The notes beneath the pieces are model-generated. The model searched no databases, was not told the DNA's origin, and saw nothing but the letters and a program-made list of their open reading frames with translations. This document shows, piece by piece, positions 1 through 64,000 of a DNA stretch of 64,000 bases. This stretch comes from a bacterium. Its GTDB lineage: Bacteria; Bacteroidota; Bacteroidia; B-17B0; Aurantibacillaceae. Where the stretch lies: contig JAQSCW010000010.1 in the NCBI GenBank assembly GCA_029945625.1, positions 62,001 to 126,000 on the forward strand, in the 5' to 3' direction. Both the position numbers and the translations under genes were made by a program. Each line of letters opens with the position of its first letter. Position 1 is the first letter of the stretch.

Positions 1-164
1 ATGATCCAAGTCACTTTATTGGAATTCTTTTTCTTGATCTTTCGCAATTCATTTGCTACAAAAATGAGCTCGGCACTAGGAGCATGTTCAAATAGAAAAA
101 CACCCTCTTCAATGGTTAAGAAATCGAATTTTAGAGCGCGGCTTAATAAGGAGTCAATCGTCAT
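1..164 (-). CDS. mqnC: Cyclic dehypoxanthinyl futalosine synthase, N-terminal fragment
   Basis: The minus strand opens with an ATG at 164 and runs off the window edge after 54 codons. The N-terminus, with LSRALKF, EEGVFLFEHAP, AELIFVANELR and KVTWI, matches the conserved start of MqnC. MqnC is the radical-SAM enzyme of the futalosine menaquinone pathway that cyclises dehypoxanthine futalosine. The SAM cluster CxxxCxxC would lie beyond the edge and cannot be checked. A -7 box (TAACTTTG on the minus strand, 181-188) sits about 16 nt upstream and supports this start. MqnE is a related enzyme but its N-terminus differs. The call rests on recognised similarity of a short fragment. Confidence 0.8.
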   Translation of the reverse strand, partial: MTIDSLLSRALKFDFLTIEEGVFLFEHAPSAELIFVANELRKIKKKNSNKVTWI

Positions 165-180
165 GTGTAGGAATAAGCTA

Positions 181-188
181 CAAAGTTA
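181..188 (-). promoter_or_regulatory. -7 promoter element for mqnC
   Basis: On the minus strand this reads TAACTTTG, a full match to the Bacteroidota consensus TAnnTTTG. It predicts a transcript start near 174 and a leader of about 10 nt before the mqnC ATG. No clear -33 TTTG was found at standard spacing. Confidence 0.5.
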
Positions 189-219
189 CCAAAATACTGT
201 TTTAAAGGCATTAAAAAGC

Positions 220-371
220 AAAAAAACCCGTGCTTGGGGTCCGGCTCGGTGTTAGGATGAATGGGAATGAGCCGCTATTTGGTCCTTTTGGGAACCTCAG
301 CGAATGGCCCTCTTCATTGACTTTGTGTCGTGCTTCTGAACAAAAAGCCGGGGGAGTTACACCAAACGCCC
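220..371 (-). ncRNA. Candidate rod-shaped structured RNA, family unassigned
   Basis: The interval between yjbR and mqnC folds into a long, interrupted hairpin. Outer arms at 230-237 and 362-369 pair over 7 of 8 positions including wobbles. CCGGCT (241-246) pairs perfectly with AGCCGG (346-351). An inner arm pairs CGCT (273-276) with AGCG (299-302), and the tip pairs GGTCC (281-285) with GGAACC (291-296) with one bulge. On the minus strand the outer stem is followed by GGG and seven U (226-220), as in intrinsic termination. This gives the minus orientation. The rod shape recalls 6S RNA, but I do not recognise SRP, tmRNA or RNase P motifs and no promoter is evident. Read-through from yjbR is possible. 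Confidence 0.4.
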
Positions 372-373
372 AG

Positions 374-754
374 TTAAATTGATTTCTGTTCCAGTTCTTC
401 TATTCTTATTCGCTCCCTTCTGGGAAGCGAATTAACCACCAGCCTGTAAGAATCATCGATCCAAGATTGTAGTAATTTTCTAGAAACGGTACCATCGATT
501 AGGATTGTATTCCAATGGTTCTTGTTCATGTGATAACCCGGAACTACCGAAGAATGGCTCTCTCGGAGCTGAAGGGCGCGGGATGGTTCGCACTTTGCGT
601 TAAACTGCAAAGGGGCCGAATCCAAACTCACTAATAGAAATATTTTTCCACACACTTTAAAAACCAGCGTTGCCTCGTCAAATGGAAAACTCTCCTCCGT
701 CATCGCCTTTTTAATACAATATTCTCTGATTTCCTCAGCATTCATCCGTAACAA
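374..754 (-). CDS. MmcQ/YjbR family protein
   Basis: A 126-residue protein with the full-length pattern of the MmcQ/YjbR (DUF419) family: an N-terminal EIREYC helix, then FPFDEATLVFKV, KIFLLV, KCEPSRALQLRE and, in the second half, VVPGYHMNKNHWNTI. The fold is related to the TATA-binding-like CyaY family, and the proteins are often called DNA-binding, but no cellular role is firmly established. The ATG at 745 is an alternative start. GATATTTG on the minus strand (771-778) is one base from the -7 consensus. It is divergent from exbB, and its stop lies directly beside the predicted structured RNA. Confidence 0.8.
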   Translation of the reverse strand: MLRMNAEEIREYCIKKAMTEESFPFDEATLVFKVCGKIFLLVSLDSAPLQFNAKCEPSRALQLRESHSSVVPGYHMNKNHWNTILIDGTVSRKLLQSWIDDSYRLVVNSLPRRERIRIEELEQKSI

Positions 755-906
755 TTTCTTAATATTGCCCCAAATATCTTCAATTATTAGCCACTTGTAA
801 AACTTCCCCCTTATTTATTCCAAATCTTTGAAATATTTGCCCACAATGCGACGTTAAAACAACTAAAATACTTTGAAAATTGATTTTTTTTCAAGACAAT
901 TTTAGT

Positions 907-914
907 TAAGTTTG
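907..914 (+). promoter_or_regulatory. -7 promoter element of the exb-tonB operon
   Basis: TAAGTTTG is a full match to TAnnTTTG and lies 50 nt before the exbB ATG in the divergent yjbR/exbB interval. A TTG at 880-882 is 24 nt upstream, slightly longer than the usual spacing to a -33 element. Confidence 0.45.
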
Positions 915-964
915 GCGTTCTAAATTTTTACAACTATTTCTTAATTCACAAAATAAAAACAAAC

Positions 965-1768
965 ATGAGCACAAAAAAAACATCGGGAGGTTTCCCACTA
1001 ATTGTTTCAGCACTGGCCATCTTAATTTGTATTGGTATCGGCGTTTTCATTTACTTAGGTATTTTAGGGGCGGCATCCAATTTTGAAGGCGGAGATCCGG
1101 ATAAAGGGCATCCCCACAACATTTTAGGAACCATGTATAAAGGTGGTTTTATTGTGCCAATTCTCATAGGCTTTTTATTGACCGTGTTTACTTTTGCCAT
1201 TGAGCGCTTCATTACAATTATGAAAGCCAGCGGCAAAGGTCAAACCGATAAATTTGTGTCTCGTGTTAAAACACTTATCTCAACACATGACTTTGACGGC
1301 GCAATTACTGAGTGTGACAAACAAAAAGGTTCATTGGCAAATGTGGTGCATGAGGGGATTTTGAAATACCGTTTTGTTCAAGGTGATACCTCCATGGATA
1401 AAGAGGGAAAAGTTCATGCTATTCAAAAAGCACTGGAAGAAGCCACGGCGCTGGAGTTGCCCATGTTGTCTAAAAACATGGTGGTGATTTCAACTATGGC
1501 ATCAATTGGAACGTTGGCCGGTTTAATTGGAACGGTTGTGGGGATGATCCGTGCGTTTGCAGCATTATCTGCCGCTGGCGCCCCTGACACATCAGCTCTG
1601 GCAACAGGTATCTCCGAAGCACTTGTAAACACGTTAGTGGGAATTTTAACCTCAGCGTTTGCAATTATTTTCTACAATTATTTCAGCAACCGTATCGACC
1701 AGATCACCTACGCGATGGACGAAGCGGGATTCTCCATCATTCAGGAATTTCAGGCTACCGGAAAATAG
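965..1768 (+). CDS. exbB: MotA/TolQ/ExbB proton channel family protein
   Basis: At 267 residues this is the inner-membrane channel subunit that couples proton motive force to TonB-dependent transport. Hydrophobic segments lie near residues 10-32, 61-82, 170-195 and 207-235. Segments 3 and 4 contain the family signature, with ISTMASIGTLAGLIGTVVGM and a long Ala/Ser-rich stretch. The N-terminal extra membrane segment and the cytoplasmic domain of about 85 residues between the second and third segments are typical of Bacteroidota ExbB. It is first in an exbB-exbD-exbD-tonB operon; exbD starts 57 nt downstream. TolQ is the alternative name, but the linked tonB favours ExbB. Confidence 0.9.
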   Translation: MSTKKTSGGFPLIVSALAILICIGIGVFIYLGILGAASNFEGGDPDKGHPHNILGTMYKGGFIVPILIGFLLTVFTFAIERFITIMKASGKGQTDKFVSRVKTLISTHDFDGAITECDKQKGSLANVVHEGILKYRFVQGDTSMDKEGKVHAIQKALEEATALELPMLSKNMVVISTMASIGTLAGLIGTVVGMIRAFAALSAAGAPDTSALATGISEALVNTLVGILTSAFAIIFYNYFSNRIDQITYAMDEAGFSIIQEFQATGK

Positions 1769-1825
1769 CGGAATTCAAATTATGGAAATTCAACAAAGTA
1801 TTCATCTGAATTAAAAAGAACTGAA

Positions 1826-2515
1826 ATGTCGAAAAAACCATCAAAAGGCGGAGCGCCGGCACTAGACATGACACCCATGGTGGATCTGGCTTTTCTTCTG
1901 GTTACATTTTTTATGTTAACAGCTTCCTTTCGCATGGCTGAGCCTGTAACTGTTGATCCACCCTCTTCCATAGGGCAAGTGGATTTGCCTGACAATAACA
2001 TCCTCGTAACCGTTGATGATAAGGGGCGTGCTTTTTTTGGAATCAGCAATCCAACTGCGAAAATGGCGGCCCTTCGTGAAATGAGTGCAAAATACAAGGT
2101 GCCTTTTACAGAAGAGCAAATCAAGAAATTTAGTGGATTGCCGAGTATCGGCGTCGATCTAAAAGACTTACCGCGTTACATTGACGCAAAAGAAGAACAA
2201 CGCAAAACCTTCCAGCCTCAGAAGGGAATTCCTTTAGACACCATCATTCCAAATAATCAACTAAAGGACTGGATTGCCTTGGGAGGTAAGAACGCAGTAT
2301 TAGTGTACAATGATGCCAAAAAGAAAGTGGAAGATCTCAACCAGGATTTTAAGGGTGAAAAGCCTCGGTACGCCATAAAGGCTTCTTCCAAAACAAAATA
2401 CATTTATGTAAAAGATGTGGTGAAGAACTTCACTGATCTCAAGATCTACCAATTTAATCTCATCACCAGTTTAGAGGGAGGAGGAACCGTGATTAACCCC
2501 GGTCCTTCCAAATAA
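1826..2515 (+). CDS. exbD: ExbD/TolR family biopolymer transport protein (first copy)
   Basis: A 229-residue single-pass inner-membrane protein. The transmembrane helix at residues 15-40 carries the conserved MTPMVDLAFLLVTFF pattern, with the Asp that senses protons in the ExbB-ExbD channel. The rest is a periplasmic domain much longer than the roughly 140 residues of Escherichia coli ExbD, with a middle insertion of about 90 residues rich in Lys and Pro. A periplasmic ExbD fold resumes near KASSKTKYIYVKDVV. It lies between exbB and a second exbD. Paired ExbD subunits of this kind are normal in Bacteroidota TonB systems. Confidence 0.88.
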   Translation: MSKKPSKGGAPALDMTPMVDLAFLLVTFFMLTASFRMAEPVTVDPPSSIGQVDLPDNNILVTVDDKGRAFFGISNPTAKMAALREMSAKYKVPFTEEQIKKFSGLPSIGVDLKDLPRYIDAKEEQRKTFQPQKGIPLDTIIPNNQLKDWIALGGKNAVLVYNDAKKKVEDLNQDFKGEKPRYAIKASSKTKYIYVKDVVKNFTDLKIYQFNLITSLEGGGTVINPGPSK

Positions 2516-2555
2516 AATAGTAACACTGCGCAGGCAGAAAAATAAAATTTAGAAA

Positions 2556-3191
2556 ATGGCAGAGATACAAGAAGGCGGCGGCGGCGGGCATAAAGGCGGT
2601 AAAAAGAGAGCCAAAAAGCAGTCGACTCGCGTAGATATGACACCGATGGTGGACTTAGCGTTTTTGCTGCTTACATTTTTCGTACTTACAGCAACATTCA
2701 GCAAGCCTAAATCCATGGAATTAACTTTCCCGGCTCCTCCTCCACCCGACCAAAAGCCGGATGAAATAAAGAATGGTATTACTTTTTTACTCACTCAGGA
2801 CGATCGGATTTTTTATTATGAAGGTCAGTTTAGAGCCGCCGATGACGATAAAGGTAAAAAAACCTCCTTGTCAGAACTGAATTTTTCTCAAGAGAGTTTG
2901 CACAAATATTTGCTTGAAAAAAACAAGACAATGCATGATCAGATAAGAGCACTGGATGATAAACATAAAAAAAATCTATTGCCTGACACTACTTTCAAAC
3001 GACTTGTGAAGCAGGCTAAATCAGACAAGGAGTCCTACACCTTTTTAATAAAAACCGACGATCAGGCAACTTACAAAAATGTGATTGACGTGATTGATGA
3101 ATTAAATATTAACGTGGTTGGGAAGTATGTCATGGTAGATATTATGAAACCGGAATTGGACATGGTGAAAGAAAAGTTAGGGACACAATAG
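2556..3191 (+). CDS. exbD: ExbD/TolR family biopolymer transport protein (second copy)
   Basis: A 211-residue paralogue of the preceding gene. A basic, Gly-rich N-terminal tail is followed by the helix with MTPMVDLAFLLLTFF (about residues 27-45), which includes the conserved channel Asp. A Pro-rich stretch (PAPPPPDQKP) links it to the periplasmic domain, which ends with an ExbD-like segment around YKNVIDVIDELN. It starts 40 nt after the first exbD and ends 10 nt before tonB, so it is almost certainly cotranscribed. The two copies probably form a heterodimer in the channel; that is inference from their pairing. Confidence 0.88.
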   Translation: MAEIQEGGGGGHKGGKKRAKKQSTRVDMTPMVDLAFLLLTFFVLTATFSKPKSMELTFPAPPPPDQKPDEIKNGITFLLTQDDRIFYYEGQFRAADDDKGKKTSLSELNFSQESLHKYLLEKNKTMHDQIRALDDKHKKNLLPDTTFKRLVKQAKSDKESYTFLIKTDDQATYKNVIDVIDELNINVVGKYVMVDIMKPELDMVKEKLGTQ

Positions 3192-3201
3192 GAGGTAAAA
3201 G

Positions 3202-3993
3202 ATGCTAAAAAACTGGAACGATGTTACCCTTGTAGAACGTAATGACATTGTCTTTAGGGGCAGGAATCAAAACTATGGGGCCTATGAATTAAGGAATACC
3301 TATAATCGCCGCGTAACATTCATTATTGGCGGCGTAGTGGTCTTTGCGATACTGTTGTTGAGCTTAAAGAAATTTATTGACAGGCCACAGGAAGCGGTAG
3401 TTGAAGATACGCTTAAGGTTGAACAAATAGATCTTACCCCACCACCGCCAATTGAAGAACAACCACCACCGCCACCACCGCCACCACCGCCACCAATGGT
3501 TGAAATGGTAAAATTTACACCTCCCGTTATTAAGGATGATGCGGTAGAAGAGGAACCTCAAAAACTGCAGGAAGACGTAAAGGAAACTACTGTGGGCACA
3601 AAGGATCAGGAAGGTGAAAAAGACCTTGTTGCCCCTCCGGCCGACAATAGCGGTCCGGGTGAAGCGGCTCCCGAGATCTTTACAATTGTAGAGGAGCAGG
3701 CTGAATTTCCGGGTGGTACTACTGCCATGATGAAATACATTCAGAGCAATATTCAGTACCCATCTATGGCTCGTGAAGCCGGAATTAGTGGAAAGTGCTT
3801 TTTGAAATTTGTAGTAAACGAAACCGGCTCCATCAGTAATGTAGAGATTCTCAAGGGCGTTCCCGGTTGTCCCGATTGCGACAAAGAAGCAATTCGTGTG
3901 ATTAAGTCGATGCCGGGTTGGAAGCCTGCAAAAATGACCGGTCGCGCCGTTAAGTGTTATTTCAATTTGCCAATCAACTTTAAAATTCAATAA
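3202..3993 (+). CDS. tonB: TonB energy-transducing protein
   Basis: A 263-residue TonB. A cytoplasmic N-terminus (about 45 residues) precedes one transmembrane helix at residues 44-63. A periplasm-spanning region follows with long proline runs (residues 83-100) and acidic stretches. The C-terminal domain (about 165-263) has EFPGG, YPSMAREAGISGKCFLKFVV and a closing FNLPINFKI strand, which bind the TonB box of outer-membrane receptors. A C-x2-C pair sits in VPGCPDCDKEA. Unusually for this phylum, a canonical AGGAGGT (3190-3196) sits 5 nt before the ATG. Last gene of the exb operon, followed by a strong terminator. Confidence 0.92.
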   Translation: MLKNWNDVTLVERNDIVFRGRNQNYGAYELRNTYNRRVTFIIGGVVVFAILLLSLKKFIDRPQEAVVEDTLKVEQIDLTPPPPIEEQPPPPPPPPPPPMVEMVKFTPPVIKDDAVEEEPQKLQEDVKETTVGTKDQEGEKDLVAPPADNSGPGEAAPEIFTIVEEQAEFPGGTTAMMKYIQSNIQYPSMAREAGISGKCFLKFVVNETGSISNVEILKGVPGCPDCDKEAIRVIKSMPGWKPAKMTGRAVKCYFNLPINFKIQ

Positions 3994-4015
3994 TTGTTGA
4001 TGTACTTTTTAATAG

Positions 4016-4045
4016 GCCATAACACAACGTTATGGCTTTTTTTTT
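4016..4045 (+). terminator. Rho-independent terminator after tonB
   Basis: Perfect 8-bp stem GCCATAAC (4016-4023) and GTTATGGC (4029-4036) with a 5-nt loop, followed by nine T (4037-4045). It closes the exbB-exbD-exbD-tonB transcript and separates it from the next gene at 4066. Confidence 0.85.
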
Positions 4046-4065
4046 AAAAAAATACGAACTTAATT

Positions 4066-4284
4066 ATGAAAAGTGGCCTAAATATGATCCCCATTTGGTT
4101 TGGATCAATAATGATTCTGGTAGTGGTATCAGGGGCAATTGCCTTTGCATTTACTGATTTTATGGATGACCGTTTGTATGGAAACAAAAGAATGTTCTTT
4201 GTTTTTCTATTGCTCTCCTACGCGGTGTATCGGGGCTTCCGTCTTTATAGTGCCCTTAAAGATCTAAAAAATAATGAACAATAA
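4066..4284 (+). CDS. Small two-helix membrane protein, function unknown
   Basis: A 72-residue protein with two hydrophobic segments (about residues 8-30 and 43-58), a charged DDRLYGNKR loop and a hydrophilic C-terminal tail. It starts just after the tonB terminator and overlaps the next gene by 11 nt, so it is probably translated with the PstS-like lipoprotein. Small proteins of this type in the exb-tonB neighbourhood are common in Bacteroidota, but I know of no assigned function. Confidence 0.65.
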   Translation: MKSGLNMIPIWFGSIMILVVVSGAIAFAFTDFMDDRLYGNKRMFFVFLLLSYAVYRGFRLYSALKDLKNNEQ

Positions 4285-5245
4285 GGTGAGTCACAAATCT
4301 AGAGTGGTTTGTTCTGTTCTGCTTTTTAGTGGGCTTATAATAAGTTCATGTTCCAATAATTTCAAAAACGATTACCGTGATACTTCACCAACATCGGGGA
4401 GGCTAAAAGTATATTACGACGAGGGCCTCACTCTTCACGTTCGTAATCAGGTGAGCACGTTCGAATCACAATACGAAAACGCTTCCATAGAACTTTACCA
4501 GACGTCCGAAAACGAAGCGGTGCAGGCGCTGTATAACGACAGCTGCGAACTCATCGTTATCTCAAGGAATCTTGGCGAAGTAGAAAAGAAGGCGTTTGCC
4601 TCAAAAAGCTATACCCCGGCTTTCTCAGCCATTGCCAAAAGTGGCGTAGCTATCATCACCAATGTTCAAACTCCTCTTTCCATTTTGTCTTACGAATCAC
4701 TTCTGGATTTGCTCTCCGGTTCGCAAACGATCAAGGACAGTAATGGTGTTCAAATTTCACTCAGGGTGCTTTTTGACAAAAATAATTCGGCCATATTACA
4801 CTACATGCTAGATTCGGTGTTGAAGGGAAAAAACCTCTCTCCCAATTCGGGCATACTGAATTCAACACTTGAAAGCATTAATTACGTGGCAAAAAACAAG
4901 AATACGCTAGCTTTTATTGATTTTGCTTGGATTAGCGACGCCGATGACTCGCTGGTAAAAGCCAACAAATCGAGGATAAAGGTTTTGGCAATGAGTAAAA
5001 GAAACAGTAGCCGCTATGAATTTCCTGATCAAAGTAGTTTTAAGCTCAATAACTATCCTCTTATTCGAACTGTATTTGCAATTAGAAAAACAGGGGATTT
5101 TACTCTCGCAAAAGGTTTCGAAAGTTACTTAGCAGGCCCTAAGGGGCAGCTCACCTTCCTGAAACAAGGGCTTTTGCCGACGCGCCAGGGCGAGCGAAGC
5201 ATCAAGGCAATCATCAACACAAAAAGCGAAAATGAAACTCCTTAA
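4274..5245 (+). CDS. PstS-like phosphate-type substrate-binding lipoprotein
   Basis: A 323-residue periplasmic binding protein of the PBP-like domain superfamily. The N-terminus is a lipoprotein signal with lipobox LIISSC (Cys near residue 26). The body has the PstS pattern: LKVYYDEGL, ELIVISRNLGEVEKKAF, SGVAIITN, LLDLLSG, and YPLIRTVFAIRK near residue 255. No pstCAB transporter genes follow. As elsewhere in this phylum, where such genes sit beside exb-tonB, the role may not be phosphate import. The next gene is a TPR protein 94 nt downstream. Confidence 0.75.
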   Translation: MNNKVSHKSRVVCSVLLFSGLIISSCSNNFKNDYRDTSPTSGRLKVYYDEGLTLHVRNQVSTFESQYENASIELYQTSENEAVQALYNDSCELIVISRNLGEVEKKAFASKSYTPAFSAIAKSGVAIITNVQTPLSILSYESLLDLLSGSQTIKDSNGVQISLRVLFDKNNSAILHYMLDSVLKGKNLSPNSGILNSTLESINYVAKNKNTLAFIDFAWISDADDSLVKANKSRIKVLAMSKRNSSRYEFPDQSSFKLNNYPLIRTVFAIRKTGDFTLAKGFESYLAGPKGQLTFLKQGLLPTRQGERSIKAIINTKSENETP

Positions 5246-5339
5246 TACTCATAAAATACCTTAAAAACCCCTATACATTGCATGCTGGCATTGGCTTTGC
5301 AAATACATTATCGTTATTTTTAACTTTTAAAGCGTAGAC

Positions 5340-7085
5340 ATGAAGAAGCAAATTATTACTCTGGCCGCGGGCCTGATCATAATCCCGGGATTTTCACAGA
5401 GTTTACAGGAAATCATCACCAAAACCGATAACGAGAACTTTGAGGTGGCGGCAGCCAACTACAGAAGTCTTATTGCAAAAGAATCCTCAAAAGGCGACAA
5501 TTACTTTTATTATGCGGAGAACTTTTTCAAAAGTGGAGATCTTGACAGCGCAACTATTTACTATTCAAAAGGAGCAGAAGTAAATGCCACCAACCCACTT
5601 AATTATGTTGGGCTTGGCAAGATTTTATTATCGCAAACAAAAGTGAATGACGCTAAGACGTTGTTCTTTAAAGCCATAACACTGGGTGCGGGTAAAAATG
5701 CGGAATTGCTGCGAAAAAATGCAGAGGCCTGGTTAGTGACCGAAAATAAAGATGCCGATGAAGCTATTAAACTAGCGACCACAGCAATTAAACTTGATCC
5801 TAAAAACCCTGAAAATTATATTATCCTCGGAGACGCCCAATTGGAGAAGAACCCAACCGAAGGCAGCGCACCGGTAAAAAGTTATCAAATGGCCTCCACC
5901 CTTAATCCAAAGAGCACCAAGGGTATTTTAAGAGAAGGAAAATTATATCAACGGGGGAGGAACTATCAGCTAGCGCTTGAATATTATAAAAAAGCAATTG
6001 GCATCGATCCAAACTTCGCTCCTGCTTACAGAGAAATTGCAGAACTCTATTCTTTGGCGGGACAACCTGCCAAATCGATTGAAAACTGGAAGAAGTACCT
6101 TGAAATTAATAACAGTAATTATGCCCGCTATCGCTTTATGAGTGCCCTTTTTGCCAACAAACAATACAGCGAAGCCACTTCAGAATATGAAAGTCTCAAA
6201 AAATCGAATTTCAGCAACCTCTATCTTGAGCGCCTTGCAGGATATAGTTATGCGGAAATGGGTGCCAAAACCGATACACTGGCCTATGCAAAAGGCCTTA
6301 AAGCCATGAACACATTTTTTGAAATGGCCGGCCCTTCTTTTAAATTTATTGTAAATGATTATAAATACAAAGGTTTGTTAATGGCAAAAACCGGAAAAGA
6401 TTCTTTGGGTATCATAGAAATGCAAAAGGCAATAACTATTGACTCTTCTTCAAGCGGAGAGATCTATAGTATCATTTCGGGCCTCTGTATGAAGAATAAG
6501 CGGTACGACCAGGTTATTTATTTTCAGGAAAAGAAAATGCGTGGTGATTACAAAAAACTAGTGATTAGCGATTGTTTTGATTTAGGGAAGGCCTGTTATT
6601 TTTCCGCAGTAGCTTGTCAAAAACAATCAAACGAAATGAAAGAGAGTTTGGCAAAAAAGAAGAAGCCTACCAATACACCTGAGGTTGCCGCCAAAGAAGC
6701 AGAGTCTAAAAATTTATTCCAGAAGGCCGACCTAGCTTTTATAAGAATGGGCGAACTTAACCCGGCTTGGCCATGGGCTTATACCTGGAGAGGGCGAGTG
6801 AATGCATCATTAGACCCTATGGCGTTGAGCGACACCACCAAAGTACAATATGAAAAAGTACTTAGCCTTATTAAGCCTGAAGAAAGAACAGGTATCTATA
6901 AGCCGAGTGTTATTGAAGCGTACGAGTACCTCGGATACTATTATGTCACTAAAAAAGAGGACGCCAAAGCAAAAGAACAGTGGCTGATTGTAAAGGAGTT
7001 GGACCCAACAAACGAAAAAGCAAATAACTATCTGAATCCTAAAAAGCCTCAGCCCACCGCTCCCAAACCTCCCGGAACTAAATAA
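5340..7085 (+). CDS. Secreted TPR-repeat protein
   Basis: A 581-residue protein with an N-terminal signal peptide (residues 1-19, cleavage near GFSQS) and many tetratricopeptide repeats over about residues 30-520. Clear units include LNPLNYVGLGKIL, AIKLDPKNPENYIILGDA and AIGIDPNFAPAYREIAELY. The C-terminus is Pro/Lys-rich. TPR arrays mediate protein-protein contacts; the partner is unknown. It follows the PstS-like gene on the same strand. A TATTTTTA (5315-5322) preceded by TTTG (5296-5299) could be its own promoter, though the spacing is short. Genes of this type commonly follow exb-tonB-pstS in Bacteroidota. Confidence 0.75.
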   Translation: MKKQIITLAAGLIIIPGFSQSLQEIITKTDNENFEVAAANYRSLIAKESSKGDNYFYYAENFFKSGDLDSATIYYSKGAEVNATNPLNYVGLGKILLSQTKVNDAKTLFFKAITLGAGKNAELLRKNAEAWLVTENKDADEAIKLATTAIKLDPKNPENYIILGDAQLEKNPTEGSAPVKSYQMASTLNPKSTKGILREGKLYQRGRNYQLALEYYKKAIGIDPNFAPAYREIAELYSLAGQPAKSIENWKKYLEINNSNYARYRFMSALFANKQYSEATSEYESLKKSNFSNLYLERLAGYSYAEMGAKTDTLAYAKGLKAMNTFFEMAGPSFKFIVNDYKYKGLLMAKTGKDSLGIIEMQKAITIDSSSSGEIYSIISGLCMKNKRYDQVIYFQEKKMRGDYKKLVISDCFDLGKACYFSAVACQKQSNEMKESLAKKKKPTNTPEVAAKEAESKNLFQKADLAFIRMGELNPAWPWAYTWRGRVNASLDPMALSDTTKVQYEKVLSLIKPEERTGIYKPSVIEAYEYLGYYYVTKKEDAKAKEQWLIVKELDPTNEKANNYLNPKKPQPTAPKPPGTK

Positions 7086-7233
7086 CAAACGCTTCTGGGT
7101 CATTCAAATCTGGAACGTTAGTTGCTTTCTAGCGCTCATTTTTCTTTTCAAATCGCCTATTTGGTCACAATTGCTATGAAATAGAGCAAGGTGCGGAAGG
7201 ATAAGAATGTAACTTTGTGTGGTGAGTAATCTT

Positions 7234-7241
7234 TATCTTTG
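7234..7241 (+). promoter_or_regulatory. -7 promoter element of dprA, fixes the start codon
   Basis: TATCTTTG matches TAnnTTTG exactly. TTTG at 7214-7217 lies 16 nt upstream as a possible -33 element. The upstream in-frame TTG at 7239 is inside this box, so translation must start at the ATG at 7251, giving a transcript with almost no leader. Confidence 0.6.
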
Positions 7242-7250
7242 ACCTCCGGA

Positions 7251-8357
7251 ATGACCCAAGATCTGCTGTATCAAATAGGCCTTACATTAATTGAAGGTGT
7301 GGGTGACGTGAATGCAAAGTCTCTACTTGCCTATTGCGGCAGCGCACAGGAGGTGTTCGTGCAAAAAAAATCACATCTTCAAAAAATACCCGGCATTGGC
7401 GAAATTGTCGCACGCTCCGTCACTTCAAGTAAAGCTGTTTTGGTGCGAGCAGAAAAAGAAGTTGAATTCATCCACAAATACAATATTAAACCCTTGTTTT
7501 TTGGATCGGCAGATTATCCAAGGCGCCTGAAGTATTGTAGTGATAGTCCCGTATTATTATATTATAAAGGAACCGCCAATTTAAATGCCGAAAAAATTAT
7601 CGCCATCGTGGGCACTCGGCGCCCTAGTAAATATGGCATTGAAAAAACAATTGAATTAGTTAATGGGCTTGAAAACACGGGAGCCCTTATCATTAGTGGC
7701 TTGGCATATGGCGTTGACGTTTTGGCTCATAAAACAGCCCTGGAAAACGGGCTGGAGACCGTTGGTGTTGTTGGTCATGGTCTCGATCGAATTTACCCGC
7801 AGTTACATGATAAGATCGCAAAAAAAATGCTGAAGCAAGGGGGCCTTCTAAGCGATTTTATGAGTGGCACTGCTCCGGACGCTGTGAATTTTCCTAAACG
7901 CAACCGAATTGTTGCCGGACTGTGCGACGCGCTGGTGGTAGTAGAAAGTAAACGTACCGGGGGTAGTTTAATAACCGCAACTATCGCTAATAGCTATAAT
8001 AAAGACGTATTTTCTCTTCCCGGCAGGGCGGGTGATGTTCTTGCAGAAGGGGGCAATGGCCTGATAAAACGAAACAGGGCGGCGCTTATCGAAAATGCGG
8101 AAGACCTTCTCTACGCCATGCAATGGCAAGAAACTGTTAAAAAATCAACCAGAACACCTCAAATACCACTTCTCTTAAATCTCAGCGAGGAAGAGAAACC
8201 CGTGATGGCTCTTTTCGAGGCTAAGCCTTCCCTTCATATTGATGAAATTTGTCAGGCCACTCAATTTCCCGTAAGCAAGGTTTCGGCCATCTTACTACAA
8301 TTGGAATTTAGTAATTTACTCAGAAGTAAACCGGGAAAACTTTATGAATTAACCTGA
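7251..8357 (+). CDS. dprA: DNA-processing protein DprA
   Basis: A 368-residue DprA/Smf protein, which loads RecA on single-stranded DNA during natural transformation. Residues 1-70 hold a helix-hairpin-helix-like region (KIPGIGEIVARS). The Rossmann-like DprA core spans about 75-285 and contains IAIVGTRRPSKYG, ISGLAYGVDVLAH, FPKRNRIVAGL, VVVESKRTGGSL and LPGRAGD. A C-terminal winged-helix-like domain (about 305-368) follows. I chose ATG 7251 because an upstream TTG falls inside the promoter. Convergent with the next gene, with 4 nt between stops. Confidence 0.93.
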   Translation: MTQDLLYQIGLTLIEGVGDVNAKSLLAYCGSAQEVFVQKKSHLQKIPGIGEIVARSVTSSKAVLVRAEKEVEFIHKYNIKPLFFGSADYPRRLKYCSDSPVLLYYKGTANLNAEKIIAIVGTRRPSKYGIEKTIELVNGLENTGALIISGLAYGVDVLAHKTALENGLETVGVVGHGLDRIYPQLHDKIAKKMLKQGGLLSDFMSGTAPDAVNFPKRNRIVAGLCDALVVVESKRTGGSLITATIANSYNKDVFSLPGRAGDVLAEGGNGLIKRNRAALIENAEDLLYAMQWQETVKKSTRTPQIPLLLNLSEEEKPVMALFEAKPSLHIDEICQATQFPVSKVSAILLQLEFSNLLRSKPGKLYELT

Positions 8358-8361
8358 TAAC

Positions 8362-9021
8362 TCAATCCTGGGAGTTGGGCGCAGCTATTCGGTGAAATAT
8401 GATGGCTTCCCTGTACCATTTGGTTCTTATCTCAGCAAACACTTCCATTTTTTTCTCATAAAAAGGCTTTGGGTACAATGGGTTCATATACACAAAAACT
8501 AGGCCGCGCGAAGAACTTTGACAAACTCTATTTAAAACCCCCCGTAACACCGTCTCACAAAACGGGTTAAATAAAAAATAAACAGTGGGTTCATTTCTAT
8601 ACTCAGCATCAAGCGCATTCACCTGCACAAATTCGATCTGCGACTCTTTGTGTTTGGGTGTCCACAAGGCCACATTCTCTTTTGCGCAAAGAAATAACTC
8701 TTCATCCAGCTCTATGCCCCTTAACCGAGTGTAGCCGCAGTATTCCGCCACAAAAACAACTCTTCCTTTTCCGCAACCAATATCTACAAAATTATACGCT
8801 TTGGTTTCTGTTTCAAGTTCCTTAAAGATCTTGAATAAAACAAGATAAGAAGCCCCTTGGTAATGAAAAAACTCCTTTGACGCGCTCCTTTTTAGTGCCG
8901 ATGTTCTAATTCCAAACTGTTTCTCAAACGTCACTTCCGCTTTCAGCAGCCGAATGGTGTTAAGCAACCCGCGCAAAAGAACAGAACGAAAGAAATAGTA
9001 TAAGGAGAGTAAGATTTGCAC
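8362..9021 (-). CDS. Class I SAM-dependent methyltransferase
   Basis: The protein carries a SAM-binding motif I (VDIGCGKGRVVFVA), an acidic motif II (GIELDEELF) and a motif IV-like segment (YFLFNPF), all typical of Rossmann-fold methyltransferases. The substrate is not evident. The reading frame stays open to an ATG at 9141, and another ATG lies at 9105, but both overlap the divergent rel gene (start 9092). I favour the GTG at 9021, preceded by TAATTTTA (9045-9052, minus strand), one base from the -7 consensus. The true start remains uncertain. Convergent with dprA. Confidence 0.7.
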   Translation of the reverse strand: MQILLSLYYFFRSVLLRGLLNTIRLLKAEVTFEKQFGIRTSALKRSASKEFFHYQGASYLVLFKIFKELETETKAYNFVDIGCGKGRVVFVAEYCGYTRLRGIELDEELFLCAKENVALWTPKHKESQIEFVQVNALDAEYRNEPTVYFLFNPFCETVLRGVLNRVCQSSSRGLVFVYMNPLYPKPFYEKKMEVFAEIRTKWYREAIIFHRIAAPNSQD

Positions 9022-9091
9022 AATATTGTATTTTAAATATTCTCTAAAATTAATACCTTCATAAGCACATTCCAAGAATGAGACCTTTTGT

Positions 9092-11293
9092 ATGCAAATT
9101 GACATAGAAGCTGAAAGAAAAGAGATATTACACCGATACAAACTTCTTATTAAAGCTTGTAAACGCCGCTTAGAGAAGGGTGATCAGGAAATAATCCGGA
9201 AGGCATTTGGTGTTGCCGTTGAGTCGCACAAAGAGATGCGGCGAAAAAGTGGTGAACCCTATATCTATCATCCTATTGCTGTGGCTCAAATTTGTGCCGA
9301 AGAAATTGGACTTGGAAGAGTTGGAATTGTTTGTGCGCTCTTGCACGATACCGTTGAGGATACAGATCTCACGCTTGATGACATAAAAGGTTTGTTTGGA
9401 GAGAAAGTAGCGCAAATCATTGACGGACTCACCAAGATCTCAGGCGTTATTGACAACACCTCTTCCATTCAGGCTGAAAACTTCAGAAAAGTGTTGCTTA
9501 CCATGAGCGAGGACATTCGGGTGATCCTCATCAAACTGGCCGACCGACTTCACAACATGCGTACCCTGGAGCATATGAAGCGCGATAAGCAAATAAAGAT
9601 TGCCAGCGAAACTCTCTTTCTCTATGCGCCTCTCGCTCACCGCTTAGGGCTTAACACGATTAAAACAGAACTTGAAAACCTAGGCCTTAAATATACCGAC
9701 ACCGAAGCCTATAACGAAATTGGCACGAAATTGTCAGAAAGTGAGCCTGAAAGGAAAAAATTCATTCAGAAGTTTATTGAACCACTTAAAGACATTCTTG
9801 CGGAACAAGGTCTTAAGTTCAAAATTTTTGGTCGGGCCAAGTCTATTTATGGCATCTACAACAAAATGAAGACGAAGCGCGTTTCATTTGAAGAAATTTA
9901 TGACCTCTTTGCTATCAGGATTGTAATTGATTCCCCTCACGATCAGGAAAAGTCAGATTGTTGGAAAGTCTATTCCATCATCACCGATTTTTATCATCCA
10001 AGTCCCGAGCGATTAAGAGACTGGATCAGCACCCCAAAAAGCAATGGTTATGAAAGTTTGCATACTACCGTGATGGGCCCTTCAGGTAAATGGGTGGAAG
10101 TCCAGATTCGCACTACACGCATGGACGACCTCGCCGAAAATGGGTACGCGGCGCACTGGAAATATAAAGACAGTGCTGCTGATAAGGAAAGCAAATTAGA
10201 AAGCTGGTTGCTCAAGATCAAAGAAATGCTTGAGAATCCCGATCCCAATGCGCTTGAATTTATTGATGATTTTAAGCTCAATTTGTTTAGTGATGAAATG
10301 TTTGTGTTCACTCCGAAAGGAGACATGAAAACAATGCCGGTAAATGCCACGGCGCTCGATTTTGCCTTTGAGATCCACACCAAAGTTGGAGAGCATTGCA
10401 TTGGGGCAAAAGTAAATCACAAGTTGGTGCCACTTAGTCATGAGCTCTCAAGCGGCGACCAAGTTGAGATCCTTACCAGTACCAAACAATCGCCAAAAGA
10501 CGACTGGCTTAGCTTTGTGATTACGGCTAAGGCCAAGTCGAAGATCAAAAATTCGCTGAAAGATCAGCGCAAGAAGATAGCGGAAGAAGGAAAGGACATT
10601 GTGCAGCGCAAGTTTGAGCGGCAGAAGCTTGAATTCACAAACAAAAACATTAACGCTTTTTGTAGTTTTTTGAAACTGAATTCCTCGCAGGAACTCTATT
10701 ACAGAGCAGCGCTTGGCAATGTGGAACTTAAAGAAATAAAAGAATTCGTTAAGCACCAAGAAAACCCTATTAAAAAGAAAAAGAAAACTGAAACTGCGAA
10801 TATTGAGCAACTTGTAACAACCGCTCGCGGAAACACCGACATGCTGGTGATTGGCGATGACCTTCAGAAGCTTGATTATAAGTTGGCTCCATGCTGTAAT
10901 CCCATTCCGGGAGATGATGTTTTTGGTTTCATCACGGTGGGTGAGGGCATAAAAATTCATCGTGTAAATTGTCCAAATGCCATCAAACTTCTATCAAACT
11001 ACGCATACAGGGTTGTTAATGCGAAATGGGTAAATGATCAACTGATCTCCTTTTTGGCAGGCGTTAAGATCATTGGTACCGATGAGTTGGGAATCGTAAA
11101 TAACATCACCAAAGTTATTTCGAACGAGAATAACATCAATATGCGATCAATAAATTTTGACACACATGATGGTTTGTTTGAGGGAACAATCATGATCTTT
11201 GTTCACGACACCAAACACTTAAATCACCTAATTACCAATCTTAAAAAGGTTAAAGGAGTGACCAAAGTAGAGAGGATTGATGAAAAGCACTAA
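9092..11293 (+). CDS. Bifunctional (p)ppGpp synthetase/hydrolase Rel
   Basis: A full-length 733-residue RelA/SpoT-family enzyme controlling the stringent response. Domains in order are an HD hydrolase (about 45-200, with LLHDTVEDTD and LADRLHNMRT), a synthetase (about 240-360, with GRAKSIYGIYNKMK, YDLFAIRIV and GYESLHTTV), TGS (about 395-460, VFTPKGDMKTMP), a conserved-cysteine region (LAPCCNPIPGDD, near 610) and a C-terminal ACT domain (about 655-733). The HD motif is intact, so hydrolase activity is expected; the balance of the two activities cannot be read from sequence. Its stop overlaps the stop of the convergent acetyltransferase. Confidence 0.93.
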   Translation: MQIDIEAERKEILHRYKLLIKACKRRLEKGDQEIIRKAFGVAVESHKEMRRKSGEPYIYHPIAVAQICAEEIGLGRVGIVCALLHDTVEDTDLTLDDIKGLFGEKVAQIIDGLTKISGVIDNTSSIQAENFRKVLLTMSEDIRVILIKLADRLHNMRTLEHMKRDKQIKIASETLFLYAPLAHRLGLNTIKTELENLGLKYTDTEAYNEIGTKLSESEPERKKFIQKFIEPLKDILAEQGLKFKIFGRAKSIYGIYNKMKTKRVSFEEIYDLFAIRIVIDSPHDQEKSDCWKVYSIITDFYHPSPERLRDWISTPKSNGYESLHTTVMGPSGKWVEVQIRTTRMDDLAENGYAAHWKYKDSAADKESKLESWLLKIKEMLENPDPNALEFIDDFKLNLFSDEMFVFTPKGDMKTMPVNATALDFAFEIHTKVGEHCIGAKVNHKLVPLSHELSSGDQVEILTSTKQSPKDDWLSFVITAKAKSKIKNSLKDQRKKIAEEGKDIVQRKFERQKLEFTNKNINAFCSFLKLNSSQELYYRAALGNVELKEIKEFVKHQENPIKKKKKTETANIEQLVTTARGNTDMLVIGDDLQKLDYKLAPCCNPIPGDDVFGFITVGEGIKIHRVNCPNAIKLLSNYAYRVVNAKWVNDQLISFLAGVKIIGTDELGIVNNITKVISNENNINMRSINFDTHDGLFEGTIMIFVHDTKHLNHLITNLKKVKGVTKVERIDEKH

Positions 11294-11847
11294 CTTTTGA
11301 TTTCTCTTATTTTCACTTTTTTTGCGGGATTGCCCTGATAGATCCAGTTTGCCTCAATGCTTGCAGTAGCAACGCTACCAACAGTAAGTAAACTATTACT
11401 GCCAAGCCGCACGCCCGGACAAATAACCGTTTTTGCCCCTACCCATGCCCCTTCCTCCAGTGTTATTTCACCTACCAAAAGATCAAACGTTGATTTTCTA
11501 TAATTGTGATTCCCGCACAGCAACAGGGCACCCTGAGAAATGCAGGAATGACTTTTTAATGTCACTTTTGCAAGATTGTCGATCCACACCTCTTCGCCAA
11601 TCCAAACGTGGTCACCTATAACAAGCAACCAGGGATATTTTATAGAAACATGCGGCTTTATAATCAGGCCTTTGCCAATTTTGGCTCCAAAAAGTCTTAA
11701 CAAAAATCGTTTAGGACCATACCAGGGCAATGGCGATCTGAAAAATCCAAGATTGATCGCATACCACAGAGCCCTTATAAATAAAGGTTTTCCTGGCTTA
11801 TACCAGTCGTTGTTGAAGGTTGAAAGATCAGTTTTTAATGCTGTCAT
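11290..11847 (-). CDS. WcaF-type colanic acid/surface glycan O-acetyltransferase
   Basis: A 185-residue left-handed beta-helix acetyltransferase. The N-terminal region with WYKPGKPLFIRALWY and LRLFGAKIG is typical of the WcaF family. Hexapeptide repeats follow (IGKGLIIKPHVSI, IGDHVWIGEEVWI, LEEGAWVGAKTVI), with the likely catalytic His in GNHNYR. It probably O-acetylates a sugar of the glycan made by this operon. The ATG at 11847 is preferred over one 11 codons upstream; even so it overlaps the preceding glycosyltransferase by 20 nt. Last gene of the operon. Confidence 0.85.
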   Translation of the reverse strand: MTALKTDLSTFNNDWYKPGKPLFIRALWYAINLGFFRSPLPWYGPKRFLLRLFGAKIGKGLIIKPHVSIKYPWLLVIGDHVWIGEEVWIDNLAKVTLKSHSCISQGALLLCGNHNYRKSTFDLLVGEITLEEGAWVGAKTVICPGVRLGSNSLLTVGSVATASIEANWIYQGNPAKKVKIREIKS

Positions 11848-12976
11848 TAAACATATTTTTGTATTGAGAGACAATCTCAATTATATTTATTTTTTGGCTT
11901 ATGTACTTATTTGCGTTCTTACTCATAAGCGAGAATTCTTCTTGGTTTAGATCTGCAATGTCGGAAATTGCTTTCAAGAATTTTTCTGGATTATCGAGAC
12001 TTATGGCATAACCAGCTCCGTTTTTCTCAACATCATTCCAGGGCGTTTGATCACTTATGATTACAGGACAACCGCTCAGTAAACTCTCCACGATGGAATG
12101 ACCAAAGTTCTCGTTAAGTGTTGGTAAAAAAAGTGCGTGATAGTTTGAAATTGTCGACTGCACTTCATTAAATTGGAGCTCGCGCTTATAAGTTACTTTT
12201 ATGTTTGATGGCATCGTTTTAATTAGATTTTGACATTCAAGCCAATAAGCGAGATCTTCCAAATTCCCATAGATGTCATATTGAATAGTAAATTCTCTAT
12301 CAACTTCTTTCAGGATGTTTAGAGCAAATTTTAGATTCTTTACCGGAGAGATTCGTGACAGATAAAATAATTTAAGGTGGTCTTTAGATTTTGGACAACT
12401 ATTTATAATTTCCTCCCCCGCACTTATGTTTGGCGCAATCCAGATCTTGTTTTGCGGAAACAGTGCACTTATGTCCCTCCTTTCTTGCTGCTGCGTTGCG
12501 TGAAAGCAAATTTCCTTATACCATCCTAAAAGTTTGGCAACTGACAAAAACAATTTCTTTTTGGCGGATTTAATGCCCAAAGCGCCTTTTCCCAGCATGC
12601 CACGTGGAGCCAATAGAACAGGACAAGCGATTGCATTCTTACTTCTCAGCCTCACAATCTTAATAGATAAATCATAGGACCAAAAACTATTTAAATAAAT
12701 TAGATCCGGTTTTATGTCCGCTAATAACTTCAGAATTTCATTTGATTGCTTTTTTTCTTTACTAAAATAAAAGTAGTGTACATTTTCCTCAAAAATTAGT
12801 GAATCTGGAATAATTGCATCATACGGCTTTTGATTTCCCAAATCACAATTTGTTGTGATTACATAGAAGTCATAATGTTTTTTCATAGCACTCAGCAAAG
12901 AAAACACACTCCTAACTGGACCCCCAGCTTTGGTTCCCGGTAAATACCAATCTATCATCAGTACAATTCTTGCCAA
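11828..12976 (-). CDS. Glycosyltransferase family 4-like protein
   Basis: A GT-B glycosyltransferase. The N-terminal Rossmann strand RIVLMIDWYLPG is followed by KAGGPVRS, which resembles GT4 enzymes. The C-terminal half has LFYLSRISPVKNL, the donor-binding region LFLPTLNENFGHSIVESLLSG with the E-x7-E motif, and CPVIISDQTPW. I place the start at TTG 12976, directly after the asnB stop, because it keeps the first beta strand; ATG 12958 is the alternative. The frame stays open to 13051, but that would bury the start in asnB. Substrate unknown; it probably builds the polysaccharide of this operon. Confidence 0.82.
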   Translation of the reverse strand: MARIVLMIDWYLPGTKAGGPVRSVFSLLSAMKKHYDFYVITTNCDLGNQKPYDAIIPDSLIFEENVHYFYFSKEKKQSNEILKLLADIKPDLIYLNSFWSYDLSIKIVRLRSKNAIACPVLLAPRGMLGKGALGIKSAKKKLFLSVAKLLGWYKEICFHATQQQERRDISALFPQNKIWIAPNISAGEEIINSCPKSKDHLKLFYLSRISPVKNLKFALNILKEVDREFTIQYDIYGNLEDLAYWLECQNLIKTMPSNIKVTYKRELQFNEVQSTISNYHALFLPTLNENFGHSIVESLLSGCPVIISDQTPWNDVEKNGAGYAISLDNPEKFLKAISDIADLNQEEFSLMSKNANKYISQKINIIEIVSQYKNMFNDSIKN

Positions 12977-12981
12977 TTTTC

Positions 12982-14874
12982 TTATCTTATATCTAACTTG
13001 TTTTGATCCAACCAGTTGTTTAGCACTATGAGATGCCAAAGGCGAGACCAAACAATCGTCTTATCTCCTTTTATATAACTTCCCCACAATTTACTGATAG
13101 CGCCCGGCCTATAAAGACCCTTTTGTTCCAACCCTTCTACATTATACTCACAAAATGATTTCAGTTCATTTTTCAACCAGTGTTGCCAAGGCAAAGTAAA
13201 GCCCATCTTAGGTCGATCAACAATTTCTTTTGGCAGCAAATCCCCCACACTATCCACTAATAATTTCTTAGGAGTATGCGGGTACTTATAGTGATCCTTG
13301 ATTCCCAGAACGAATTCAAGTAATCTATAATCTAAAAAGGGTTCGCGAATTTCAAGCGCGACCGCCATCCCCATTTGGTCCGTGTCTCTGAGTAAAATAT
13401 TTTGAAGATACGTGTTGATCTCTGCGCAACTCACGGCGCTCAAAAGGTAATTTTCTTCCTGGGGTACTAGCTTCAAGATGGCGCGAATTGTATCAAAGGT
13501 CTTCTCGTTTTTCACCAATATGTTCAATTCTTTTTCTGTAAACAAACTTCGATTAAGGGGGTAAGCCGAACTAAAATCGATCCTCTCCAAGCCCAATAAT
13601 TCTTCAATCTTATTGCCGCTTACGCCACCCTTCCTTTTCTTAATGAGATAGCCGGCAGCCTTTCTGGCGAGCACAGGCACAGTATTTATCCAGGCTTTAC
13701 TTTGCAACGTGGCCATGCGCTTAAACACATCATACCCCGCGAATAACTCATCTCCTCCTACACCGCTTAAAGCCATGGTGACGCCGGATTGTTTGGTTGC
13801 CTTCGCTACAATATAGGTGTTTGGACCGTCGCCACCGGGGTGGTCCATTGCGGCAAGCGCTTCTGGGAGATCTACCAGAAAATCGCGAGGCGTCAATTTG
13901 ATCTCGTGGTGATTGGTGTTAAACCTTTTTGCTATGATACGCGCATAACGGGATTCTGAAAACTCACCTTCATCAAAACTCACATTAAAAGTCTGCACTC
14001 TTTCATTGCTAACCTTACTCATCAAGCCCACCACAATGCTCGAATCGATGCCGCCGGAAAGAAACGCACCAAATGGAACGTCGGCTTCCATTCTTCGCTG
14101 AACTGCAAGACTTAATAAATCATTGATTTTATGACACGTTTCGGAATAAGAAAGGTCATCTCCTGATTTTGATAATTTGTTTACAGAATAATACTGTGTT
14201 ACCAACACCTTTCCTTCTTCCACGCTCATATAGTGGCCCGGCATGAGTACTTTAATGCCCTTAACAATAGTATTTGGCGCCAACACCGTTTGATACATTG
14301 TATATTCAGAAAGCACCTCCCTATTTAATATGAACTTTTTTAAGCCCGCTCGCAAGATTGGCCTAATCTCACTCGAAAATATGAACCCCTCATCGCTAAA
14401 GGAATAATATAGGGGCTTCACTCCCAAACGATCACGCATCACAACCAACTTCTTCGTTTCTTTGTCGTAAATCGCCATGGCATACATGCCATTAAATAGT
14501 TCCAAGCACTTTATCCCCCAACGCAGGTACGCCGCCAAAATCACTTCGGTGTCGGAATTAGTTCTAAAAATATAGGGTTGATCCGCTGTGCCATGAGCTG
14601 CACGCTGAAGTTCAAGCTTTAGTTCTTTGTAGTTGTATAATTCGCCATTGTAAACGATTACATAGCGCTTGTCATGAGAGAAGAAGGGTTGATTACTTTC
14701 CGCGCTCAAATCGATAATCGAAAGCCGTCGATGACCCAAAGTTATCGCCGCGTCGCTCCAAATACCATCATTGTCGGGACCACGGTGCGCAAGCGTTAAG
14801 TTCATGCGCTCAACAATTTCTTGTCTTTGGGATAAAGATAAGTTTGCTGAAATTAGACCGTTAATACCGCACAT
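12982..14874 (-). CDS. asnB: Asparagine synthase (glutamine-hydrolysing) family protein
   Basis: A 630-residue class II amidotransferase. MCGINGL supplies Cys2, the N-terminal nucleophile of the glutaminase domain (about 1-215, with HRGPDNDG and YNGELYNY). The synthetase domain follows with the PP-loop LSGGIDSSI near residue 270 and ALSGVGGDELFAGY near 375. Within a glycan operon such enzymes often amidate sugar carboxyl groups rather than make asparagine, so the usual AsnB name is provisional. It starts 2 nt after the epimerase stop. Confidence 0.88.
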   Translation of the reverse strand: MCGINGLISANLSLSQRQEIVERMNLTLAHRGPDNDGIWSDAAITLGHRRLSIIDLSAESNQPFFSHDKRYVIVYNGELYNYKELKLELQRAAHGTADQPYIFRTNSDTEVILAAYLRWGIKCLELFNGMYAMAIYDKETKKLVVMRDRLGVKPLYYSFSDEGFIFSSEIRPILRAGLKKFILNREVLSEYTMYQTVLAPNTIVKGIKVLMPGHYMSVEEGKVLVTQYYSVNKLSKSGDDLSYSETCHKINDLLSLAVQRRMEADVPFGAFLSGGIDSSIVVGLMSKVSNERVQTFNVSFDEGEFSESRYARIIAKRFNTNHHEIKLTPRDFLVDLPEALAAMDHPGGDGPNTYIVAKATKQSGVTMALSGVGGDELFAGYDVFKRMATLQSKAWINTVPVLARKAAGYLIKKRKGGVSGNKIEELLGLERIDFSSAYPLNRSLFTEKELNILVKNEKTFDTIRAILKLVPQEENYLLSAVSCAEINTYLQNILLRDTDQMGMAVALEIREPFLDYRLLEFVLGIKDHYKYPHTPKKLLVDSVGDLLPKEIVDRPKMGFTLPWQHWLKNELKSFCEYNVEGLEQKGLYRPGAISKLWGSYIKGDKTIVWSRLWHLIVLNNWLDQNKLDIR

Positions 14875-14876
14875 TT

Positions 14877-15836
14877 CTACAAATTGTCTTGAATTGACTT
14901 TAAGAAACGATCGTCCCTCATCATTAACTTAATTCCCTCTTCTATCCCAATGAGTCCTTTGTCGAGAATTTCCCGCATTTTGGTGTTATCCGGTTGCCGC
15001 CTGGTCATGTCTCCTTCTTTAAGCGGTGGGGCATAAACGATTTTTGAAGTAGAATTGGTGAGTTTAATGGTGAGCTCAGCAAGTGTCTTAACAGACATTA
15101 CTTCATCATTTCCTATATTGATCACATCATTTACCAGAAGTTTATTTTCAAAAATTCTACTGCAAACGTTTACGGTGTCATCCACATATGTAAAAGTTCG
15201 GGTCTGAGAGCCGTCACCATATACAATAATGTCTTTGTTTTTCAGAGCTGAGGCCAGAAATTTGGCTACCACAAAATCGGTACTTTGATTGGGGCCATAC
15301 GTGTTGAAAAATCTGAAAATGGTATAGGGTAATCTGTAGGCCTGCCAGTAACTTCTAAAAAAACACTCCCCCACATTCTTTACTACTGCGTAAGGCACCC
15401 TCGAATTCAGAGGTGTGCTATGTTCATTTTGAGGCAATTCTACCGGTTCGCCATATACCTCTGAACTTGACGAAAAGTACACGTGCTTAACCGACGAGTT
15501 CTTTGATAAATTCAGGATATTCTTAAAGCCCTCTATATCATTTAAAACATCCATCGGGTTTTCTTGCGTGCGGCTAACTCCTACAACGGCGGCAAAGTGA
15601 AATACATAATCAAATTTGTAAGACAACATAACGGACGAGATGTCTTCCATTTGATTAACGTTGGCCCTAATAAACTTCCAATTTGTGTACTCCTCGCTTG
15701 GCAACTTGCTCAAGAGTCCGGTAGATAGATTATCAACAATGACCACAGAATTGGCGGAGTTCTCAATCAGTTTTTCAACCAAGGCGCTCCCAATATTTCC
15801 TGCCCCTCCCGTTACAAGAATCTTATTTTTTTTCAT
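14877..15836 (-). CDS. NAD-dependent nucleotide-sugar epimerase/dehydratase
   Basis: A 319-residue extended short-chain dehydrogenase. The NAD-binding VTGGAGNIGS is at residues 8-17. The catalytic set is visible: the Ser cluster SSSSEVYGEP (about 122) and the YxxxK motif PYAVVK (about 149). RFFNTYGPNQ follows near 175. These features fit the UDP-glucose 4-epimerase/dTDP-glucose dehydratase group; the exact nucleotide sugar cannot be read. It overlaps the upstream glycosyltransferase gene by 14 nt, which suggests coupled translation. Confidence 0.85.
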   Translation of the reverse strand: MKKNKILVTGGAGNIGSALVEKLIENSANSVVIVDNLSTGLLSKLPSEEYTNWKFIRANVNQMEDISSVMLSYKFDYVFHFAAVVGVSRTQENPMDVLNDIEGFKNILNLSKNSSVKHVYFSSSSEVYGEPVELPQNEHSTPLNSRVPYAVVKNVGECFFRSYWQAYRLPYTIFRFFNTYGPNQSTDFVVAKFLASALKNKDIIVYGDGSQTRTFTYVDDTVNVCSRIFENKLLVNDVINIGNDEVMSVKTLAELTIKLTNSTSKIVYAPPLKEGDMTRRQPDNTKMREILDKGLIGIEEGIKLMMRDDRFLKSIQDNL

Positions 15837-16869
15837 AGTTTAGTTCTTTCACTGTATTTGCCCAAAGTTCCGGACTTATTTGTTGTGCGAGCACATGACT
15901 TCTTTGTGACATTGAAATTAACTCTTTAGAACTTAAGTTGACCATCTTTTTTAATTTGGCTTTTAACTCTTCTACCTTTCCCGCTTTGAAACCATAGCCG
16001 TTTTTGCCCTCTTCTAAAAATATTTCTCCGGCTCCCACTTCCTCACTAAGGATCAAGGGAAACCCCGAAGCGGCATATTCTTGCACTACTACGCCCCAAG
16101 GCTCAAATTTGCTGGGTAATATAAAGACTGAGCACTTATCAATAATGGGTTCAAGATCTTTGGGCTGCACGAATCCAAGGTGTTTAATCTTGGTATGTTG
16201 TACCGGCTCTAAATCACCAATACCAAGACACCAAAGCTCCCAGTCATTCGGCTCTTCCAATTGCAATTGAATGAATGCGTTCCATAAATCCTGTATGCCC
16301 TTAAATTCGTAATACCTTCCCACATAAAGGAACCTCTTTGGTAAAGCATTTTGCTTCCTAATTCCTTGATGTTTGTAATACGAATTGAACTTTTCTAGGT
16401 CACAACTGTAAAAACCTTCTCTAGTATTTTCTTTTCTAAACCCTAATTTTCGTACATATCTTAGCTGCGCTTTTCCCGGAACCCACGCATGACTAAACGT
16501 GTTCAATAAAAACAAACGGCTTAGTATTGTCGCCAGAATCTGTTTTGCGGAACCTTTCCAGTGTGTGTCACACGTCATTACGGTTGGGATTTTTCCAAAA
16601 TAATTACGGGTCAATTTCAAATAGTCCTTATCCACCCAACCACTGCAAATAATAATTGAGGGGTCAATGTCGGCAATCCTTTTCTTGAGCTCTGCCGGTG
16701 AGTGATCGATCTTATCGTAAACTTTAATGTTACTTCCATATGTGAACTCAAATGGCGCCTCTTTGTTTACCGGCCATCTAATAATGTGCACTTCTCCATA
16801 CTCGGAAAGCTTTTCACAACACTTTAGAAAGTATTCGGCTAATTCGGTATATAAGAATAGGGCCTTCAT
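15823..16869 (-). CDS. Glycosyltransferase family 4-like protein
   Basis: A 348-residue GT-B enzyme. The C-terminal domain has FLYVGRYYEFKGIQDL, LGFVQPKDLEPII, and VFILPSKFEPWGVVVQEYAA with the E-x7-E donor-binding motif, then GFPLILSEEVGAG. The N-terminal half is poorly conserved and contains TCDTHWKGSAKQ, probably near the acceptor site. The ATG at 16869 overlaps the murB stop in a 4-nt ATGA arrangement, indicating translational coupling. Acceptor and donor are unknown. Confidence 0.84.
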   Translation of the reverse strand: MKALFLYTELAEYFLKCCEKLSEYGEVHIIRWPVNKEAPFEFTYGSNIKVYDKIDHSPAELKKRIADIDPSIIICSGWVDKDYLKLTRNYFGKIPTVMTCDTHWKGSAKQILATILSRLFLLNTFSHAWVPGKAQLRYVRKLGFRKENTREGFYSCDLEKFNSYYKHQGIRKQNALPKRFLYVGRYYEFKGIQDLWNAFIQLQLEEPNDWELWCLGIGDLEPVQHTKIKHLGFVQPKDLEPIIDKCSVFILPSKFEPWGVVVQEYAASGFPLILSEEVGAGEIFLEEGKNGYGFKAGKVEELKAKLKKMVNLSSKELISMSQRSHVLAQQISPELWANTVKELNYEKK

Positions 16870-17888
16870 GCCACAACATTCACCTCTCGTTCCAGCCTGA
16901 CCTCAAATTTTTCAAATACTTTCTTGATTACGATCTCCGAAAGCTCCAAAACATCCTTTCCTTTGCAATTATTTTTGTTCACAAGAACAAGCGCCTGTTT
17001 TACATGAACCGCCGCCCCATGCCATTCAAAGCCCTTCATTCCCGCTTGCTCAATCATCCAACCCGCTGCTAATTTGAAATTACCATTCGCCAAGGGATAC
17101 GCAACCATTCCCTCATAACTCGATTTGAGTTTGTTATAGGTAACCGCCGTCACTTCCGGATTCTTGAAAAAACTTCCCGCATTTCCCATTAAAGAAGGGT
17201 CCGGCAATTTGCTGCGCCGAATATTTATTACAGCTTCCGAAACTTCTTTTATTCCGGGACGAACAATTTTCATCGCTTGCAACTCAGCGTTTATTGCGCC
17301 ATAACTCGTATTAAGAATAGGTTTCTTGGAAAGTCGAAACGTGACGGAAACAATTAAAAATTGATCCTTGAATTCATTCTTAAATACACTTTCTCGGTAT
17401 CCAAATTTGCACTCTTCCCGGTTAAACAACCTTCGTTCTGCCGAATAAATTCCAATGGCATCCAAGCTTACAAATACATCCTTTAACTCGACACCATACG
17501 CGCCAATATTTTGCATGGGCCCGGCCCCTACGCAGCCTGGAATCAGCGACAAGTTTTCTACTCCGGCAAACTCTCTCCCGATGCACCATTGCACAAATTC
17601 ATGCCATACTTCTCCGGCCGCAACCTTCACCAAAACATTTTCTTCGTCTTCCGAAACTATCTTAATTCCTCTAATACTATTTTTGATTACAAGTCCCTTG
17701 AAATCCCCCGTTAGCAGAAGATTGCTCCCCCCTCCCACAATCAACTTTTTATTGTTCTTATAAACGGTTGATTGTATGAGCTCCAAAAACTCTTCCTCCG
17801 ACCTGATCTCCGCAAAAAAATCGCATCTTGCTTCTATCCCAAATGTGTTGTAGGGTTTGAGATCTACTTTCTCTTTAATGAGGCTCAT
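16866..17888 (-). CDS. murB: UDP-N-acetylenolpyruvoylglucosamine reductase
   Basis: A 340-residue flavoenzyme that reduces enolpyruvyl-UDP-GlcNAc to UDP-MurNAc in peptidoglycan synthesis. The FAD-binding part has LKPYNTFGIEA (about 10-20), VGGGSNLLLT, LSLIPGCVGAGPMQNIGAYG and FGYRESVFK. The C-terminal part has RRSKLPDP, GNAGSFFKNP with the catalytic Ser, and AAGWMIEQAG. The Tyr-loop layout and length fit the E. coli-like type I enzyme. It leads an operon of surface-glycan genes. A -7 box TATTTTTG (17896-17903, minus strand) sits immediately upstream, so the message is nearly leaderless. Confidence 0.94.
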   Translation of the reverse strand: MSLIKEKVDLKPYNTFGIEARCDFFAEIRSEEEFLELIQSTVYKNNKKLIVGGGSNLLLTGDFKGLVIKNSIRGIKIVSEDEENVLVKVAAGEVWHEFVQWCIGREFAGVENLSLIPGCVGAGPMQNIGAYGVELKDVFVSLDAIGIYSAERRLFNREECKFGYRESVFKNEFKDQFLIVSVTFRLSKKPILNTSYGAINAELQAMKIVRPGIKEVSEAVINIRRSKLPDPSLMGNAGSFFKNPEVTAVTYNKLKSSYEGMVAYPLANGNFKLAAGWMIEQAGMKGFEWHGAAVHVKQALVLVNKNNCKGKDVLELSEIVIKKVFEKFEVRLEREVNVVA

Positions 17889-17895
17889 TCTAGGG

Positions 17896-17903
17896 CAAAA
17901 ATA
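17896..17903 (-). promoter_or_regulatory. -7 promoter element of the murB-glycan operon
   Basis: Reads TATTTTTG on the minus strand, matching TAnnTTTG, with only 7 nt between the box and the murB ATG. It shares the 68-bp divergent interval with the glycosyltransferase gene that starts at 17957. Confidence 0.5.
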
Positions 17904-17928
17904 AATAATAAATTAGGTGTAATATTTC

Positions 17929-17936
17929 TATCTTTA
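17929..17936 (+). promoter_or_regulatory. Probable -7 element for the rightward glycosyltransferase
   Basis: TATCTTTA differs from TAnnTTTG in the last base only and lies 20 nt upstream of the TTG start at 17957, in the divergent murB interval. Confidence 0.35.
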
Positions 17937-17956
17937 AGCCAATATCAACAAATTAT

Positions 17957-19075
17957 TTGTTTACAACAAAAAAGATAGCCATTGTCAGTGTGATCAATGA
18001 TCTAGCCACTGATCACCGGGTGTACAAGTCCTGCCTCGCGCTCCTCGAATGTGACTATGATGTGCTTTTGATTGGAAGAAAATTACCTAACTCTCCCGAA
18101 CTGCCATTGTGGCCCCACAGAAGTAGTAGAATGACTTTAATTTTTCGGAAAGGCCCTCTGTTCTATTTCTTCTTCAATGTGCGATTATTTTTTTTATTGC
18201 TGTTCAGGAAAGCAGACCTTTTGTATGCGAACGACTTAGACACGCTTTTGCCTAATTTTATTGTTTCGAGACTAAAAAAAATTCCGCTTATTTATGACAG
18301 TCATGAATTATATACAGAGGTTCCCGAACTTCAGCATCATCCTTTGAAGAGAAAGATTTGGAAGCAACTCGAACGGTGGATCGTTCCTCAACTCAAACAC
18401 TGCGTAACGGTTAATGAGAGCATTGCGCGTGTTTTTGAAAATGAATACCATGTGCCTTTTTGTGTTGTAAGAAACATACCCGACATGCCTGAGAATTTTG
18501 TTCCAAAGTCAAAAACGGAATTGGGGCTTCCCTTAAATAAGAAACTAATTTTGCTGCAGGGCACCGGTATTAATGTTCAGCGGGGCGCTGAAGAATTAGT
18601 AGATGCCATGATGATGCTTGAAGGCTGCCTATTACTAATTATTGGAAGCGGCGATGTTTGGCCGGTTCTAAAAGAGAAAATAAAGGGCCCATATGCCGAT
18701 AGGGTGCGTTTAATAGATCGATTGTCGAAATCAGAGCTCATGCATTTTACCCATCATGCGGATATCGGCATCAGTATTGATAAAGACACTAATCTAAATT
18801 ATTTATACAGCCTGCCTAACAAGGTCTTTGATTACATACAGGCCGGTATTCCAATTCTGGCGAGCAGGTTACCGGAAATTGAAAAGATAATAAACACCTT
18901 TGGCGTGGGTGATTTTATTCCCGATCATGTACCTCAACACATAGCGAACAAAATTCATCAACTGCTTAATTCTTCCGAATTAGCTCTTTACAAACAAAAC
19001 ACCTCAAAAGCCCGTCTCGAGTTGAATTGGGGCTTTGAAAAACAAAAACTTATTGCCGTGATTCGAAACATCTGA
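17957..19075 (+). CDS. Glycosyltransferase family 4-like protein
   Basis: A 372-residue GT-B enzyme. The N-terminal IAIVSVINDLATDHRVYK, then DLLYANDLDTLLPN and PLIYDSHELYTEVPEL, are typical of GT4 enzymes with a DSHE acceptor-side motif. The C-terminal domain has LILLQGTGINVQRGAEELV and a donor-site region ending in SLPNKVFDYIQAGIPILAS. No ATG is available near the N-terminus, so the TTG at 17957 is the likely start, with a near-consensus -7 box 20 nt upstream. Divergent from murB. It may act with the adjacent glycan operon; the substrate is unknown. Confidence 0.82.
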   Translation: MFTTKKIAIVSVINDLATDHRVYKSCLALLECDYDVLLIGRKLPNSPELPLWPHRSSRMTLIFRKGPLFYFFFNVRLFFLLLFRKADLLYANDLDTLLPNFIVSRLKKIPLIYDSHELYTEVPELQHHPLKRKIWKQLERWIVPQLKHCVTVNESIARVFENEYHVPFCVVRNIPDMPENFVPKSKTELGLPLNKKLILLQGTGINVQRGAEELVDAMMMLEGCLLLIIGSGDVWPVLKEKIKGPYADRVRLIDRLSKSELMHFTHHADIGISIDKDTNLNYLYSLPNKVFDYIQAGIPILASRLPEIEKIINTFGVGDFIPDHVPQHIANKIHQLLNSSELALYKQNTSKARLELNWGFEKQKLIAVIRNI

Positions 19076-19128
19076 AGTTTTAGCGCTTTAGGTCGCTCAA
19101 AATTGCTATTTTTAAGGACAATTTATTT

Positions 19129-20169
19129 ATGGAATTTTCTGCTCAGCAAATTGCTGCACTCTTAAACGGAAGCGTAGAGGGCGATGAGAACATAACCGTT
19201 AGCAATCTTTCAAAGATTGAAGAAGGGTTGCCCAGAACTCTTTCTTTCCTGGCCAACCCTGCTTATACCAATTACATCTATACCACCGACGCAAGCATTG
19301 TCATCGTCAACAATTCCCTCGTGCTCGACAGACCAATAAAGTCGGGTTGCACTTTAATCAGAGTAGAAAACGCCTACGAATCTTTCGCGAAAATTTTGGA
19401 ATTATACGGACAGATTAGAGGAAGCAAAACCGGAATAGAACAACCCTGTTTCATTTCTCCCAGTGCCGAAATTGGTGCCGATTGTTATATTGGCGCGTTC
19501 AGCTACATCGGTCAACATGTGAAAATTGGGAACAACGTGAAAATTAGTCCGCACGTTTTTCTCGGCGACAATTCTGCAGTGGGAGACAATACCATTTTGC
19601 ATTCGGGGGTAAAGGTTTACCACGAATGTAAAATCGGCGCCAACTGCACTATTCACGCCAGTACCGTGGTGGGAAGCGATGGATTTGGATTTGCGCCAAA
19701 TTCAGAAGGACAGGCGTTTGCTAAAGTACCTCAAATTGGAAATGTGATTATTGAAGATAACGTTGAAATTGGGTCAAACACCTCCATTGATCGTGCCACG
19801 CTAGGTTCAACGATCTTGCGAAAGGGCGTTAAACTTGATAATCTTGTACAAATCGCACACAATGTTGAAATTGGTGAAAACACTGTAATTGCCGGACTGT
19901 CGGGTGTAGCGGGCTCAACTAAGGTTGGTAAAAATTGTATGATCGGTGCCCAGGTGGGCATAGCAGGACATCTTAGAATTGCAAACAGTGTTAAGATCGC
20001 GGGCCAATCGGGAGTCGGCGCCAGTATCGAAAAAGAAGGCGAAATCGTTCAGGGTTCCCCCGCCTTTCATATGGGTGATTTTAAGCGCAGCTATGTTCTT
20101 TTTCGAAGTCTGCCAAAACTCAATGATCGCATTTCCGATCTCACCAAAAAATTAAATACAAAACCATAA
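19129..20169 (+). CDS. lpxD: UDP-3-O-(3-hydroxyacyl)glucosamine N-acyltransferase
   Basis: A 346-residue LpxD, which adds the N-linked acyl chain in lipid A synthesis. The N-terminal uridine-binding domain (about 1-100) includes [12 protein letters not shown] and LSFLANPAY. The left-handed beta-helix (about 105-310) has repeated IG-type hexapeptides, SDGFGFAPN, and the catalytic His in [10 protein letters not shown]. Length and domain order match the family. bshB1 starts 1 nt after the stop, so the two are cotranscribed. Confidence 0.94.
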
Positions 20170-20170
20170 C

Positions 20171-20887
20171 ATGAAGGTCGACATCCTTGCAATTGGCGTT
20201 CATCCCGATGATGTAGAACTAAGCTGTAGCGGAACTATTGCAAAACATATTGCATTAGGGAAGAAAGTCGGTGTTCTCGACCTTACTCTAGGTGAGCTGG
20301 GAACAAGGGGCAGTGCAGAACTTCGGGTAAAAGAGGCGGCTTTATCTTCAGAAATTCTGGGGCTATCGTTCAGAAATCACCTGCATATGAAAGATGGTTT
20401 TTTTGCAAACGACGAATTACATCAACGAAAGATCATTGAACAAATACGCGACTGCCGGCCTGAAATTGTTTTATGCAACGCCATTAGCGACCGCCATCCT
20501 GATCACGGAAGAGCCGCCAAGTTAGTTGCAGATGCCTGTTTTTACAGCGGCCTGGTGAAAATAGAAACTAGCCTTCGTGAAATGCCTCAAAATGTCTGGC
20601 GACCCAAAGCAGTCTATCACTATATTCAGGATCACTTTTTACATCCTGACTTTGTGATTGATATTTCTGAACATATTGAAACGAAACATAAGTCCATCAT
20701 GGCATTTTCCTCTCAGTTTTACAGCCCAAATTCTAATGAACCGCAAACGCCTATCTCCGGCAAAGAGTTTTTAGAAAGTCTCAACAGCAAAATGTCTATC
20801 TGGGGCCGATCGATTGGGGTAAAATATGCCGAAGGTTTTACGGTGAATCGTTATCCGGGAATTAATTCGCTATTCGATCTTATTTAA
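20171..20887 (+). CDS. bshB1: Bacillithiol biosynthesis deacetylase BshB1
   Basis: A 238-residue PIG-L/LmbE-family zinc deacetylase that removes the acetyl group from GlcNAc-malate in bacillithiol synthesis. The zinc-binding motif HPDDVE is at residues 12-17, with a second metal-ligand segment in SDRHPDHG near 104-112. LGELGTRG, MKDGFF and FSSQF are typical of the BshB1 subfamily. It is in an lpxD-bshB1 pair, and its 3' end overlaps the convergent hydrolase gene by 18 nt. Confidence 0.9.
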   Translation: MKVDILAIGVHPDDVELSCSGTIAKHIALGKKVGVLDLTLGELGTRGSAELRVKEAALSSEILGLSFRNHLHMKDGFFANDELHQRKIIEQIRDCRPEIVLCNAISDRHPDHGRAAKLVADACFYSGLVKIETSLREMPQNVWRPKAVYHYIQDHFLHPDFVIDISEHIETKHKSIMAFSSQFYSPNSNEPQTPISGKEFLESLNSKMSIWGRSIGVKYAEGFTVNRYPGINSLFDLI

Positions 20888-21676
20888 GAAATCATTAATG
20901 TGTTTGCATACCTCCGGAACATGTTCCAAATTGAGCGTGTGACCTGCATTTCTTACAACAATAAGTTTTGAGTTTTTGATAGCAAGATGAACTTCATTGG
21001 CGAGATGAACCGGCAGCAAATGATCTTGCTCTCCCTGAATGATTAAGGTTGCAGCGGTAATCTGCTCAAGATCTTTTCTGTAATCCTTTCTTTCCTTGGT
21101 GGCTTGCATCAAACTAAAAATGGCTTCAGCGCTCTGACTGCGATCTTTCCTCGCTTCTTTCATTTTTTGAATTGGCACAAGTGGGTTTGAAAAATAATTC
21201 TCACTCAATACGGACGGCAACATAATGTCTATCATTAAGTTATATCCGCCTGTCTCCAGAGCCCGCCACCAGGCCAGCTCCACCGCTTCGTAATATGGTG
21301 TTTTATGAGCAAATGTCGAAACCAATACTAGTTTATCCACGCGCAAAGGGTGCAGCACAGCGAGATGTTGAGCCACCAAGCTACCGTATGAAAGACCAAC
21401 GATGTGTGCTCTTTTTATATTTTCCTTATCTAACAGTGAAACCACGTCTGCGGCATGCTGATTAAAGTCGCGCCAGTTACCGGTCTTATCACTTTGTCCC
21501 TGAAAAATGAAATCCAATAACAGGATGCGGTATTTAGCTGCAAAAAAAGGTACCACCAGTGCCCACGAGATGGTCGCTTGAGTAAGTCCGTTTAGAAAAA
21601 CAAGGGTTTTGGTCGATTGCGCATTGCCGTGTACCTCATAATACAGGTCTCGTTGATCGGTGGTTTTACAAACCAT
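20870..21676 (-). CDS. Alpha/beta hydrolase
   Basis: A 268-residue alpha/beta-hydrolase-fold protein. The nucleophile elbow GLSYGS places the catalytic Ser near residue 97. The acid is likely the Asp in QGEQDHLLP (about 218), and the His is in NAGHTLNLEH (about 246). LVFLNGLTQATISW lies at the oxyanion-hole region. The substrate is unknown. Its start overlaps the upstream S66 peptidase gene by 11 nt, so they form an operon. Confidence 0.85.
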   Translation of the reverse strand: MVCKTTDQRDLYYEVHGNAQSTKTLVFLNGLTQATISWALVVPFFAAKYRILLLDFIFQGQSDKTGNWRDFNQHAADVVSLLDKENIKRAHIVGLSYGSLVAQHLAVLHPLRVDKLVLVSTFAHKTPYYEAVELAWWRALETGGYNLMIDIMLPSVLSENYFSNPLVPIQKMKEARKDRSQSAEAIFSLMQATKERKDYRKDLEQITAATLIIQGEQDHLLPVHLANEVHLAIKNSKLIVVRNAGHTLNLEHVPEVCKHINDFLNKIE

Positions 21677-22574
21677 AATTCAGGTAACTAAATTTAACTC
21701 CCAGTGGACTCACCTGTAGATTCGCTTTGCACCCCAGGTACAGAGCTATATTCGTTTCAATATGGCCCGCTGGAAATTCGAAGCAAACCGGGTAGCCATA
21801 TTCTTTCACTGCGTCCCAAATAATCTCCTGGGCCGTCATTCCAAAAGGAACACTGTTGTCTTTCATCTCTGTCATTCCACCCACAACCAGAGCCGCTAGT
21901 TGAGTAAGTTTGTTGCTGCGTTTCAGGTGAATCATCATGCGGTCGATGTGATACAACTGCTCATCCAGATCTTCGATGAATAAGATTTTGTTTTTGGTGT
22001 TTATCTCATCTCTGCTTCCGCTTAACGCATATAAGAGTGAAAGATTTCCGCCTACCACCTCGGCTTGAGTTATCCCAGGACGGTTCAAGGCGTGCGGTTT
22101 GATGTCATAATCAGATCCCTCCCCAAACAGCAATTTCTTAACAGAGTGCGTTGCGTGTTCGTTTTTTCCAAACTGAAAAGCCATTGTTCCGTGAATACAA
22201 GCAATTCCCATTTTCGTCAATCGGCTGTGAAGTACCGTGGTGTCGCTGTATCCTACAACCCATTTAGGATGTTTTAATATTGGCAGAAAATTAGCCGCGT
22301 CAATGATCCTTAAACTGCCATACCCTCCCCCACTTAGGAGGATCGCTTTTGCCGTGGGATGATTAATGGCCCACTGAAGGTCTTGAGTGCGTTCTTCGTC
22401 AGTGCCGGCAAATTGATGGTAGGTCTTATATGCGTTTCTTCCCACTTCAACGCGCAGGCCCCAGGCGTTAAGAATTTCAATTGCCGGCGCAATTGCCGGC
22501 TCGCTTCGGGCTCTCGCTGTGGAAATAATTAGTACGGTGTCTCCTTCTTCTAAGTACGGTGGCAAAAATGTCAT
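21666..22574 (-). CDS. LD-carboxypeptidase (peptidase family S66)
   Basis: A 302-residue S66 peptidase, related to LdcA, that trims the L-Ala-D-Glu-DAP-D-Ala tetrapeptide in murein recycling, and to microcin-immunity MccF. The conserved start LEEGDTVLIISTARA is present. The catalytic Ser lies in GGGYGSLRIID (about 107), the Glu in FIEDLDEQLYHIDRM and the His in PAGHIETN (about 280). No signal peptide is seen, so it is probably cytoplasmic. It starts directly next to the HNH-like gene upstream. Confidence 0.88.
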   Translation of the reverse strand: MTFLPPYLEEGDTVLIISTARARSEPAIAPAIEILNAWGLRVEVGRNAYKTYHQFAGTDEERTQDLQWAINHPTAKAILLSGGGYGSLRIIDAANFLPILKHPKWVVGYSDTTVLHSRLTKMGIACIHGTMAFQFGKNEHATHSVKKLLFGEGSDYDIKPHALNRPGITQAEVVGGNLSLLYALSGSRDEINTKNKILFIEDLDEQLYHIDRMMIHLKRSNKLTQLAALVVGGMTEMKDNSVPFGMTAQEIIWDAVKEYGYPVCFEFPAGHIETNIALYLGCKANLQVSPLGVKFSYLNYGL

Positions 22575-23348
22575 TTAACGCTTTCCTTTACCGGATTTTT
22601 TAGAAACAGAACGTACTTTGCGATTCCTGCTTTTGCCGGTATTCCTTCCCTTTGTGCTTTTTGTTGTCTTTAGTTTTTTTGCGCGAGCAGCATCTCGTGA
22701 TTTTTTTTGTGCTGCTACTTCTTTCAGGGCTTTCTTTTCCTGGAAAGCGAGATTGCTCAAATTCTTTTTATACTTAGCATTAATTGGCTCGTTTTCCACG
22801 CGCACGTGGTACCAAAATTCGCCGGTTTTAATTCGGTAAATCTGCATTTCCGAAACGCCAAACTTATCGGCAATCAGTTTGAATGGCAATTTACGTTTTG
22901 GATCCCAGATCATCTTCTTAAGCGCCGTAACCTTTTTTTCATCCAACACCTTCGAGTGCACACTTGTGCTAATGGCCTTACGTTCTCTAGCCTGAATTGA
23001 GTTAGGGCTCAATGCCGTGTGCGCACGATGCTCTTTCTGAGTCGCCCACTCAAGATTGTTAACGTGGTCATTCAAATAATCATGATCTTTGTGAATGATA
23101 AAGGCATGCTTAGAAGAAGGTTTTTTAAGAAAAGCTTTAGCTACTTCTTTATATAAAAAAATAGCTTTGTTCTTTCCGCGTTGTCTTGTATTATAACGGT
23201 AGTTTCCGGCGGTAGGCTTAAATTGTCTAACTTCCACTTTGCCCTCCACCGATACTCCAAACCTGCCATGGTTTGAAATTAGATATGGCACAGTAGGTTT
23301 TCTGCCATCAATGGTAATAGGTTTCCAGATTTCTTTTTTACTGCTCAT
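22575..23348 (-). CDS. NUMOD4/HNH-like protein with a strongly basic tail
   Basis: A 257-residue protein. The N-terminus (about 5-45) resembles a NUMOD4 motif ([16 protein letters not shown]). An HNH-like segment (about 88-104) reads [16 protein letters not shown] and keeps a His, an Asp, the Asn and the NLEW end of the family pattern. A helix-turn-helix-like region (about 150-178) includes [20 protein letters not shown]. The last 75 residues are extremely Lys/Arg/Ser-rich with no acidic balance. This is the domain set of homing endonucleases, but in an ordinary operon with no intron or intein in sight. A domesticated DNA-binding protein is plausible; cleavage activity is unproven. Confidence 0.7.
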
Positions 23349-23372
23349 AATAGATTTATTTTAATATATGGT

Positions 23373-23380
23373 TACCTTTG
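23373..23380 (+). promoter_or_regulatory. -7 promoter element upstream of metG
   Basis: TACCTTTG matches TAnnTTTG and lies 76 nt before the metG ATG in the divergent interval. On the other strand a TAATTTTG (23448-23455) could serve the HNH-like gene. Confidence 0.45.
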
Positions 23381-23456
23381 TATAAAAGTAACAATTTATA
23401 CCAGAAAAAGAAATAGGGGTGCCAGATTTTTCGATCGAGGCCGGCCTCAAAATTAT

Positions 23457-25499
23457 ATGAATCCCGATTTTAAGAGAACATTAGTAACTGCTGCCTTGCC
23501 TTATGCAAATGGACCTGTACATATAGGTCATCTAGCAGGCTGCTACCTCCCTTCCGACATCTACGTGAGATACCTCCGCAGTATTGGACACGACGTAAAG
23601 TTCATCTGTGGTAGCGATGAACACGGGGTACCCATCACCATCAAAGCTAAAAATGAAGGTGTAAGTCCGCAGGCCGTTGTAGATAAATACCACAAAATAA
23701 TGGGGGATGCCTTCAAGGAGTTCGGCATTTCATTTGATATATACTCACGCACCTCCTCAAAAATTCACCACCAAACTGCCTCTGATATCTTCAGAGTGCT
23801 TTACGATAAAAAGGTGTTCACCGAACAGGTCACCGAACAATATTATGACGAAACAGCACAACAATTCCTTGCCGATCGCTACATAATTGGCACTTGCCCT
23901 AATTGCAAGAACCCAAATGCCTACGGCGATCAATGCGAAAAATGCGGAAGCACCCTAAATCCCCTCGATCTCATTGATCCAAAATCAACTTTGTCTGGAA
24001 ACAAACCTGTGCTTCGGAAAACAAAGAACTGGTTCTTGCCCCTAGATAAACTTCAGCCCAAAATTAAGGAGTACATTGATAAACACAGCGACTGGAGGCC
24101 TACTGTGTATGGGCAGTGCAAAAGTTGGTTAAATAGTGGCGACGGGCTTCAACCACGAGCCATGACGCGCGATCTCGATTGGGGCATCCCCGTTCCGGTA
24201 GAAGGCGCTGAAGGCAAAGTGTTGTATGTTTGGTTTGACGCGCCAATAGGTTACATATCGGCCACCAAAGAATTACTGCCCGATACCTGGGAGAATTATT
24301 GGAAGAAAAAAGATACGCGACTCATTCATTTTATTGGCAAAGACAACATTGTTTTTCATTGCATCATTTTTCCGGCAGTACTTATGGAACATGGCGAATT
24401 CATTTTGCCCGACAATGTTCCGGCCAATGAATTTTTGAATCTCGAAGGCGACAAGATCTCTACCTCAAGAAACTGGGCTGTTTGGTTGCACGAGTATTTA
24501 TTGGATTTTAAAGGGAAACAAGATGTTCTGCGATATACGCTTTGTGCCAATGCCCCCGAAACCAAAGACAATGATTTTACCTGGAAGGATTTCCAAACAA
24601 AAAACAATAGTGAGCTGGTAGCAATATTCGGAAATTTTGTTAATCGCACGCTTGTTCTAACACACAAGTATTACAATGGGGTGGTGCCTGATCCAACCCG
24701 GTACACAAAAGAAGATCTGTTGCTTTTGGAAGAGCTGGCCGCTGCGCCCGATAAGATCGCAAAAGCCATAGAGCAATTTAAATTCAGGGAGGCGCTTTCA
24801 GAATGGATGAACTTAGCCCGAATTGGAAATAAATACCTTGCCGAAACGGAACCCTGGAAGCTAATTAAGACGAATGAGGAGAGGGTAAAAACCATCATGA
24901 ACATCGCGTTACAAATAACGTGTAATTTGGCCATTCTCGCCGAACCATTTTTGCCCTTTACTTCCGCAAAACTGTTTGCGATGCTCAACTTGCCGGTTCT
25001 AAAATGGCCTTCGGCAAAACAAACTTCAAATTTGGCGAGCGCGCACGTAATCAATAAAGACGAACTACTTTTTTCAAAAGTGGAAGATGCCGATATTCTG
25101 CCGCAACTCGAAAGATTAGCAAATAGCAAACTACATAATTCTATTCCTGCCATGGCTGCTGAAATAAAACCGGAAACCAGTTTTGATGATTTTTCAAAAA
25201 TGGACATCCGAACCGCCACCATTCTCGAAGCGGAGGCCGTTCCTAAAACCGATAAATTATTAAAACTCTTGTTAGACACGGGGCTCGACAAGCGCATAGT
25301 AGTAAGTGGTATCGCCGCATATTACAAACCAGAGGAAATTATTGGTCAAAAGGTTTGTCTCTTGGCAAATCTTGCCCCCCGTAAGATTAAAGGAATTGAA
25401 AGTCAGGGAATGATTTTAATGGCCGAAAACGCAAAAGGAGAACTAAGCTTTGTGTCTCCAACAAAAAATGAAACCGATAATGGCTCTGTTGTTAAATAG
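23457..25499 (+). CDS. metG: Methionine-tRNA ligase
   Basis: A 680-residue class I aminoacyl-tRNA synthetase. The HIGH motif is in PVHIGHLAG (about 21-29). A zinc ribbon CPNC...CEKC lies near 143-163. The KMSKS loop is the variant DKISTS near 335. An anticodon-binding helical domain follows, then a C-terminal tRNA-binding (TRBP111-like) domain at about 575-680 with [18 protein letters not shown] and [17 protein letters not shown]. The full length and appended domain match dimeric bacterial MetG. The following secreted protein gene overlaps its end by 20 nt. Confidence 0.95.
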
Positions 25500-26418
25500 A
25501 TCCACCCGATTCCTTTTTATCGGTATTTTTGCTTGGACAATTTCTTTTGCTCAGGAAGATCCTGGATCGGTTTCTCGAAACACTAAGGACTATAAGGATT
25601 CAAAAGAACACGAAAAATTCAACAAACGCTGCAAAATAGTTGGCGCCTGGCAGATCAATAAGTTGAAAGAGGGCGCGCTGGTGGTGCGTTTAAAAACAAA
25701 CAAGTTACTAATTGACGCCCTTCACGCTTCGGGTCAGGAAAAACTCGCCAAACAAACCGAACTTGTTACCTATGCAGTTAATAAGAACACTATGTTCGCC
25801 TATATGGACAAATTTTCTTTTTGCAACGTGTACTTTGTATATAGCAATTTGAGCGACAGTCTTCTTCACGGTGCCAGGCAAGGAATTTTCCTAGACACGA
25901 ATCTCACCATTAATCCGAGCATTATCATGGGTGAAAACTTTTACATTCTTGCCGAAAGGGACTATAGTTATAACTCTTCCATTGGTCTCGTTCCGGAGGA
26001 TTCCGCAACCAAATGCGTGGAGGCCGGCAATGCAACAAGGATGATGGCAGTAGTTTTGAAAAATAAATACGGCCATCAACTAAAGAGTCCGATGCCTTGG
26101 CGAATACTTGAGAAAAGTTCCAACGCCTCTTTTTCATTTCCGATAACTGCCATCGAAAACGCTGAAGGCCCTCCCAACATATTTTTTTACGTGAATAAAA
26201 ATTACCTCGTGGATTACTATGATAAGAGCAAAACTGGAAAGGGGTATTCTGCAGGAGGACACGGAAACTACAGAATAGAATTAAAAAAACAGGAAACTTA
26301 CGAAAAAATTTCGGCCGCAATAGAACAACTTAACGAGAACCTACGAGAATATCTGCAAAGAACTCCGCCTCCTAAAGCATCTGAAATCACTAGTGAAATC
26401 AGGCCCTTCCTATATTAA
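25480..26418 (+). CDS. Secreted protein of unknown function
   Basis: A 312-residue protein from the ATG at 25480, with a signal peptide (about residues 1-25, ending ISFAQ). The mature part begins with a charged stretch and [17 protein letters not shown], and the C-terminus has a helical segment (about 275-305). I recognise no family. The frame is open further 5' inside metG, but the ATG at 25480 gives the proper signal peptide and a 20-nt overlap with metG, suggesting cotranscription. Convergent with the next gene, with 4 nt between stops. Confidence 0.6.
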
Positions 26419-26422
26419 CACC

Positions 26423-28633
26423 TCAAACTCTGATCCCTATTACGCTGATATCATCCACTTGCTCATAGTGCATTTTCCAATCCGTTAAAGCAGTTTCGAG
26501 TAAGCGCGTTTGGGTGGCCATGTCCTCTGCCTGTATGTTTATCAAAAGGTCCATCATTGGCTTATATTTGAATTTCTTTCCCTTGGGCCCGCCAAACTGG
26601 TCCGCAAAGCCATCGGTGGTCAAATAAATAAGATCTCCTTGTTGCAGCTGGATCGTTTCGCTGCTAAATCCTCGAGTCTCGTCTACATAAGCCCCTATAG
26701 GCATTTTATCTCCTTTATATTCAGTAATCACGTTGTTTCGCAGCAACCACAAAGCGTTATTTGCCCCCGAAAATTCGAGGGTATTGTCGATCTTATTCCA
26801 CACGCACAGCGATAGGTCCATGCCATCTTTCTGATCCATGCCTCCTTCCTGACTTAACGCGCTAATTATCTTCTCCCGCAATCTGTTGAGAATCTCGTTA
26901 GATTTAAATAATTTGTTTTCGACTATCAATTCATTTAAAAAACTATTTCCGAGCATACTCATAAATCCCCCGGGAACACCATGCCCGGTGCAGTCGGCCA
27001 TCGCAAAAATAGCCCGGTTGTTTTGAGTAACGTGGGCCCAGTAAAAGTCTCCACTTACAATATCTTTAGGTTGAAAGAGAATAAAGTGCTCCTTAGATAC
27101 TTTTTTCCAAACATCATTCCCGGTTAATACAGCCCGCTGGATGAGGCGTGCGTAAGTAATACTGTCGATGATTTCTCTTTGCTTCTGCTCCACAGCGAGC
27201 TTTTGTATCGAAATTTCTTCTTTTTGAAGTTCCACCTGAAATTTTTGATTCTGAATTGTGACTGCTGCCCTCTTTGCTTTTCTATAATTTAGAAACGCCA
27301 TCAACGCAAAAGCTGTAATCACCAACAGTGCAAAAAATGTAAGCATCATCACCCGTTCTTCTTCCTTCCTTTCTGCTTCTCGAACAGCATCTTTCTTTTC
27401 CTCTTCTGCTTTCAGTAGCATTTCCTTTTTACTGTAGTCCAATTTGAATTGTTGTTTTAATAATGTGTTTTTAAATTTATCGTTATAGATGCTATCATTC
27501 ATGGTATAGGCTTCCAGGAGGTATTGATAGGCCCTCTCGTGTTTCCCGTTTTTATGAAATAACTCGCTAAGCTTTTTTGCCGCATTTAAAATAAGGTCCG
27601 GATAACCAACTTGTTTTGCAAACAAATAGGCGGAATCGGAATAGATAAGTGCTTTTGAATTATTTTTTGACTTAAGATAGAAAAATGCTACATAGTCATA
27701 CACTTTGGATTTTACCTGTAAGTCATTTGAAAGCCTTGCGTTTCTGGCGCTATTGAGAAATTTCCTTTCTGCCAATACTCCTTGCTTGTTTACATCAAGC
27801 TGGTTTGCGCTCGACAACTCCGAAAGCGCCATCCGGCTATAGTTCTCGTATTTCGTGTAGATTTCCAATGATTTTTCAAAATAATAAATTGCTTTTAGGG
27901 TGTCTTTTTTGCGCGCGTTGATGGCGCCTAACTGATTGTACACATTGGCTATAATTTGTTCGTTTTTTGTGGCCTGAGCAAACACCAGCGCTTTCTTGAA
28001 ATAATCCTCAGCTGTTTCGGTCTCATTGTTATTATAATAGATGTCCCCCAAATTTATCATGGCAGACGTTTGGCCGAGTGGGTTGTCTAGCTTGCGAAAA
28101 ATTGCTTCAACCTTCGAAAACAAATCGATGCTCTTTTCCATGTTGCCTTGATGCTGATAAATATACGCTAAGTTATTTAGCTCAACCGCCATGCCACTTT
28201 CAAACTTCAGTTTTTCGAAAACAGCATAGGATTGCTCATAATATTCAAGCGCCTTTTCAATATTGTTCTTCAGGTACTGACATTCAAAACCTAAATTATT
28301 GAGCGCGTTTCCGTAAAAGACCATTCCTAAACTGTCGGTGCGCGCCTTAGTCATGTTCAATAATAAATTATTGTATTTTGGCCATAACACCTGATCGTTC
28401 AGGCTTTCCGATAGCCCCTTTATAGCGTTAAGCCGAATGGTATCATTCGTTGTCGAGTGGTATGAGGTGAGTAGGGAATCGAGTAGGTAATTATCGTATT
28501 CGTTATACTTGGAGGGTTCAACGCTGTCGATCAAATAGAACGATCTTCCTCCTTTGTGAACTTGTGACTTTCCTGTAAAAGCAATTACAAAAAATAGTAG
28601 TGTTGTTAGGTGGGTAATTAATTTTACATTCAT
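26423..28633 (-). CDS. TPR-repeat PP2C/SpoIIE-type serine phosphatase
   Basis: A 736-residue protein built like a Bacteroidota signalling phosphatase. A signal-like hydrophobic N-terminus is followed by about six TPR units (about 85-390; for example ALNNLGFECQYLKN and AVELNNLAYIYQHQGN). A transmembrane helix lies near 425-445, then a coiled coil (about 450-490). The SpoIIE phosphatase domain (about 500-735) has FILFQPKDIVSGDFYW, MADCTGHGVPGGFMSML and LTTDGFADQFGG, containing the metal-binding Asp residues. It probably dephosphorylates an anti-sigma-factor antagonist or similar partner; none is encoded nearby. Confidence 0.85.
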   Translation of the reverse strand: MNVKLITHLTTLLFFVIAFTGKSQVHKGGRSFYLIDSVEPSKYNEYDNYLLDSLLTSYHSTTNDTIRLNAIKGLSESLNDQVLWPKYNNLLLNMTKARTDSLGMVFYGNALNNLGFECQYLKNNIEKALEYYEQSYAVFEKLKFESGMAVELNNLAYIYQHQGNMEKSIDLFSKVEAIFRKLDNPLGQTSAMINLGDIYYNNNETETAEDYFKKALVFAQATKNEQIIANVYNQLGAINARKKDTLKAIYYFEKSLEIYTKYENYSRMALSELSSANQLDVNKQGVLAERKFLNSARNARLSNDLQVKSKVYDYVAFFYLKSKNNSKALIYSDSAYLFAKQVGYPDLILNAAKKLSELFHKNGKHERAYQYLLEAYTMNDSIYNDKFKNTLLKQQFKLDYSKKEMLLKAEEEKKDAVREAERKEEERVMMLTFFALLVITAFALMAFLNYRKAKRAAVTIQNQKFQVELQKEEISIQKLAVEQKQREIIDSITYARLIQRAVLTGNDVWKKVSKEHFILFQPKDIVSGDFYWAHVTQNNRAIFAMADCTGHGVPGGFMSMLGNSFLNELIVENKLFKSNEILNRLREKIISALSQEGGMDQKDGMDLSLCVWNKIDNTLEFSGANNALWLLRNNVITEYKGDKMPIGAYVDETRGFSSETIQLQQGDLIYLTTDGFADQFGGPKGKKFKYKPMMDLLINIQAEDMATQTRLLETALTDWKMHYEQVDDISVIGIRV

Positions 28634-28696
28634 GGGAAGCGTTTAGTTACAATGGTTATTTCTATATGGAACCGGTATCTACAATTTCCTGTTGCT

Positions 28697-30079
28697 TTAT
28701 TCAAATAATTTGCTGAAAGCCTCTTCCATTTTTGAAACCGCAACAATCTCAATGTGGAGTCCTTTCAGGTTAAGACCTTTTAAATTAAACGACGAAATAA
28801 ATATTTTTTCGAAGCCCAGTTTCTGTGCTTCCGAAATACGTTGTTCTATTCGGTTTACGGGTCTTATTTCTCCTGTAAGTCCAACCTCTGCCGCAAAGCA
28901 TGTGGTTTGCGGAATTGGCAGGTCTTCATTGCTGCTCAAAATTGCACAAACCAAGGCCAGGTCAATTCCGGGATCTTCCACCCTAATTCCTCCTGCGATG
29001 TTAATAAACACATCTTTTGCGCCTAATTTAAACCCACAGCGTTTCTCCAAAACCGCCAGCAACATAGAAAGTCTCCGCAGGTCGAAGCCAGTGGAAGAGC
29101 GTTGCGGTAGGCCGTAAGCGGCTGAACTCACAAGGGCTTGTGTTTCAATCAGCATGGGCCGGTTTCCCTCCATGGTAGCAGAAATTGCCACCCCGCTGGT
29201 GGCGCTTTCTCTATTGGTGATCAGTATTTCCGAAGGATTTGTTACTTCCCTCAAGCCCTCGCCATTCATTTCATAAATTCCCATTTCATTGGTGTTCCCA
29301 AAACGATTCTTTGTGGCCCTTAACAGTCTGTAAATATGATTACGGTCTCCCTCAAACTGCAGCACGGTGTCTACCATATGCTCCAGCACTTTAGGACCCG
29401 CTAAACTTCCTTCCTTAGTAATATGGCCGATCATAAAAACCGGCGTGTTTGTTTCTTTGGCAAATCGTAAAAACTCTGCCGCACACTCCCTCACCTGACT
29501 TACGCTGCCGGGACTGCTGTCGATGTAACTGGTGTGAAGGGTTTGGATGGAATCAATCACAACAAGTTGCGGCGAAATTTCACTGATTTGTTTAAAAATA
29601 TTCTGAGTATTGGTTTCTTGTAGAATAAAACAGTTCGCGGTGGTGATGCCAATTCGTTCGGCCCGCATTTTGATCTGCTGTTCGCTTTCTTCTCCGCTCA
29701 CATAAAGCACCTTGAGGTTTTTTAAGCGCAAAGCCAGTTGCAGCATGAGTGTAGATTTACCAATGCCCGGCTCTCCGCCAAATAACACGAGACTTCCCGG
29801 TACTATTCCTCCTCCCAACACCCTTGTAAGTTCCTTACCGGGCACTGCAATTCTTGGAAAATCGTGAAGCCCCACATCCTGAAGTAATATGGACTTGTTT
29901 CCTTCGTTTTTTGGATGTTTTGCTGCGGAAAATAACAGCAGCCTGTCGTTTTTGGATTCCTTGTGCACAACCTCTTCCACGTAGGTGTTCCATTCATCAC
30001 AACTTGGGCACTTGCCAATCCACTTTCCGGATTGTGCCCCGCAGTTCTGACAAAAAAAAGTTGTTTTGGTTTTAGACAT
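28697..30079 (-). CDS. radA: DNA repair protein RadA
   Basis: A 460-residue RecA-like helicase acting in recombination and branch migration. The N-terminal zinc finger is CQNC...CPSC (about 10-30). Walker A is GGEPGIGKST (about 100). The RadA-specific KNRFG motif is near 257. A Lon-like C-terminal domain (about 300-460) includes LPQRSSTGFDLRRL and CFAAEVGLTGEIR. Length and domain order match the family. It is on the same strand as the signalling operon upstream, separated by 51 nt. Confidence 0.95.
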   Translation of the reverse strand: MSKTKTTFFCQNCGAQSGKWIGKCPSCDEWNTYVEEVVHKESKNDRLLLFSAAKHPKNEGNKSILLQDVGLHDFPRIAVPGKELTRVLGGGIVPGSLVLFGGEPGIGKSTLMLQLALRLKNLKVLYVSGEESEQQIKMRAERIGITTANCFILQETNTQNIFKQISEISPQLVVIDSIQTLHTSYIDSSPGSVSQVRECAAEFLRFAKETNTPVFMIGHITKEGSLAGPKVLEHMVDTVLQFEGDRNHIYRLLRATKNRFGNTNEMGIYEMNGEGLREVTNPSEILITNRESATSGVAISATMEGNRPMLIETQALVSSAAYGLPQRSSTGFDLRRLSMLLAVLEKRCGFKLGAKDVFINIAGGIRVEDPGIDLALVCAILSSNEDLPIPQTTCFAAEVGLTGEIRPVNRIEQRISEAQKLGFEKIFISSFNLKGLNLKGLHIEIVAVSKMEEAFSKLFE

Positions 30080-30130
30080 ATCTACCCCACCATAGTATAT
30101 TGGATCACCTTCAATTACAAAGAATCGGTG

Positions 30131-30889
30131 TTACAGCAGATTCAACTTCTGCATCAATTCCTCTCTGTAAGATCCACCAACAGGGATCACCTTTTTTTCA
30201 TGTTCCAGTACCACGTTTTGGTTATCAATGCTCTGGATCTTGTCAAGCCTAGCAATAAATGAGCGATGCACCCTGGCAAACTCTACGTTTCCAAGTTTTT
30301 TGTCAAGATCCTTCATGGTACTGTGTACTGTAAAACGTGCGTTCTCGGTATTAATGATCACGTAGTCTTTTAGTGCTTCCACAAAATAAATGTCCTTAAG
30401 ATAAACCTTTACTAACTTACTGTTTGATTTAACAAACAAAATGTCATTCGTCTTTTCGTCCTTGTTTTCAACTAACGAATACAAGAAGTCTCTCTCTTTA
30501 AGTAGAGCCGAATCCTTTTGGTGCTTGTAAACGGCCATCTCGATAGTTGAGTGTAGGTCTATTTCCTTGAACGGCTTCAGAATATATCCATAGGGCTCGG
30601 TTATTTTGGCTCTCGAAAGGGTTCCCTCGTCAGCGTATGCCGTTAGAAATATTACGGGAACATTCATTTTTTCTTTGATCTTCTCGCTCACGTCTATTCC
30701 TGTTAGTCCGCCTTTTATCATGATGTCCATCAATACAAGATCGGGGGCCAGTTCAATAATTTTCTCAATAGCGTCTTTCCCATTATTGGCAAAACCAACA
30801 ACATTGTATCCCAATTTTGTGAGGCTGTTTTGAATATCTTTAGCAACAATGCTTTCGTCCTCCACAATAAAAATGTTCAGTTTCTCCAT
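30131..30889 (-). CDS. LytTR-type DNA-binding response regulator
   Basis: A 252-residue two-domain regulator. The receiver domain (about 1-120) has the acidic pocket (FIVEDES), the phosphoacceptor Asp in LVLMDIMIKG (about 55), and conserved Thr/Ala and Lys (FLTAYADEG, YILKPFKEID). A short coiled linker leads to the LytTR domain (about 150-250), with DIYFVEALKDYVIINT and FARVHRSFIA. It starts 8 nt after the stop of the large sensor kinase, which is its likely partner. Its targets are unknown. Confidence 0.9.
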   Translation of the reverse strand: MEKLNIFIVEDESIVAKDIQNSLTKLGYNVVGFANNGKDAIEKIIELAPDLVLMDIMIKGGLTGIDVSEKIKEKMNVPVIFLTAYADEGTLSRAKITEPYGYILKPFKEIDLHSTIEMAVYKHQKDSALLKERDFLYSLVENKDEKTNDILFVKSNSKLVKVYLKDIYFVEALKDYVIINTENARFTVHSTMKDLDKKLGNVEFARVHRSFIARLDKIQSIDNQNVVLEHEKKVIPVGGSYREELMQKLNLL

Positions 30890-30897
30890 ATTTCAAA

Positions 30898-33800
30898 TTA
30901 CATTTTAAACTTAACCGTCACCTCGGTGCCTTTGTCTTTCTCCGATGTGTATTTTAACTCCCCTTCTATTTGTTCAATTAGGGTGTTCACTAGTTGCAGC
31001 CCCAACGTGTGACTGTTTTCAAAATCTAAACCGGGAGCAAAGCCCACCCCGTCATCTTTTAACTCTAAAATTACAAAATTATTCTCGCTTCGTAAACTAA
31101 AACTAATAATCCCCTTTTTGGCTCCCGGAAAGGCGTGCTTTATTGCATTTGTGATCAATTCGTTAATGATCAATCCGGCCGGTATCGAACTATCAAGTGA
31201 TAAGGTCAAGTCCTGAATGTTCAGTTCAAGCCCTATCTTGTCGCTTGAATAGGAATACGATTGAACAATATTTTTCACGAGGGTATGAACATACTCTGAA
31301 AAATTAACGGATGTAAACGATTTATTTTGATATAAACTCTCATGAATATACGCCATTGTCTTGATCCTATTCTGAGTCTCTTTCAAAAGTGTTAAAGCAT
31401 AATCATCCGAAACATAAGAAGACTGAAGGTTCAAAATGCTGCTAATCACCTGCATGTTGTTCTTTACGCGGTGATGTACTTCGCGCAACAATACTTCTTT
31501 TTCTTTTAAAGACTGCTCCATTCTTTGCTGCACATATTTTTTTTCGGTTACATTATGAGCAATACCACTAACTTCCACAACTTTATCATTTTCAAAAATA
31601 GGGTTCAAGAAAATTTCCAGATACACCTTCATGTTGTCTTTGTCGCGGGTTTCAATCTCAAAACTGGTTGCCAAACCAACAAATGCTTTATCATAATGAA
31701 ACTGCAGGAGTTCACTATATTCTTTATCGTTAGCAAGAACCCCCCGGTTTAAAACAAGCCCCAAAAAAGGTTTTGTGTTGTATAGGGCCGTAACCAAATC
31801 GTAATAATTCTTGTTGAAGGACGTGAGTTTGCCGTCTCCATCAATGGTCCAAATATAGTGGTGACTGCTATCAAAAATAGCGCTTAACTTCCCCGTTTGA
31901 TTCAACAGCTTCTGTTCATAAATTTTTGAATCTGTAATGTCGTTTGCGATGCAGCTAATTTCTTTTACCTCTCGCCGTTCATTGTAAATAGGATTAATGA
32001 AAATTTTTCTAAATACGCTTCCGTTATAAAAATCTTCCTTAACAAATTCCAGCTTCTTTCCGGCAAACGCTTCTCTGTATTTTGTGTACCACAAATTTAC
32101 ATAATCCTCTCTGCCACTTAATAATAATTCATCAATCTTGTCGCCCGGTTTAATGCTCACTTTGTGTTGGAGCATGACCACATTGTGAAAATTTTGATTG
32201 TAAGAAGTGATCTCATACTTTTCGTTTACTGTCCAAATGAGATGAGTAGAATTTTCAAGAATCGAAGAAAGATGGGCGGTCTTTTCCGTTAAGCTTTTTT
32301 CCGCTTCTTGTCTTTCCTTAATTTCCTTCTGCAGCTGCTTGTTGGCTGTTTCAGTAATCAGCGTTTTGATCTTTTCCTTTTCGCGTTGCCGCCGATCGTT
32401 TAGATTATTTACTAGTGATAATATGCAATCTTTGTTGTTATACTTGAGGGGTACCGATTTTATTTCTACCTCTAAAGCAATTCCTTCGGCGTCTTTGATG
32501 CTATAATTATTATACTTGTTCTTTGATCGCTTGTTTTCATAAATAGAGTGAATTCGCTCTGCGGCTTTCTTTCTTTCGGATCCGTCAAACAAATCCAAAA
32601 CAAACTTGCCCAGCATCTGATTTTTGCTCTTGAGCCTTAATAATGTTCCCATGGCATTGTTTAAAAAAACGCAAACACCGTGGTCGTGTATCATGTATGC
32701 AACCGGAGAGTTATCAAGTAAGTTCCTGTAGTTGTTGTTTTGATTTTCTACCTCCAGCTCACTCTCCTTCTGCTCCGTTATGTCTCTCAAAATGTTGATG
32801 AAGAAAGATATTTTTCCTTTGTCATTTGTAATTGGAACAAGACTGTTTTCAAGCCATACTTCTTCTTTTTTGCTATTTAGTATTTTAAAGGAATAATGAA
32901 GGTTTTTTATACTATTCCTCTTTTGGTGTTCCCGGATCATCTGTTCAAATTTCACAAATTCTTCATTCTTTCCCGACAGTTTTTTTGAAAGAAAAGAGTT
33001 GTCATTTAAGAGGTCTTCCGGATTATATCCCAATATCCTTTTTATGTTTGGACTAACGTATAAATATTTGCCTTTAGGATAGTAGGTGTCAAAGGCAATA
33101 ATATCATTTGCGTTATTTGTAATCAGATCAAATTTATTTTTAGTTTCAATCAATAATTCTTCCGTCAAAATACGCTCCGTAACATCATGAATAATCCCCA
33201 CAAGCCCTGTGGTATTGGTGATTTTGCTGGACTCAGAGATTAAGGTAATTTCAAAATGTTTATTTTCTCCATTTGCTCTTCTAAGATGGGTCAAAAATTT
33301 TTGTTCTTCTGTTCTTTTCCCTTTTAGCCCCGGTTTTGATGCCTCTAACAGAGGTTCACAAAATGGCTTGATAATTGAAAAGAGAATGTTTGGCTTGTTG
33401 TACACTTCTTCCGGGTAGTGCCCCAAAATCTTCTTTGAAGCAGCTGAAATAAATCTTAATTGCATTCCTTTTTCTACAGTAATATAGAAAATAAGGTCCC
33501 TGCTGTTAGTGCTTACTTTATCAAGCAATAGCTCACTGTTTAAGTTTTCTTGCCGTTTTTCATCTTGCTCCAGCTTCTTGTTTAGTGTGCATTGAAATGC
33601 GCCGGTGCTCTTAAAAATTAAACGATTGTATAACAACTGGAACAAAACCACTTTTTTTCCTGGAATTCTTAAATTCAAAATAAAATCATCTGTTTCGTTT
33701 TCTTCAATATTCTTACTTGATTTCTTCTTTTGGTTTACCGAAATCGAGGGCTTTTTAAAAAACTGTGCCAAGAGCTGCTTTTCGAATTGCGACTTGTTTA

Positions 33801-33936
33801 TTTTAGAGAGTTGTAATACGCGTTTGAATTTGCTATTAATAAATAGGACGTTTTCTGTGTTAAACACAATTACTGGAACCGGCAACTGATCAAGTGTCTT
33901 TTCATCTATTTTATTATTCTTTTTAACCAATTTCAT
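30898..33936 (-). CDS. Multi-PAS sensor histidine kinase (HisKA_2 type)
   Basis: A 1012-residue soluble sensor kinase with no convincing membrane segment. I count six PAS-like units beginning near residues 15, 145, 265, 395, 550 and 685, several with the NILRDIT or IAHNVTE ending typical of PAS-PAC linkers. The dimerisation domain has EVLLREVHHRVKNNMQVISS near 810-830, the HisKA_2 form whose phosphoacceptor is a His in HHRVKNN. The HATPase domain (about 890-1012) has IINELITNAIKHA and DDGVGF. It sits between a MORN-repeat gene (17 nt upstream) and its LytTR regulator. The ligand or signal is unknown. Confidence 0.9.
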   Translation of the reverse strand: MKLVKKNNKIDEKTLDQLPVPVIVFNTENVLFINSKFKRVLQLSKINKSQFEKQLLAQFFKKPSISVNQKKKSSKNIEENETDDFILNLRIPGKKVVLFQLLYNRLIFKSTGAFQCTLNKKLEQDEKRQENLNSELLLDKVSTNSRDLIFYITVEKGMQLRFISAASKKILGHYPEEVYNKPNILFSIIKPFCEPLLEASKPGLKGKRTEEQKFLTHLRRANGENKHFEITLISESSKITNTTGLVGIIHDVTERILTEELLIETKNKFDLITNNANDIIAFDTYYPKGKYLYVSPNIKRILGYNPEDLLNDNSFLSKKLSGKNEEFVKFEQMIREHQKRNSIKNLHYSFKILNSKKEEVWLENSLVPITNDKGKISFFINILRDITEQKESELEVENQNNNYRNLLDNSPVAYMIHDHGVCVFLNNAMGTLLRLKSKNQMLGKFVLDLFDGSERKKAAERIHSIYENKRSKNKYNNYSIKDAEGIALEVEIKSVPLKYNNKDCILSLVNNLNDRRQREKEKIKTLITETANKQLQKEIKERQEAEKSLTEKTAHLSSILENSTHLIWTVNEKYEITSYNQNFHNVVMLQHKVSIKPGDKIDELLLSGREDYVNLWYTKYREAFAGKKLEFVKEDFYNGSVFRKIFINPIYNERREVKEISCIANDITDSKIYEQKLLNQTGKLSAIFDSSHHYIWTIDGDGKLTSFNKNYYDLVTALYNTKPFLGLVLNRGVLANDKEYSELLQFHYDKAFVGLATSFEIETRDKDNMKVYLEIFLNPIFENDKVVEVSGIAHNVTEKKYVQQRMEQSLKEKEVLLREVHHRVKNNMQVISSILNLQSSYVSDDYALTLLKETQNRIKTMAYIHESLYQNKSFTSVNFSEYVHTLVKNIVQSYSYSSDKIGLELNIQDLTLSLDSSIPAGLIINELITNAIKHAFPGAKKGIISFSLRSENNFVILELKDDGVGFAPGLDFENSHTLGLQLVNTLIEQIEGELKYTSEKDKGTEVTVKFKM

Positions 33937-33953
33937 AGCGCTACATTGATTTT

Positions 33954-35621
33954 CTATCTCCTTATCACTTGTGTTTTATTTTCATCTATTTTGATACTAT
34001 AAGAACGCAAACCCTCTTCATACGTAGGTCTTATTTTCTCCCCTTGCCATTTTATTTCAATATCGTTCTTATACGTGATCGTTAGGTAATTAACATCTGA
34101 TTCATCGTAGTATTTCCAGTCACCATCTTTCATGCCATTTACATAGTCGCCCACATATTTTTTTGCCCCATTTGGATGGTAAGCCAGATGAGTGCCTTCC
34201 GGTACTCCCGACTGGAATCTACCTTCAAAGCACTTTATTTTATTAGGCATATAATAACTTTTCCACAAACTATCCGGCTCGTCGTTCACGTAGTTGCCGT
34301 ATTCTACATAATCTTTTGTTTCATAGATCCATCTTCCTTCTTTTTTATTATCTATATAATTTCCCTGTAAAAGTATATTTCCTTCTTCGTCATAATCTGT
34401 TAATAAGCCCTGTCTTCCTCCATTGTAATAATTTTCTTCTCTCCATATTTTACCATTTTCATAATACCAGTTCCATACGCCTTGTTCTCTACCCTTCTGA
34501 TCGTATTTTCCTTTTTGCTCAATGCTACCTGAAGCATAGTAAAATTCCCAATTACCAACTCTCTTATCTTTCTTATACATTCCTTTACCTTTGAATTCGC
34601 CGGTATTATGAAATTCATTCCATATTCCTATTCTATTTCTTACACTATCAACCGCTCCTTTTGCCACCACAACTCCATCAAAATATTCAATAGCACTATC
34701 GGGTATAGGCACATTTCTACACACCAATCTACGTACAAAAACATCTGTTGTATCATCTCTTCTAAACAAACTACTATCACACCTTCTTTTTTGGATGTAT
34801 TTATAATGTGTACCAATAGCCAACCCATCACTGTACACTCCTTCATATTTTAGAGTTCCGTCCTCAAAAACCTCTCGGTACACTTCCACATTTGCAATTT
34901 CGGGAGCGTTGTAAATCCTTCTTCCATTATTATATTTCTTTGTGCTCAGTAGATTACCGGTTCGGTCATATTCCTTCGTATAGCCATCTAAAGAATCATC
35001 ATTAAACTGCTGAATTTTTTTTACCTCCTTATTATCATAAAATTCCTTCCATAGGCCTTGTTTTCTGTATAGTCCGTCTTTTTGATTTATTTTTTCATAA
35101 CTCTGCATAATTCCTCCTTTAAACAGTGTGATTGCAGTAACTACTGAATCGGTGCTGAATTCATACATAGTTCCTTCCTGTCGGCCTTTTTTAAATGGTA
35201 CAATGCTTTTTGTTTGTCCCGACTTATAAAAGGACCTTGAATACCCTTCTTTCTCATCATTAACATAATCGTCGCTATTTGTTATTTTACCAAGCGTATC
35301 ATAAACCGTTGTACTGCCGTTCTTTTTTCCTATTGAGTAATTTATTGATTTTGTTATTCTGCCTTTTTCATCATAAAATTTCCATAAGCTGTCTAGAATA
35401 AAATTTTTTCTATTTCCTTCAATTTTTATCTTCCCATTCTTATAATAATTTTTCCAATACCCTTCCGGCTTTCCATCTTTCATATTACCTTCGCTACTCA
35501 ATTTACCGTTTTCGTAGTAAAATTTGTTTAAGCCATTTGGATTAGTAGTTTGGGAGGTTAAATAGAAACTATTTAAAGTAATAAAAATAGTAGATAGGAA
35601 TAAGAGGAAACTGTGTTTCAT
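33954..35621 (-). CDS. Secreted YwqK/MORN-repeat protein
   Basis: A 555-residue exported protein. Using the ATG at 35621 gives a clean signal peptide (MKHSFLLFLSTIFI...). The rest is a chain of short beta-hairpin repeats of the MORN/YwqK type, such as YYENGKLSSEGNMKDGKPEG, WKNYYKNGKIKIEGN and WEFYYASGSIEQKGKY, with roughly 15-18 units. The YwqK name refers to a Bacillus antitoxin, but in Bacteroidota such repeats are common and their role is unknown. No toxin gene is adjacent. It heads the kinase-regulator operon and may present or sense an envelope cue; that is inference. It is more AT-rich than its neighbours. Confidence 0.75.
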   Translation of the reverse strand: MKHSFLLFLSTIFITLNSFYLTSQTTNPNGLNKFYYENGKLSSEGNMKDGKPEGYWKNYYKNGKIKIEGNRKNFILDSLWKFYDEKGRITKSINYSIGKKNGSTTVYDTLGKITNSDDYVNDEKEGYSRSFYKSGQTKSIVPFKKGRQEGTMYEFSTDSVVTAITLFKGGIMQSYEKINQKDGLYRKQGLWKEFYDNKEVKKIQQFNDDSLDGYTKEYDRTGNLLSTKKYNNGRRIYNAPEIANVEVYREVFEDGTLKYEGVYSDGLAIGTHYKYIQKRRCDSSLFRRDDTTDVFVRRLVCRNVPIPDSAIEYFDGVVVAKGAVDSVRNRIGIWNEFHNTGEFKGKGMYKKDKRVGNWEFYYASGSIEQKGKYDQKGREQGVWNWYYENGKIWREENYYNGGRQGLLTDYDEEGNILLQGNYIDNKKEGRWIYETKDYVEYGNYVNDEPDSLWKSYYMPNKIKCFEGRFQSGVPEGTHLAYHPNGAKKYVGDYVNGMKDGDWKYYDESDVNYLTITYKNDIEIKWQGEKIRPTYEEGLRSYSIKIDENKTQVIRR

Positions 35622-36199
35622 TGGTGCGAACATAAATGTAATTTAAATTCCAACATAAATCAATGTTCAGAATAGCAGCAATTTTTTAAAGCTTATATAA
35701 TACATATACTTTCTTTTTTTTAAAATTTAAAAATTACTATATGTATTATAAGGTGTTAGTTCTGTTAATTAATAAGGCTGATAAATTTGGTTATAATGGT
35801 TATTAGAGTTAGTGAACGTGTACTAAACAAAGTTAGTGATTTAAGAGCTTGATAATGAGGAGTGTTTATACCTATTAACAATCGTTAGTAGTTATTAGTA
35901 CTGATAACTTTTGGGAAGCACACTCTGTTAACAGTGGAGTTTATCGTTTGAAAAGTGATGGTGGTTTTTTGGAATAGTAGTTGGAAAGACAGGATAATTA
36001 TATAAGGCGGAATTGAAATGAACGCGAGGGGATTTAATTTTGGCTAGTTATACAGGTTTAATAATTCTACTAACAGGCCTTCTGTTGATTACTTGATACC
36101 TATAGAGGTTCATTATCAGTTAGTTATTTTATTAGTGTTAATTGCTGTTGATTAGTATTTTTAAGGAATAATTGTAATAGTTAGAAAGGACGGTATTTT
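35622..36199. other. AT-rich non-coding interval, candidate origin-associated region
   Basis: No credible gene. The stretch is strongly AT-rich and densely packed with similar 9-mers: TGTTAATTA (35763), TGTTAATTG (36136), TGTTGATTA (36083 and 36146), the inverse CTATTAACA (35872), plus CTGATAAC (35901) and many GTTAGT steps (35754, 35808, 35832, 35884, 36119). The TGTTRATTA words are two or more bases from a DnaA box (TGTGGATAA), so the identity is uncertain. Genes on its left run leftward and genes on its right run rightward. An origin is one reading; a long leader for rpiB is another. Confidence 0.35.
35696..35750. repeat. Perfect 13-bp inverted repeat
   Basis: TATAATACATATA (35696-35708) is repeated as its exact reverse complement at 35738-35750. 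The 29 nt between are a T-run followed by A/T-rich sequence. It could be an operator, a cruciform or an unwinding site; the stem is too AT-rich for a convincing terminator. Confidence 0.55.
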
Positions 36200-36634
36200 A
36201 TGAGTATAAAGGTGTGTATTGGTTCTGACCACGCAGGATTTGTTCTGAAGAAAGAGCTGATCGATTGGATGAAATCAAATAGTATTAATGTAGATGATAG
36301 AGGGTGCTTTTCAGATGATAGGGCCGATTATCCTGATTATGCACATTTGGTTGCGTTGGATGTTGTTAATAAGAAGTGCGAGTTTGGTGTCTTGATTTGT
36401 GGTAGCGGTAATGGTATTGCCATGTCGGCCAATAAGCACAAGGGCATTAGGGCCGCACTTTGTTGGAATGAGGAAATTGCAATACTGGCGCGTCAACATA
36501 ATGATGCTAATATTCTTGTATTACCCGCAAGATATATCAACACAGAGGAAGCCCACAAGTGCGTGAATCGTTTTATAAGCGAAAAGTTTGAGGGTGGTCG
36601 ACACGAGGCACGCGTGAAGAAGATAGATGTATAA
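36200..36634 (+). CDS. rpiB: Ribose-5-phosphate isomerase B
   Basis: A 144-residue RpiB/LacAB-family isomerase interconverting ribose 5-phosphate and ribulose 5-phosphate. The family start IGSDHAGFVLKKEL (residues 7-20) supplies the catalytic-site Asp and His. YPDYAHLVA, GVLICGSGNGIAMSANK and RAALCWNEEIA follow. The general base in many RpiB proteins is a Cys, and the CGSGNG loop here has it. The length is typical. TATTTTTA at 36156-36163 is a near-consensus -7 box. The next gene starts 15 nt downstream. Confidence 0.92.
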   Translation: MSIKVCIGSDHAGFVLKKELIDWMKSNSINVDDRGCFSDDRADYPDYAHLVALDVVNKKCEFGVLICGSGNGIAMSANKHKGIRAALCWNEEIAILARQHNDANILVLPARYINTEEAHKCVNRFISEKFEGGRHEARVKKIDV

Positions 36635-36649
36635 ATTAATTAGACACTT

Positions 36650-37183
36650 ATGAGAACCCTTTGTTTTATTTACTTGGTGACCTCACTCAGCCTGAGTTTG
36701 TTTTCGCAAAAAGGAAGCACTTTCCCTACAATTAGCGGTAAGGGACTTGATGATAAGGATATTACTGTGCCGTTTAAGAATGGAAAATATACGGTTCTTG
36801 CGATTGCCTTTAACAGAGGAGCAGAAGACGATCTTAAAAAATGGCTTAATCCATTGTTCAACGCGTTTATTAAAAGCGAAAAGCAGTCTAGTACCGATAT
36901 GGAACTAGCGGAAGTGTATGATGTTAATTTTGTGTTCATACCGGTTATTGCAGGTTTTAAGAGAATTGCGGATGATTTTAGGCAGGGCACCGATAAACAG
37001 TTTTGGGGCTATGTGATGGACACAGAGAAGACCGACGTGAAGGGACTGGAAAGAAAGCTGAACGTGCAAGACAGCAAGATCCCGTATTTTTATGTGTTAG
37101 ATGCCGCAGGCAAAATTATAGAATTTGAGAGCGGGAAATTTAACAGCTCTAAACTAGATCGGCTGGAAGAGGCAATTGAATAA
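36650..37183 (+). CDS. Secreted thioredoxin-fold-like protein without redox cysteines
   Basis: A 177-residue exported protein with a signal peptide (about 1-20). The pattern FPTISGKGLDDKDITVPFKNGKYTVLAIAFNRG, then PYFYVLDAAGKIIEFESG near the end, resembles a thioredoxin-like or peroxiredoxin-like scaffold with its beta-strand and cis-Pro region. There is no CxxC; the only Cys is inside the signal peptide. Redox activity is therefore not expected, and the protein may be structural or a chaperone. It forms a pair with rpiB (15 nt gap). The family assignment is tentative. Confidence 0.55.
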   Translation: MRTLCFIYLVTSLSLSLFSQKGSTFPTISGKGLDDKDITVPFKNGKYTVLAIAFNRGAEDDLKKWLNPLFNAFIKSEKQSSTDMELAEVYDVNFVFIPVIAGFKRIADDFRQGTDKQFWGYVMDTEKTDVKGLERKLNVQDSKIPYFYVLDAAGKIIEFESGKFNSSKLDRLEEAIE

Positions 37184-37390
37184 GGCACGGTATTTACCCC
37201 TGGCAGGGATCTTAGCAGCCGCTTGGAGGCTTTAGAGTCGGCACGTTTTTTCGTTAGATCATTTAGTGTTAGGGCGTATTCTTAATTGTCGCTTACAGCA
37301 ATGAGCCGGAAATAGAAGACTAAGTATTAATTACAATGGACGCGCTAGTGTTTATGAATTTTGCCCTTTTCAAAGGAAGTCGCCTATCTT

Positions 37391-37552
37391 TCAAGTGAAA
37401 AAGCACCAAACACAGGTGCTAAAAAGGCCGCGTAAAAGTTGAGTTTTTAAACCGTGGTTTCTCCCTTCATTACGCTGTTTTGCTGAATTATAAACTAACT
37501 TAATAAGTTCATGAATGGTTATTTTCAGTTTGCCTTTATCGGTGTGAGCCAT
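37391..37552 (-). CDS. Possible small basic protein, unknown
   Basis: A 53-codon frame opening with [10 protein letters not shown], then an amphipathic helix-like [20 protein letters not shown] and a Cys/aromatic-rich C-terminus. TGTCTTTG, one base from the -7 consensus, lies about 7 nt upstream of the ATG, an arrangement shared with dprA and murB. The 3' end coincides with a hairpin suited to leftward termination. I do not recognise a family, and the evidence is circumstantial. Confidence 0.25.
37398..37420 (-). terminator. Weak leftward terminator-like hairpin
   Basis: AGCACC (37402-37407) and GGTGCT (37415-37420) form a 6-bp stem with a 7-nt loop. On the minus strand it is followed by four U. 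No U-run follows on the plus strand. Confidence 0.35.
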
Positions 37553-37598
37553 TTTGCAGCAAAGACAATCAGCCAAGGGTGTACGAAGAATTAATACT

Positions 37599-37606
37599 TA
37601 TCTTTG
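37599..37606 (+). promoter_or_regulatory. -7 promoter element of mnmG, fixes the start codon
   Basis: TATCTTTG matches TAnnTTTG exactly, 14 nt before the GTG at 37620. An open frame extends upstream to 37554, but the promoter lies inside it, so the GTG is the likely start and the leader is very short. Confidence 0.55.
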
Positions 37607-37619
37607 CAAAAAAAATTTA

Positions 37620-39506
37620 GTGCAGGAATCTTACGACATAATTGTAGTTGGTGCTGGTCACGCTGGTTGTGAAGCCGCCGCCGCAGCCGCCAATCTTGGT
37701 TCAAGAGTTCTGTTGATTACAATGAACATGCAAACCATCGCCCAAATGAGTTGCAATCCGGCAATGGGCGGTATTGCTAAAGGACAAATTGTTCGGGAAA
37801 TTGATGCCATGGGGGGCTATAGCGGAATTATTTCTGATAGGAGTTCGATCCAATTCAGGATGCTGAACCGAAGCAAGGGCCCCGCCATGTGGAGCCCTCG
37901 CAGTCAGAATGATAGAATGCTGTTTGCAGGATTGTGGCGGGAAATGCTGGAACAAACACCAAATGTGGATTTTTGGCAAGACATGGTGCGACAGTTACTA
38001 ATATCATCTGACGGCAAACGAGTGGAAGGTGTTGTAACCGGCATGGGGAAGGAATTTCGATCCAAGGCAGTGGTCCTAACAAATGGTACATTTTTAAATG
38101 GAATAATACACATTGGTGAAAAGCAATTAGGTGGAGGAAGGACAGGAGAGTCGGCAAGTTACGGAATAACGGAACAATTAGTCCAAATAGGATTTGAGAG
38201 TGGGAGGATGAAAACGGGAACCCCGCCGAGGATTGACGGAAGGTCTCTTGATTATTCTAAGATGGAAGTACAAGGGGGAGATGAGCTGGTAGACAAGTTT
38301 TCATATCTGGCAGGGACCTCTCCGTTTTTGGGGAAAGAAGCCAAAAAGCAGATTCCTTGTCATGTAACTTATACAAATCAAAAGGTCCACGACATTTTAA
38401 AAACAGGTTTTGAAAAGTCTCCGATGTTTCAGGGTCGGATTCAGGGCTTGGGGCCACGGTATTGTCCTAGTATTGAGGATAAGATCACGCGGTTTAGCGA
38501 GCGCGAACGCCATCAATTATTTGTTGAGCCCGAGGGATGGAATACAGTGGAGATTTATTTGAATGGTTTCTCTTCCTCCTTACCGGAAGACGTGCAATTG
38601 AAGGCCCTACGATTAATTCCGGGTTTGGAAAAAGCAAAAATGTTTCGACCCGGCTACGCGATTGAATACGACTATTTCCCTCCTACGCAGTTACGACTTA
38701 CCCTTGAAACCCAATTGGTGGAGAACCTCTATTTTGCAGGCCAAATAAACGGAACTACCGGATACGAAGAGGCGGCAAGTCAAGGTTTAATGGCAGGGAT
38801 AAATGCACACCAAAAAATCAGCGAAAAAAAGGCGATCGTGCTTAATCGTTATGAAGCCTATATAGGTGTGCTTATCGACGACCTTGTGACCAAGGGAACC
38901 GATGAGCCCTATCGCATGTTTACCAGCAGGGCCGAGTATCGTTTGCTCTTGCGTCAGGACAATGCAGACGTTAGGCTTACCCCAATATCGCATGCTATTG
39001 GATTGGCCAGCAAGGAACGATTTGACACCGTAAATACTAAAATTAAAAATTACAACTCTATAATTTCTCATTTTAAGAATACCAGCGCAGAACCCGAAAG
39101 AGTAAACCCCTTCTTGGAGTCCATTCAGTCATCGGTTCTAACACAAAAAACGAGATACATTAACGTATTAGTGAGGCCTAATTTGGGAATTTCAAATCTT
39201 GAAATGGCAGATGAGGAGCTAAGCCGGAAACTGCAGGGATTTGACAATGAAACCAAAGAACAGGCTGAGATATTAATGAAGTATGAAGGCTATATTGACA
39301 GGGAGAGAGAAAATGCAGAGAAGCTCAAACGACTAGAGGATTATAAAATTGATGCCGCCTTTAATTTTGAAAGTATCAATGGTTTAGGCGCAGAAGCAAA
39401 AGAAAAATTGAAAAAATTTAAACCCGCCACTATTGGCCAGGCTAGCAGAATCTCCGGCATAAATCCCGCCGACGTGTCGGTTCTGCTAATTCATTTGGGC
39501 CGTTAA
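37620..39506 (+). CDS. mnmG: tRNA uridine-5-carboxymethylaminomethyl modification enzyme
   Basis: A 628-residue FAD protein (GidA) that acts with MnmE to modify the wobble uridine of certain tRNAs. The GTG start gives [20 protein letters not shown], with the dinucleotide-binding GxGxxG at residues 10-15. Signatures [40 protein letters not shown] and [10 protein letters not shown] are intact, and the C-terminal helical MnmE-binding region is complete. Family length is normal. A parS site begins at the base after the stop codon. mnmG is often found near replication origins in bacteria. Confidence 0.95.
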
Positions 39507-39522
39507 TGTTTCACGTGGAACC
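39507..39522. other. parS site 1 (ParB-binding), one mismatch
   Basis: TGTTTCACGTGGAACC begins directly after the mnmG stop codon. It matches the conserved 16-bp parS palindrome (TGTTTCACGTGGAACA) except for the final base. Confidence 0.85.
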
Positions 39523-39530
39523 AAATTATT

Positions 39531-40409
39531 ATGTATAACTACACCAATTGTCCCGTTTGCAAAAGCCAAACGTTTAGCGACTTTCTTAATTGCGAGGACT
39601 ACACCGTCAGCCATGAAAAATTCAACATTGTGAGTTGTGATGCCTGTGGTTTCAAATTCACTAACCCTCTCCCAGATATAGAAAAATTAGGATCCTATTA
39701 TAAATCCGAAGAATATATTTCACATTCTGACACTACGAAGGGATTAATTTCAAAACTGTATCATCTGGTTCGAAAGAGGACAATAAAAGCTAAACTTGAA
39801 ATTGTCTCTTCCCATGTTTCACGTGGAACACTATTGGATTATGGCTGCGGAACAGGGGCCTTTTTGGACGCCGCTCGTCAAAGTGGTTGGAAAACCTTTG
39901 GTTTAGAACCAGATTCCGGGGCGCGGAAAATGGCCTTTGAATCAGGACTTAACGTGTCGGGTGATAAGGAAGTACTACAGCAAAAGACCAGAGACCATAA
40001 ATTTAACGCTATTACCCTGTGGCATGTTTTGGAGCACGTTACCGATTTAGAGGAGACTCTTAGCTTCTTTAAGAATAAACTTAATAGGGAAGGGGCGCTT
40101 ATTGTGGCTGTACCTAATCACAAAAGTTTTGATGCGCTGCATTATGGTAATAATTGGGCAGCTTATGATGTGCCTCGGCACCTCTATCATTTCGATAAAG
40201 ACAGTCTTGAAAAGCTAATGTCAACAGCGGGTTTCAGATTGGTTAAAATGTATCCCATGAAATACGACAGCTTTTATGTGAGCATGCTCAGCGAGAAGCA
40301 TAAGAACGGATCCATTAACTATTTAAAGGCCTTTTTTATTGGCCTTCGATCAAATATGAAGGCAAAGCAGGCATCAGAGTATTCCAGCGTGATATACGTG
40401 TTCCAATAG
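39531..40409 (+). CDS. Class I SAM-dependent methyltransferase with N-terminal zinc ribbon
   Basis: A 292-residue protein. The first 40 residues hold two Cys pairs, CPVC and CDAC, forming a zinc-ribbon-like module. A linker leads to the methyltransferase domain, with motif I LLDYGCGTGAFLDAA (about 101-115), the acidic FGLEPD and the WHVLEHV segment typical of the Methyltransf_23 group. Such zinc-ribbon methyltransferases often modify sugars or lipids; the substrate here is unknown. A perfect parS palindrome is embedded in the coding sequence, encoding HVSRGT just before motif I. It follows mnmG by 24 nt. Confidence 0.82.
   Translation: MYNYTNCPVCKSQTFSDFLNCEDYTVSHEKFNIVSCDACGFKFTNPLPDIEKLGSYYKSEEYISHSDTTKGLISKLYHLVRKRTIKAKLEIVSSHVSRGTLLDYGCGTGAFLDAARQSGWKTFGLEPDSGARKMAFESGLNVSGDKEVLQQKTRDHKFNAITLWHVLEHVTDLEETLSFFKNKLNREGALIVAVPNHKSFDALHYGNNWAAYDVPRHLYHFDKDSLEKLMSTAGFRLVKMYPMKYDSFYVSMLSEKHKNGSINYLKAFFIGLRSNMKAKQASEYSSVIYVFQ
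39815..39830. other. parS site 2 (ParB-binding), perfect, inside a coding sequence
   Basis: TGTTTCACGTGGAACA is an exact parS 16-mer and the exact reverse complement of site 4. It lies within the methyltransferase gene, where it is read as part of the codons for H-V-S-R-G-T. Confidence 0.93.
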
Positions 40410-40468
40410 ATCCTGAGGGTGGCTGAAGGGCCCCTTCCTACCTAACAACCTTACCTCCCGGTGTTTCA

Positions 40469-40484
40469 TGTTCCACGTGCAACA
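40469..40484. other. parS site 3 (ParB-binding), one mismatch
   Basis: TGTTCCACGTGCAACA differs from the parS 16-mer TGTTCCACGTGAAACA at one position. It lies in the non-coding interval downstream of the methyltransferase. Confidence 0.8.
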
Positions 40485-41230
40485 CGTATTCTTCTTTTCA
40501 GCGACCTTATTCCCACCTTCTAGACGAATCCAGCAAGTAGCAACCTGCTGCAATTCTATGGGCATGCTGCCACTAATTCAGCCTCTAATTTTGCTCAGTG
40601 CTTTTGGAGCCCTATTCCAATGTGGGTAATACTTGTTCAAGTTAGCCAGATTGATTAACCGGACCAGTAGCCAACAACTATTATTTTGTTAGAATTGTTA
40701 GTAGTTAAAGAATAGAAATGCTTTATATCAGGGCATCAGGAGATAAATCTATTTATCTACTAAACACAATTATCGTCCATTGTGATTTGAACACCAACTT
40801 GTAATAATGCACGGCAAGCACCTCTTCGAGAGCAAAACCTCGGCTCAAAAGTCGGTTCGATTCCTGGCCATCTTGAGGCACTAAACTGGAAATATAGCAC
40901 AACCAGAAATGGGGTTCCGCGTTTGGCACTGCATAATCTACTTGGCGGAATACAAATAAAGTGCTCTTCTGTAAGTTTCCCTAACAAGTTAGGAGCCCTC
41001 CGCGCAATTGTGCGATCGTCTGTTTCACAAAATTTTTTAGTCGCCGCACCGTGATGGCCGCACCTAAAATGTTAGCGTTTGCATACATTTAAAAGCTCCG
41101 GAATAGGGCTCTAATCCCTTTTTGTAAACATCAAACAGTAATAGAATAGGTCAAGCGTATAATAGCGGCTGAGGATTCAATGCGGAAGTCCGGATGCATC
41201 TAAAGATGGAAGCAAATTAAAGGAACTTGT

Positions 41231-41246
41231 TGTTCCACGTGAAACA
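41231..41246. other. parS site 4 (ParB-binding), perfect
   Basis: TGTTCCACGTGAAACA is identical to the classic Bacillus subtilis parS sequence and lies in the same gene-free interval. Confidence 0.93.
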
Positions 41247-41845
41247 TTCCATAGGGCTCCTTCGTCCTTGAAAGTGGGCATTTTCGGTGCAAGATGTTTC
41301 GTCTCCCTAAAAATAAAACGCAGATCGTGACAAGAGATGCCGAGCCGAACAAATCAAAATAATACAAAACAGCGAATCTCTGTTCCTTTGAACGCTGTGT
41401 TTTAATTTAGGAATTTCATTCTCTTGTTCATTAAACCTATCGACGTTCAGTTAATCGTAGTTTTAGTACCTATGAAAAGCTGCATCAGCTGCTCTCAATG
41501 GAATCCAATAGTAGAAGAACAATATTGACAAAGATAGAATCTCCCCGGTAAATCGACGGAACCAAATAGGATTGAAAACCGGACAGAAATAACGAAACAG
41601 GTTTGGTAATAGGAGGCAAAGCGTTGGTTTGGTAGGGCGAAATGATCTCAAGGTATTTCTACTACCGCAAGTGTATTTCACAACAATTTCACCAATGCAT
41701 CGGCCTCTGAGTGAATTCGCGTTCCGAATCTCGTCATCTGCAGTCTGCCTCTTTCCGACAATGATAAAAAATTGAAACAGGATTATCTTGCGTATTTTGG
41801 AAAACAGCTCTGGCCGTTAGTTCGGCATTGTTGGCCGATGGGGAA

Positions 41846-43996
41846 TTATTTCGAAAGGATTTTAAATTCTGTTCTCCGGTTCTTTTGCCTGCCGGCTTCC
41901 GTATCATTCGTAGAGATAGGTTTGCTTTCACCATAACCCTTTCCTGTAAGACGAGAAGCCTCAATGCCTTTTGAGGTAAGGTAATTTACAACCGACTTTG
42001 AGCGCTCGTTGCTGAGCTTGATGTTGTATTCTTCTGTGCCCTGGGAGTCAGTGAAGCTGGCAATTTCTATGCCCGTAGAGCTATTATCTTTTAAAAATTT
42101 TACCAGCCTTTCGAGTTCGTTTGCAGACTCGGACTTGATCTCGTATTTGTCGGAATCAAAAAAGATATTGCGCAAGACCACTGAGCTACCTACCTCTACT
42201 TTTTCTAAAGCCACATCTTGGTTAAACTCTTGAAAATCAGCAGCTTCTGGAAGTAAAAAGTTCTCAGAGTGGAAAAGGTAGCCCGGACTTTTAACCGAAA
42301 TGCCATAGTTCTTTCCGCTTGGCAGCGTTACAAGATACTTTCCGGTGATACTGTTCGATTTGAAGCTGGCCAACACCACGTTTTTCTCATTATCAATTAA
42401 GTCCACCGTGGCTTCCAGGGGTTTTCCTGATTTTTTGTCTTGTACAAGTCCCTTCAAAATAGTTACTTTTGCCGACCGCACTTCCACGGCCTCCTCTGCT
42501 TTTAAATTGCTAACCGGATTCGCCCTCAAACTTATCAATTGATCTTGTGTATTGAGCATGGGCTGTTTTTCAGATCCAAGGAAAGTAATTTTGTAAAGGT
42601 CATAATCTCCCATACCTCCCTCTTTTGTGGAGCTGAAATAGGCATGATTACCGCTGCCACTTACTACGAAGAAAACATCATCGTCAGGACCATTTATGGG
42701 GTATCCAAGGTTAACAGGAGTTTGCCATTTATCGTTGATTAAGGTGGTTTTGAAAATATCATATCCACCCATTGTTCCGTGGCCTTTACTACTAAAATAC
42801 ATGGTCATTCCATCAGGATGCATAAAAACCGCCTCTTCGCCATACTTTGTGTTAATGGCAGGACCAATGTTGGTGGAGTGCCCCCATTCCCCATTCACAT
42901 CCATGTCGCAAAAGTAAATATCAGAGTCACCAAAGCCGGCCGGCTTCTTGCTCACATAAAAAAGGCGCTTCCCGTCAAAACTTAAACTTACTGTTGATTC
43001 ATGGTATCTGGTATTTATGTATTTGTTCATTCGAACGGGCGGTTCCCAATCGAGACCAAATAAAATGCTTTCATAAAGATCTCCGCCATCGCTGGAGGTG
43101 AAGCGATAAACATACAATTTGCTGCCATCGGGCGACAAACCTGCTACGGCATCATGATCTTCGGTGTTAACGTTTTTGCTCAGTGCTTTTGCGGGCTGCC
43201 ACTTACCTTCCAGTTTCATCGAAGAATACAAATCTTCATAATAACCGTTGTCGGAAATATCACGTTCACCGCCAACAGAATTAGACCTTCTTGAAGTAAA
43301 GTAGATCGTTTCTTCATCGGTTGAAATGGAGGGGCCATATTCGGGAAATGAGGTATTGATAGCGGGACCCAAATTGTCGACAAACACGCGCTCGGGTTTA
43401 GCGCTTAAAACGGCACCAACGCCGCACTCAGAGATTTTCTTCGACACGTCTTCCATAGCCACGGCATTCGCCTTAGCCTTTAGCGCTAATCCGCCCAGAT
43501 ATAACTTATAATAGGCAATTGCTTTATCCCACTTGGCATTTAAGTGATAGGCCCAAGCCAACCAATAGTTTATATCAGGATTAATCTCGCCCTCAAGGTC
43601 GGCAGCCATTTGCAGATAAGTAATTGTTTCGGGATTTAAAGGATCGCTGAAAAGATATATAAACCCTAACATATAGTTCAAGTCAGCGTTTTTCGGATTA
43701 AATCGGTTGGCTTCGAGCAAATAGGGTTTTGCCGAAACAAAGGATCGGTAACCCGCTTTTTGGTAGTCGTGTAAGCTAACCGGCAGATACTTGTGTTCGC
43801 TGACGAACGCGCGCTTTTGTTCCTCAAACTCTCTTCTGCCCATCATAAAAAGCTCAATACCCTGATCGAGCTTTCTCAAGGCGTCCTTTAATTCGTCCTT
43901 TTTACCGGGGAAATTAGCCTTATCAAACTTTACGTTTTGAGAGTGACTTGTTGCGGAAATAAGGGTAAGTAACAGAAGGCAGAATAATTTCTTCAT
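41846..43996 (-). CDS. PorE-like OmpA-family outer-membrane protein
   Basis: A 716-residue exported protein with a signal peptide (1-19). Its domain order is a TPR-like helical region (about 30-170), a PD40/WD40-type beta-propeller (about 190-470, with repeats such as IYFTSRRS, LYVYRF, LFYVSKK and MYFSSKGHG), a carboxypeptidase-regulatory-like fold (about 505-590) and a C-terminal OmpA peptidoglycan-binding domain (about 600-716) with FDSDKYEIKSES and NIKLSNERS. This is the architecture of PorE, the T9SS component that anchors the machine to peptidoglycan. Other Bacteroidota OmpA proteins share it, so the identity is not certain. It is second in an operon after a TPR protein. Confidence 0.82.
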   Translation of the reverse strand: MKKLFCLLLLTLISATSHSQNVKFDKANFPGKKDELKDALRKLDQGIELFMMGRREFEEQKRAFVSEHKYLPVSLHDYQKAGYRSFVSAKPYLLEANRFNPKNADLNYMLGFIYLFSDPLNPETITYLQMAADLEGEINPDINYWLAWAYHLNAKWDKAIAYYKLYLGGLALKAKANAVAMEDVSKKISECGVGAVLSAKPERVFVDNLGPAINTSFPEYGPSISTDEETIYFTSRRSNSVGGERDISDNGYYEDLYSSMKLEGKWQPAKALSKNVNTEDHDAVAGLSPDGSKLYVYRFTSSDGGDLYESILFGLDWEPPVRMNKYINTRYHESTVSLSFDGKRLFYVSKKPAGFGDSDIYFCDMDVNGEWGHSTNIGPAINTKYGEEAVFMHPDGMTMYFSSKGHGTMGGYDIFKTTLINDKWQTPVNLGYPINGPDDDVFFVVSGSGNHAYFSSTKEGGMGDYDLYKITFLGSEKQPMLNTQDQLISLRANPVSNLKAEEAVEVRSAKVTILKGLVQDKKSGKPLEATVDLIDNEKNVVLASFKSNSITGKYLVTLPSGKNYGISVKSPGYLFHSENFLLPEAADFQEFNQDVALEKVEVGSSVVLRNIFFDSDKYEIKSESANELERLVKFLKDNSSTGIEIASFTDSQGTEEYNIKLSNERSKSVVNYLTSKGIEASRLTGKGYGESKPISTNDTEAGRQKNRRTEFKILSK

Positions 43997-44004
43997 CAGT
44001 GAAA

Positions 44005-45069
44005 TTAGTTAGTGCAGGTTGCGTTAATAAACATTTTGGCGCCTGTTACACCCAGCTCATAGGCTTTCTTCCAATCCACACAACAATCGGTATCGAGACG
44101 AAGCATTTGATTGGCAATTCCTCTGTTGTAGTATGCCGGACCATTTTTTGCATCCAGCGTAATGGCTTTTGTGGCAAACGTTTTAGCCTTTTGATAATCT
44201 TTGTTCTTTATGCAAATGGAGGCCATATTGTTATAGGCGAATGAATTTTTTGGGTCAATCTTAAGAACAGATTCAAAGTCGGTTTGGCCGGCCAGTAAAT
44301 TCCCATTTTCTACGTGGGCAGCGCCACGATTGTTTAGCGCCGTGAGATAATTAGGATCTAGTTTCAGAGCCTTATTATACGCCTGAATGGCTTTATTGTA
44401 ACTCCGATTGGTGCGGTAAGCAGACCCCAGATTGTTATGAAGGAACGCAATGGAACTGTCGAGAATAATTGCTTTTTCATAATCGGCCACGGCCCCGGTA
44501 TAATCTCCCTTCATCCTTTTAGCACTTCCCCGGTCATTGTATGCATACACGTAATTCCTATTTATAACAATGGCCATGCTGTAATAACCAATCGCCTTGT
44601 CATTTTCCCCACTTTCAAAGGCCATCATACCCTTGTAATAAAGAGCTTCCGGGTGGTCGGCGTTTAAATGCAGGCATTGATCCAGGGCCACCGCCTGACT
44701 GTCTTTGGCGTTAATTTTGTAAAAAATAAGGCTTTTATTAAAATAGTTATCGGCGCGTTGTGGATTTATTTGTATTGCAAAATTGATGTCGGCAAGGGCC
44801 TCCGGAAATTTATTGAGCTGCGTGTAGGTAATTGCCCGGTTCGACAGAGCTTTATCGTATCGCGGATTTATGGCCAGACTTTTTGTGAAGAGATCGCGCG
44901 CCAATGTATAGTTGCCTTTTTTTAAAGCCGCGATGCCCTCATTATAACTTTGTTCCACTAGTTGTTCGGGGCTTACCGCCTGAATTACTTTCACGGTGTC
45001 TTGCGCACCAACAAAATAATATGAAAAAAAACAAGCAAAAAATAACGCAGAGCTAATTGAAAAACGCAT
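44005..45069 (-). CDS. Exported TPR-repeat protein
   Basis: A 354-residue protein from the ATG at 45069, with a signal peptide (about 1-22, ending FVGAQ). At least eight consecutive TPR units follow, with textbook motifs such as AIQINPQRADNYFNKSLIFY, AIILDSSIAFLHNNLGSAY and ALKLDPNYLTALNNRGAAH. Two further Cys-containing segments close the protein. An ATG at 45084 is possible, but a near-consensus -7 box (TGTTTTTG, 45086-45093, minus strand) favours 45069. It starts the operon with the PorE-like gene 8 nt downstream, so it may be a periplasmic partner of that protein. Confidence 0.75.
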   Translation of the reverse strand: MRFSISSALFFACFFSYYFVGAQDTVKVIQAVSPEQLVEQSYNEGIAALKKGNYTLARDLFTKSLAINPRYDKALSNRAITYTQLNKFPEALADINFAIQINPQRADNYFNKSLIFYKINAKDSQAVALDQCLHLNADHPEALYYKGMMAFESGENDKAIGYYSMAIVINRNYVYAYNDRGSAKRMKGDYTGAVADYEKAIILDSSIAFLHNNLGSAYRTNRSYNKAIQAYNKALKLDPNYLTALNNRGAAHVENGNLLAGQTDFESVLKIDPKNSFAYNNMASICIKNKDYQKAKTFATKAITLDAKNGPAYYNRGIANQMLRLDTDCCVDWKKAYELGVTGAKMFINATCTN

Positions 45070-45181
45070 TACTAAATTTAACATGCAAAAACACTCCCCT
45101 ACAGCCCAACAAAAAATCTTCTAAACAAAGTGTTTTTAATAAAGAATTCTAGTTACTTTTAGTAGAGAAATATTCCCATAT

Positions 45182-48007
45182 ATGCGCGTTGTGTTCATTA
45201 TTGTTTATTTATTGTGTGCTGTCTGTTCCACGTCACAGGTAGATGTTGGTGGATTTGCGAAAGACCGCGCCAATGAGGCCAAGGATCGCGCGAAAGATAA
45301 AGCGCGCGACAAAGCCATGGAAAGTCTGGAAAAACAACGAAAGGACTACGACGAAAGTAATTTCAATTATGCCATTAGTTTCCTCGACAACAGCGGCACC
45401 TTTGAAGCGGAAGAAAAAGGCAACGCGTTTAGCAGCGCACTAATTAACGGAGCCAAGTTTGTGAACAACGAAGAGAAAAGTGCAGAAGACCGGGCCTACA
45501 CTAATTTAAAGAATGGGGAGATTTTGATGGCTAGCAATAAAACCCGCATGGCCGAACAGAGCTTGTTATTAGCGAAAGTGTTGTATGAACAAGACGGCAA
45601 AGCCAAATCTACAAACTATTTTCAGACGATAAGCGACCTGGGCCTTCTTTACCAATCGCGCGGCCGGTTTACCAAAGCCCGACCATTTACTGAAAAAGCC
45701 CTGGCCCTTCGAATGGAGGGGGACAATAAAGGGATGTTGTTGGTGTCGGAAAATAATCTCGCGGTTTTAAAAAAGGAAACAGGCTCTTATACTGACGCTG
45801 AAGCGGATCTTAAGAAGGCCTTGCTGTTGGCATCTGAATTGAAAGATAAACTGGCAACGGCGTTGCTAAATAACAATTTAGCGATGACCTACCTCGACAT
45901 GAATAAATTAAAGCAGGCAGAAGATCTCATGCACTCAAGTCTTTCTGAAGCATCTACAGTACTTAAGGAGAATTCCTCTAACTATATTAAACTTCAAATC
46001 AACCTCGCAAATGTGTACCGCTTCGAAAAAAAATACACTAACGCAGAGGAAATATACCAGAGAGCGATTGTGGTAAAAGAAAAAAAACTAGGCACCCACC
46101 CCGATCTGGCTCATCTTAAAAAGGGCCTTGCCCAACTTTACATGGAGATGGGAAAAACCTCAGAGGTGGAGAAACTATTACAAAGTGCGTATGATATTGA
46201 TAAAAAGAAATTGGGGGAAGCCAACCCGGCAACCGTTGCAATACAGCAGGAGCTTGCCAACTACTACCGTTTCACGGGCAACACCAAAAAATCGTTGGAT
46301 CTGATTATTAAAGTGGTAGCCAAAAAGAAAGAGTTGTATGGGGAAAAACATCCAAATTACATTCAGGCGCTCGAAGACCTTGCGCTCACGCAGTGGGAAG
46401 ACAAAAGACTTGAAGATAGTAAGGCAAATTACAAGATCGTAATTGATAATACGCTGAATTACATTACCACGTTCTTTAAAAGCTTGAATGAGAATGAGAA
46501 AACCTTGTATTGGGAGAAAACAAACAGTCGGTTGCAGCGCTACTATTCCTTTCTCAATGAAAACTACAGAAACGACGGGGCACAAGTAAAATTGTTTTAC
46601 AGCACGATTATTAATACAAAGGGCTTTCTATTAAATAATTCATCAAAGATTAGGATGACCATATTTGAAAGCACCGACGAATCCCTGAAGAGAGACTATG
46701 CACAATGGCTTGAGACGAAAGAAAATATTAATCAGGCCTATCAGCTAAGTAAAGAGGAATTGGCAGAGGAAAAAACGAATCTCGATAGCTTAATAAAAAG
46801 GTCAGAGGAACTGGAACGGGAATTATCCAAAAAAAGCTCACTTTTTAAAGTCGAAGCATCAGAAAAGAAAATCTTACCGGAGAGCATTCAAGTACAGTTG
46901 AAGCCAAACGAATGTGCCGTTGAGATTGTTGAATTGAATGATTACAAGAATGGGTTCACCGGCGAAAACTCTTATATCGCCCTGCTTCTTAAGCCGGGCT
47001 CCGTGAAATTGATCAGTCTTGGTTCTGGAAAAGTGATACACCCTGCAATTGAAGCCTTCAGAGACAAAACAATCAATTTAAAACCTGAAAATGAGGCCTA
47101 CGCCTTAACCTGGAAGGCACTTGACGAGGAGCTTGCCGGAATTTCAAAAATCTACCTTTCACTCGATGGGGCGTATCATCAATTGAGCATTAATGCACTG
47201 AAAGAGGGCAGCGGAAAATATATGGCCGATAAGTACCTTATTCAATTTGCCGGAAACACGAGCGACGTACTCGATATTAAGAAGGCCGAACTTTCTGCTG
47301 TTAAGCCCTCCACTGCACTATTGATCGGAAACCCCCTCTATGGAAAAGGGGGTGTAATTGAGCAACTTCCTGGCACGGAAGCAGAAGTTAAAAATATAGC
47401 AAAATTGTTAACGGCAAATAAGGTCAAAACAACAGCTTTATATGGCGACAAAGCCACAGAGGCCAAGGTGAAAGAAGTGAGTTCGCCCAGTATTTTGCAC
47501 ATTGCCACCCATGGTTATTTTTTAGCTGATTTGAGCCAAATGGAAACCAATAAAGTATTGGGTGTTGATATTACAGCAGCCAAAGAAAATCCGCTTCTGC
47601 GCTGTGGCGTATTGCTAGCAGGCTGCGAGAACGTGTTTGATGAAAACTTTAGACCACCCCATAACAGCGAGAATGGCGTGCTAACGGCGTATGAAGCCAT
47701 GAGTCTGGATCTCGACAAAACCGACCTGGTGGTGTTAAGCGCTTGCGAAACGGGACTTGGCAGTGTTAAACAGGGAGAAGGGGTATATGGTTTGCAGCGC
47801 GCGTTTTTGATTGCGGGGGCACAAAGCATCATCATGAGTTTGTGGAGCGTAAGCGATGATGCCACCATGCAATTGATGACGCTTTTTTATACGAACTATG
47901 CTAAAACAGGAAATAAGAGTCAAGCCTTTGCGCAGGCTATTAAACAACTTAAAACGAAGTATAAGGAACCATTTTACTGGAGTGCGTTTATTATGCTGAG
48001 TAAGTAA
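45182..48007 (+). CDS. Secreted TPR-CHAT domain protease-like protein
   Basis: A 941-residue exported protein. The signal peptide (about 1-19) is followed by a Lys/Asp/Ala-rich coiled stretch (25-60) and a long TPR array (about 95-440). A helical linker with a coiled coil leads to the CHAT domain (about 640-941). The caspase-like catalytic pair is present: His in HIATHGYFL (about 776) and Cys in VVLSACETGLGSVKQGEG (about 856). The end IMSLWSVSDDATMQLM and FYWSAFIML is typical of CHAT. It is probably a cysteine protease acting in the periplasm or outside; the substrate and trigger are unknown. It is transcribed divergently from the TPR/PorE-like operon. Confidence 0.88.
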   Translation: MRVVFIIVYLLCAVCSTSQVDVGGFAKDRANEAKDRAKDKARDKAMESLEKQRKDYDESNFNYAISFLDNSGTFEAEEKGNAFSSALINGAKFVNNEEKSAEDRAYTNLKNGEILMASNKTRMAEQSLLLAKVLYEQDGKAKSTNYFQTISDLGLLYQSRGRFTKARPFTEKALALRMEGDNKGMLLVSENNLAVLKKETGSYTDAEADLKKALLLASELKDKLATALLNNNLAMTYLDMNKLKQAEDLMHSSLSEASTVLKENSSNYIKLQINLANVYRFEKKYTNAEEIYQRAIVVKEKKLGTHPDLAHLKKGLAQLYMEMGKTSEVEKLLQSAYDIDKKKLGEANPATVAIQQELANYYRFTGNTKKSLDLIIKVVAKKKELYGEKHPNYIQALEDLALTQWEDKRLEDSKANYKIVIDNTLNYITTFFKSLNENEKTLYWEKTNSRLQRYYSFLNENYRNDGAQVKLFYSTIINTKGFLLNNSSKIRMTIFESTDESLKRDYAQWLETKENINQAYQLSKEELAEEKTNLDSLIKRSEELERELSKKSSLFKVEASEKKILPESIQVQLKPNECAVEIVELNDYKNGFTGENSYIALLLKPGSVKLISLGSGKVIHPAIEAFRDKTINLKPENEAYALTWKALDEELAGISKIYLSLDGAYHQLSINALKEGSGKYMADKYLIQFAGNTSDVLDIKKAELSAVKPSTALLIGNPLYGKGGVIEQLPGTEAEVKNIAKLLTANKVKTTALYGDKATEAKVKEVSSPSILHIATHGYFLADLSQMETNKVLGVDITAAKENPLLRCGVLLAGCENVFDENFRPPHNSENGVLTAYEAMSLDLDKTDLVVLSACETGLGSVKQGEGVYGLQRAFLIAGAQSIIMSLWSVSDDATMQLMTLFYTNYAKTGNKSQAFAQAIKQLKTKYKEPFYWSAFIMLSK

Positions 48008-48052
48008 TAGGTCGGCAGTAGGGCCATGATCCCAACATGAAGAAAGGGAAAA

Positions 48053-48919
48053 TCAACCTAAATACGCTTTTAACAATCTGCTTCTGGACCCATGTTTTAA
48101 ACGGCGCACAGCTTTTTCTTTAACTTGGCGTACGCGTTCACGGGTAAGAGAGAATTTTTCACCAATTTCTTCCAAAGAGTGTGGGCGCTTGCCGTTGAGA
48201 CCAAAGAAGAGTTTCACAATGTCTGCTTCGCGCTCCGTTAGTGTAGAGAGTGATCTGCAAATTTCCAGTTGAAGGCTCTCGGTTAATAAATATTTATCGG
48301 GATTTTGTGAGGCTTCGTTTTGCATCAAATCGTATAAGCTCCCCCCTTCGTCGTTGGCACTGAGTGGAGCATCCATGCTCATGTGCCGACTGTGGTTACG
48401 CATGGTATCCATAATGTCTTGCGGAACCATATCTAGTATTGTTCCAATTTCGTCGTAACTGGGTTCGCGCTCCAAATCCTGCTCCAATTTCGAACTGGTT
48501 TTATTGATCTTATTGATAGCGCCAATTTTATTTAAAGGTAGGCGCACAATGCGACTTTGTTCGGCAAGGGCCTGCAAGATACTCTGACGGATCCACCAAA
48601 CGGCGTAAGAAATAAACTTAAATCCACGGGTTTCATCAAACCGCTGGGCCGCCTTAATTAGTCCGAAGTTTCCTTCGTTAATAAGGTCCGGCAAACTTAA
48701 TCCCTGATTTTGGTATTGTTTGCTCACCGAAACTACAAATCGCAAATTGGCCCTTACGAGTTTATCTAACGCCAATTGGTCACCCAACCGGATGCGTTGC
48801 GCAAGCACCACCTCATCTTGCGCTGTGATCAGCTCAACCCGGCCAATGTCCTGTAAATACATATCCAAAGAAGCGGTTTCCCGGTTAGTGATTTGCTTGG
48901 TTATTTTTAACTGTCTCAT
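48053..48919 (-). CDS. rpoD: Primary sigma factor RpoD
   Basis: A 288-residue sigma-70 factor. It lacks region 1.1 and the non-conserved region, as is usual for the Bacteroidota housekeeping sigma. Region 1.2 has [16 protein letters not shown]. Region 2 has [37 protein letters not shown] and [15 protein letters not shown]. Region 3 follows, and region 4 has [17 protein letters not shown] and [18 protein letters not shown]. This is the factor expected to read the TAnnTTTG promoters in the window. Convergent with the CHAT gene. Confidence 0.93.
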
Positions 48920-49134
48920 GTTCTTTTTGAGTTACGTGAAATGTTCCTTATTAGATTTATTACGCACAGAACCCTTTTTCGGTTGGGTAGAATCAGAGCA
49001 AATGATTAAATGGTCGTTTTTTGGCGATAAGTGGCTGTTTTGAGCGAGGGAACTTGGCGCATTTGTTGAAAATATGGAAGTGAAAAGGCCCAAATAGGTT
49101 TTCAAACCTCTGTAATTTGTGCGAAATTGGGCAA

Positions 49135-50793
49135 ATGCTTAAACGACTTTATATAAGCAATTTTGCACTCATTGAAGAAATGGATGTTTCTTTTCCGGGC
49201 AACCTAACCGTGGTTACCGGAGAAACAGGAGCCGGAAAATCCATTTTCCTGGAAGCCTTAGGCCTTGCTCTGGGCAGAAGAGCCGACCTGGAATCTGCCA
49301 AAAACAAAACAAAAAAATGTATTGTTGAAGCCGAATTTAACACCGAAGGACTCGATCTGAAGGCCTTTTTTGATGAAAACGATTTGGATTTTGAATCTCA
49401 TATTACGTTAAGAAGAGAAATTAATTCTGAAGGAAAATCACGCAGCTTCTTAAACGACAGCGTGGTGAGTTTAAGTGCCCTGAAAACTCTTTCCGAAAAA
49501 CTCATTGATATTCATTCACAGCATCAAACCTTACTCTTAAATCAAGCCAACTTTCAGCTAGAAGTAGTTGATGCTTTTGCCGGAAGTATGGCCCACTACA
49601 AAGCATACAAAGCCGAGTACGCCAAACTCTGCAAAAATCAAACCAGCCTTTCCCTTCTTATGAAACAGGAAGCTCAGGCCAAAAAAGAATTGGACTACTT
49701 TCAATTTATGTTTGCTGAATTGGAGGAAGCCCAATTAAAACCCGGGATCCTTAAACAACTAGAAGATGAAAGCGCCACCCTCGAAAATGCGGAAATGATA
49801 AAAACGGCCCTGATAGTGGCCGGAACACAATTGAATGGCGGAGAAACAAACCTTTTGATGACTTTAGCTCAAATCAAACAATCTCTAAATACGATTGGAA
49901 AATTCAATAGCCGCTACCTGCAACTATATGAACGCGCCAACTCCACATTTATTGAACTTAAAGAACTGGCCTCCGAATTAGAGGATGCGGGTGAAGCGAT
50001 TAGCGTGAACGATACGGCATTAAACGAAGTCAACTCAAAACTAGACAAACTCAATAGGTTACTCAACAAACATGGCGTAAAAACCGAAGAAAGTTTGCTC
50101 CAGATCAAAGCAGAGATTGAACGTAAATTGTTAGGGTTTAGTTCGCTTGAAAAGGAGATTGAGAAGACCAAAAATGAGATCGCCAGCCGAACAGACTCCT
50201 GCACCAAACAGGCGAATGAATTGAGTCGGACGCGGAAAAAATCTTTGCCCTTCCTCGAAAAGCAGGTGGTTGACTTATTGCGCGACTTGTCGATGGGAAA
50301 CGCCAATTTTAAAATCGAGCTGACGCCTCTCACTGAATTGAGCAGTGCGGGATTTGATATGGTAAAATTTCTGTTTTCAGCAAATAAAGGGATCGCCTTG
50401 AGCGAACTTCAAAAAGTGGCTAGCGGAGGGGAATTGTCGCGACTCATGTTAAGCCTCAAAGCTTTGTTGGCTACAAAAAAACAATTGCCAACCATTATTT
50501 TTGATGAGATTGATACCGGTGTAAGTGGCGAAGTGGCCGATAAGATTGGCACAATCTTATCACGAATGGGGGAGGGCATGCAGGTTATTGCCATCACACA
50601 TCTTCCTCAAATGGCAAGCAAAGGAGACCACCATCTATTTGTATACAAAAAAGACAACACCGACAAAACAGTTTCTTATATTAAAGAACTTACTAAAGAA
50701 GACCGCGTTACTGAAATTGCAAAAATGCTGAGTACCGGTAATCCTACGCAATCGGCCCTTAAAAACGCCAAGGAATTATTAAGCCTTAATTGA
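49135..50793 (+). CDS. recN: DNA repair protein RecN
   Basis: A 552-residue SMC-like ATPase that helps repair double-strand breaks. MLKRLYISNFALIEE is the typical RecN start. Walker A is GETGAGKSIFLEA (about 32-44). Two coiled-coil arms occupy about 150-370. The signature ALSELQKVASGGELSRLMLSLKAL and Walker B TIIFDEIDTGVSGE follow (about 420-470). I use the ATG at 49135 rather than an upstream TTG at 49117, which overlaps a possible -7 element (TAATTTG, 49113-49119). The stop overlaps the next start as TGATG. Confidence 0.94.
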   Translation: MLKRLYISNFALIEEMDVSFPGNLTVVTGETGAGKSIFLEALGLALGRRADLESAKNKTKKCIVEAEFNTEGLDLKAFFDENDLDFESHITLRREINSEGKSRSFLNDSVVSLSALKTLSEKLIDIHSQHQTLLLNQANFQLEVVDAFAGSMAHYKAYKAEYAKLCKNQTSLSLLMKQEAQAKKELDYFQFMFAELEEAQLKPGILKQLEDESATLENAEMIKTALIVAGTQLNGGETNLLMTLAQIKQSLNTIGKFNSRYLQLYERANSTFIELKELASELEDAGEAISVNDTALNEVNSKLDKLNRLLNKHGVKTEESLLQIKAEIERKLLGFSSLEKEIEKTKNEIASRTDSCTKQANELSRTRKKSLPFLEKQVVDLLRDLSMGNANFKIELTPLTELSSAGFDMVKFLFSANKGIALSELQKVASGGELSRLMLSLKALLATKKQLPTIIFDEIDTGVSGEVADKIGTILSRMGEGMQVIAITHLPQMASKGDHHLFVYKKDNTDKTVSYIKELTKEDRVTEIAKMLSTGNPTQSALKNAKELLSLN

Positions 50794-52739
50794 TGAAAGG
50801 CGGTTTCCCTTTTGGCACAGGTTTTTTAGCGGTTATTCTAAAACTTCTTGTTTTTTTTGCACTGAGCCTTTTCTTCATAAGACTATTTTTTTGTGCAATA
50901 AATCTTCCACCAAACAATCATGAGCCATTGACCGACTACCTGAAGGCGTTTGTACTTGGCCTACGATTCGACCTGATTATTGTCTCCTACCTGTTAATGC
51001 TACCACTATTGATCCTATTTATACATGAAACTTTTTTTAGATCCAGTTCCTTCTTGGTTAGATTTTCCAAGATATTCCTTGGCGTCTTGGGTGGCTTAAT
51101 TCTATTTATGGGTTTTGCCAACATTCCCTATTTCGGACAGTTTGGAAGTCATTTGAACAAAAGCATGATGCTGTGGCGAACCAGTCCGGGATATACACTG
51201 CAACTAATATTAAGCAGCATAAATTATTGGGGCTTTTTATTGGTGTTTATTCTGTTCCTTCTGGGTTTTCTTTTTGCGCTCAAAAAAATTTTTCTTAGCT
51301 ATTCGGCACAAATCGCTTTGAGTTCCAAACAGAAAGGGCAGCGATTTTTGATTTTCCTGTTCATAGCGTTTGTATTAGTTGCTCTGGCAAGAGGAAGGTT
51401 ATCGTCCAAGAGTACGATGCATGAAGGAATGGCCATAGTAAGCCAAAACGCTTTTATGAATCACATCGCTTTAAATCCTGTATTCACGATGATAAAAAGC
51501 CTTCAAAGAAAAGAAGGCAATACGGCGTATTTAGAGAACATTGGACGCGATCTTCAAGTTTGTAAGGCCTATTATGATGGCAATTTTTTCCCCCCCGATG
51601 GAGTTCTTGCAGAGCCAATTGTGGCAGTTAATGGGTCCGATTCAATTAAAAAGTTGAACGTAATCCTTGTGTTGATGGAGAGTATGACCATGGCCAAAAT
51701 GGGGTATTACGGAAACAAAAATATGTCTCCTTTTTTACTTGAGCTCAGCAAAGAGTCCGTATTTTTTGATCGGTTCTTTTCTTCAGGAATTCACACATTT
51801 AACGGTTTATTTTCTTCTGCCACCGGGTTTCCTTCCATCTATGCCGAGCAAGGTTTGCGTCAATACACCAAACAACCTTTTGTGACCCTAGCGAGTTTGT
51901 TGAAACCTTTTGGGTATCGCACCTATTTCTGCACAACACATGATCCTGTTTTTGATAACATGGAAGGTTTTTTCAAATTAAATGGGTATGACGAATTCAT
52001 CAGCGACCATGATTTTGATAACTCACAAAGCCTTGGTGTTACGGGCGTACCCGATCACGTACTTTACCTCAAACTCGTTGAATCGATTAATGCAAGAAAA
52101 AACGCAAAGCCATTTCTGGCAATGGTGATGACCGGAACCGATCATGGTCCCTGGAAGATTCCCTCTAATATAACGTTTGAACCAAAAGGGCTTAACGTAA
52201 AAGAAAATGCAAGCCTGTATGCCGATTGGTCGGTGAGGCAATTGATCAACGAATCGAAAAAGTACGATTGGTATAAAAACACTGTGTTTGTTTTTCTGGG
52301 CGATCATGGCCAGATTATGAACGACGTGTACGATATGCCCATTACCTATCACCATACGCCACTAATTATCCACTGTCCGGCAAGTCTGGCTCCCGAGGTG
52401 AATCATAATTTGGGAACTCAGCAAGATTTGGTGAAGACGATCAGTTCGCTGTTGGGTCTAAGTTATCCGAATTTTAGCTTTGGAGTGAATATTCTAAATG
52501 AGAAGAGGTCTTTCGTATCATTTAGTGCAGACGACAAATTGGGATATGTAACTGATGACGATTTTTTCTACTACCAATTGTTAAGTACAAAAGAGAAGAG
52601 ATTTGTAAAATATAAACTGATGGACGTAACAGACTACTATCAGAAAAATAGGCGCAGGGCTGATTCCTTGTTTGAACTTAATATGAGTTTATACAATGCG
52701 GCTCAATATTATATCAGGGAAAACTACTTCAACTTTTAA
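50793..52739 (+). CDS. LtaS-type alkaline-phosphatase-superfamily membrane transferase
   Basis: A 648-residue inner-membrane protein. Five transmembrane helices lie within about residues 8-205. The extracytoplasmic sulfatase-fold domain (about 270-560) has ILVLMESMTMAKMG with the metal-binding Glu, a likely nucleophile Thr in SGIHTFNGLFSS, TGTDHGPW and VFLGDHGQIM. This fits the lipoteichoic-acid synthase/phosphoethanolamine transferase group. Gram-negative relatives transfer phosphoglycerol or similar groups to envelope glycans, so the substrate is open. Translation is coupled to recN through the TGATG overlap. Convergent with the DUF4412 gene with 1 nt between. Confidence 0.85.
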   Translation: MKGGFPFGTGFLAVILKLLVFFALSLFFIRLFFCAINLPPNNHEPLTDYLKAFVLGLRFDLIIVSYLLMLPLLILFIHETFFRSSSFLVRFSKIFLGVLGGLILFMGFANIPYFGQFGSHLNKSMMLWRTSPGYTLQLILSSINYWGFLLVFILFLLGFLFALKKIFLSYSAQIALSSKQKGQRFLIFLFIAFVLVALARGRLSSKSTMHEGMAIVSQNAFMNHIALNPVFTMIKSLQRKEGNTAYLENIGRDLQVCKAYYDGNFFPPDGVLAEPIVAVNGSDSIKKLNVILVLMESMTMAKMGYYGNKNMSPFLLELSKESVFFDRFFSSGIHTFNGLFSSATGFPSIYAEQGLRQYTKQPFVTLASLLKPFGYRTYFCTTHDPVFDNMEGFFKLNGYDEFISDHDFDNSQSLGVTGVPDHVLYLKLVESINARKNAKPFLAMVMTGTDHGPWKIPSNITFEPKGLNVKENASLYADWSVRQLINESKKYDWYKNTVFVFLGDHGQIMNDVYDMPITYHHTPLIIHCPASLAPEVNHNLGTQQDLVKTISSLLGLSYPNFSFGVNILNEKRSFVSFSADDKLGYVTDDDFFYYQLLSTKEKRFVKYKLMDVTDYYQKNRRRADSLFELNMSLYNAAQYYIRENYFNF

Positions 52740-52740
52740 A

Positions 52741-53499
52741 TCACTTACCTCCGCCGTATTGTTTTTTCATTTCTTCAATATATTTTGCTCTTTCTTCCGG
52801 CGTCATGTTCATCAGTTCTTGTTGTGATTTTACGCCACCAACAGACGATCCGCTGCTTGCCGATTTTGTAAAACCTGCAGGAATTTCGAAGTCAGCTTTT
52901 GCATATGTTCTTTTCTCAAGTTTAACTAATTCCATGGTCATGTCACCTTCCTGCTTATTTCCTTTGTGTACCATCTTTACCGGGAGGCCTTCACAACCGG
53001 CATCTTTGAGAGCCTGATCGCGTTTTGCCGAGCCCATTTTTTTAGTTGCCGCAAATACTTCAGAATATTTTGAGTAGTCAGCGAAGTCCTTTGTGTTCCA
53101 TACTTCGTGCGTTTCAGTACCTTCCGTAATAAGAGCATGAACGCACTTGTAACCATTCACTGTTTCCGAGCCCAGTTTTTTTACAGAATAAGTCTTGCTG
53201 TCCTGCCCTGAGGCTTCTGAAGGAGTGATTTCAGAATAAGATTTATTTTTATCGTTGATGGAATAAATTATGCCCGGATGACTTTTCTGGATAAGGCTTT
53301 TTGTGATCATCCCCCCTCCGGGCATTTGAGGAATCACCATGCTGAACTCCGACAAACTGCCGTATTCAGAAGCGTTCATTTTGATACTTCCGCCATGGCC
53401 TGTGCCGGAGGATATTTTATATTCTAAATAGGTTCCGTTTTGAGACTGGAGGTGGGCGCTCATAAACAATGAAAAGAGGAGAATAAGTGTAGTTTTCAT
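52741..53499 (-). CDS. Secreted DUF4412 domain protein
   Basis: A 252-residue exported protein with a signal peptide (about 1-19, ending AHLQSQN). The DUF4412 region has TKSLIQKSHPGIIYSIND, YSEITPSEA and the diagnostic VNGYKCVHALITEGTETHEVWNTKD near residues 113-137. The C-terminus, LMNMTPEERAKYIEEMKKQYGG, is a charged helix and glycine-rich end. Its function is unknown; the fold is thought to be lipoprotein-localisation-like. The ATG at 53505 is an alternative start. Confidence 0.78.
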   Translation of the reverse strand: MKTTLILLFSLFMSAHLQSQNGTYLEYKISSGTGHGGSIKMNASEYGSLSEFSMVIPQMPGGGMITKSLIQKSHPGIIYSINDKNKSYSEITPSEASGQDSKTYSVKKLGSETVNGYKCVHALITEGTETHEVWNTKDFADYSKYSEVFAATKKMGSAKRDQALKDAGCEGLPVKMVHKGNKQEGDMTMELVKLEKRTYAKADFEIPAGFTKSASSGSSVGGVKSQQELMNMTPEERAKYIEEMKKQYGGGK

Positions 53500-53634
53500 G
53501 GTCATATTTTTAAGGTTAAGGAAGACCCCTTCAAATAATGGCTAATCCTATGAGCCATGCCGCAAAAAGGATATTCGGCACGAAATTAAGCATATTCTTG
53601 CAATGCCTGGATGATTAGTTTGTCGCGATAATCT

Positions 53635-53642
53635 TATATTTG
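53635..53642 (+). promoter_or_regulatory. -7 promoter element of fabI
   Basis: TATATTTG matches TAnnTTTG, 18 nt before the fabI ATG. TTTG at 53619-53622 is too close to be a standard -33 element. Confidence 0.5.
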
Positions 53643-53660
53643 CACAATTAAAAGATCAAT

Positions 53661-54473
53661 ATGGCTTATAATTTATTAAAAGGAAAAAGGGGAATTATTA
53701 CGGGAGCACTTGATGAGAACTCCATAGCCTGGAAAGTAGCCTTGAGGGCACATGAAGAAGGGGCCTCCTTTGTATTAACCAATGCTCCTATCGCGATGCG
53801 CATGGGCGAGATCAACAAGCTGGCCGAAATCACGGGCGCTAAGATAATTCCGGCAGACGCGACCAGCGTGGAAGACCTTGAAAAATTATATACCGAATCG
53901 ATGACCCATTTGGGAGGGAAAATTGACTTTGTTCTGCATTCTATCGGAATGAGCGTGAATATCCGCAAAAATATCCCATATACTGAATTGAACTATGAGT
54001 TCTTTCAAAAAGGAATCGACGTGTCTGCTCTCACCCTTCACAAAATGTTGGCGGTTGCCCATAAGTTAGACGCGCTCAATGAATATGCTTCAGTTGTTGC
54101 CCTTTCCTATATTGCCGCACAAAAAGTATATCCTTTTTACACTGATATGGCTGATATTAAGGCCATGCTCGAAAGTATAGCGCGAACATTTGGGTATCAC
54201 TATGGAAAGCACAAAAAAGTGCGTATTAACACTGTTTCCCAGTCACCCACCAAAACAACAGCAGGCGGCGGCATAAAAGGGTTTACTGATTTTTATGAAT
54301 TTGCGAACACGCAATCGCCTTTGGGAAATGCCAGTGCAGATGATTGTGCCAAATATTGCATTACATTATTTAGCGATTTAACCCGCATGGTAACAATGCA
54401 AAACTTGTTCCACGATGGAGGATATTCCTCCACCGGCGTGAGTACGGAACAATTGACAAACGATAAAAAATAA
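53661..54473 (+). CDS. fabI: Enoyl-[acyl-carrier-protein] reductase (NADH)
   Basis: A 270-residue short-chain dehydrogenase completing each cycle of fatty acid elongation. The FabI-type cofactor motif is GALDENSIAWKVA (about 12-24), lacking the classical GxxxGxG. The catalytic Tyr and Lys are spaced six residues apart in FYTDMADIKAM, the FabI-specific Y-x6-K pattern. HSIGMSVN and KVRINTVSQSPTKT are also present. The length is normal. A -7 box lies just upstream and a strong terminator follows. Confidence 0.92.
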   Translation: MAYNLLKGKRGIITGALDENSIAWKVALRAHEEGASFVLTNAPIAMRMGEINKLAEITGAKIIPADATSVEDLEKLYTESMTHLGGKIDFVLHSIGMSVNIRKNIPYTELNYEFFQKGIDVSALTLHKMLAVAHKLDALNEYASVVALSYIAAQKVYPFYTDMADIKAMLESIARTFGYHYGKHKKVRINTVSQSPTKTTAGGGIKGFTDFYEFANTQSPLGNASADDCAKYCITLFSDLTRMVTMQNLFHDGGYSSTGVSTEQLTNDKK

Positions 54474-54494
54474 GACATAAAATTTAGGAAAAAA

Positions 54495-54516
54495 GCAGAG
54501 ATTCCTCTGCTTTTTT
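54495..54516 (+). terminator. Rho-independent terminator after fabI
   Basis: Perfect 6-bp stem GCAGAG (54495-54500) and CTCTGC (54505-54510) with a 4-nt loop and six T. An A-run on the left side could let it act in both directions. Confidence 0.85.
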
Positions 54517-54555
54517 CTTTTTCACCAAGGCTTCGGCACATTATCTGCATATAAA

Positions 54556-55146
54556 ATGGCACTCATCAGTATTGCAAATGAAAAGAACATAAAAAGGATC
54601 ATTTATGGTGTCACGGTGGCAATCTGTGTAGTAGTATCCTTGTTAAATCAAAAAATACTGCCTCAACCCGATTTAATTCCTGCATTCATTTATAAACTGC
54701 CCATGCTCAATGCACTATTGAACGGTACCTGCAGCGTATTACTGTTATTTTCTTTGTGGGCAATAAAGAAAAAAAACATTCAAGTGCACAAGAAACTCAA
54801 TCTCACGGCCTTTGTGTTAAGTTCGCTTTTTTTGATCAGCTATGTGACCGCTCATTATTTTATTGCCGATACAAAATACGGCGACGCAGATCATAACGGA
54901 TTAATGTCGGCAGATGAAATAACTGCAGTGAGCAGCTTAAAACCGGTTTACCTCATTGTTCTTTTAACACATATTTTTTTGGCAATTGTGGTATTGCCCA
55001 TGGTACTTTTGTCGTTTTACTACGGGCTTACCGACCAGCGTCAAAAACACCGTGCCCTCACGCGATTCAGTTTTCCTATTTGGCTTTATGTAACGGTGAG
55101 CGGAGTGTTGGTGTACCTAATGATTTCACCGTACTATAATTATTAG
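54556..55146 (+). CDS. DUF420 membrane protein (CtaM/YozB-like)
   Basis: A 196-residue integral membrane protein with five hydrophobic segments (about 12-30, 45-65, 80-100, 127-150, 165-190). The histidines in VHKKLNLTAFV, TAHYFI, LTHIFLA and KHRALTRFSFP are the DUF420 family pattern. Members of this family are assembly factors for haem-copper oxidases. It is followed 13 nt downstream by a lipoprotein with a haem-binding motif, consistent with a respiratory or copper-related role. It is separated from fabI by a terminator. Confidence 0.82.
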   Translation: MALISIANEKNIKRIIYGVTVAICVVVSLLNQKILPQPDLIPAFIYKLPMLNALLNGTCSVLLLFSLWAIKKKNIQVHKKLNLTAFVLSSLFLISYVTAHYFIADTKYGDADHNGLMSADEITAVSSLKPVYLIVLLTHIFLAIVVLPMVLLSFYYGLTDQRQKHRALTRFSFPIWLYVTVSGVLVYLMISPYYNY

Positions 55147-55159
55147 TTCAGAATTTTGC

Positions 55160-56545
55160 ATGAACAAAAGATTGCTCTGCCTGTTTGTGGTAATTATTTC
55201 GTTTTCATGCGAACAAGATAAGGGACCTAAACAAAAGCAACACCAAATTAAGTCTGCGACCTGGAGCGCTGAAGTTGCCCCCATTATTTTAAAGAACTGT
55301 ACGCCCTGTCATCGACCCGGAGAGAGTGGCGCCTTTGATCTTCTCAATTACCGGGATGCCTTTCGGAAAGGGAAGCTCATCAAATTTGTAACGCAAACAA
55401 AATACATGCCGCCCTGGCCGGCCGATCCAAGTTACAGTCATTTTGTGGGTGAGCGGGCACTTAGCGACTCTGATATTGAGCTCATAAAGCTTTGGGTTGA
55501 TGGCGGAATGCCCCGTGGAGACAGCACTTCGGAGCCACAAGCGCCGAAGTTTTACAAAGGTTCGTATTTTAGAAAACCTGATCTGGTAATAAAGCCACAG
55601 AAGGCGGTTGAGATTAGAGGAAATGGCCAGGACGTGTTTCTCATTATGAAGTTTCCTTACGAGATTCCCCGCGACACCATAATTGACTTTGTTGAATTTG
55701 TTCCGCACCATCGCAAACTAGTGCATCATGTAAATGGACATTTGGTAAGCTACGACAGCAAACGAACATTTAATTATTTTTCGGGAGAAGTGATCCATAG
55801 CGATACCCGTTCGCAATTGGTGGAGGTATATTCAGGCATGCATGTGCCTTATACCGACAAAATGGAGCCGCATTTTCCCACGCTTACGCCCAATGTAGTG
55901 TATTATTTGCCCGGCTATTTACCACCATCCTACCCGCCCGAACTGGGTGGGTACCGTATGAGAAAGAACGGGATGTTTTTGCTCAACAACATTCATTACG
56001 GACCCAGTAATTCTGATTTAAGAGACAGTAGTTACATCAATGTGTTTTATCGTAAACAACCGGTGCAAAGAGTGATTACCGAAGTACAAATGGGCACCTT
56101 CGGCATCTCGCCCATCGAACCTGAATTTGTTATCCCTGCTAATGAGATAAAGACGTTTCACACACAATCACAATTACCCAAAACCATTTCGCTACTTTCT
56201 GTTAATCCGCACATGCATTTAATTGGAAAGTCGTTTTGGGCATTTGTATTAAAAGCAAATGGAGACACTATTCCTTTGATAGAGATTAAAAAATGGGATT
56301 TCAGGTGGCAGTATTATTATACGTTTAAGCATCCTGTTAAACTCGAAAGGGGAAGTATTATTCATGTATACGGAACCTATGATAACACCAATAAAAATCC
56401 AAATAATCCTTTTCATCCTCCCCAATCTATTACACAAGGCAATGGTGTTGAAAGCATGAAAACCAGCGAAGAGATGTTTCAGTTTATTTTTACTTATGTT
56501 AATTATAAAAAGGGAGATGAGGAGATTGATTTGGAAGGAAAATAA
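55160..56545 (+). CDS. Lipoprotein fusing a c-type haem domain to a copper monooxygenase-like domain
   Basis: A 461-residue protein with a lipoprotein signal (ISFSC, Cys at about 15). The first domain has one CxxCH haem motif (CTPCHRPGE, about 48-56) and a possible axial Met in KYMPPWPADP. The remainder resembles the two-lobed peptidylglycine/dopamine monooxygenase fold. Candidate copper ligands are the His cluster in HHRKLVHHVNGH (about 189-200), NIHYGP, the HxH of NPHMHLIG (about 350) and the Met in EEMFQF near the end. A redox enzyme or electron-transfer protein is likely; the substrate is unknown. It forms an operon with the DUF420 gene. Confidence 0.72.
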   Translation: MNKRLLCLFVVIISFSCEQDKGPKQKQHQIKSATWSAEVAPIILKNCTPCHRPGESGAFDLLNYRDAFRKGKLIKFVTQTKYMPPWPADPSYSHFVGERALSDSDIELIKLWVDGGMPRGDSTSEPQAPKFYKGSYFRKPDLVIKPQKAVEIRGNGQDVFLIMKFPYEIPRDTIIDFVEFVPHHRKLVHHVNGHLVSYDSKRTFNYFSGEVIHSDTRSQLVEVYSGMHVPYTDKMEPHFPTLTPNVVYYLPGYLPPSYPPELGGYRMRKNGMFLLNNIHYGPSNSDLRDSSYINVFYRKQPVQRVITEVQMGTFGISPIEPEFVIPANEIKTFHTQSQLPKTISLLSVNPHMHLIGKSFWAFVLKANGDTIPLIEIKKWDFRWQYYYTFKHPVKLERGSIIHVYGTYDNTNKNPNNPFHPPQSITQGNGVESMKTSEEMFQFIFTYVNYKKGDEEIDLEGK

Positions 56546-56568
56546 GTTTCAACCAATTCTTTAAATAT

Positions 56569-59508
56569 TTACTTATTAACAAGAAGCTTAATTGTTCCGG
56601 TTTGACCCTGGCATTCATAAATTAGAAAGTAGACGCCGTTGCTTAAATCTAAGGTTTTTACTTCAGTTTGGGTCACAAAATCACCTTCCAATACTTTCCT
56701 GCCGGTGAGATCATAAATTCCATAAAAAGTGACTTCCTTTCCTGCATTACTTAAAACAAACAAATCCGAAGCCGGATTTGGGAACAATTTGATGTTGCTT
56801 ATTTTTTGTTGAGTTGCAAGATACAAGGCATTGGAATTGACCGTGAGGGAAATCGTATTAACACTAAGCGAACCAATTGAACCATTAGACTGTAAGTAAA
56901 CAGATTGTGAAATACCAAAATTAATAATAGACCCCTCTTGCAATGTGGACTTAGGTTTAAAATAAAAGCGTGCAATTTCTCCGCTACCACTTACTAGTAT
57001 ATTATTTGTTTTCACATCTGCTACATGCAGTTTCTGATTGGAGAAGGCTGTTTTTCTAAATTGAATATTTTTCGCATCGCTATTTAAGAAAGAAGAAGAA
57101 TAATTAAGATATACTGAATTAGTTTCAATTGCCGAACTCAAATAGTCGACATCAAACACCAGGCCTAATAAAGAGATGGGACTAAGGGAATCTGCAATAA
57201 GCACTTTCAACATATTCCATTGCCCGGGAATAATAAAATTGGGGTATTCAGGAACCAATTTAAGTTCATGAGTAGGTTTGTTTTCTGCCGGGCGAAAACT
57301 ATGAGGCAAAGAAAAATTATTAAATATGGCTAATGTATCAGAATTGTTTACCACCCCATCGCCATCACAATCGGCATTACATTTATTTTTGCCGCTGCTA
57401 ACGGTACCCGTCCAGTTGGCACAGTATTGACTAAAATATGAATTGCTTGCTCCTGAGCGAACTGGTCCTGAATTAAGGTATGAAAGGCCAAGTTCCAAAA
57501 CATCCAAGCCATTCACAATGCCATCACTGTTTGCATCGCCCGGCCAAACATCGGAACAGCTTGTGTTAACTTGCAAGGAGAATACGCCCATGCCAATGCA
57601 TCCATTTGAATCAGTGCCGATAACGCTGTAGGTAGAATTGGCAATAGGTAATACATTTATCGAAGGAGTTGTCACACCGTTTGACCAGGTATATGTATTT
57701 GCACCATTCACATTGAGGTTCGCTGAAGAACCCGCACAAACGGAATTGGGTCCAGAAATAGAAAGCGATGGCAATGGATAAACAAGTATGCAAGAAATTG
57801 TTGAAGAGGTACATCCAACTACATTTGTTCCCATCACGGTATAACAGGTATTTGCAATTGGCGTAAAATTTTGTGCACTTGCAGTTGACCCATTGCTCCA
57901 AGTATATGTGTTTGCTCCGCTTGCAGACAAAGTGACAATTCCACTTCCACATAAAGAAAGTGAACTGGCAGTAATTACCACAATAGGATTGGAATATACA
58001 GTAATTGCAATGGTATTACTGGAAATACAGCCTGTGGTATTTGTGCCACTCGCTGTATAGATCGTGCTGACGCTGGGGCTCACGGCAATGCTCGCAGAAC
58101 CGGATCCCGTGTTCCAAGAATAAGTAGAGGCTCCGGAGACGCTTATCGTTGCTGGGGCACCAGGACAAATAGAATTGCTGGAAACGATTAACTGCAAAAT
58201 CGGCGTGTTGATCAATACAGCAATAGTCTTGGTTGATATACAACCAACTGTGTTTGAAGAGGAAACGCTGTAGATAGTGCTTACGGAAGAGCTAACCAAA
58301 ACGCTGCTGCTATTGCCGCCAACGCTCCAGGTATAATTGTTTACACTACTGAATGCTGTTAAAGTACTCGCTAAAGTATTGCAGCTAATGCTGGGGCTGG
58401 CGGAGGCCGAAAACAGAAAGCTATTGTTAAGATAAATTTGAACGGCAGAGCCCAAACCATCTCCTGCAGCCAAGTCTTGTTCCCCATCTCCATTAAAATC
58501 ACCACGAATTATTTCGGCACCAAACGCGATGGATGGGATTGCAGTTTGGGCGCCGAAATTTCCGCTCCCTAAACCGGGAAGAAAAATCAACGTGTTTGAG
58601 GAGCTATTGATTGCCAGATCAGCATTTCCGTCAAGATCATAATCTGCGGCAGCAAGGCCCCAGCCGCCTGAAATGTTATAATTACCCGCGATGGAAAATG
58701 TGCCGCTACTGCTTCCTAACAAAACGCCACGAACCGAAGCAATATCCCTATAGGGATCATTATTAAAATTACCGGATGTGATGAAGAAAGGCCCGCTTAA
58801 TCCACTATACGTATAGGTGCCCGCGGGAGTAAATGATCCGGAAGCACTTCCCAATAATACTGATATGTTGGATCCGTTTGATATTGCTAAATCATCGTAA
58901 CCATCGCTGTTAAAATTATCTGAAATCATATAAACGCCAGCGGAGCTCAAGGTGTAGTTCGAACATGGCGTAAAAGTACCGGTGCCATTACCTAAAAAAA
59001 CAGAAAGCCCCGCTCCATTGCCGTTTATTATGGCTATATCGGCTGCCCCGTCATTATTAAAGTCATTGCTTGCAAGGTGCTGAGGCTGATTTAATCCCGG
59101 AAGAGTTCCGGCGGTATAGCTACTCACTGGTCCGAAAGCCCCCGTACCGGTATTAAGTCGAATGGCCAATTCAGGGCTACAACACGAGCCTTCGTTAGCC
59201 GTGGCGATGTCCATAAATCCGTCATTATTAAAGTCACCTTTTGTTACCCTTGGATTAGTTCCCATAGTGTAAGTTGTTGGAGATCCAAATGTCCCGTTGC
59301 CAGTGCCCATATATACCCGCACATCATTGCTTTGAAGATCACAAACAACGATGTCTAAAAACGCATCTGCATTAAAATAATCAGTAACTAAACTTCTGGG
59401 CTGCAATGCAGTAGTCAATGTACTAGCTGGAGTCAGGCAGATGCCGGATTGGCTACGTGAAAATAGTGAGCCTAATACAAATGCTAAACTTAGGATAATG
59501 GATTTCAT
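56569..59508 (-). CDS. T9SS cargo protein with FG-GAP repeats, Ig-like repeats, dockerin-like and sorting domains
   Basis: A 979-residue secreted protein using the ATG at 59508, which follows a -7 box. After the signal peptide, an FG-GAP/VCBS beta-propeller (about 30-370) has repeated calcium-site motifs such as DFNNDGFMDIA and DYDLDGNADLA. About four PKD/Ig-like repeats (about 370-650) share the pattern C-x-G...S-x-NL...TY-x-W...G-C. A dockerin-like pair (GDANSDGIVNGLDVLELG and CDGDGVVNNSDTLAIFNNF) lies near 665-735. The C-terminal T9SS type A sorting domain (about 905-979) has LFPNPASD, YDLTGRKVL and NGVYFLIY. A surface or extracellular adhesin-like role is inferred. Confidence 0.88.
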   Translation of the reverse strand: MKSIILSLAFVLGSLFSRSQSGICLTPASTLTTALQPRSLVTDYFNADAFLDIVVCDLQSNDVRVYMGTGNGTFGSPTTYTMGTNPRVTKGDFNNDGFMDIATANEGSCCSPELAIRLNTGTGAFGPVSSYTAGTLPGLNQPQHLASNDFNNDGAADIAIINGNGAGLSVFLGNGTGTFTPCSNYTLSSAGVYMISDNFNSDGYDDLAISNGSNISVLLGSASGSFTPAGTYTYSGLSGPFFITSGNFNNDPYRDIASVRGVLLGSSSGTFSIAGNYNISGGWGLAAADYDLDGNADLAINSSSNTLIFLPGLGSGNFGAQTAIPSIAFGAEIIRGDFNGDGEQDLAAGDGLGSAVQIYLNNSFLFSASASPSISCNTLASTLTAFSSVNNYTWSVGGNSSSVLVSSSVSTIYSVSSSNTVGCISTKTIAVLINTPILQLIVSSNSICPGAPATISVSGASTYSWNTGSGSASIAVSPSVSTIYTASGTNTTGCISSNTIAITVYSNPIVVITASSLSLCGSGIVTLSASGANTYTWSNGSTASAQNFTPIANTCYTVMGTNVVGCTSSTISCILVYPLPSLSISGPNSVCAGSSANLNVNGANTYTWSNGVTTPSINVLPIANSTYSVIGTDSNGCIGMGVFSLQVNTSCSDVWPGDANSDGIVNGLDVLELGLSYLNSGPVRSGASNSYFSQYCANWTGTVSSGKNKCNADCDGDGVVNNSDTLAIFNNFSLPHSFRPAENKPTHELKLVPEYPNFIIPGQWNMLKVLIADSLSPISLLGLVFDVDYLSSAIETNSVYLNYSSSFLNSDAKNIQFRKTAFSNQKLHVADVKTNNILVSGSGEIARFYFKPKSTLQEGSIINFGISQSVYLQSNGSIGSLSVNTISLTVNSNALYLATQQKISNIKLFPNPASDLFVLSNAGKEVTFYGIYDLTGRKVLEGDFVTQTEVKTLDLSNGVYFLIYECQGQTGTIKLLVNK

Positions 59509-59523
59509 GGGCGAAGAATTTCT

Positions 59524-59531
59524 CAAAAGTA
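59524..59531 (-). promoter_or_regulatory. -7 promoter element of the T9SS cargo gene
   Basis: Reads TACTTTTG on the minus strand, matching TAnnTTTG, 15 nt before the ATG at 59508. It overlaps an upstream in-frame ATG at 59526 and so argues against that longer start. Confidence 0.5.
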
Positions 59532-59584
59532 AAAATATTTTCGAAATAACGAAAGAATACCGCTGTCCTCCAGCGTGCTCAGCT

Positions 59585-59606
59585 GGTCGGGATATATATC
59601 TCGACC
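59585..59606. repeat. Palindromic repeat, copy A
   Basis: A 22-bp near-palindrome with arms GGTCGGGAT and ATCTCGACC around a TATA centre. Read on the minus strand it continues CGACCAGC-TGAGCA, matching the flank of copy D. It lies between the T9SS cargo gene and hrpB. Confidence 0.7.
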
Positions 59607-59659
59607 CACCCCACGGACGTGGACGAATATCCTGTCAGCCTGAAGAATAAAGACAATAG

Positions 59660-62143
59660 TTACTTCTTCGTGCTCCTTCCTTTCGCCACAGCCACGGCCG
59701 TCCATGGGTCATCGGGCCAGGCATGTTTTGGATATCGTCGCTGCAATTCTTTTTTTACTTCAAAATATAAATTGTTCCAAAAACTTTTTAGGTCTGAGGT
59801 AACTTGAACAGGCTTGTATCCCGGCGAAAGCAAATGCATTACCAATTTTGTTTTCCCGGCATTGATCTCCGGAGTATCGGCCAATCCAAACACCTCCTGC
59901 AGACGCACCGATAACACCGGCGCAGCACCTGAACTGAAATATTCTATTATTAATTGCGAACCACTTGGCACTTCAATTTTGGAAGGCGTTAATTTATTCA
60001 GAGCTTGTTGTTTTTCATGATCCAATGAAAACAAGAGCGCTTCCGCAAGGTCTATTTTTTTGAGTTCATCTGCTTTTTTGATGCCATTCAAATACGGACC
60101 CAGCCAAAGCTGATTCGTTTCCAGTAAATGCGTCGTGCTTACATCGGGCCATTCTTCTTCGGGATTCCAAATTCTTAAACTGCTGATTCTATTTTGCAAT
60201 TGCAGCATCTTTTCATCAAAATTTAAGAGTGTTTCTCCTTCATTTTTTATTGCATGTGAAACAGCTTTCAATACTTGTTGCTCATTGGGGGAAGAAAGTG
60301 GTTTTGATTGAAGCACAATGCTCCCAATACGAAGATCCTTGTTGGCGATGAGACCACCTTTGCGGGAATCCCAGATAATGGTTTCTGTTTCTTTCACCAG
60401 TGATACTAAATCCTTTGGATTCAGTTGGGCTGCTAAAAATATTTTCCCCAGTCCTTCACGCATATCCATTTGTGCAACAGCCAGCCAGGGTTCGTGTGAG
60501 AGATCATCTTTATGTCCCACCATGGCATATTTACCATTTGCCAATTGGAATTGCGCATTATTTCCCGGGCGCGCTGAGGCAATGCGCTCGGGATACACGT
60601 ATGCCAGTAATAAGCCGGTATCAAAAGGATCAAACACTTCGTTAGTTAATTCAACATGGAGCATTTTTCGGTAAGAGGCCGCCACTTTTTCGATGCGGGC
60701 AAACCTACCGGCATTGCCATTTTTTCGTGCTTTTCTTAATGCTTCTATGCGCAGGTTAATATCAATTCCTGAATCTCTTGGAAGGGGATCACGTTCTTCC
60801 AAAATGGCGGCCACATCGGTTCCCAATTGTTTCATGGCGGTTCCTTCCGCAAGCAGCAGCATATGAGCAATGCGTGGATGACAGGCCAAACGATGTATTT
60901 GTTTTCCGTGTTCGGTGATTTTATTTCCCTCAAGGGCGCCAATTTGTTCAAGAGTTTCTTTCGCTTGTTGTATCGAATTTTTTGGTGGAGGCGTTAACCA
61001 GGTCAAGGAATAAATGTCAGTTACTCCCCATTGCGCGAGGTCAAGCACCAAGTCGCATAAATCGGCTTCATGAATTTCGGGAATACGATGTTCATTTAAA
61101 CGCGAATGCGTGGCGGCGCTCCACATACGATAACACACGCCACTGCTTAATCGCCCTGCGCGGCCCGCACGTTGGTCAGCTGAGTCTTTAGAAACTCTGA
61201 TGGTTTCCAAGCGTGAGAGTCCCGATTTGGGGTCGAAACGTGAAGTCCGCGCAAATCCGCTGTCAATCACTATTCGAACACCTTCAATGGTTAAACTCGT
61301 TTCGGCAATAGAAGTAGCAAGTACTACTTTTCGTTTTCCTTGTTTGTTGGGCATGATGGCCAGAAACTGTTCCTGAAAAGTAAGTTGCCCGTATAAAGGA
61401 TGAATCATCAAACCCTCTACCTGACCGAGAAGTAACTGTTCGCACTTTCTGATCTCTGCTTCTCCCGGTAAAAAAACCAAAATATCACCCGCATGTTCTT
61501 CTGCGGCTTTGAATACCTGTCTGGCCGCTAATTCAGGAAGAAGCATGGGGTCAGCATCGGAGGCGTAAATCACCTCAACCGGATATTGTTTTCCTTCGCT
61601 AACAATAACCGGACAGCGCAGTAATGATTGTAATTGCGGCATATTTAAGGTGGCCGACATGATGAGAATGCGAAGATCAGGACGCAAGACCTGCTGTGCT
61701 TCGCGACAGAGAGCCAGAGCCAAATCGGCATTTAAACTGCGCTCGTGGAACTCATCAAAAACAACAAGACCCACATTTTCGAGGGCATTATCATTTTGTA
61801 ATTGCCGAGTCAAAATGCCTTCTGTTACGACTTCAATATTTGTGTTTTTACCAATTTTGTTTTCAAATCGAATGCGATAACCCACGGTTTCTCCTAAATC
61901 TTCGTCCAACAATTGAGCCATGCGGGCCGCTACACTGCGGGCTGCCAGACGGCGGGGTTCGAGCATAATAATCTTTTTTCCCTCCAACCATTTCTCATCC
62001 ATCAAAGCAAGTGGAAGCAAAGTACTTTTTCCGGCACCCGGAGGAGCATTTACAATAAGTGTGTTTTGATTTTGCAATTTTTCCCGAACATCCGAAATAA
62101 TGTCGGTGATGGGGAGTTTTATGAGGAAGGGATTGAATGACAA
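59660..62143 (-). CDS. hrpB: ATP-dependent helicase HrpB
   Basis: An 827-residue DEAH/RHA-type helicase. Motif I is NAPPGAGKSTLLP (about 35-47), motif II VVFDEFHERS has DEFH, motif III is MSATLN and motif VI is SADQRAGRAGRLSSG (about 318-332). A helicase-associated domain and the HrpB C-terminal region (KLTPSKIEVPSGS, VMHLLSPGYKPVQVTSDL) complete the family pattern. The start is a TTG at 62143; no earlier ATG exists in a sensible position. Its biological role remains poorly defined. The end of the gene is close to palindromic repeat copy A. Confidence 0.92.
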   Translation of the reverse strand: MSFNPFLIKLPITDIISDVREKLQNQNTLIVNAPPGAGKSTLLPLALMDEKWLEGKKIIMLEPRRLAARSVAARMAQLLDEDLGETVGYRIRFENKIGKNTNIEVVTEGILTRQLQNDNALENVGLVVFDEFHERSLNADLALALCREAQQVLRPDLRILIMSATLNMPQLQSLLRCPVIVSEGKQYPVEVIYASDADPMLLPELAARQVFKAAEEHAGDILVFLPGEAEIRKCEQLLLGQVEGLMIHPLYGQLTFQEQFLAIMPNKQGKRKVVLATSIAETSLTIEGVRIVIDSGFARTSRFDPKSGLSRLETIRVSKDSADQRAGRAGRLSSGVCYRMWSAATHSRLNEHRIPEIHEADLCDLVLDLAQWGVTDIYSLTWLTPPPKNSIQQAKETLEQIGALEGNKITEHGKQIHRLACHPRIAHMLLLAEGTAMKQLGTDVAAILEERDPLPRDSGIDINLRIEALRKARKNGNAGRFARIEKVAASYRKMLHVELTNEVFDPFDTGLLLAYVYPERIASARPGNNAQFQLANGKYAMVGHKDDLSHEPWLAVAQMDMREGLGKIFLAAQLNPKDLVSLVKETETIIWDSRKGGLIANKDLRIGSIVLQSKPLSSPNEQQVLKAVSHAIKNEGETLLNFDEKMLQLQNRISSLRIWNPEEEWPDVSTTHLLETNQLWLGPYLNGIKKADELKKIDLAEALLFSLDHEKQQALNKLTPSKIEVPSGSQLIIEYFSSGAAPVLSVRLQEVFGLADTPEINAGKTKLVMHLLSPGYKPVQVTSDLKSFWNNLYFEVKKELQRRYPKHAWPDDPWTAVAVAKGRSTKK

Positions 62144-62243
62144 AAAGAAATTGTTTAGCGGATTAAAGGCTGTAAAATTAGGAAAACCTTAACGTGTATG
62201 CTAAAGAATGACTAATTTTTTGATGTAGGTTTTTTTACTGAGA

Positions 62244-62296
62244 GTTGCGAATTGAACCAAAAAAGATGGGGTCGGGATAAATATCCCGACCAGCGG
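62244..62296. repeat. Palindromic repeat, copy B, with conserved flank
   Basis: The unit starts GTTGCGAATTGAACC, continues through an A-run and ends with a perfect 22-bp palindrome (62270-62291; arms GGTCGGGATA) followed by AGCGG. It shares nearly the whole 53-nt unit with copy D at 63093-63144, in the same orientation. Confidence 0.8.
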
Positions 62297-62371
62297 GGAA
62301 ATTGAATGCGCCTTGGGTGCAAATAGAAAAGTCCTGAATTTTCAGAGATTTAAACGTATATAAAAAATCTT

Positions 62372-62665
62372 TTAAAATTTCTTCTTTTTAGGATGCTGTC
62401 TGGCATCATAAAAAACCAGTAAGTCGATTTGATTTTTCTTTAGTCGGTAAATCAATAAATTATGTTTTGTAATTAAAACTTCGTGAATATCTATCTTACC
62501 GGAGCTTTTGAATTTTATTGATCCCGATTCTATTTGTTGTAAGACTTTTTGTGTATTTGAAATTAATTTTTCTATCTCCTTTCGCGTCCACTCTTTTTCA
62601 AGATATTTTATTATTCTATCGAAACTGGCAGTTGCTCTTGTAGACCAAATTATTTTTTTAGCCAT
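62372..62665 (-). CDS. RelE/ParE-family toxin
   Basis: A 97-residue basic protein with the RelE/ParE superfamily pattern: IIWSTRATASFDRIIKYLEKEW at the start, a middle helix with KLISNTQKVLQQI, then HEVLITKHNLLIYRLKK and IDLLVFYDARQHPKK. ParE-type toxins inhibit gyrase and RelE-type toxins cut mRNA; the sequence alone does not decide, though the absence of a clear catalytic RelE triad favours ParE. It overlaps the antitoxin gene upstream by 16 nt. Confidence 0.82.
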   Translation of the reverse strand: MAKKIIWSTRATASFDRIIKYLEKEWTRKEIEKLISNTQKVLQQIESGSIKFKSSGKIDIHEVLITKHNLLIYRLKKNQIDLLVFYDARQHPKKKKF

Positions 62666-62883
62666 TTCTCATACTTTTTCATGACCTGATCGTTTGGAAT
62701 ACCTCCACCATTATCCAGTTCCTTTACTGCTGTTTCAACATCCGCTTTTACATCATCATGCAGCTCATCCCAAAGATCAGCATCCTCAGTTTTAATAAGG
62801 TTCTTTATTTTTTCAATCAAATGCTTACTCTCGATATTTAAAATCATTTGAGTAAGCTTTACTTTTTCAGCATACAGGCTCAT
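62650..62883 (-). CDS. Antitoxin of the RelE/ParE-type module
   Basis: A 77-residue, mostly helical protein. The N-terminal third (KVKLTQMILNIESKHLIEKIKNL) is followed by an acidic stretch and an end (NGGGIPNDQVMKKYEKWLKK) common in ParD-like antitoxins. The last residues pair with the toxin start through the 16-nt overlap. A -7 box (TATTTTTG, 62906-62913, minus strand) lies 22 nt upstream. The antitoxin probably neutralises the toxin and autoregulates the operon. Confidence 0.75.
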   Translation of the reverse strand: MSLYAEKVKLTQMILNIESKHLIEKIKNLIKTEDADLWDELHDDVKADVETAVKELDNGGGIPNDQVMKKYEKWLKK

Positions 62884-62905
62884 AAAATTTCATTTTTACA
62901 ATATT

Positions 62906-62913
62906 CAAAAATA
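62906..62913 (-). promoter_or_regulatory. -7 promoter element of the toxin-antitoxin operon
   Basis: Reads TATTTTTG on the minus strand, matching TAnnTTTG, 22 nt before the antitoxin ATG. Confidence 0.45.
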
Positions 62914-62980
62914 CAAATTTTCAATAGTATAAACAATCTGTTTCTATCCAAATGGGAACCATCAGTTCATCATTTCCGCC

Positions 62981-63002
62981 GGTCGGGATTTCCATCCCGT
63001 CC
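62981..63002. repeat. Palindromic repeat, copy C
   Basis: Arms GGTCGGGAT and ATCCCGTCC around TTCC give an imperfect 22-bp palindrome of the same family. It lacks the GTTGCGAATTGAA flank of copies B and D. Confidence 0.65.
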
Positions 63003-63092
63003 TATTTAAAATCAAACACTTCTATTTAAACAAAGCACGCATTAGATAAATATTTTCTACGAAATTACCTGAATTGAATTTTTGTTGGATAT

Positions 63093-63144
63093 GTTGCGAA
63101 TTGAATCAAAAAAATGAGGTCGGGATAAATATTCCGACCAGCGG
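63093..63144. repeat. Palindromic repeat, copy D, with conserved flank
   Basis: The unit starts GTTGCGAATTGAATC and ends with the 22-bp palindrome (63118-63139; one mismatch between arms) followed by AGCGGAGCA. It is a direct repeat of copy B, and the toxin-antitoxin module lies between them. Confidence 0.8.
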
Positions 63145-63251
63145 AGCAGCGCGGAATAAGGCAAAGCACATAAATTGTCAAAAAATTGACCCAATACGTG
63201 GTTAATGAACAGATGAAAGGGATTTTGAAGCCCAAATCCCCACCGTTTTAC

Positions 63252-63259
63252 TATATTTG
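63252..63259 (+). promoter_or_regulatory. -7 promoter element of lepA
   Basis: TATATTTG matches TAnnTTTG. TTTG at 63224-63227 lies 24 nt upstream as a possible -33 element. The predicted leader is about 108 nt. Confidence 0.5.
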
Positions 63260-63315
63260 TAGCCCTCTAAAAACCAGTAAAAAACTCAAGGAATTGAGAC
63301 GTACTAAGTTTTAGG

Positions 63316-63349
63316 CTTAGTGCAGCTTAGTGTCCTTAATGTCTTAGTG
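63316..63349 (+). repeat. CTTAGTG repeat cluster in the lepA leader
   Basis: CTTAGTG occurs at 63316-63322, 63326-63332 and 63343-63349, with the variant CTTAATG at 63335-63341. It sits in the untranslated leader, 24 nt before the lepA start. Confidence 0.6.
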
Positions 63350-63373
63350 GTAAAAATAACGAGGAAGAAATAA

Positions 63374-64000
63374 ATGAAGAACATCCGTAACTTTTGTATT
63401 ATTGCTCATATCGATCACGGTAAAAGCACGCTGGCCGATCGCCTTTTAGAATATACCGGCACCATCAACAAACGCGACATGCAGGCGCAGGTGCTCGACG
63501 ACATGGATCTTGAAAAGGAACGTGGTATCACCATCAAAAGTCACGCCATTCAAATGGAGTATACTTACAAGGGGGAGAAGTATATACTTAACCTCATCGA
63601 TACTCCCGGCCATGTGGATTTTAGTTATGAAGTATCTCGGTCCATCGCCGCTTGCGAAGGGGCTTTACTTATTGTAGATGCAGCTCAGGGAATTCAAGCA
63701 CAAACTATTTCAAATTTGTATTTAGCACTTGAACACGATCTCACCATTATTCCCGTGCTAAATAAAATGGATCTTCCCAGTGCGGAGCCCGAGACGGTAA
63801 CTGACCAAATTGTAGATCTCATTGGCTGCGACGCCAGTGAAGTGATCCCCGCCAGTGGAAAATCGGGAATGGGCATTGAAGAAATTTTGCAAGCCATCAT
63901 TGAACGAATTCACTGTCCGGTTGGTGACCCAACTGCACCTTTGCAGGCCCTCATTTTTGATTCAGTGTTTAATTCCTTCAGAGGAATTGTGGCGTATTTC
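63374..64000 (+). CDS. lepA: Elongation factor 4, N-terminal part
   Basis: The first 209 codons of a translational GTPase that can back-translocate ribosomes; the gene continues past the window edge. G1 is [10 protein letters not shown] (about 11-20), the switch I region RGITIKSH is typical of LepA, G3 is DTPGHVDF and G4 is [27 protein letters not shown] and [14 protein letters not shown] distinguish it from EF-G and BipA. The leader of about 108 nt is longer than those of other genes here. Confidence 0.94.

Follow-up and report, generated by a model that had tools for sequence, protein, structure and literature searches.

A probable chromosomal replication origin between a MORN-repeat gene and rpiB in a Bacteroidota bacterium, with putative variant DnaA boxes

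The intergenic interval at positions 35634-36199 is very probably the chromosomal replication origin (oriC) of this Bacteroidota bacterium. Positions are those of the window, the whole 64-kb stretch of DNA that was analysed. The initial annotation had proposed a candidate oriC here, and the proposal is strengthened by a skew minimum 127 bp away, conservation across the genus, an enrichment of box-like words, low predicted duplex stability and a neighbourhood with parS-like sites. The gap is 566 bp long and, as had been noted, AT-rich (27.9% GC, against 41.1% for the window) and enclosed by divergent genes. The interval and its main flanking genes are:

35634-36199, unstranded: probable oriC, intergenic replication-origin element (skew minimum, genus conservation, unstable DNA, parS-like cluster nearby)
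33954-35633, minus strand: MORN-repeat protein gene, left neighbour (Pfam PF07661), 5' end at 35633
36200-36634, plus strand: rpiB (ribose-5-phosphate isomerase B), right neighbour (Pfam PF02502, E 3.3e-55)
37554-39506, plus strand: mnmG/gidA (Pfam PF01134)

Next on the right of rpiB come a gene that matches ATP10 weakly (below the Pfam cut-off), mnmG/gidA, whose likely start by inspection is a GTG at about 37620, a methyltransferase gene and the parS-like sites. Genes for a PAS/HisKA_2 histidine kinase and a LytTR response regulator lie at 30131-33936, left of the MORN-repeat neighbour. A 1.4-kb gap at 40410-41845 holds no listed open reading frame of at least 90 aa and contains parS-like sites 3 and 4. 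Rfam at gathering thresholds gave no matches in the 64-kb window.

The interval lies at the minimum of the cumulative GC skew of its own contig. Sampled skew in two relatives and a control with open reading frames of one direction agree with this. Over 266 kb of its own contig, the minimum fell at window position 35507. Skew was -0.041 to the left and +0.027 to the right; in 4-kb blocks, 20 of 24 were negative on the left and 26 of 41 positive on the right, so the right-side skew of this contig is weak. Third-position skew rose across the site from -0.027 to +0.140 in minus-strand reading frames and from -0.116 to -0.015 in plus-strand ones (mechanically called, 150 aa or more), and gene direction alone therefore does not explain the step. 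In the one-contig relative G001 (40 sampled stretches), the best origin was at 960 kb and rpiB at 957 kb (contrast reached by 0 of 5000 permutations). In G030 (20 stretches; the main contig of two, treated as a circle), the best origin was at 2.36-2.42 Mb with a score of 0.037, and rpiB at 2.33 Mb scored 0.036, with a permutation fraction of 0.0034. The skew check suggested with the initial annotation thus came out in agreement on the contig itself and in the sampled skew of both relatives.

The dnaA sites of G001 and G030 scored 0.012 and 0.015 in the sampled skew. A location for dnaA had also been sought as a check: the gene was found, and it is not at the candidate origin. It lies on a separate contig (C55) in this genome, and 0.96 Mb (G001) and about 1.1 Mb (G030) from the rpiB locus, so in these three genomes we do not see the classic arrangement of oriC beside dnaA. 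One paper (PMC4755523) describes an oriC far from dnaA as common in Bacteroidetes. Neither TTATNCACA nor TTATYAACA nor TAATYAACA was present in the 700 bp before dnaA. One CGTTGATTA, the form of a conserved origin word in relatives, was seen by eye shortly before dnaA (L001).

Predicted nearest-neighbour energies point to the same place. The 100 bp of lowest stability in the 64-kb window start at 35677 (-101.8 kcal/mol), and the next least stable (-108.0 kcal/mol, at 36088) are also inside the interval; the window mean is -130.7. On a 500-bp scale, the least stable segment starts at 35331 and lies partly inside the left gene. By predicted duplex energy there is a candidate AT-rich unwinding element next to the box-like words:

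35677-35776, unstranded: candidate DNA unwinding element, with an AT-rich imperfect inverted repeat at 35696-35750 (lowest stability, conserved block)

We considered whether the origin might instead lie in another gap nearby, either just before mnmG, at 37184-37620, or at 40410-41845, the 1.4-kb gap with parS-like sites. Both gaps are long, and gidA/mnmG is reported to flank oriC in E. coli and Yersinia (PMC10225481). However, the skew minimum (35507) and the start of the least stable 100 bp (35677) lie outside both gaps. In the window's own sequence, neither gap contains an exact TGTTRATTA, and a search of 37184-37630 gave no direct repeats. We regard such a location as extremely improbable.

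The initial annotation had placed a parS cluster 3.3 kb from the interval, and the sites are where it said:

39507-39522, unstranded: parS-like site 1
39815-39830, unstranded: parS-like site 2, inside the methyltransferase gene
40469-40484, unstranded: parS-like site 3
41231-41246, unstranded: parS-like site 4

These four sites, at 39507-41231, have 1-2 mismatches and lie 3.3-5.0 kb from the interval; another four matches, with 3 mismatches, are dispersed across the window. For the genus we searched with the pattern GTTYCACGTGVAAC, and for the class with the narrower GTTYCACGTGAAAC. Grouped matches to GTTYCACGTGVAAC were present near rpiB in all seven genus genomes searched. The distance is 3-7 kb in six of them, of which G018 has a single site, and 13-14 kb in G015. 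In the stretches fetched for 20 genus relatives, parS-like sites were present in 9 and absent in 11. In a first sample of the class, GTTYCACGTGAAAC was found in 18 of 23 genomes, on the contig of rpiB in 12 of these 18 and within 30 kb of it in 10. In a second sample it was found in 15 of 18 genomes; 7 of these 15 have it no more than 30 kb from rpiB, and all 7 carry Ala at position 435 of DnaA (Ala435, see below). By sequence matches, the interval has a putative parS cluster nearby, as in a ParABS origin region.

The box-like words of the interval are:

35754-35762, plus strand: box-like word TGTTAGTTC, first of a 9-bp-spaced tandem pair
35763-35771, plus strand: putative variant DnaA box TGTTAATTA, reverse complement TAATTAACA, position kept in relatives
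35872-35880, minus strand: box-like word, inverted TGTTAATAG, within the conserved central block
36067-36075, minus strand: box-like word TGTTAGTAG
36083-36091, plus strand: putative variant DnaA box TGTTGATTA
36136-36144, plus strand: putative variant DnaA box TGTTAATTG, first of a 10-bp-spaced tandem pair
36146-36154, plus strand: putative variant DnaA box TGTTGATTA, second of the 10-bp-spaced pair

Five of these had been listed before as repeated words. Exact TGTTRATTA stands at 35763, 36083 and 36146; the word at 36136 differs from it in a single base, and at 35872 the inverted word is a near match only. The three exact words compare with a mean of 0.07 in dinucleotide shuffles of the interval and were reached by none of 2000. 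GTTAGT, whose runs had likewise been reported, occurs six times on both strands (five on the plus strand), against a mean of 0.70 and again reached by none of 2000 shuffles. Over the whole window TGTTRATTA occurs 6 times against 2.0, reached by 2 of 100 shuffles. The pair TGTTRATTR-N(0-30)-TGTTRATTR has two places in the genome, one of them within the interval. At the other (G000:C26:48598-48639), the words enclose an inverted AGGAGG...CCTCCT stretch. By eye there was no clear TAG-like run of a DnaA-trio beside a box, though GTTAGT is enriched. Motif discovery by simple EM on the origins, which drifted towards poly-A/T words, was abandoned.

The interval is not a classic oriC with E. coli-type boxes: neither TTATNCACA nor TTWTNCACA occurs in it. 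The initial annotation had held that a cluster of strict DnaA boxes at another locus would speak against the proposal. There is none in the 64-kb window, where TTWTNCACA has 4 unclustered sites against 8.5 expected, and over the genome TTATNCACA has 177 places, about as many as its reversed control (168). Among these, positions were listed for the first part, so a strict-box cluster may exist elsewhere in the genome. The same annotation had called the words degenerate DnaA boxes at best. That no strict box is present stands, but the words fit a lineage-specific type, and this part of the reading may be revised.

About 470 bp of the element can be aligned between the window and 18 relatives. 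The genus alignment was made without L047, L053 and L032-L035 (L032, of the same length as the contig of L052, 92530, is apparently that contig). Its right part is a conserved block with 29 invariant columns among 89, on which we based a sequence-only model, R1:

36078-36166, plus strand: conserved right block, basis of model R1, with one match in the window's own genome (36081-36164)

With 110 candidates scored per genome, R1 matched 29 of 40 genus genomes, and in 26 of these the match lay no more than about 100 bp from the 5' end of rpiB. Two genus genomes had a second, weaker match, and 11 of the 40, several of them incomplete, had none. L047 lacks such words in front of rpiB, and mnmG is not close by. 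The neighbours of the element change. On the left, nadA is present in 15 of 20 relatives and is not within 3.2 kb in the window. On the right, in G034, a TPR gene (L053:1525-2985) stands between the element and rpiB and starts about 50 bp after the last box, leaving the element 1.5 kb from rpiB and without its TATTTTTG end. With nadA or a MORN gene on the left and the TPR gene in G034, the element does not depend on any one neighbour.

This variation bears on whether the interval could merely be a divergent promoter or operator for rpiB and the left operon, with TGTTRATTA bound by a transcription factor. It does sit between divergent genes, and the right block of the relatives runs into TATTTTTG, which we take to resemble the -7 element of Bacteroidota (TAnnTTTG). 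However, the element stays where the left neighbour varies and where rpiB is 1.5 kb away, and a promoter would leave both the skew minimum and the parS-like cluster unexplained. We therefore consider a promoter without an origin very unlikely.

Taking the interval as the probable origin, we compared its words with strict boxes across genomes. We call words with A at box position 6, such as TTATCAACA and TAATCAACA, A6 words, and those with C there, such as TTATCCACA, C6 words. In 21 genus upstream regions, TAATYAACA, the reverse complement of TGTTRATTA, occurred 41 times against 2.2 expected, and TTATNCACA twice against 1.2. In 13 AT-rich regions outside the genus, TTATYAACA occurred 13 times against 0.8, and TTATNCACA was also raised (5 against 0.7). 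Related regions are not independent, so these counts overstate significance. In 19 class genomes drawn later, the 500 bp before rpiB held 21 TTATYAACA, 9 TAATYAACA and 2 TTATNCACA, with 2 and 1 in the reversed controls. Position 6 of the pattern T[TA]AT[CT]nACA was A in 46 words and T in 3 in 20 genus relatives. We made the same count before rpiB in 41 genomes outside the genus, which overlap the earlier sets. Fifteen with a GC content of at least 33% in the 400 bp before rpiB were left out; among the 26 with an AT-rich gap, 23 are Ala435, one (G057) is Ser435, and G063 and G068 went uncounted (DnaA partial or unmatched). The 23 Ala435 genomes, three of which have no such word, gave 58 words with A 46, C 4, G 4 and T 4 at position 6; the reversed-pattern control gave A 6, G 5, T 1 and C 0. 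The cluster of words in the interval is real and common to the genus, and its members, putatively DnaA boxes, look like a lineage-specific box rather than random degenerate ones.

We wondered whether these words correspond to features of the DnaA protein itself. Aligned to E. coli DnaA, the protein of this genome keeps R399, D433, H434, T436 and H439 and has Ala423 and Ala435. In E. coli, P423 and T435 are named among the specific-contact residues (PMC7561715), and T435M is reported as defective in box binding (PMC5742627). Ala435 was present in 24 of 30 DnaA sequences of a first set, this one included, and in 22 of 29 of a second (G063 partial); the rest have Ser or Thr. Residue 423 tracks 435 loosely: four Ala435 genomes have Ser423, and the Ser435 genome G050 has Ala423. 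Besides the real dnaA, locus L167 (G001:C1:1330379-1330663, minus strand) holds a 118-aa frame like DnaA domain IV, 28% identical, and similar weak matches occur in G103 and G115.

To pair residue with box type, we took the densest 600 bp of matched A6 or C6 words around parS-like sites or rpiB in 16 genomes. The set omits G081 and G117 (Ala435, with parS-like sites) and G037, G046, G053, G116, G140 and G144 (Ser/Thr435, no parS match). Six of nine Ala435 genomes had only A6 words, two or more, in five cases just upstream of rpiB; the other three had no two words together. Among seven Ser/Thr435 genomes, four had only C6 words, one (G050) was mixed, one (G115) had two A6 words and one lacked two words; G050 and G115 are both Ser435. 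Three C6 words were present only in G078, with two each in G052, G057 and G094. One of the two in G057 is inside rpiB, and in the other genomes C6 words were counted regardless of gene borders. The evidence for C6 boxes in Ser/Thr435 genomes is thin.

We see even chances that, in much of the class Bacteroidia, the DnaA-oriC code has been rewritten: Ala435, usually with Ala423, would go with a change from C to A at box position 6, giving TTATYAACA/TAATYAACA, and Ser/Thr435 lineages would keep C6. The two DnaA types look like clades, so the co-change may amount to one or a few evolutionary events. The A6 pattern could also reflect low origin GC and shared ancestry rather than a changed specificity, with the usual DnaA tolerating A6. 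Origins have a high AT content, and the Ala435 genomes are relatives of one another; C6 is also enriched outside the genus (the 5 against 0.7 in 13 regions); G056, an Ala435 genome, has three TTWTNCACA near rpiB; and the Ser435 genomes G050 and G115 carry A6 words. In Cyanothece 51142, moreover, the linear chromosome has a predicted box TTATCAACA, the same A6 word as here, and fragments with its imperfect boxes are reported to have bound DnaA domain IV (PMC4674748), so a changed DnaA may not be needed for A6. Against it, the 19 newly drawn class genomes have 30 A6 words and 2 TTATNCACA, and in the 23 Ala435 genomes A prevails over C, G and T at position 6 beyond the reversed control. We find this account quite possible, somewhat short of an even chance.

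Comparison with known systems places both readings. In Prevotella intermedia OMA14, as here, the origin is at the skew switch and away from dnaA, with multiple DnaA boxes called by Ori-Finder; unlike here, E. coli boxes with one mismatch were used, and the origin description names no changed box or DnaA helix (PMC4755523). Boxes that depart from TTATCCACA by lineage are also reported elsewhere, as TTTTCCACA in Cyanobacteria (PMC10225481, PMC6323995) and AAACCTACCACC in Thermotoga maritima (PMC10225481). Unlike in those lineages, the departure here is C to A at position 6, often with T to A at position 2, and Ala at the position of E. coli T435. In Cyanothece, TTATCAACA is one imperfect box beside TTATCCATA, a pair reported to be bound less well than TTTTCCACA, whereas here A6 words prevail (PMC4674748). 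The DnaA of this genome shares the helix-turn-helix frame of E. coli domain IV (PMC5742627, PMC7561715; PDB 1J1V chain) and differs in having Ala for both P423 and T435, with TTATYAACA/TAATYAACA as the origin words. Lineage-specific DnaA boxes as such are thus already known. A co-change of DnaA and box, of which a limited search of the open-licence PMC literature gave no description among the matches listed, is a lead that could go either way.

From oriC biology in general, we would expect DnaA to bind the TGTTRATTA-like words, both the tandem pair at each end of the element and those in between, to form a filament and to melt the AT-rich 35677-35776. Helicase would then be loaded, forks would depart both ways, and ParB on the parS-like cluster 3-5 kb off would separate the copied origins. 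Less certain is a further layer, in which the DnaA of this lineage would read box position 6 as A instead of C. We propose that this reading follows from the replacement of the base-contacting Thr435, usually also of Pro423, by Ala. Such a changed reading is a likely reason that the boxes looked degenerate.

DnaA boxes are commonly searched with the E. coli consensus, and since dnaA often lies at a distance, origins of Bacteroidota are difficult to call. If the co-change is true, the ancestral place of oriC in Ala435 lineages would be next to rpiB and parS. A lineage-specific box linked to one or two contact residues would permit reliable origin calls and origin plasmids, and would give a clean test of joint change in an essential initiator and its sites.
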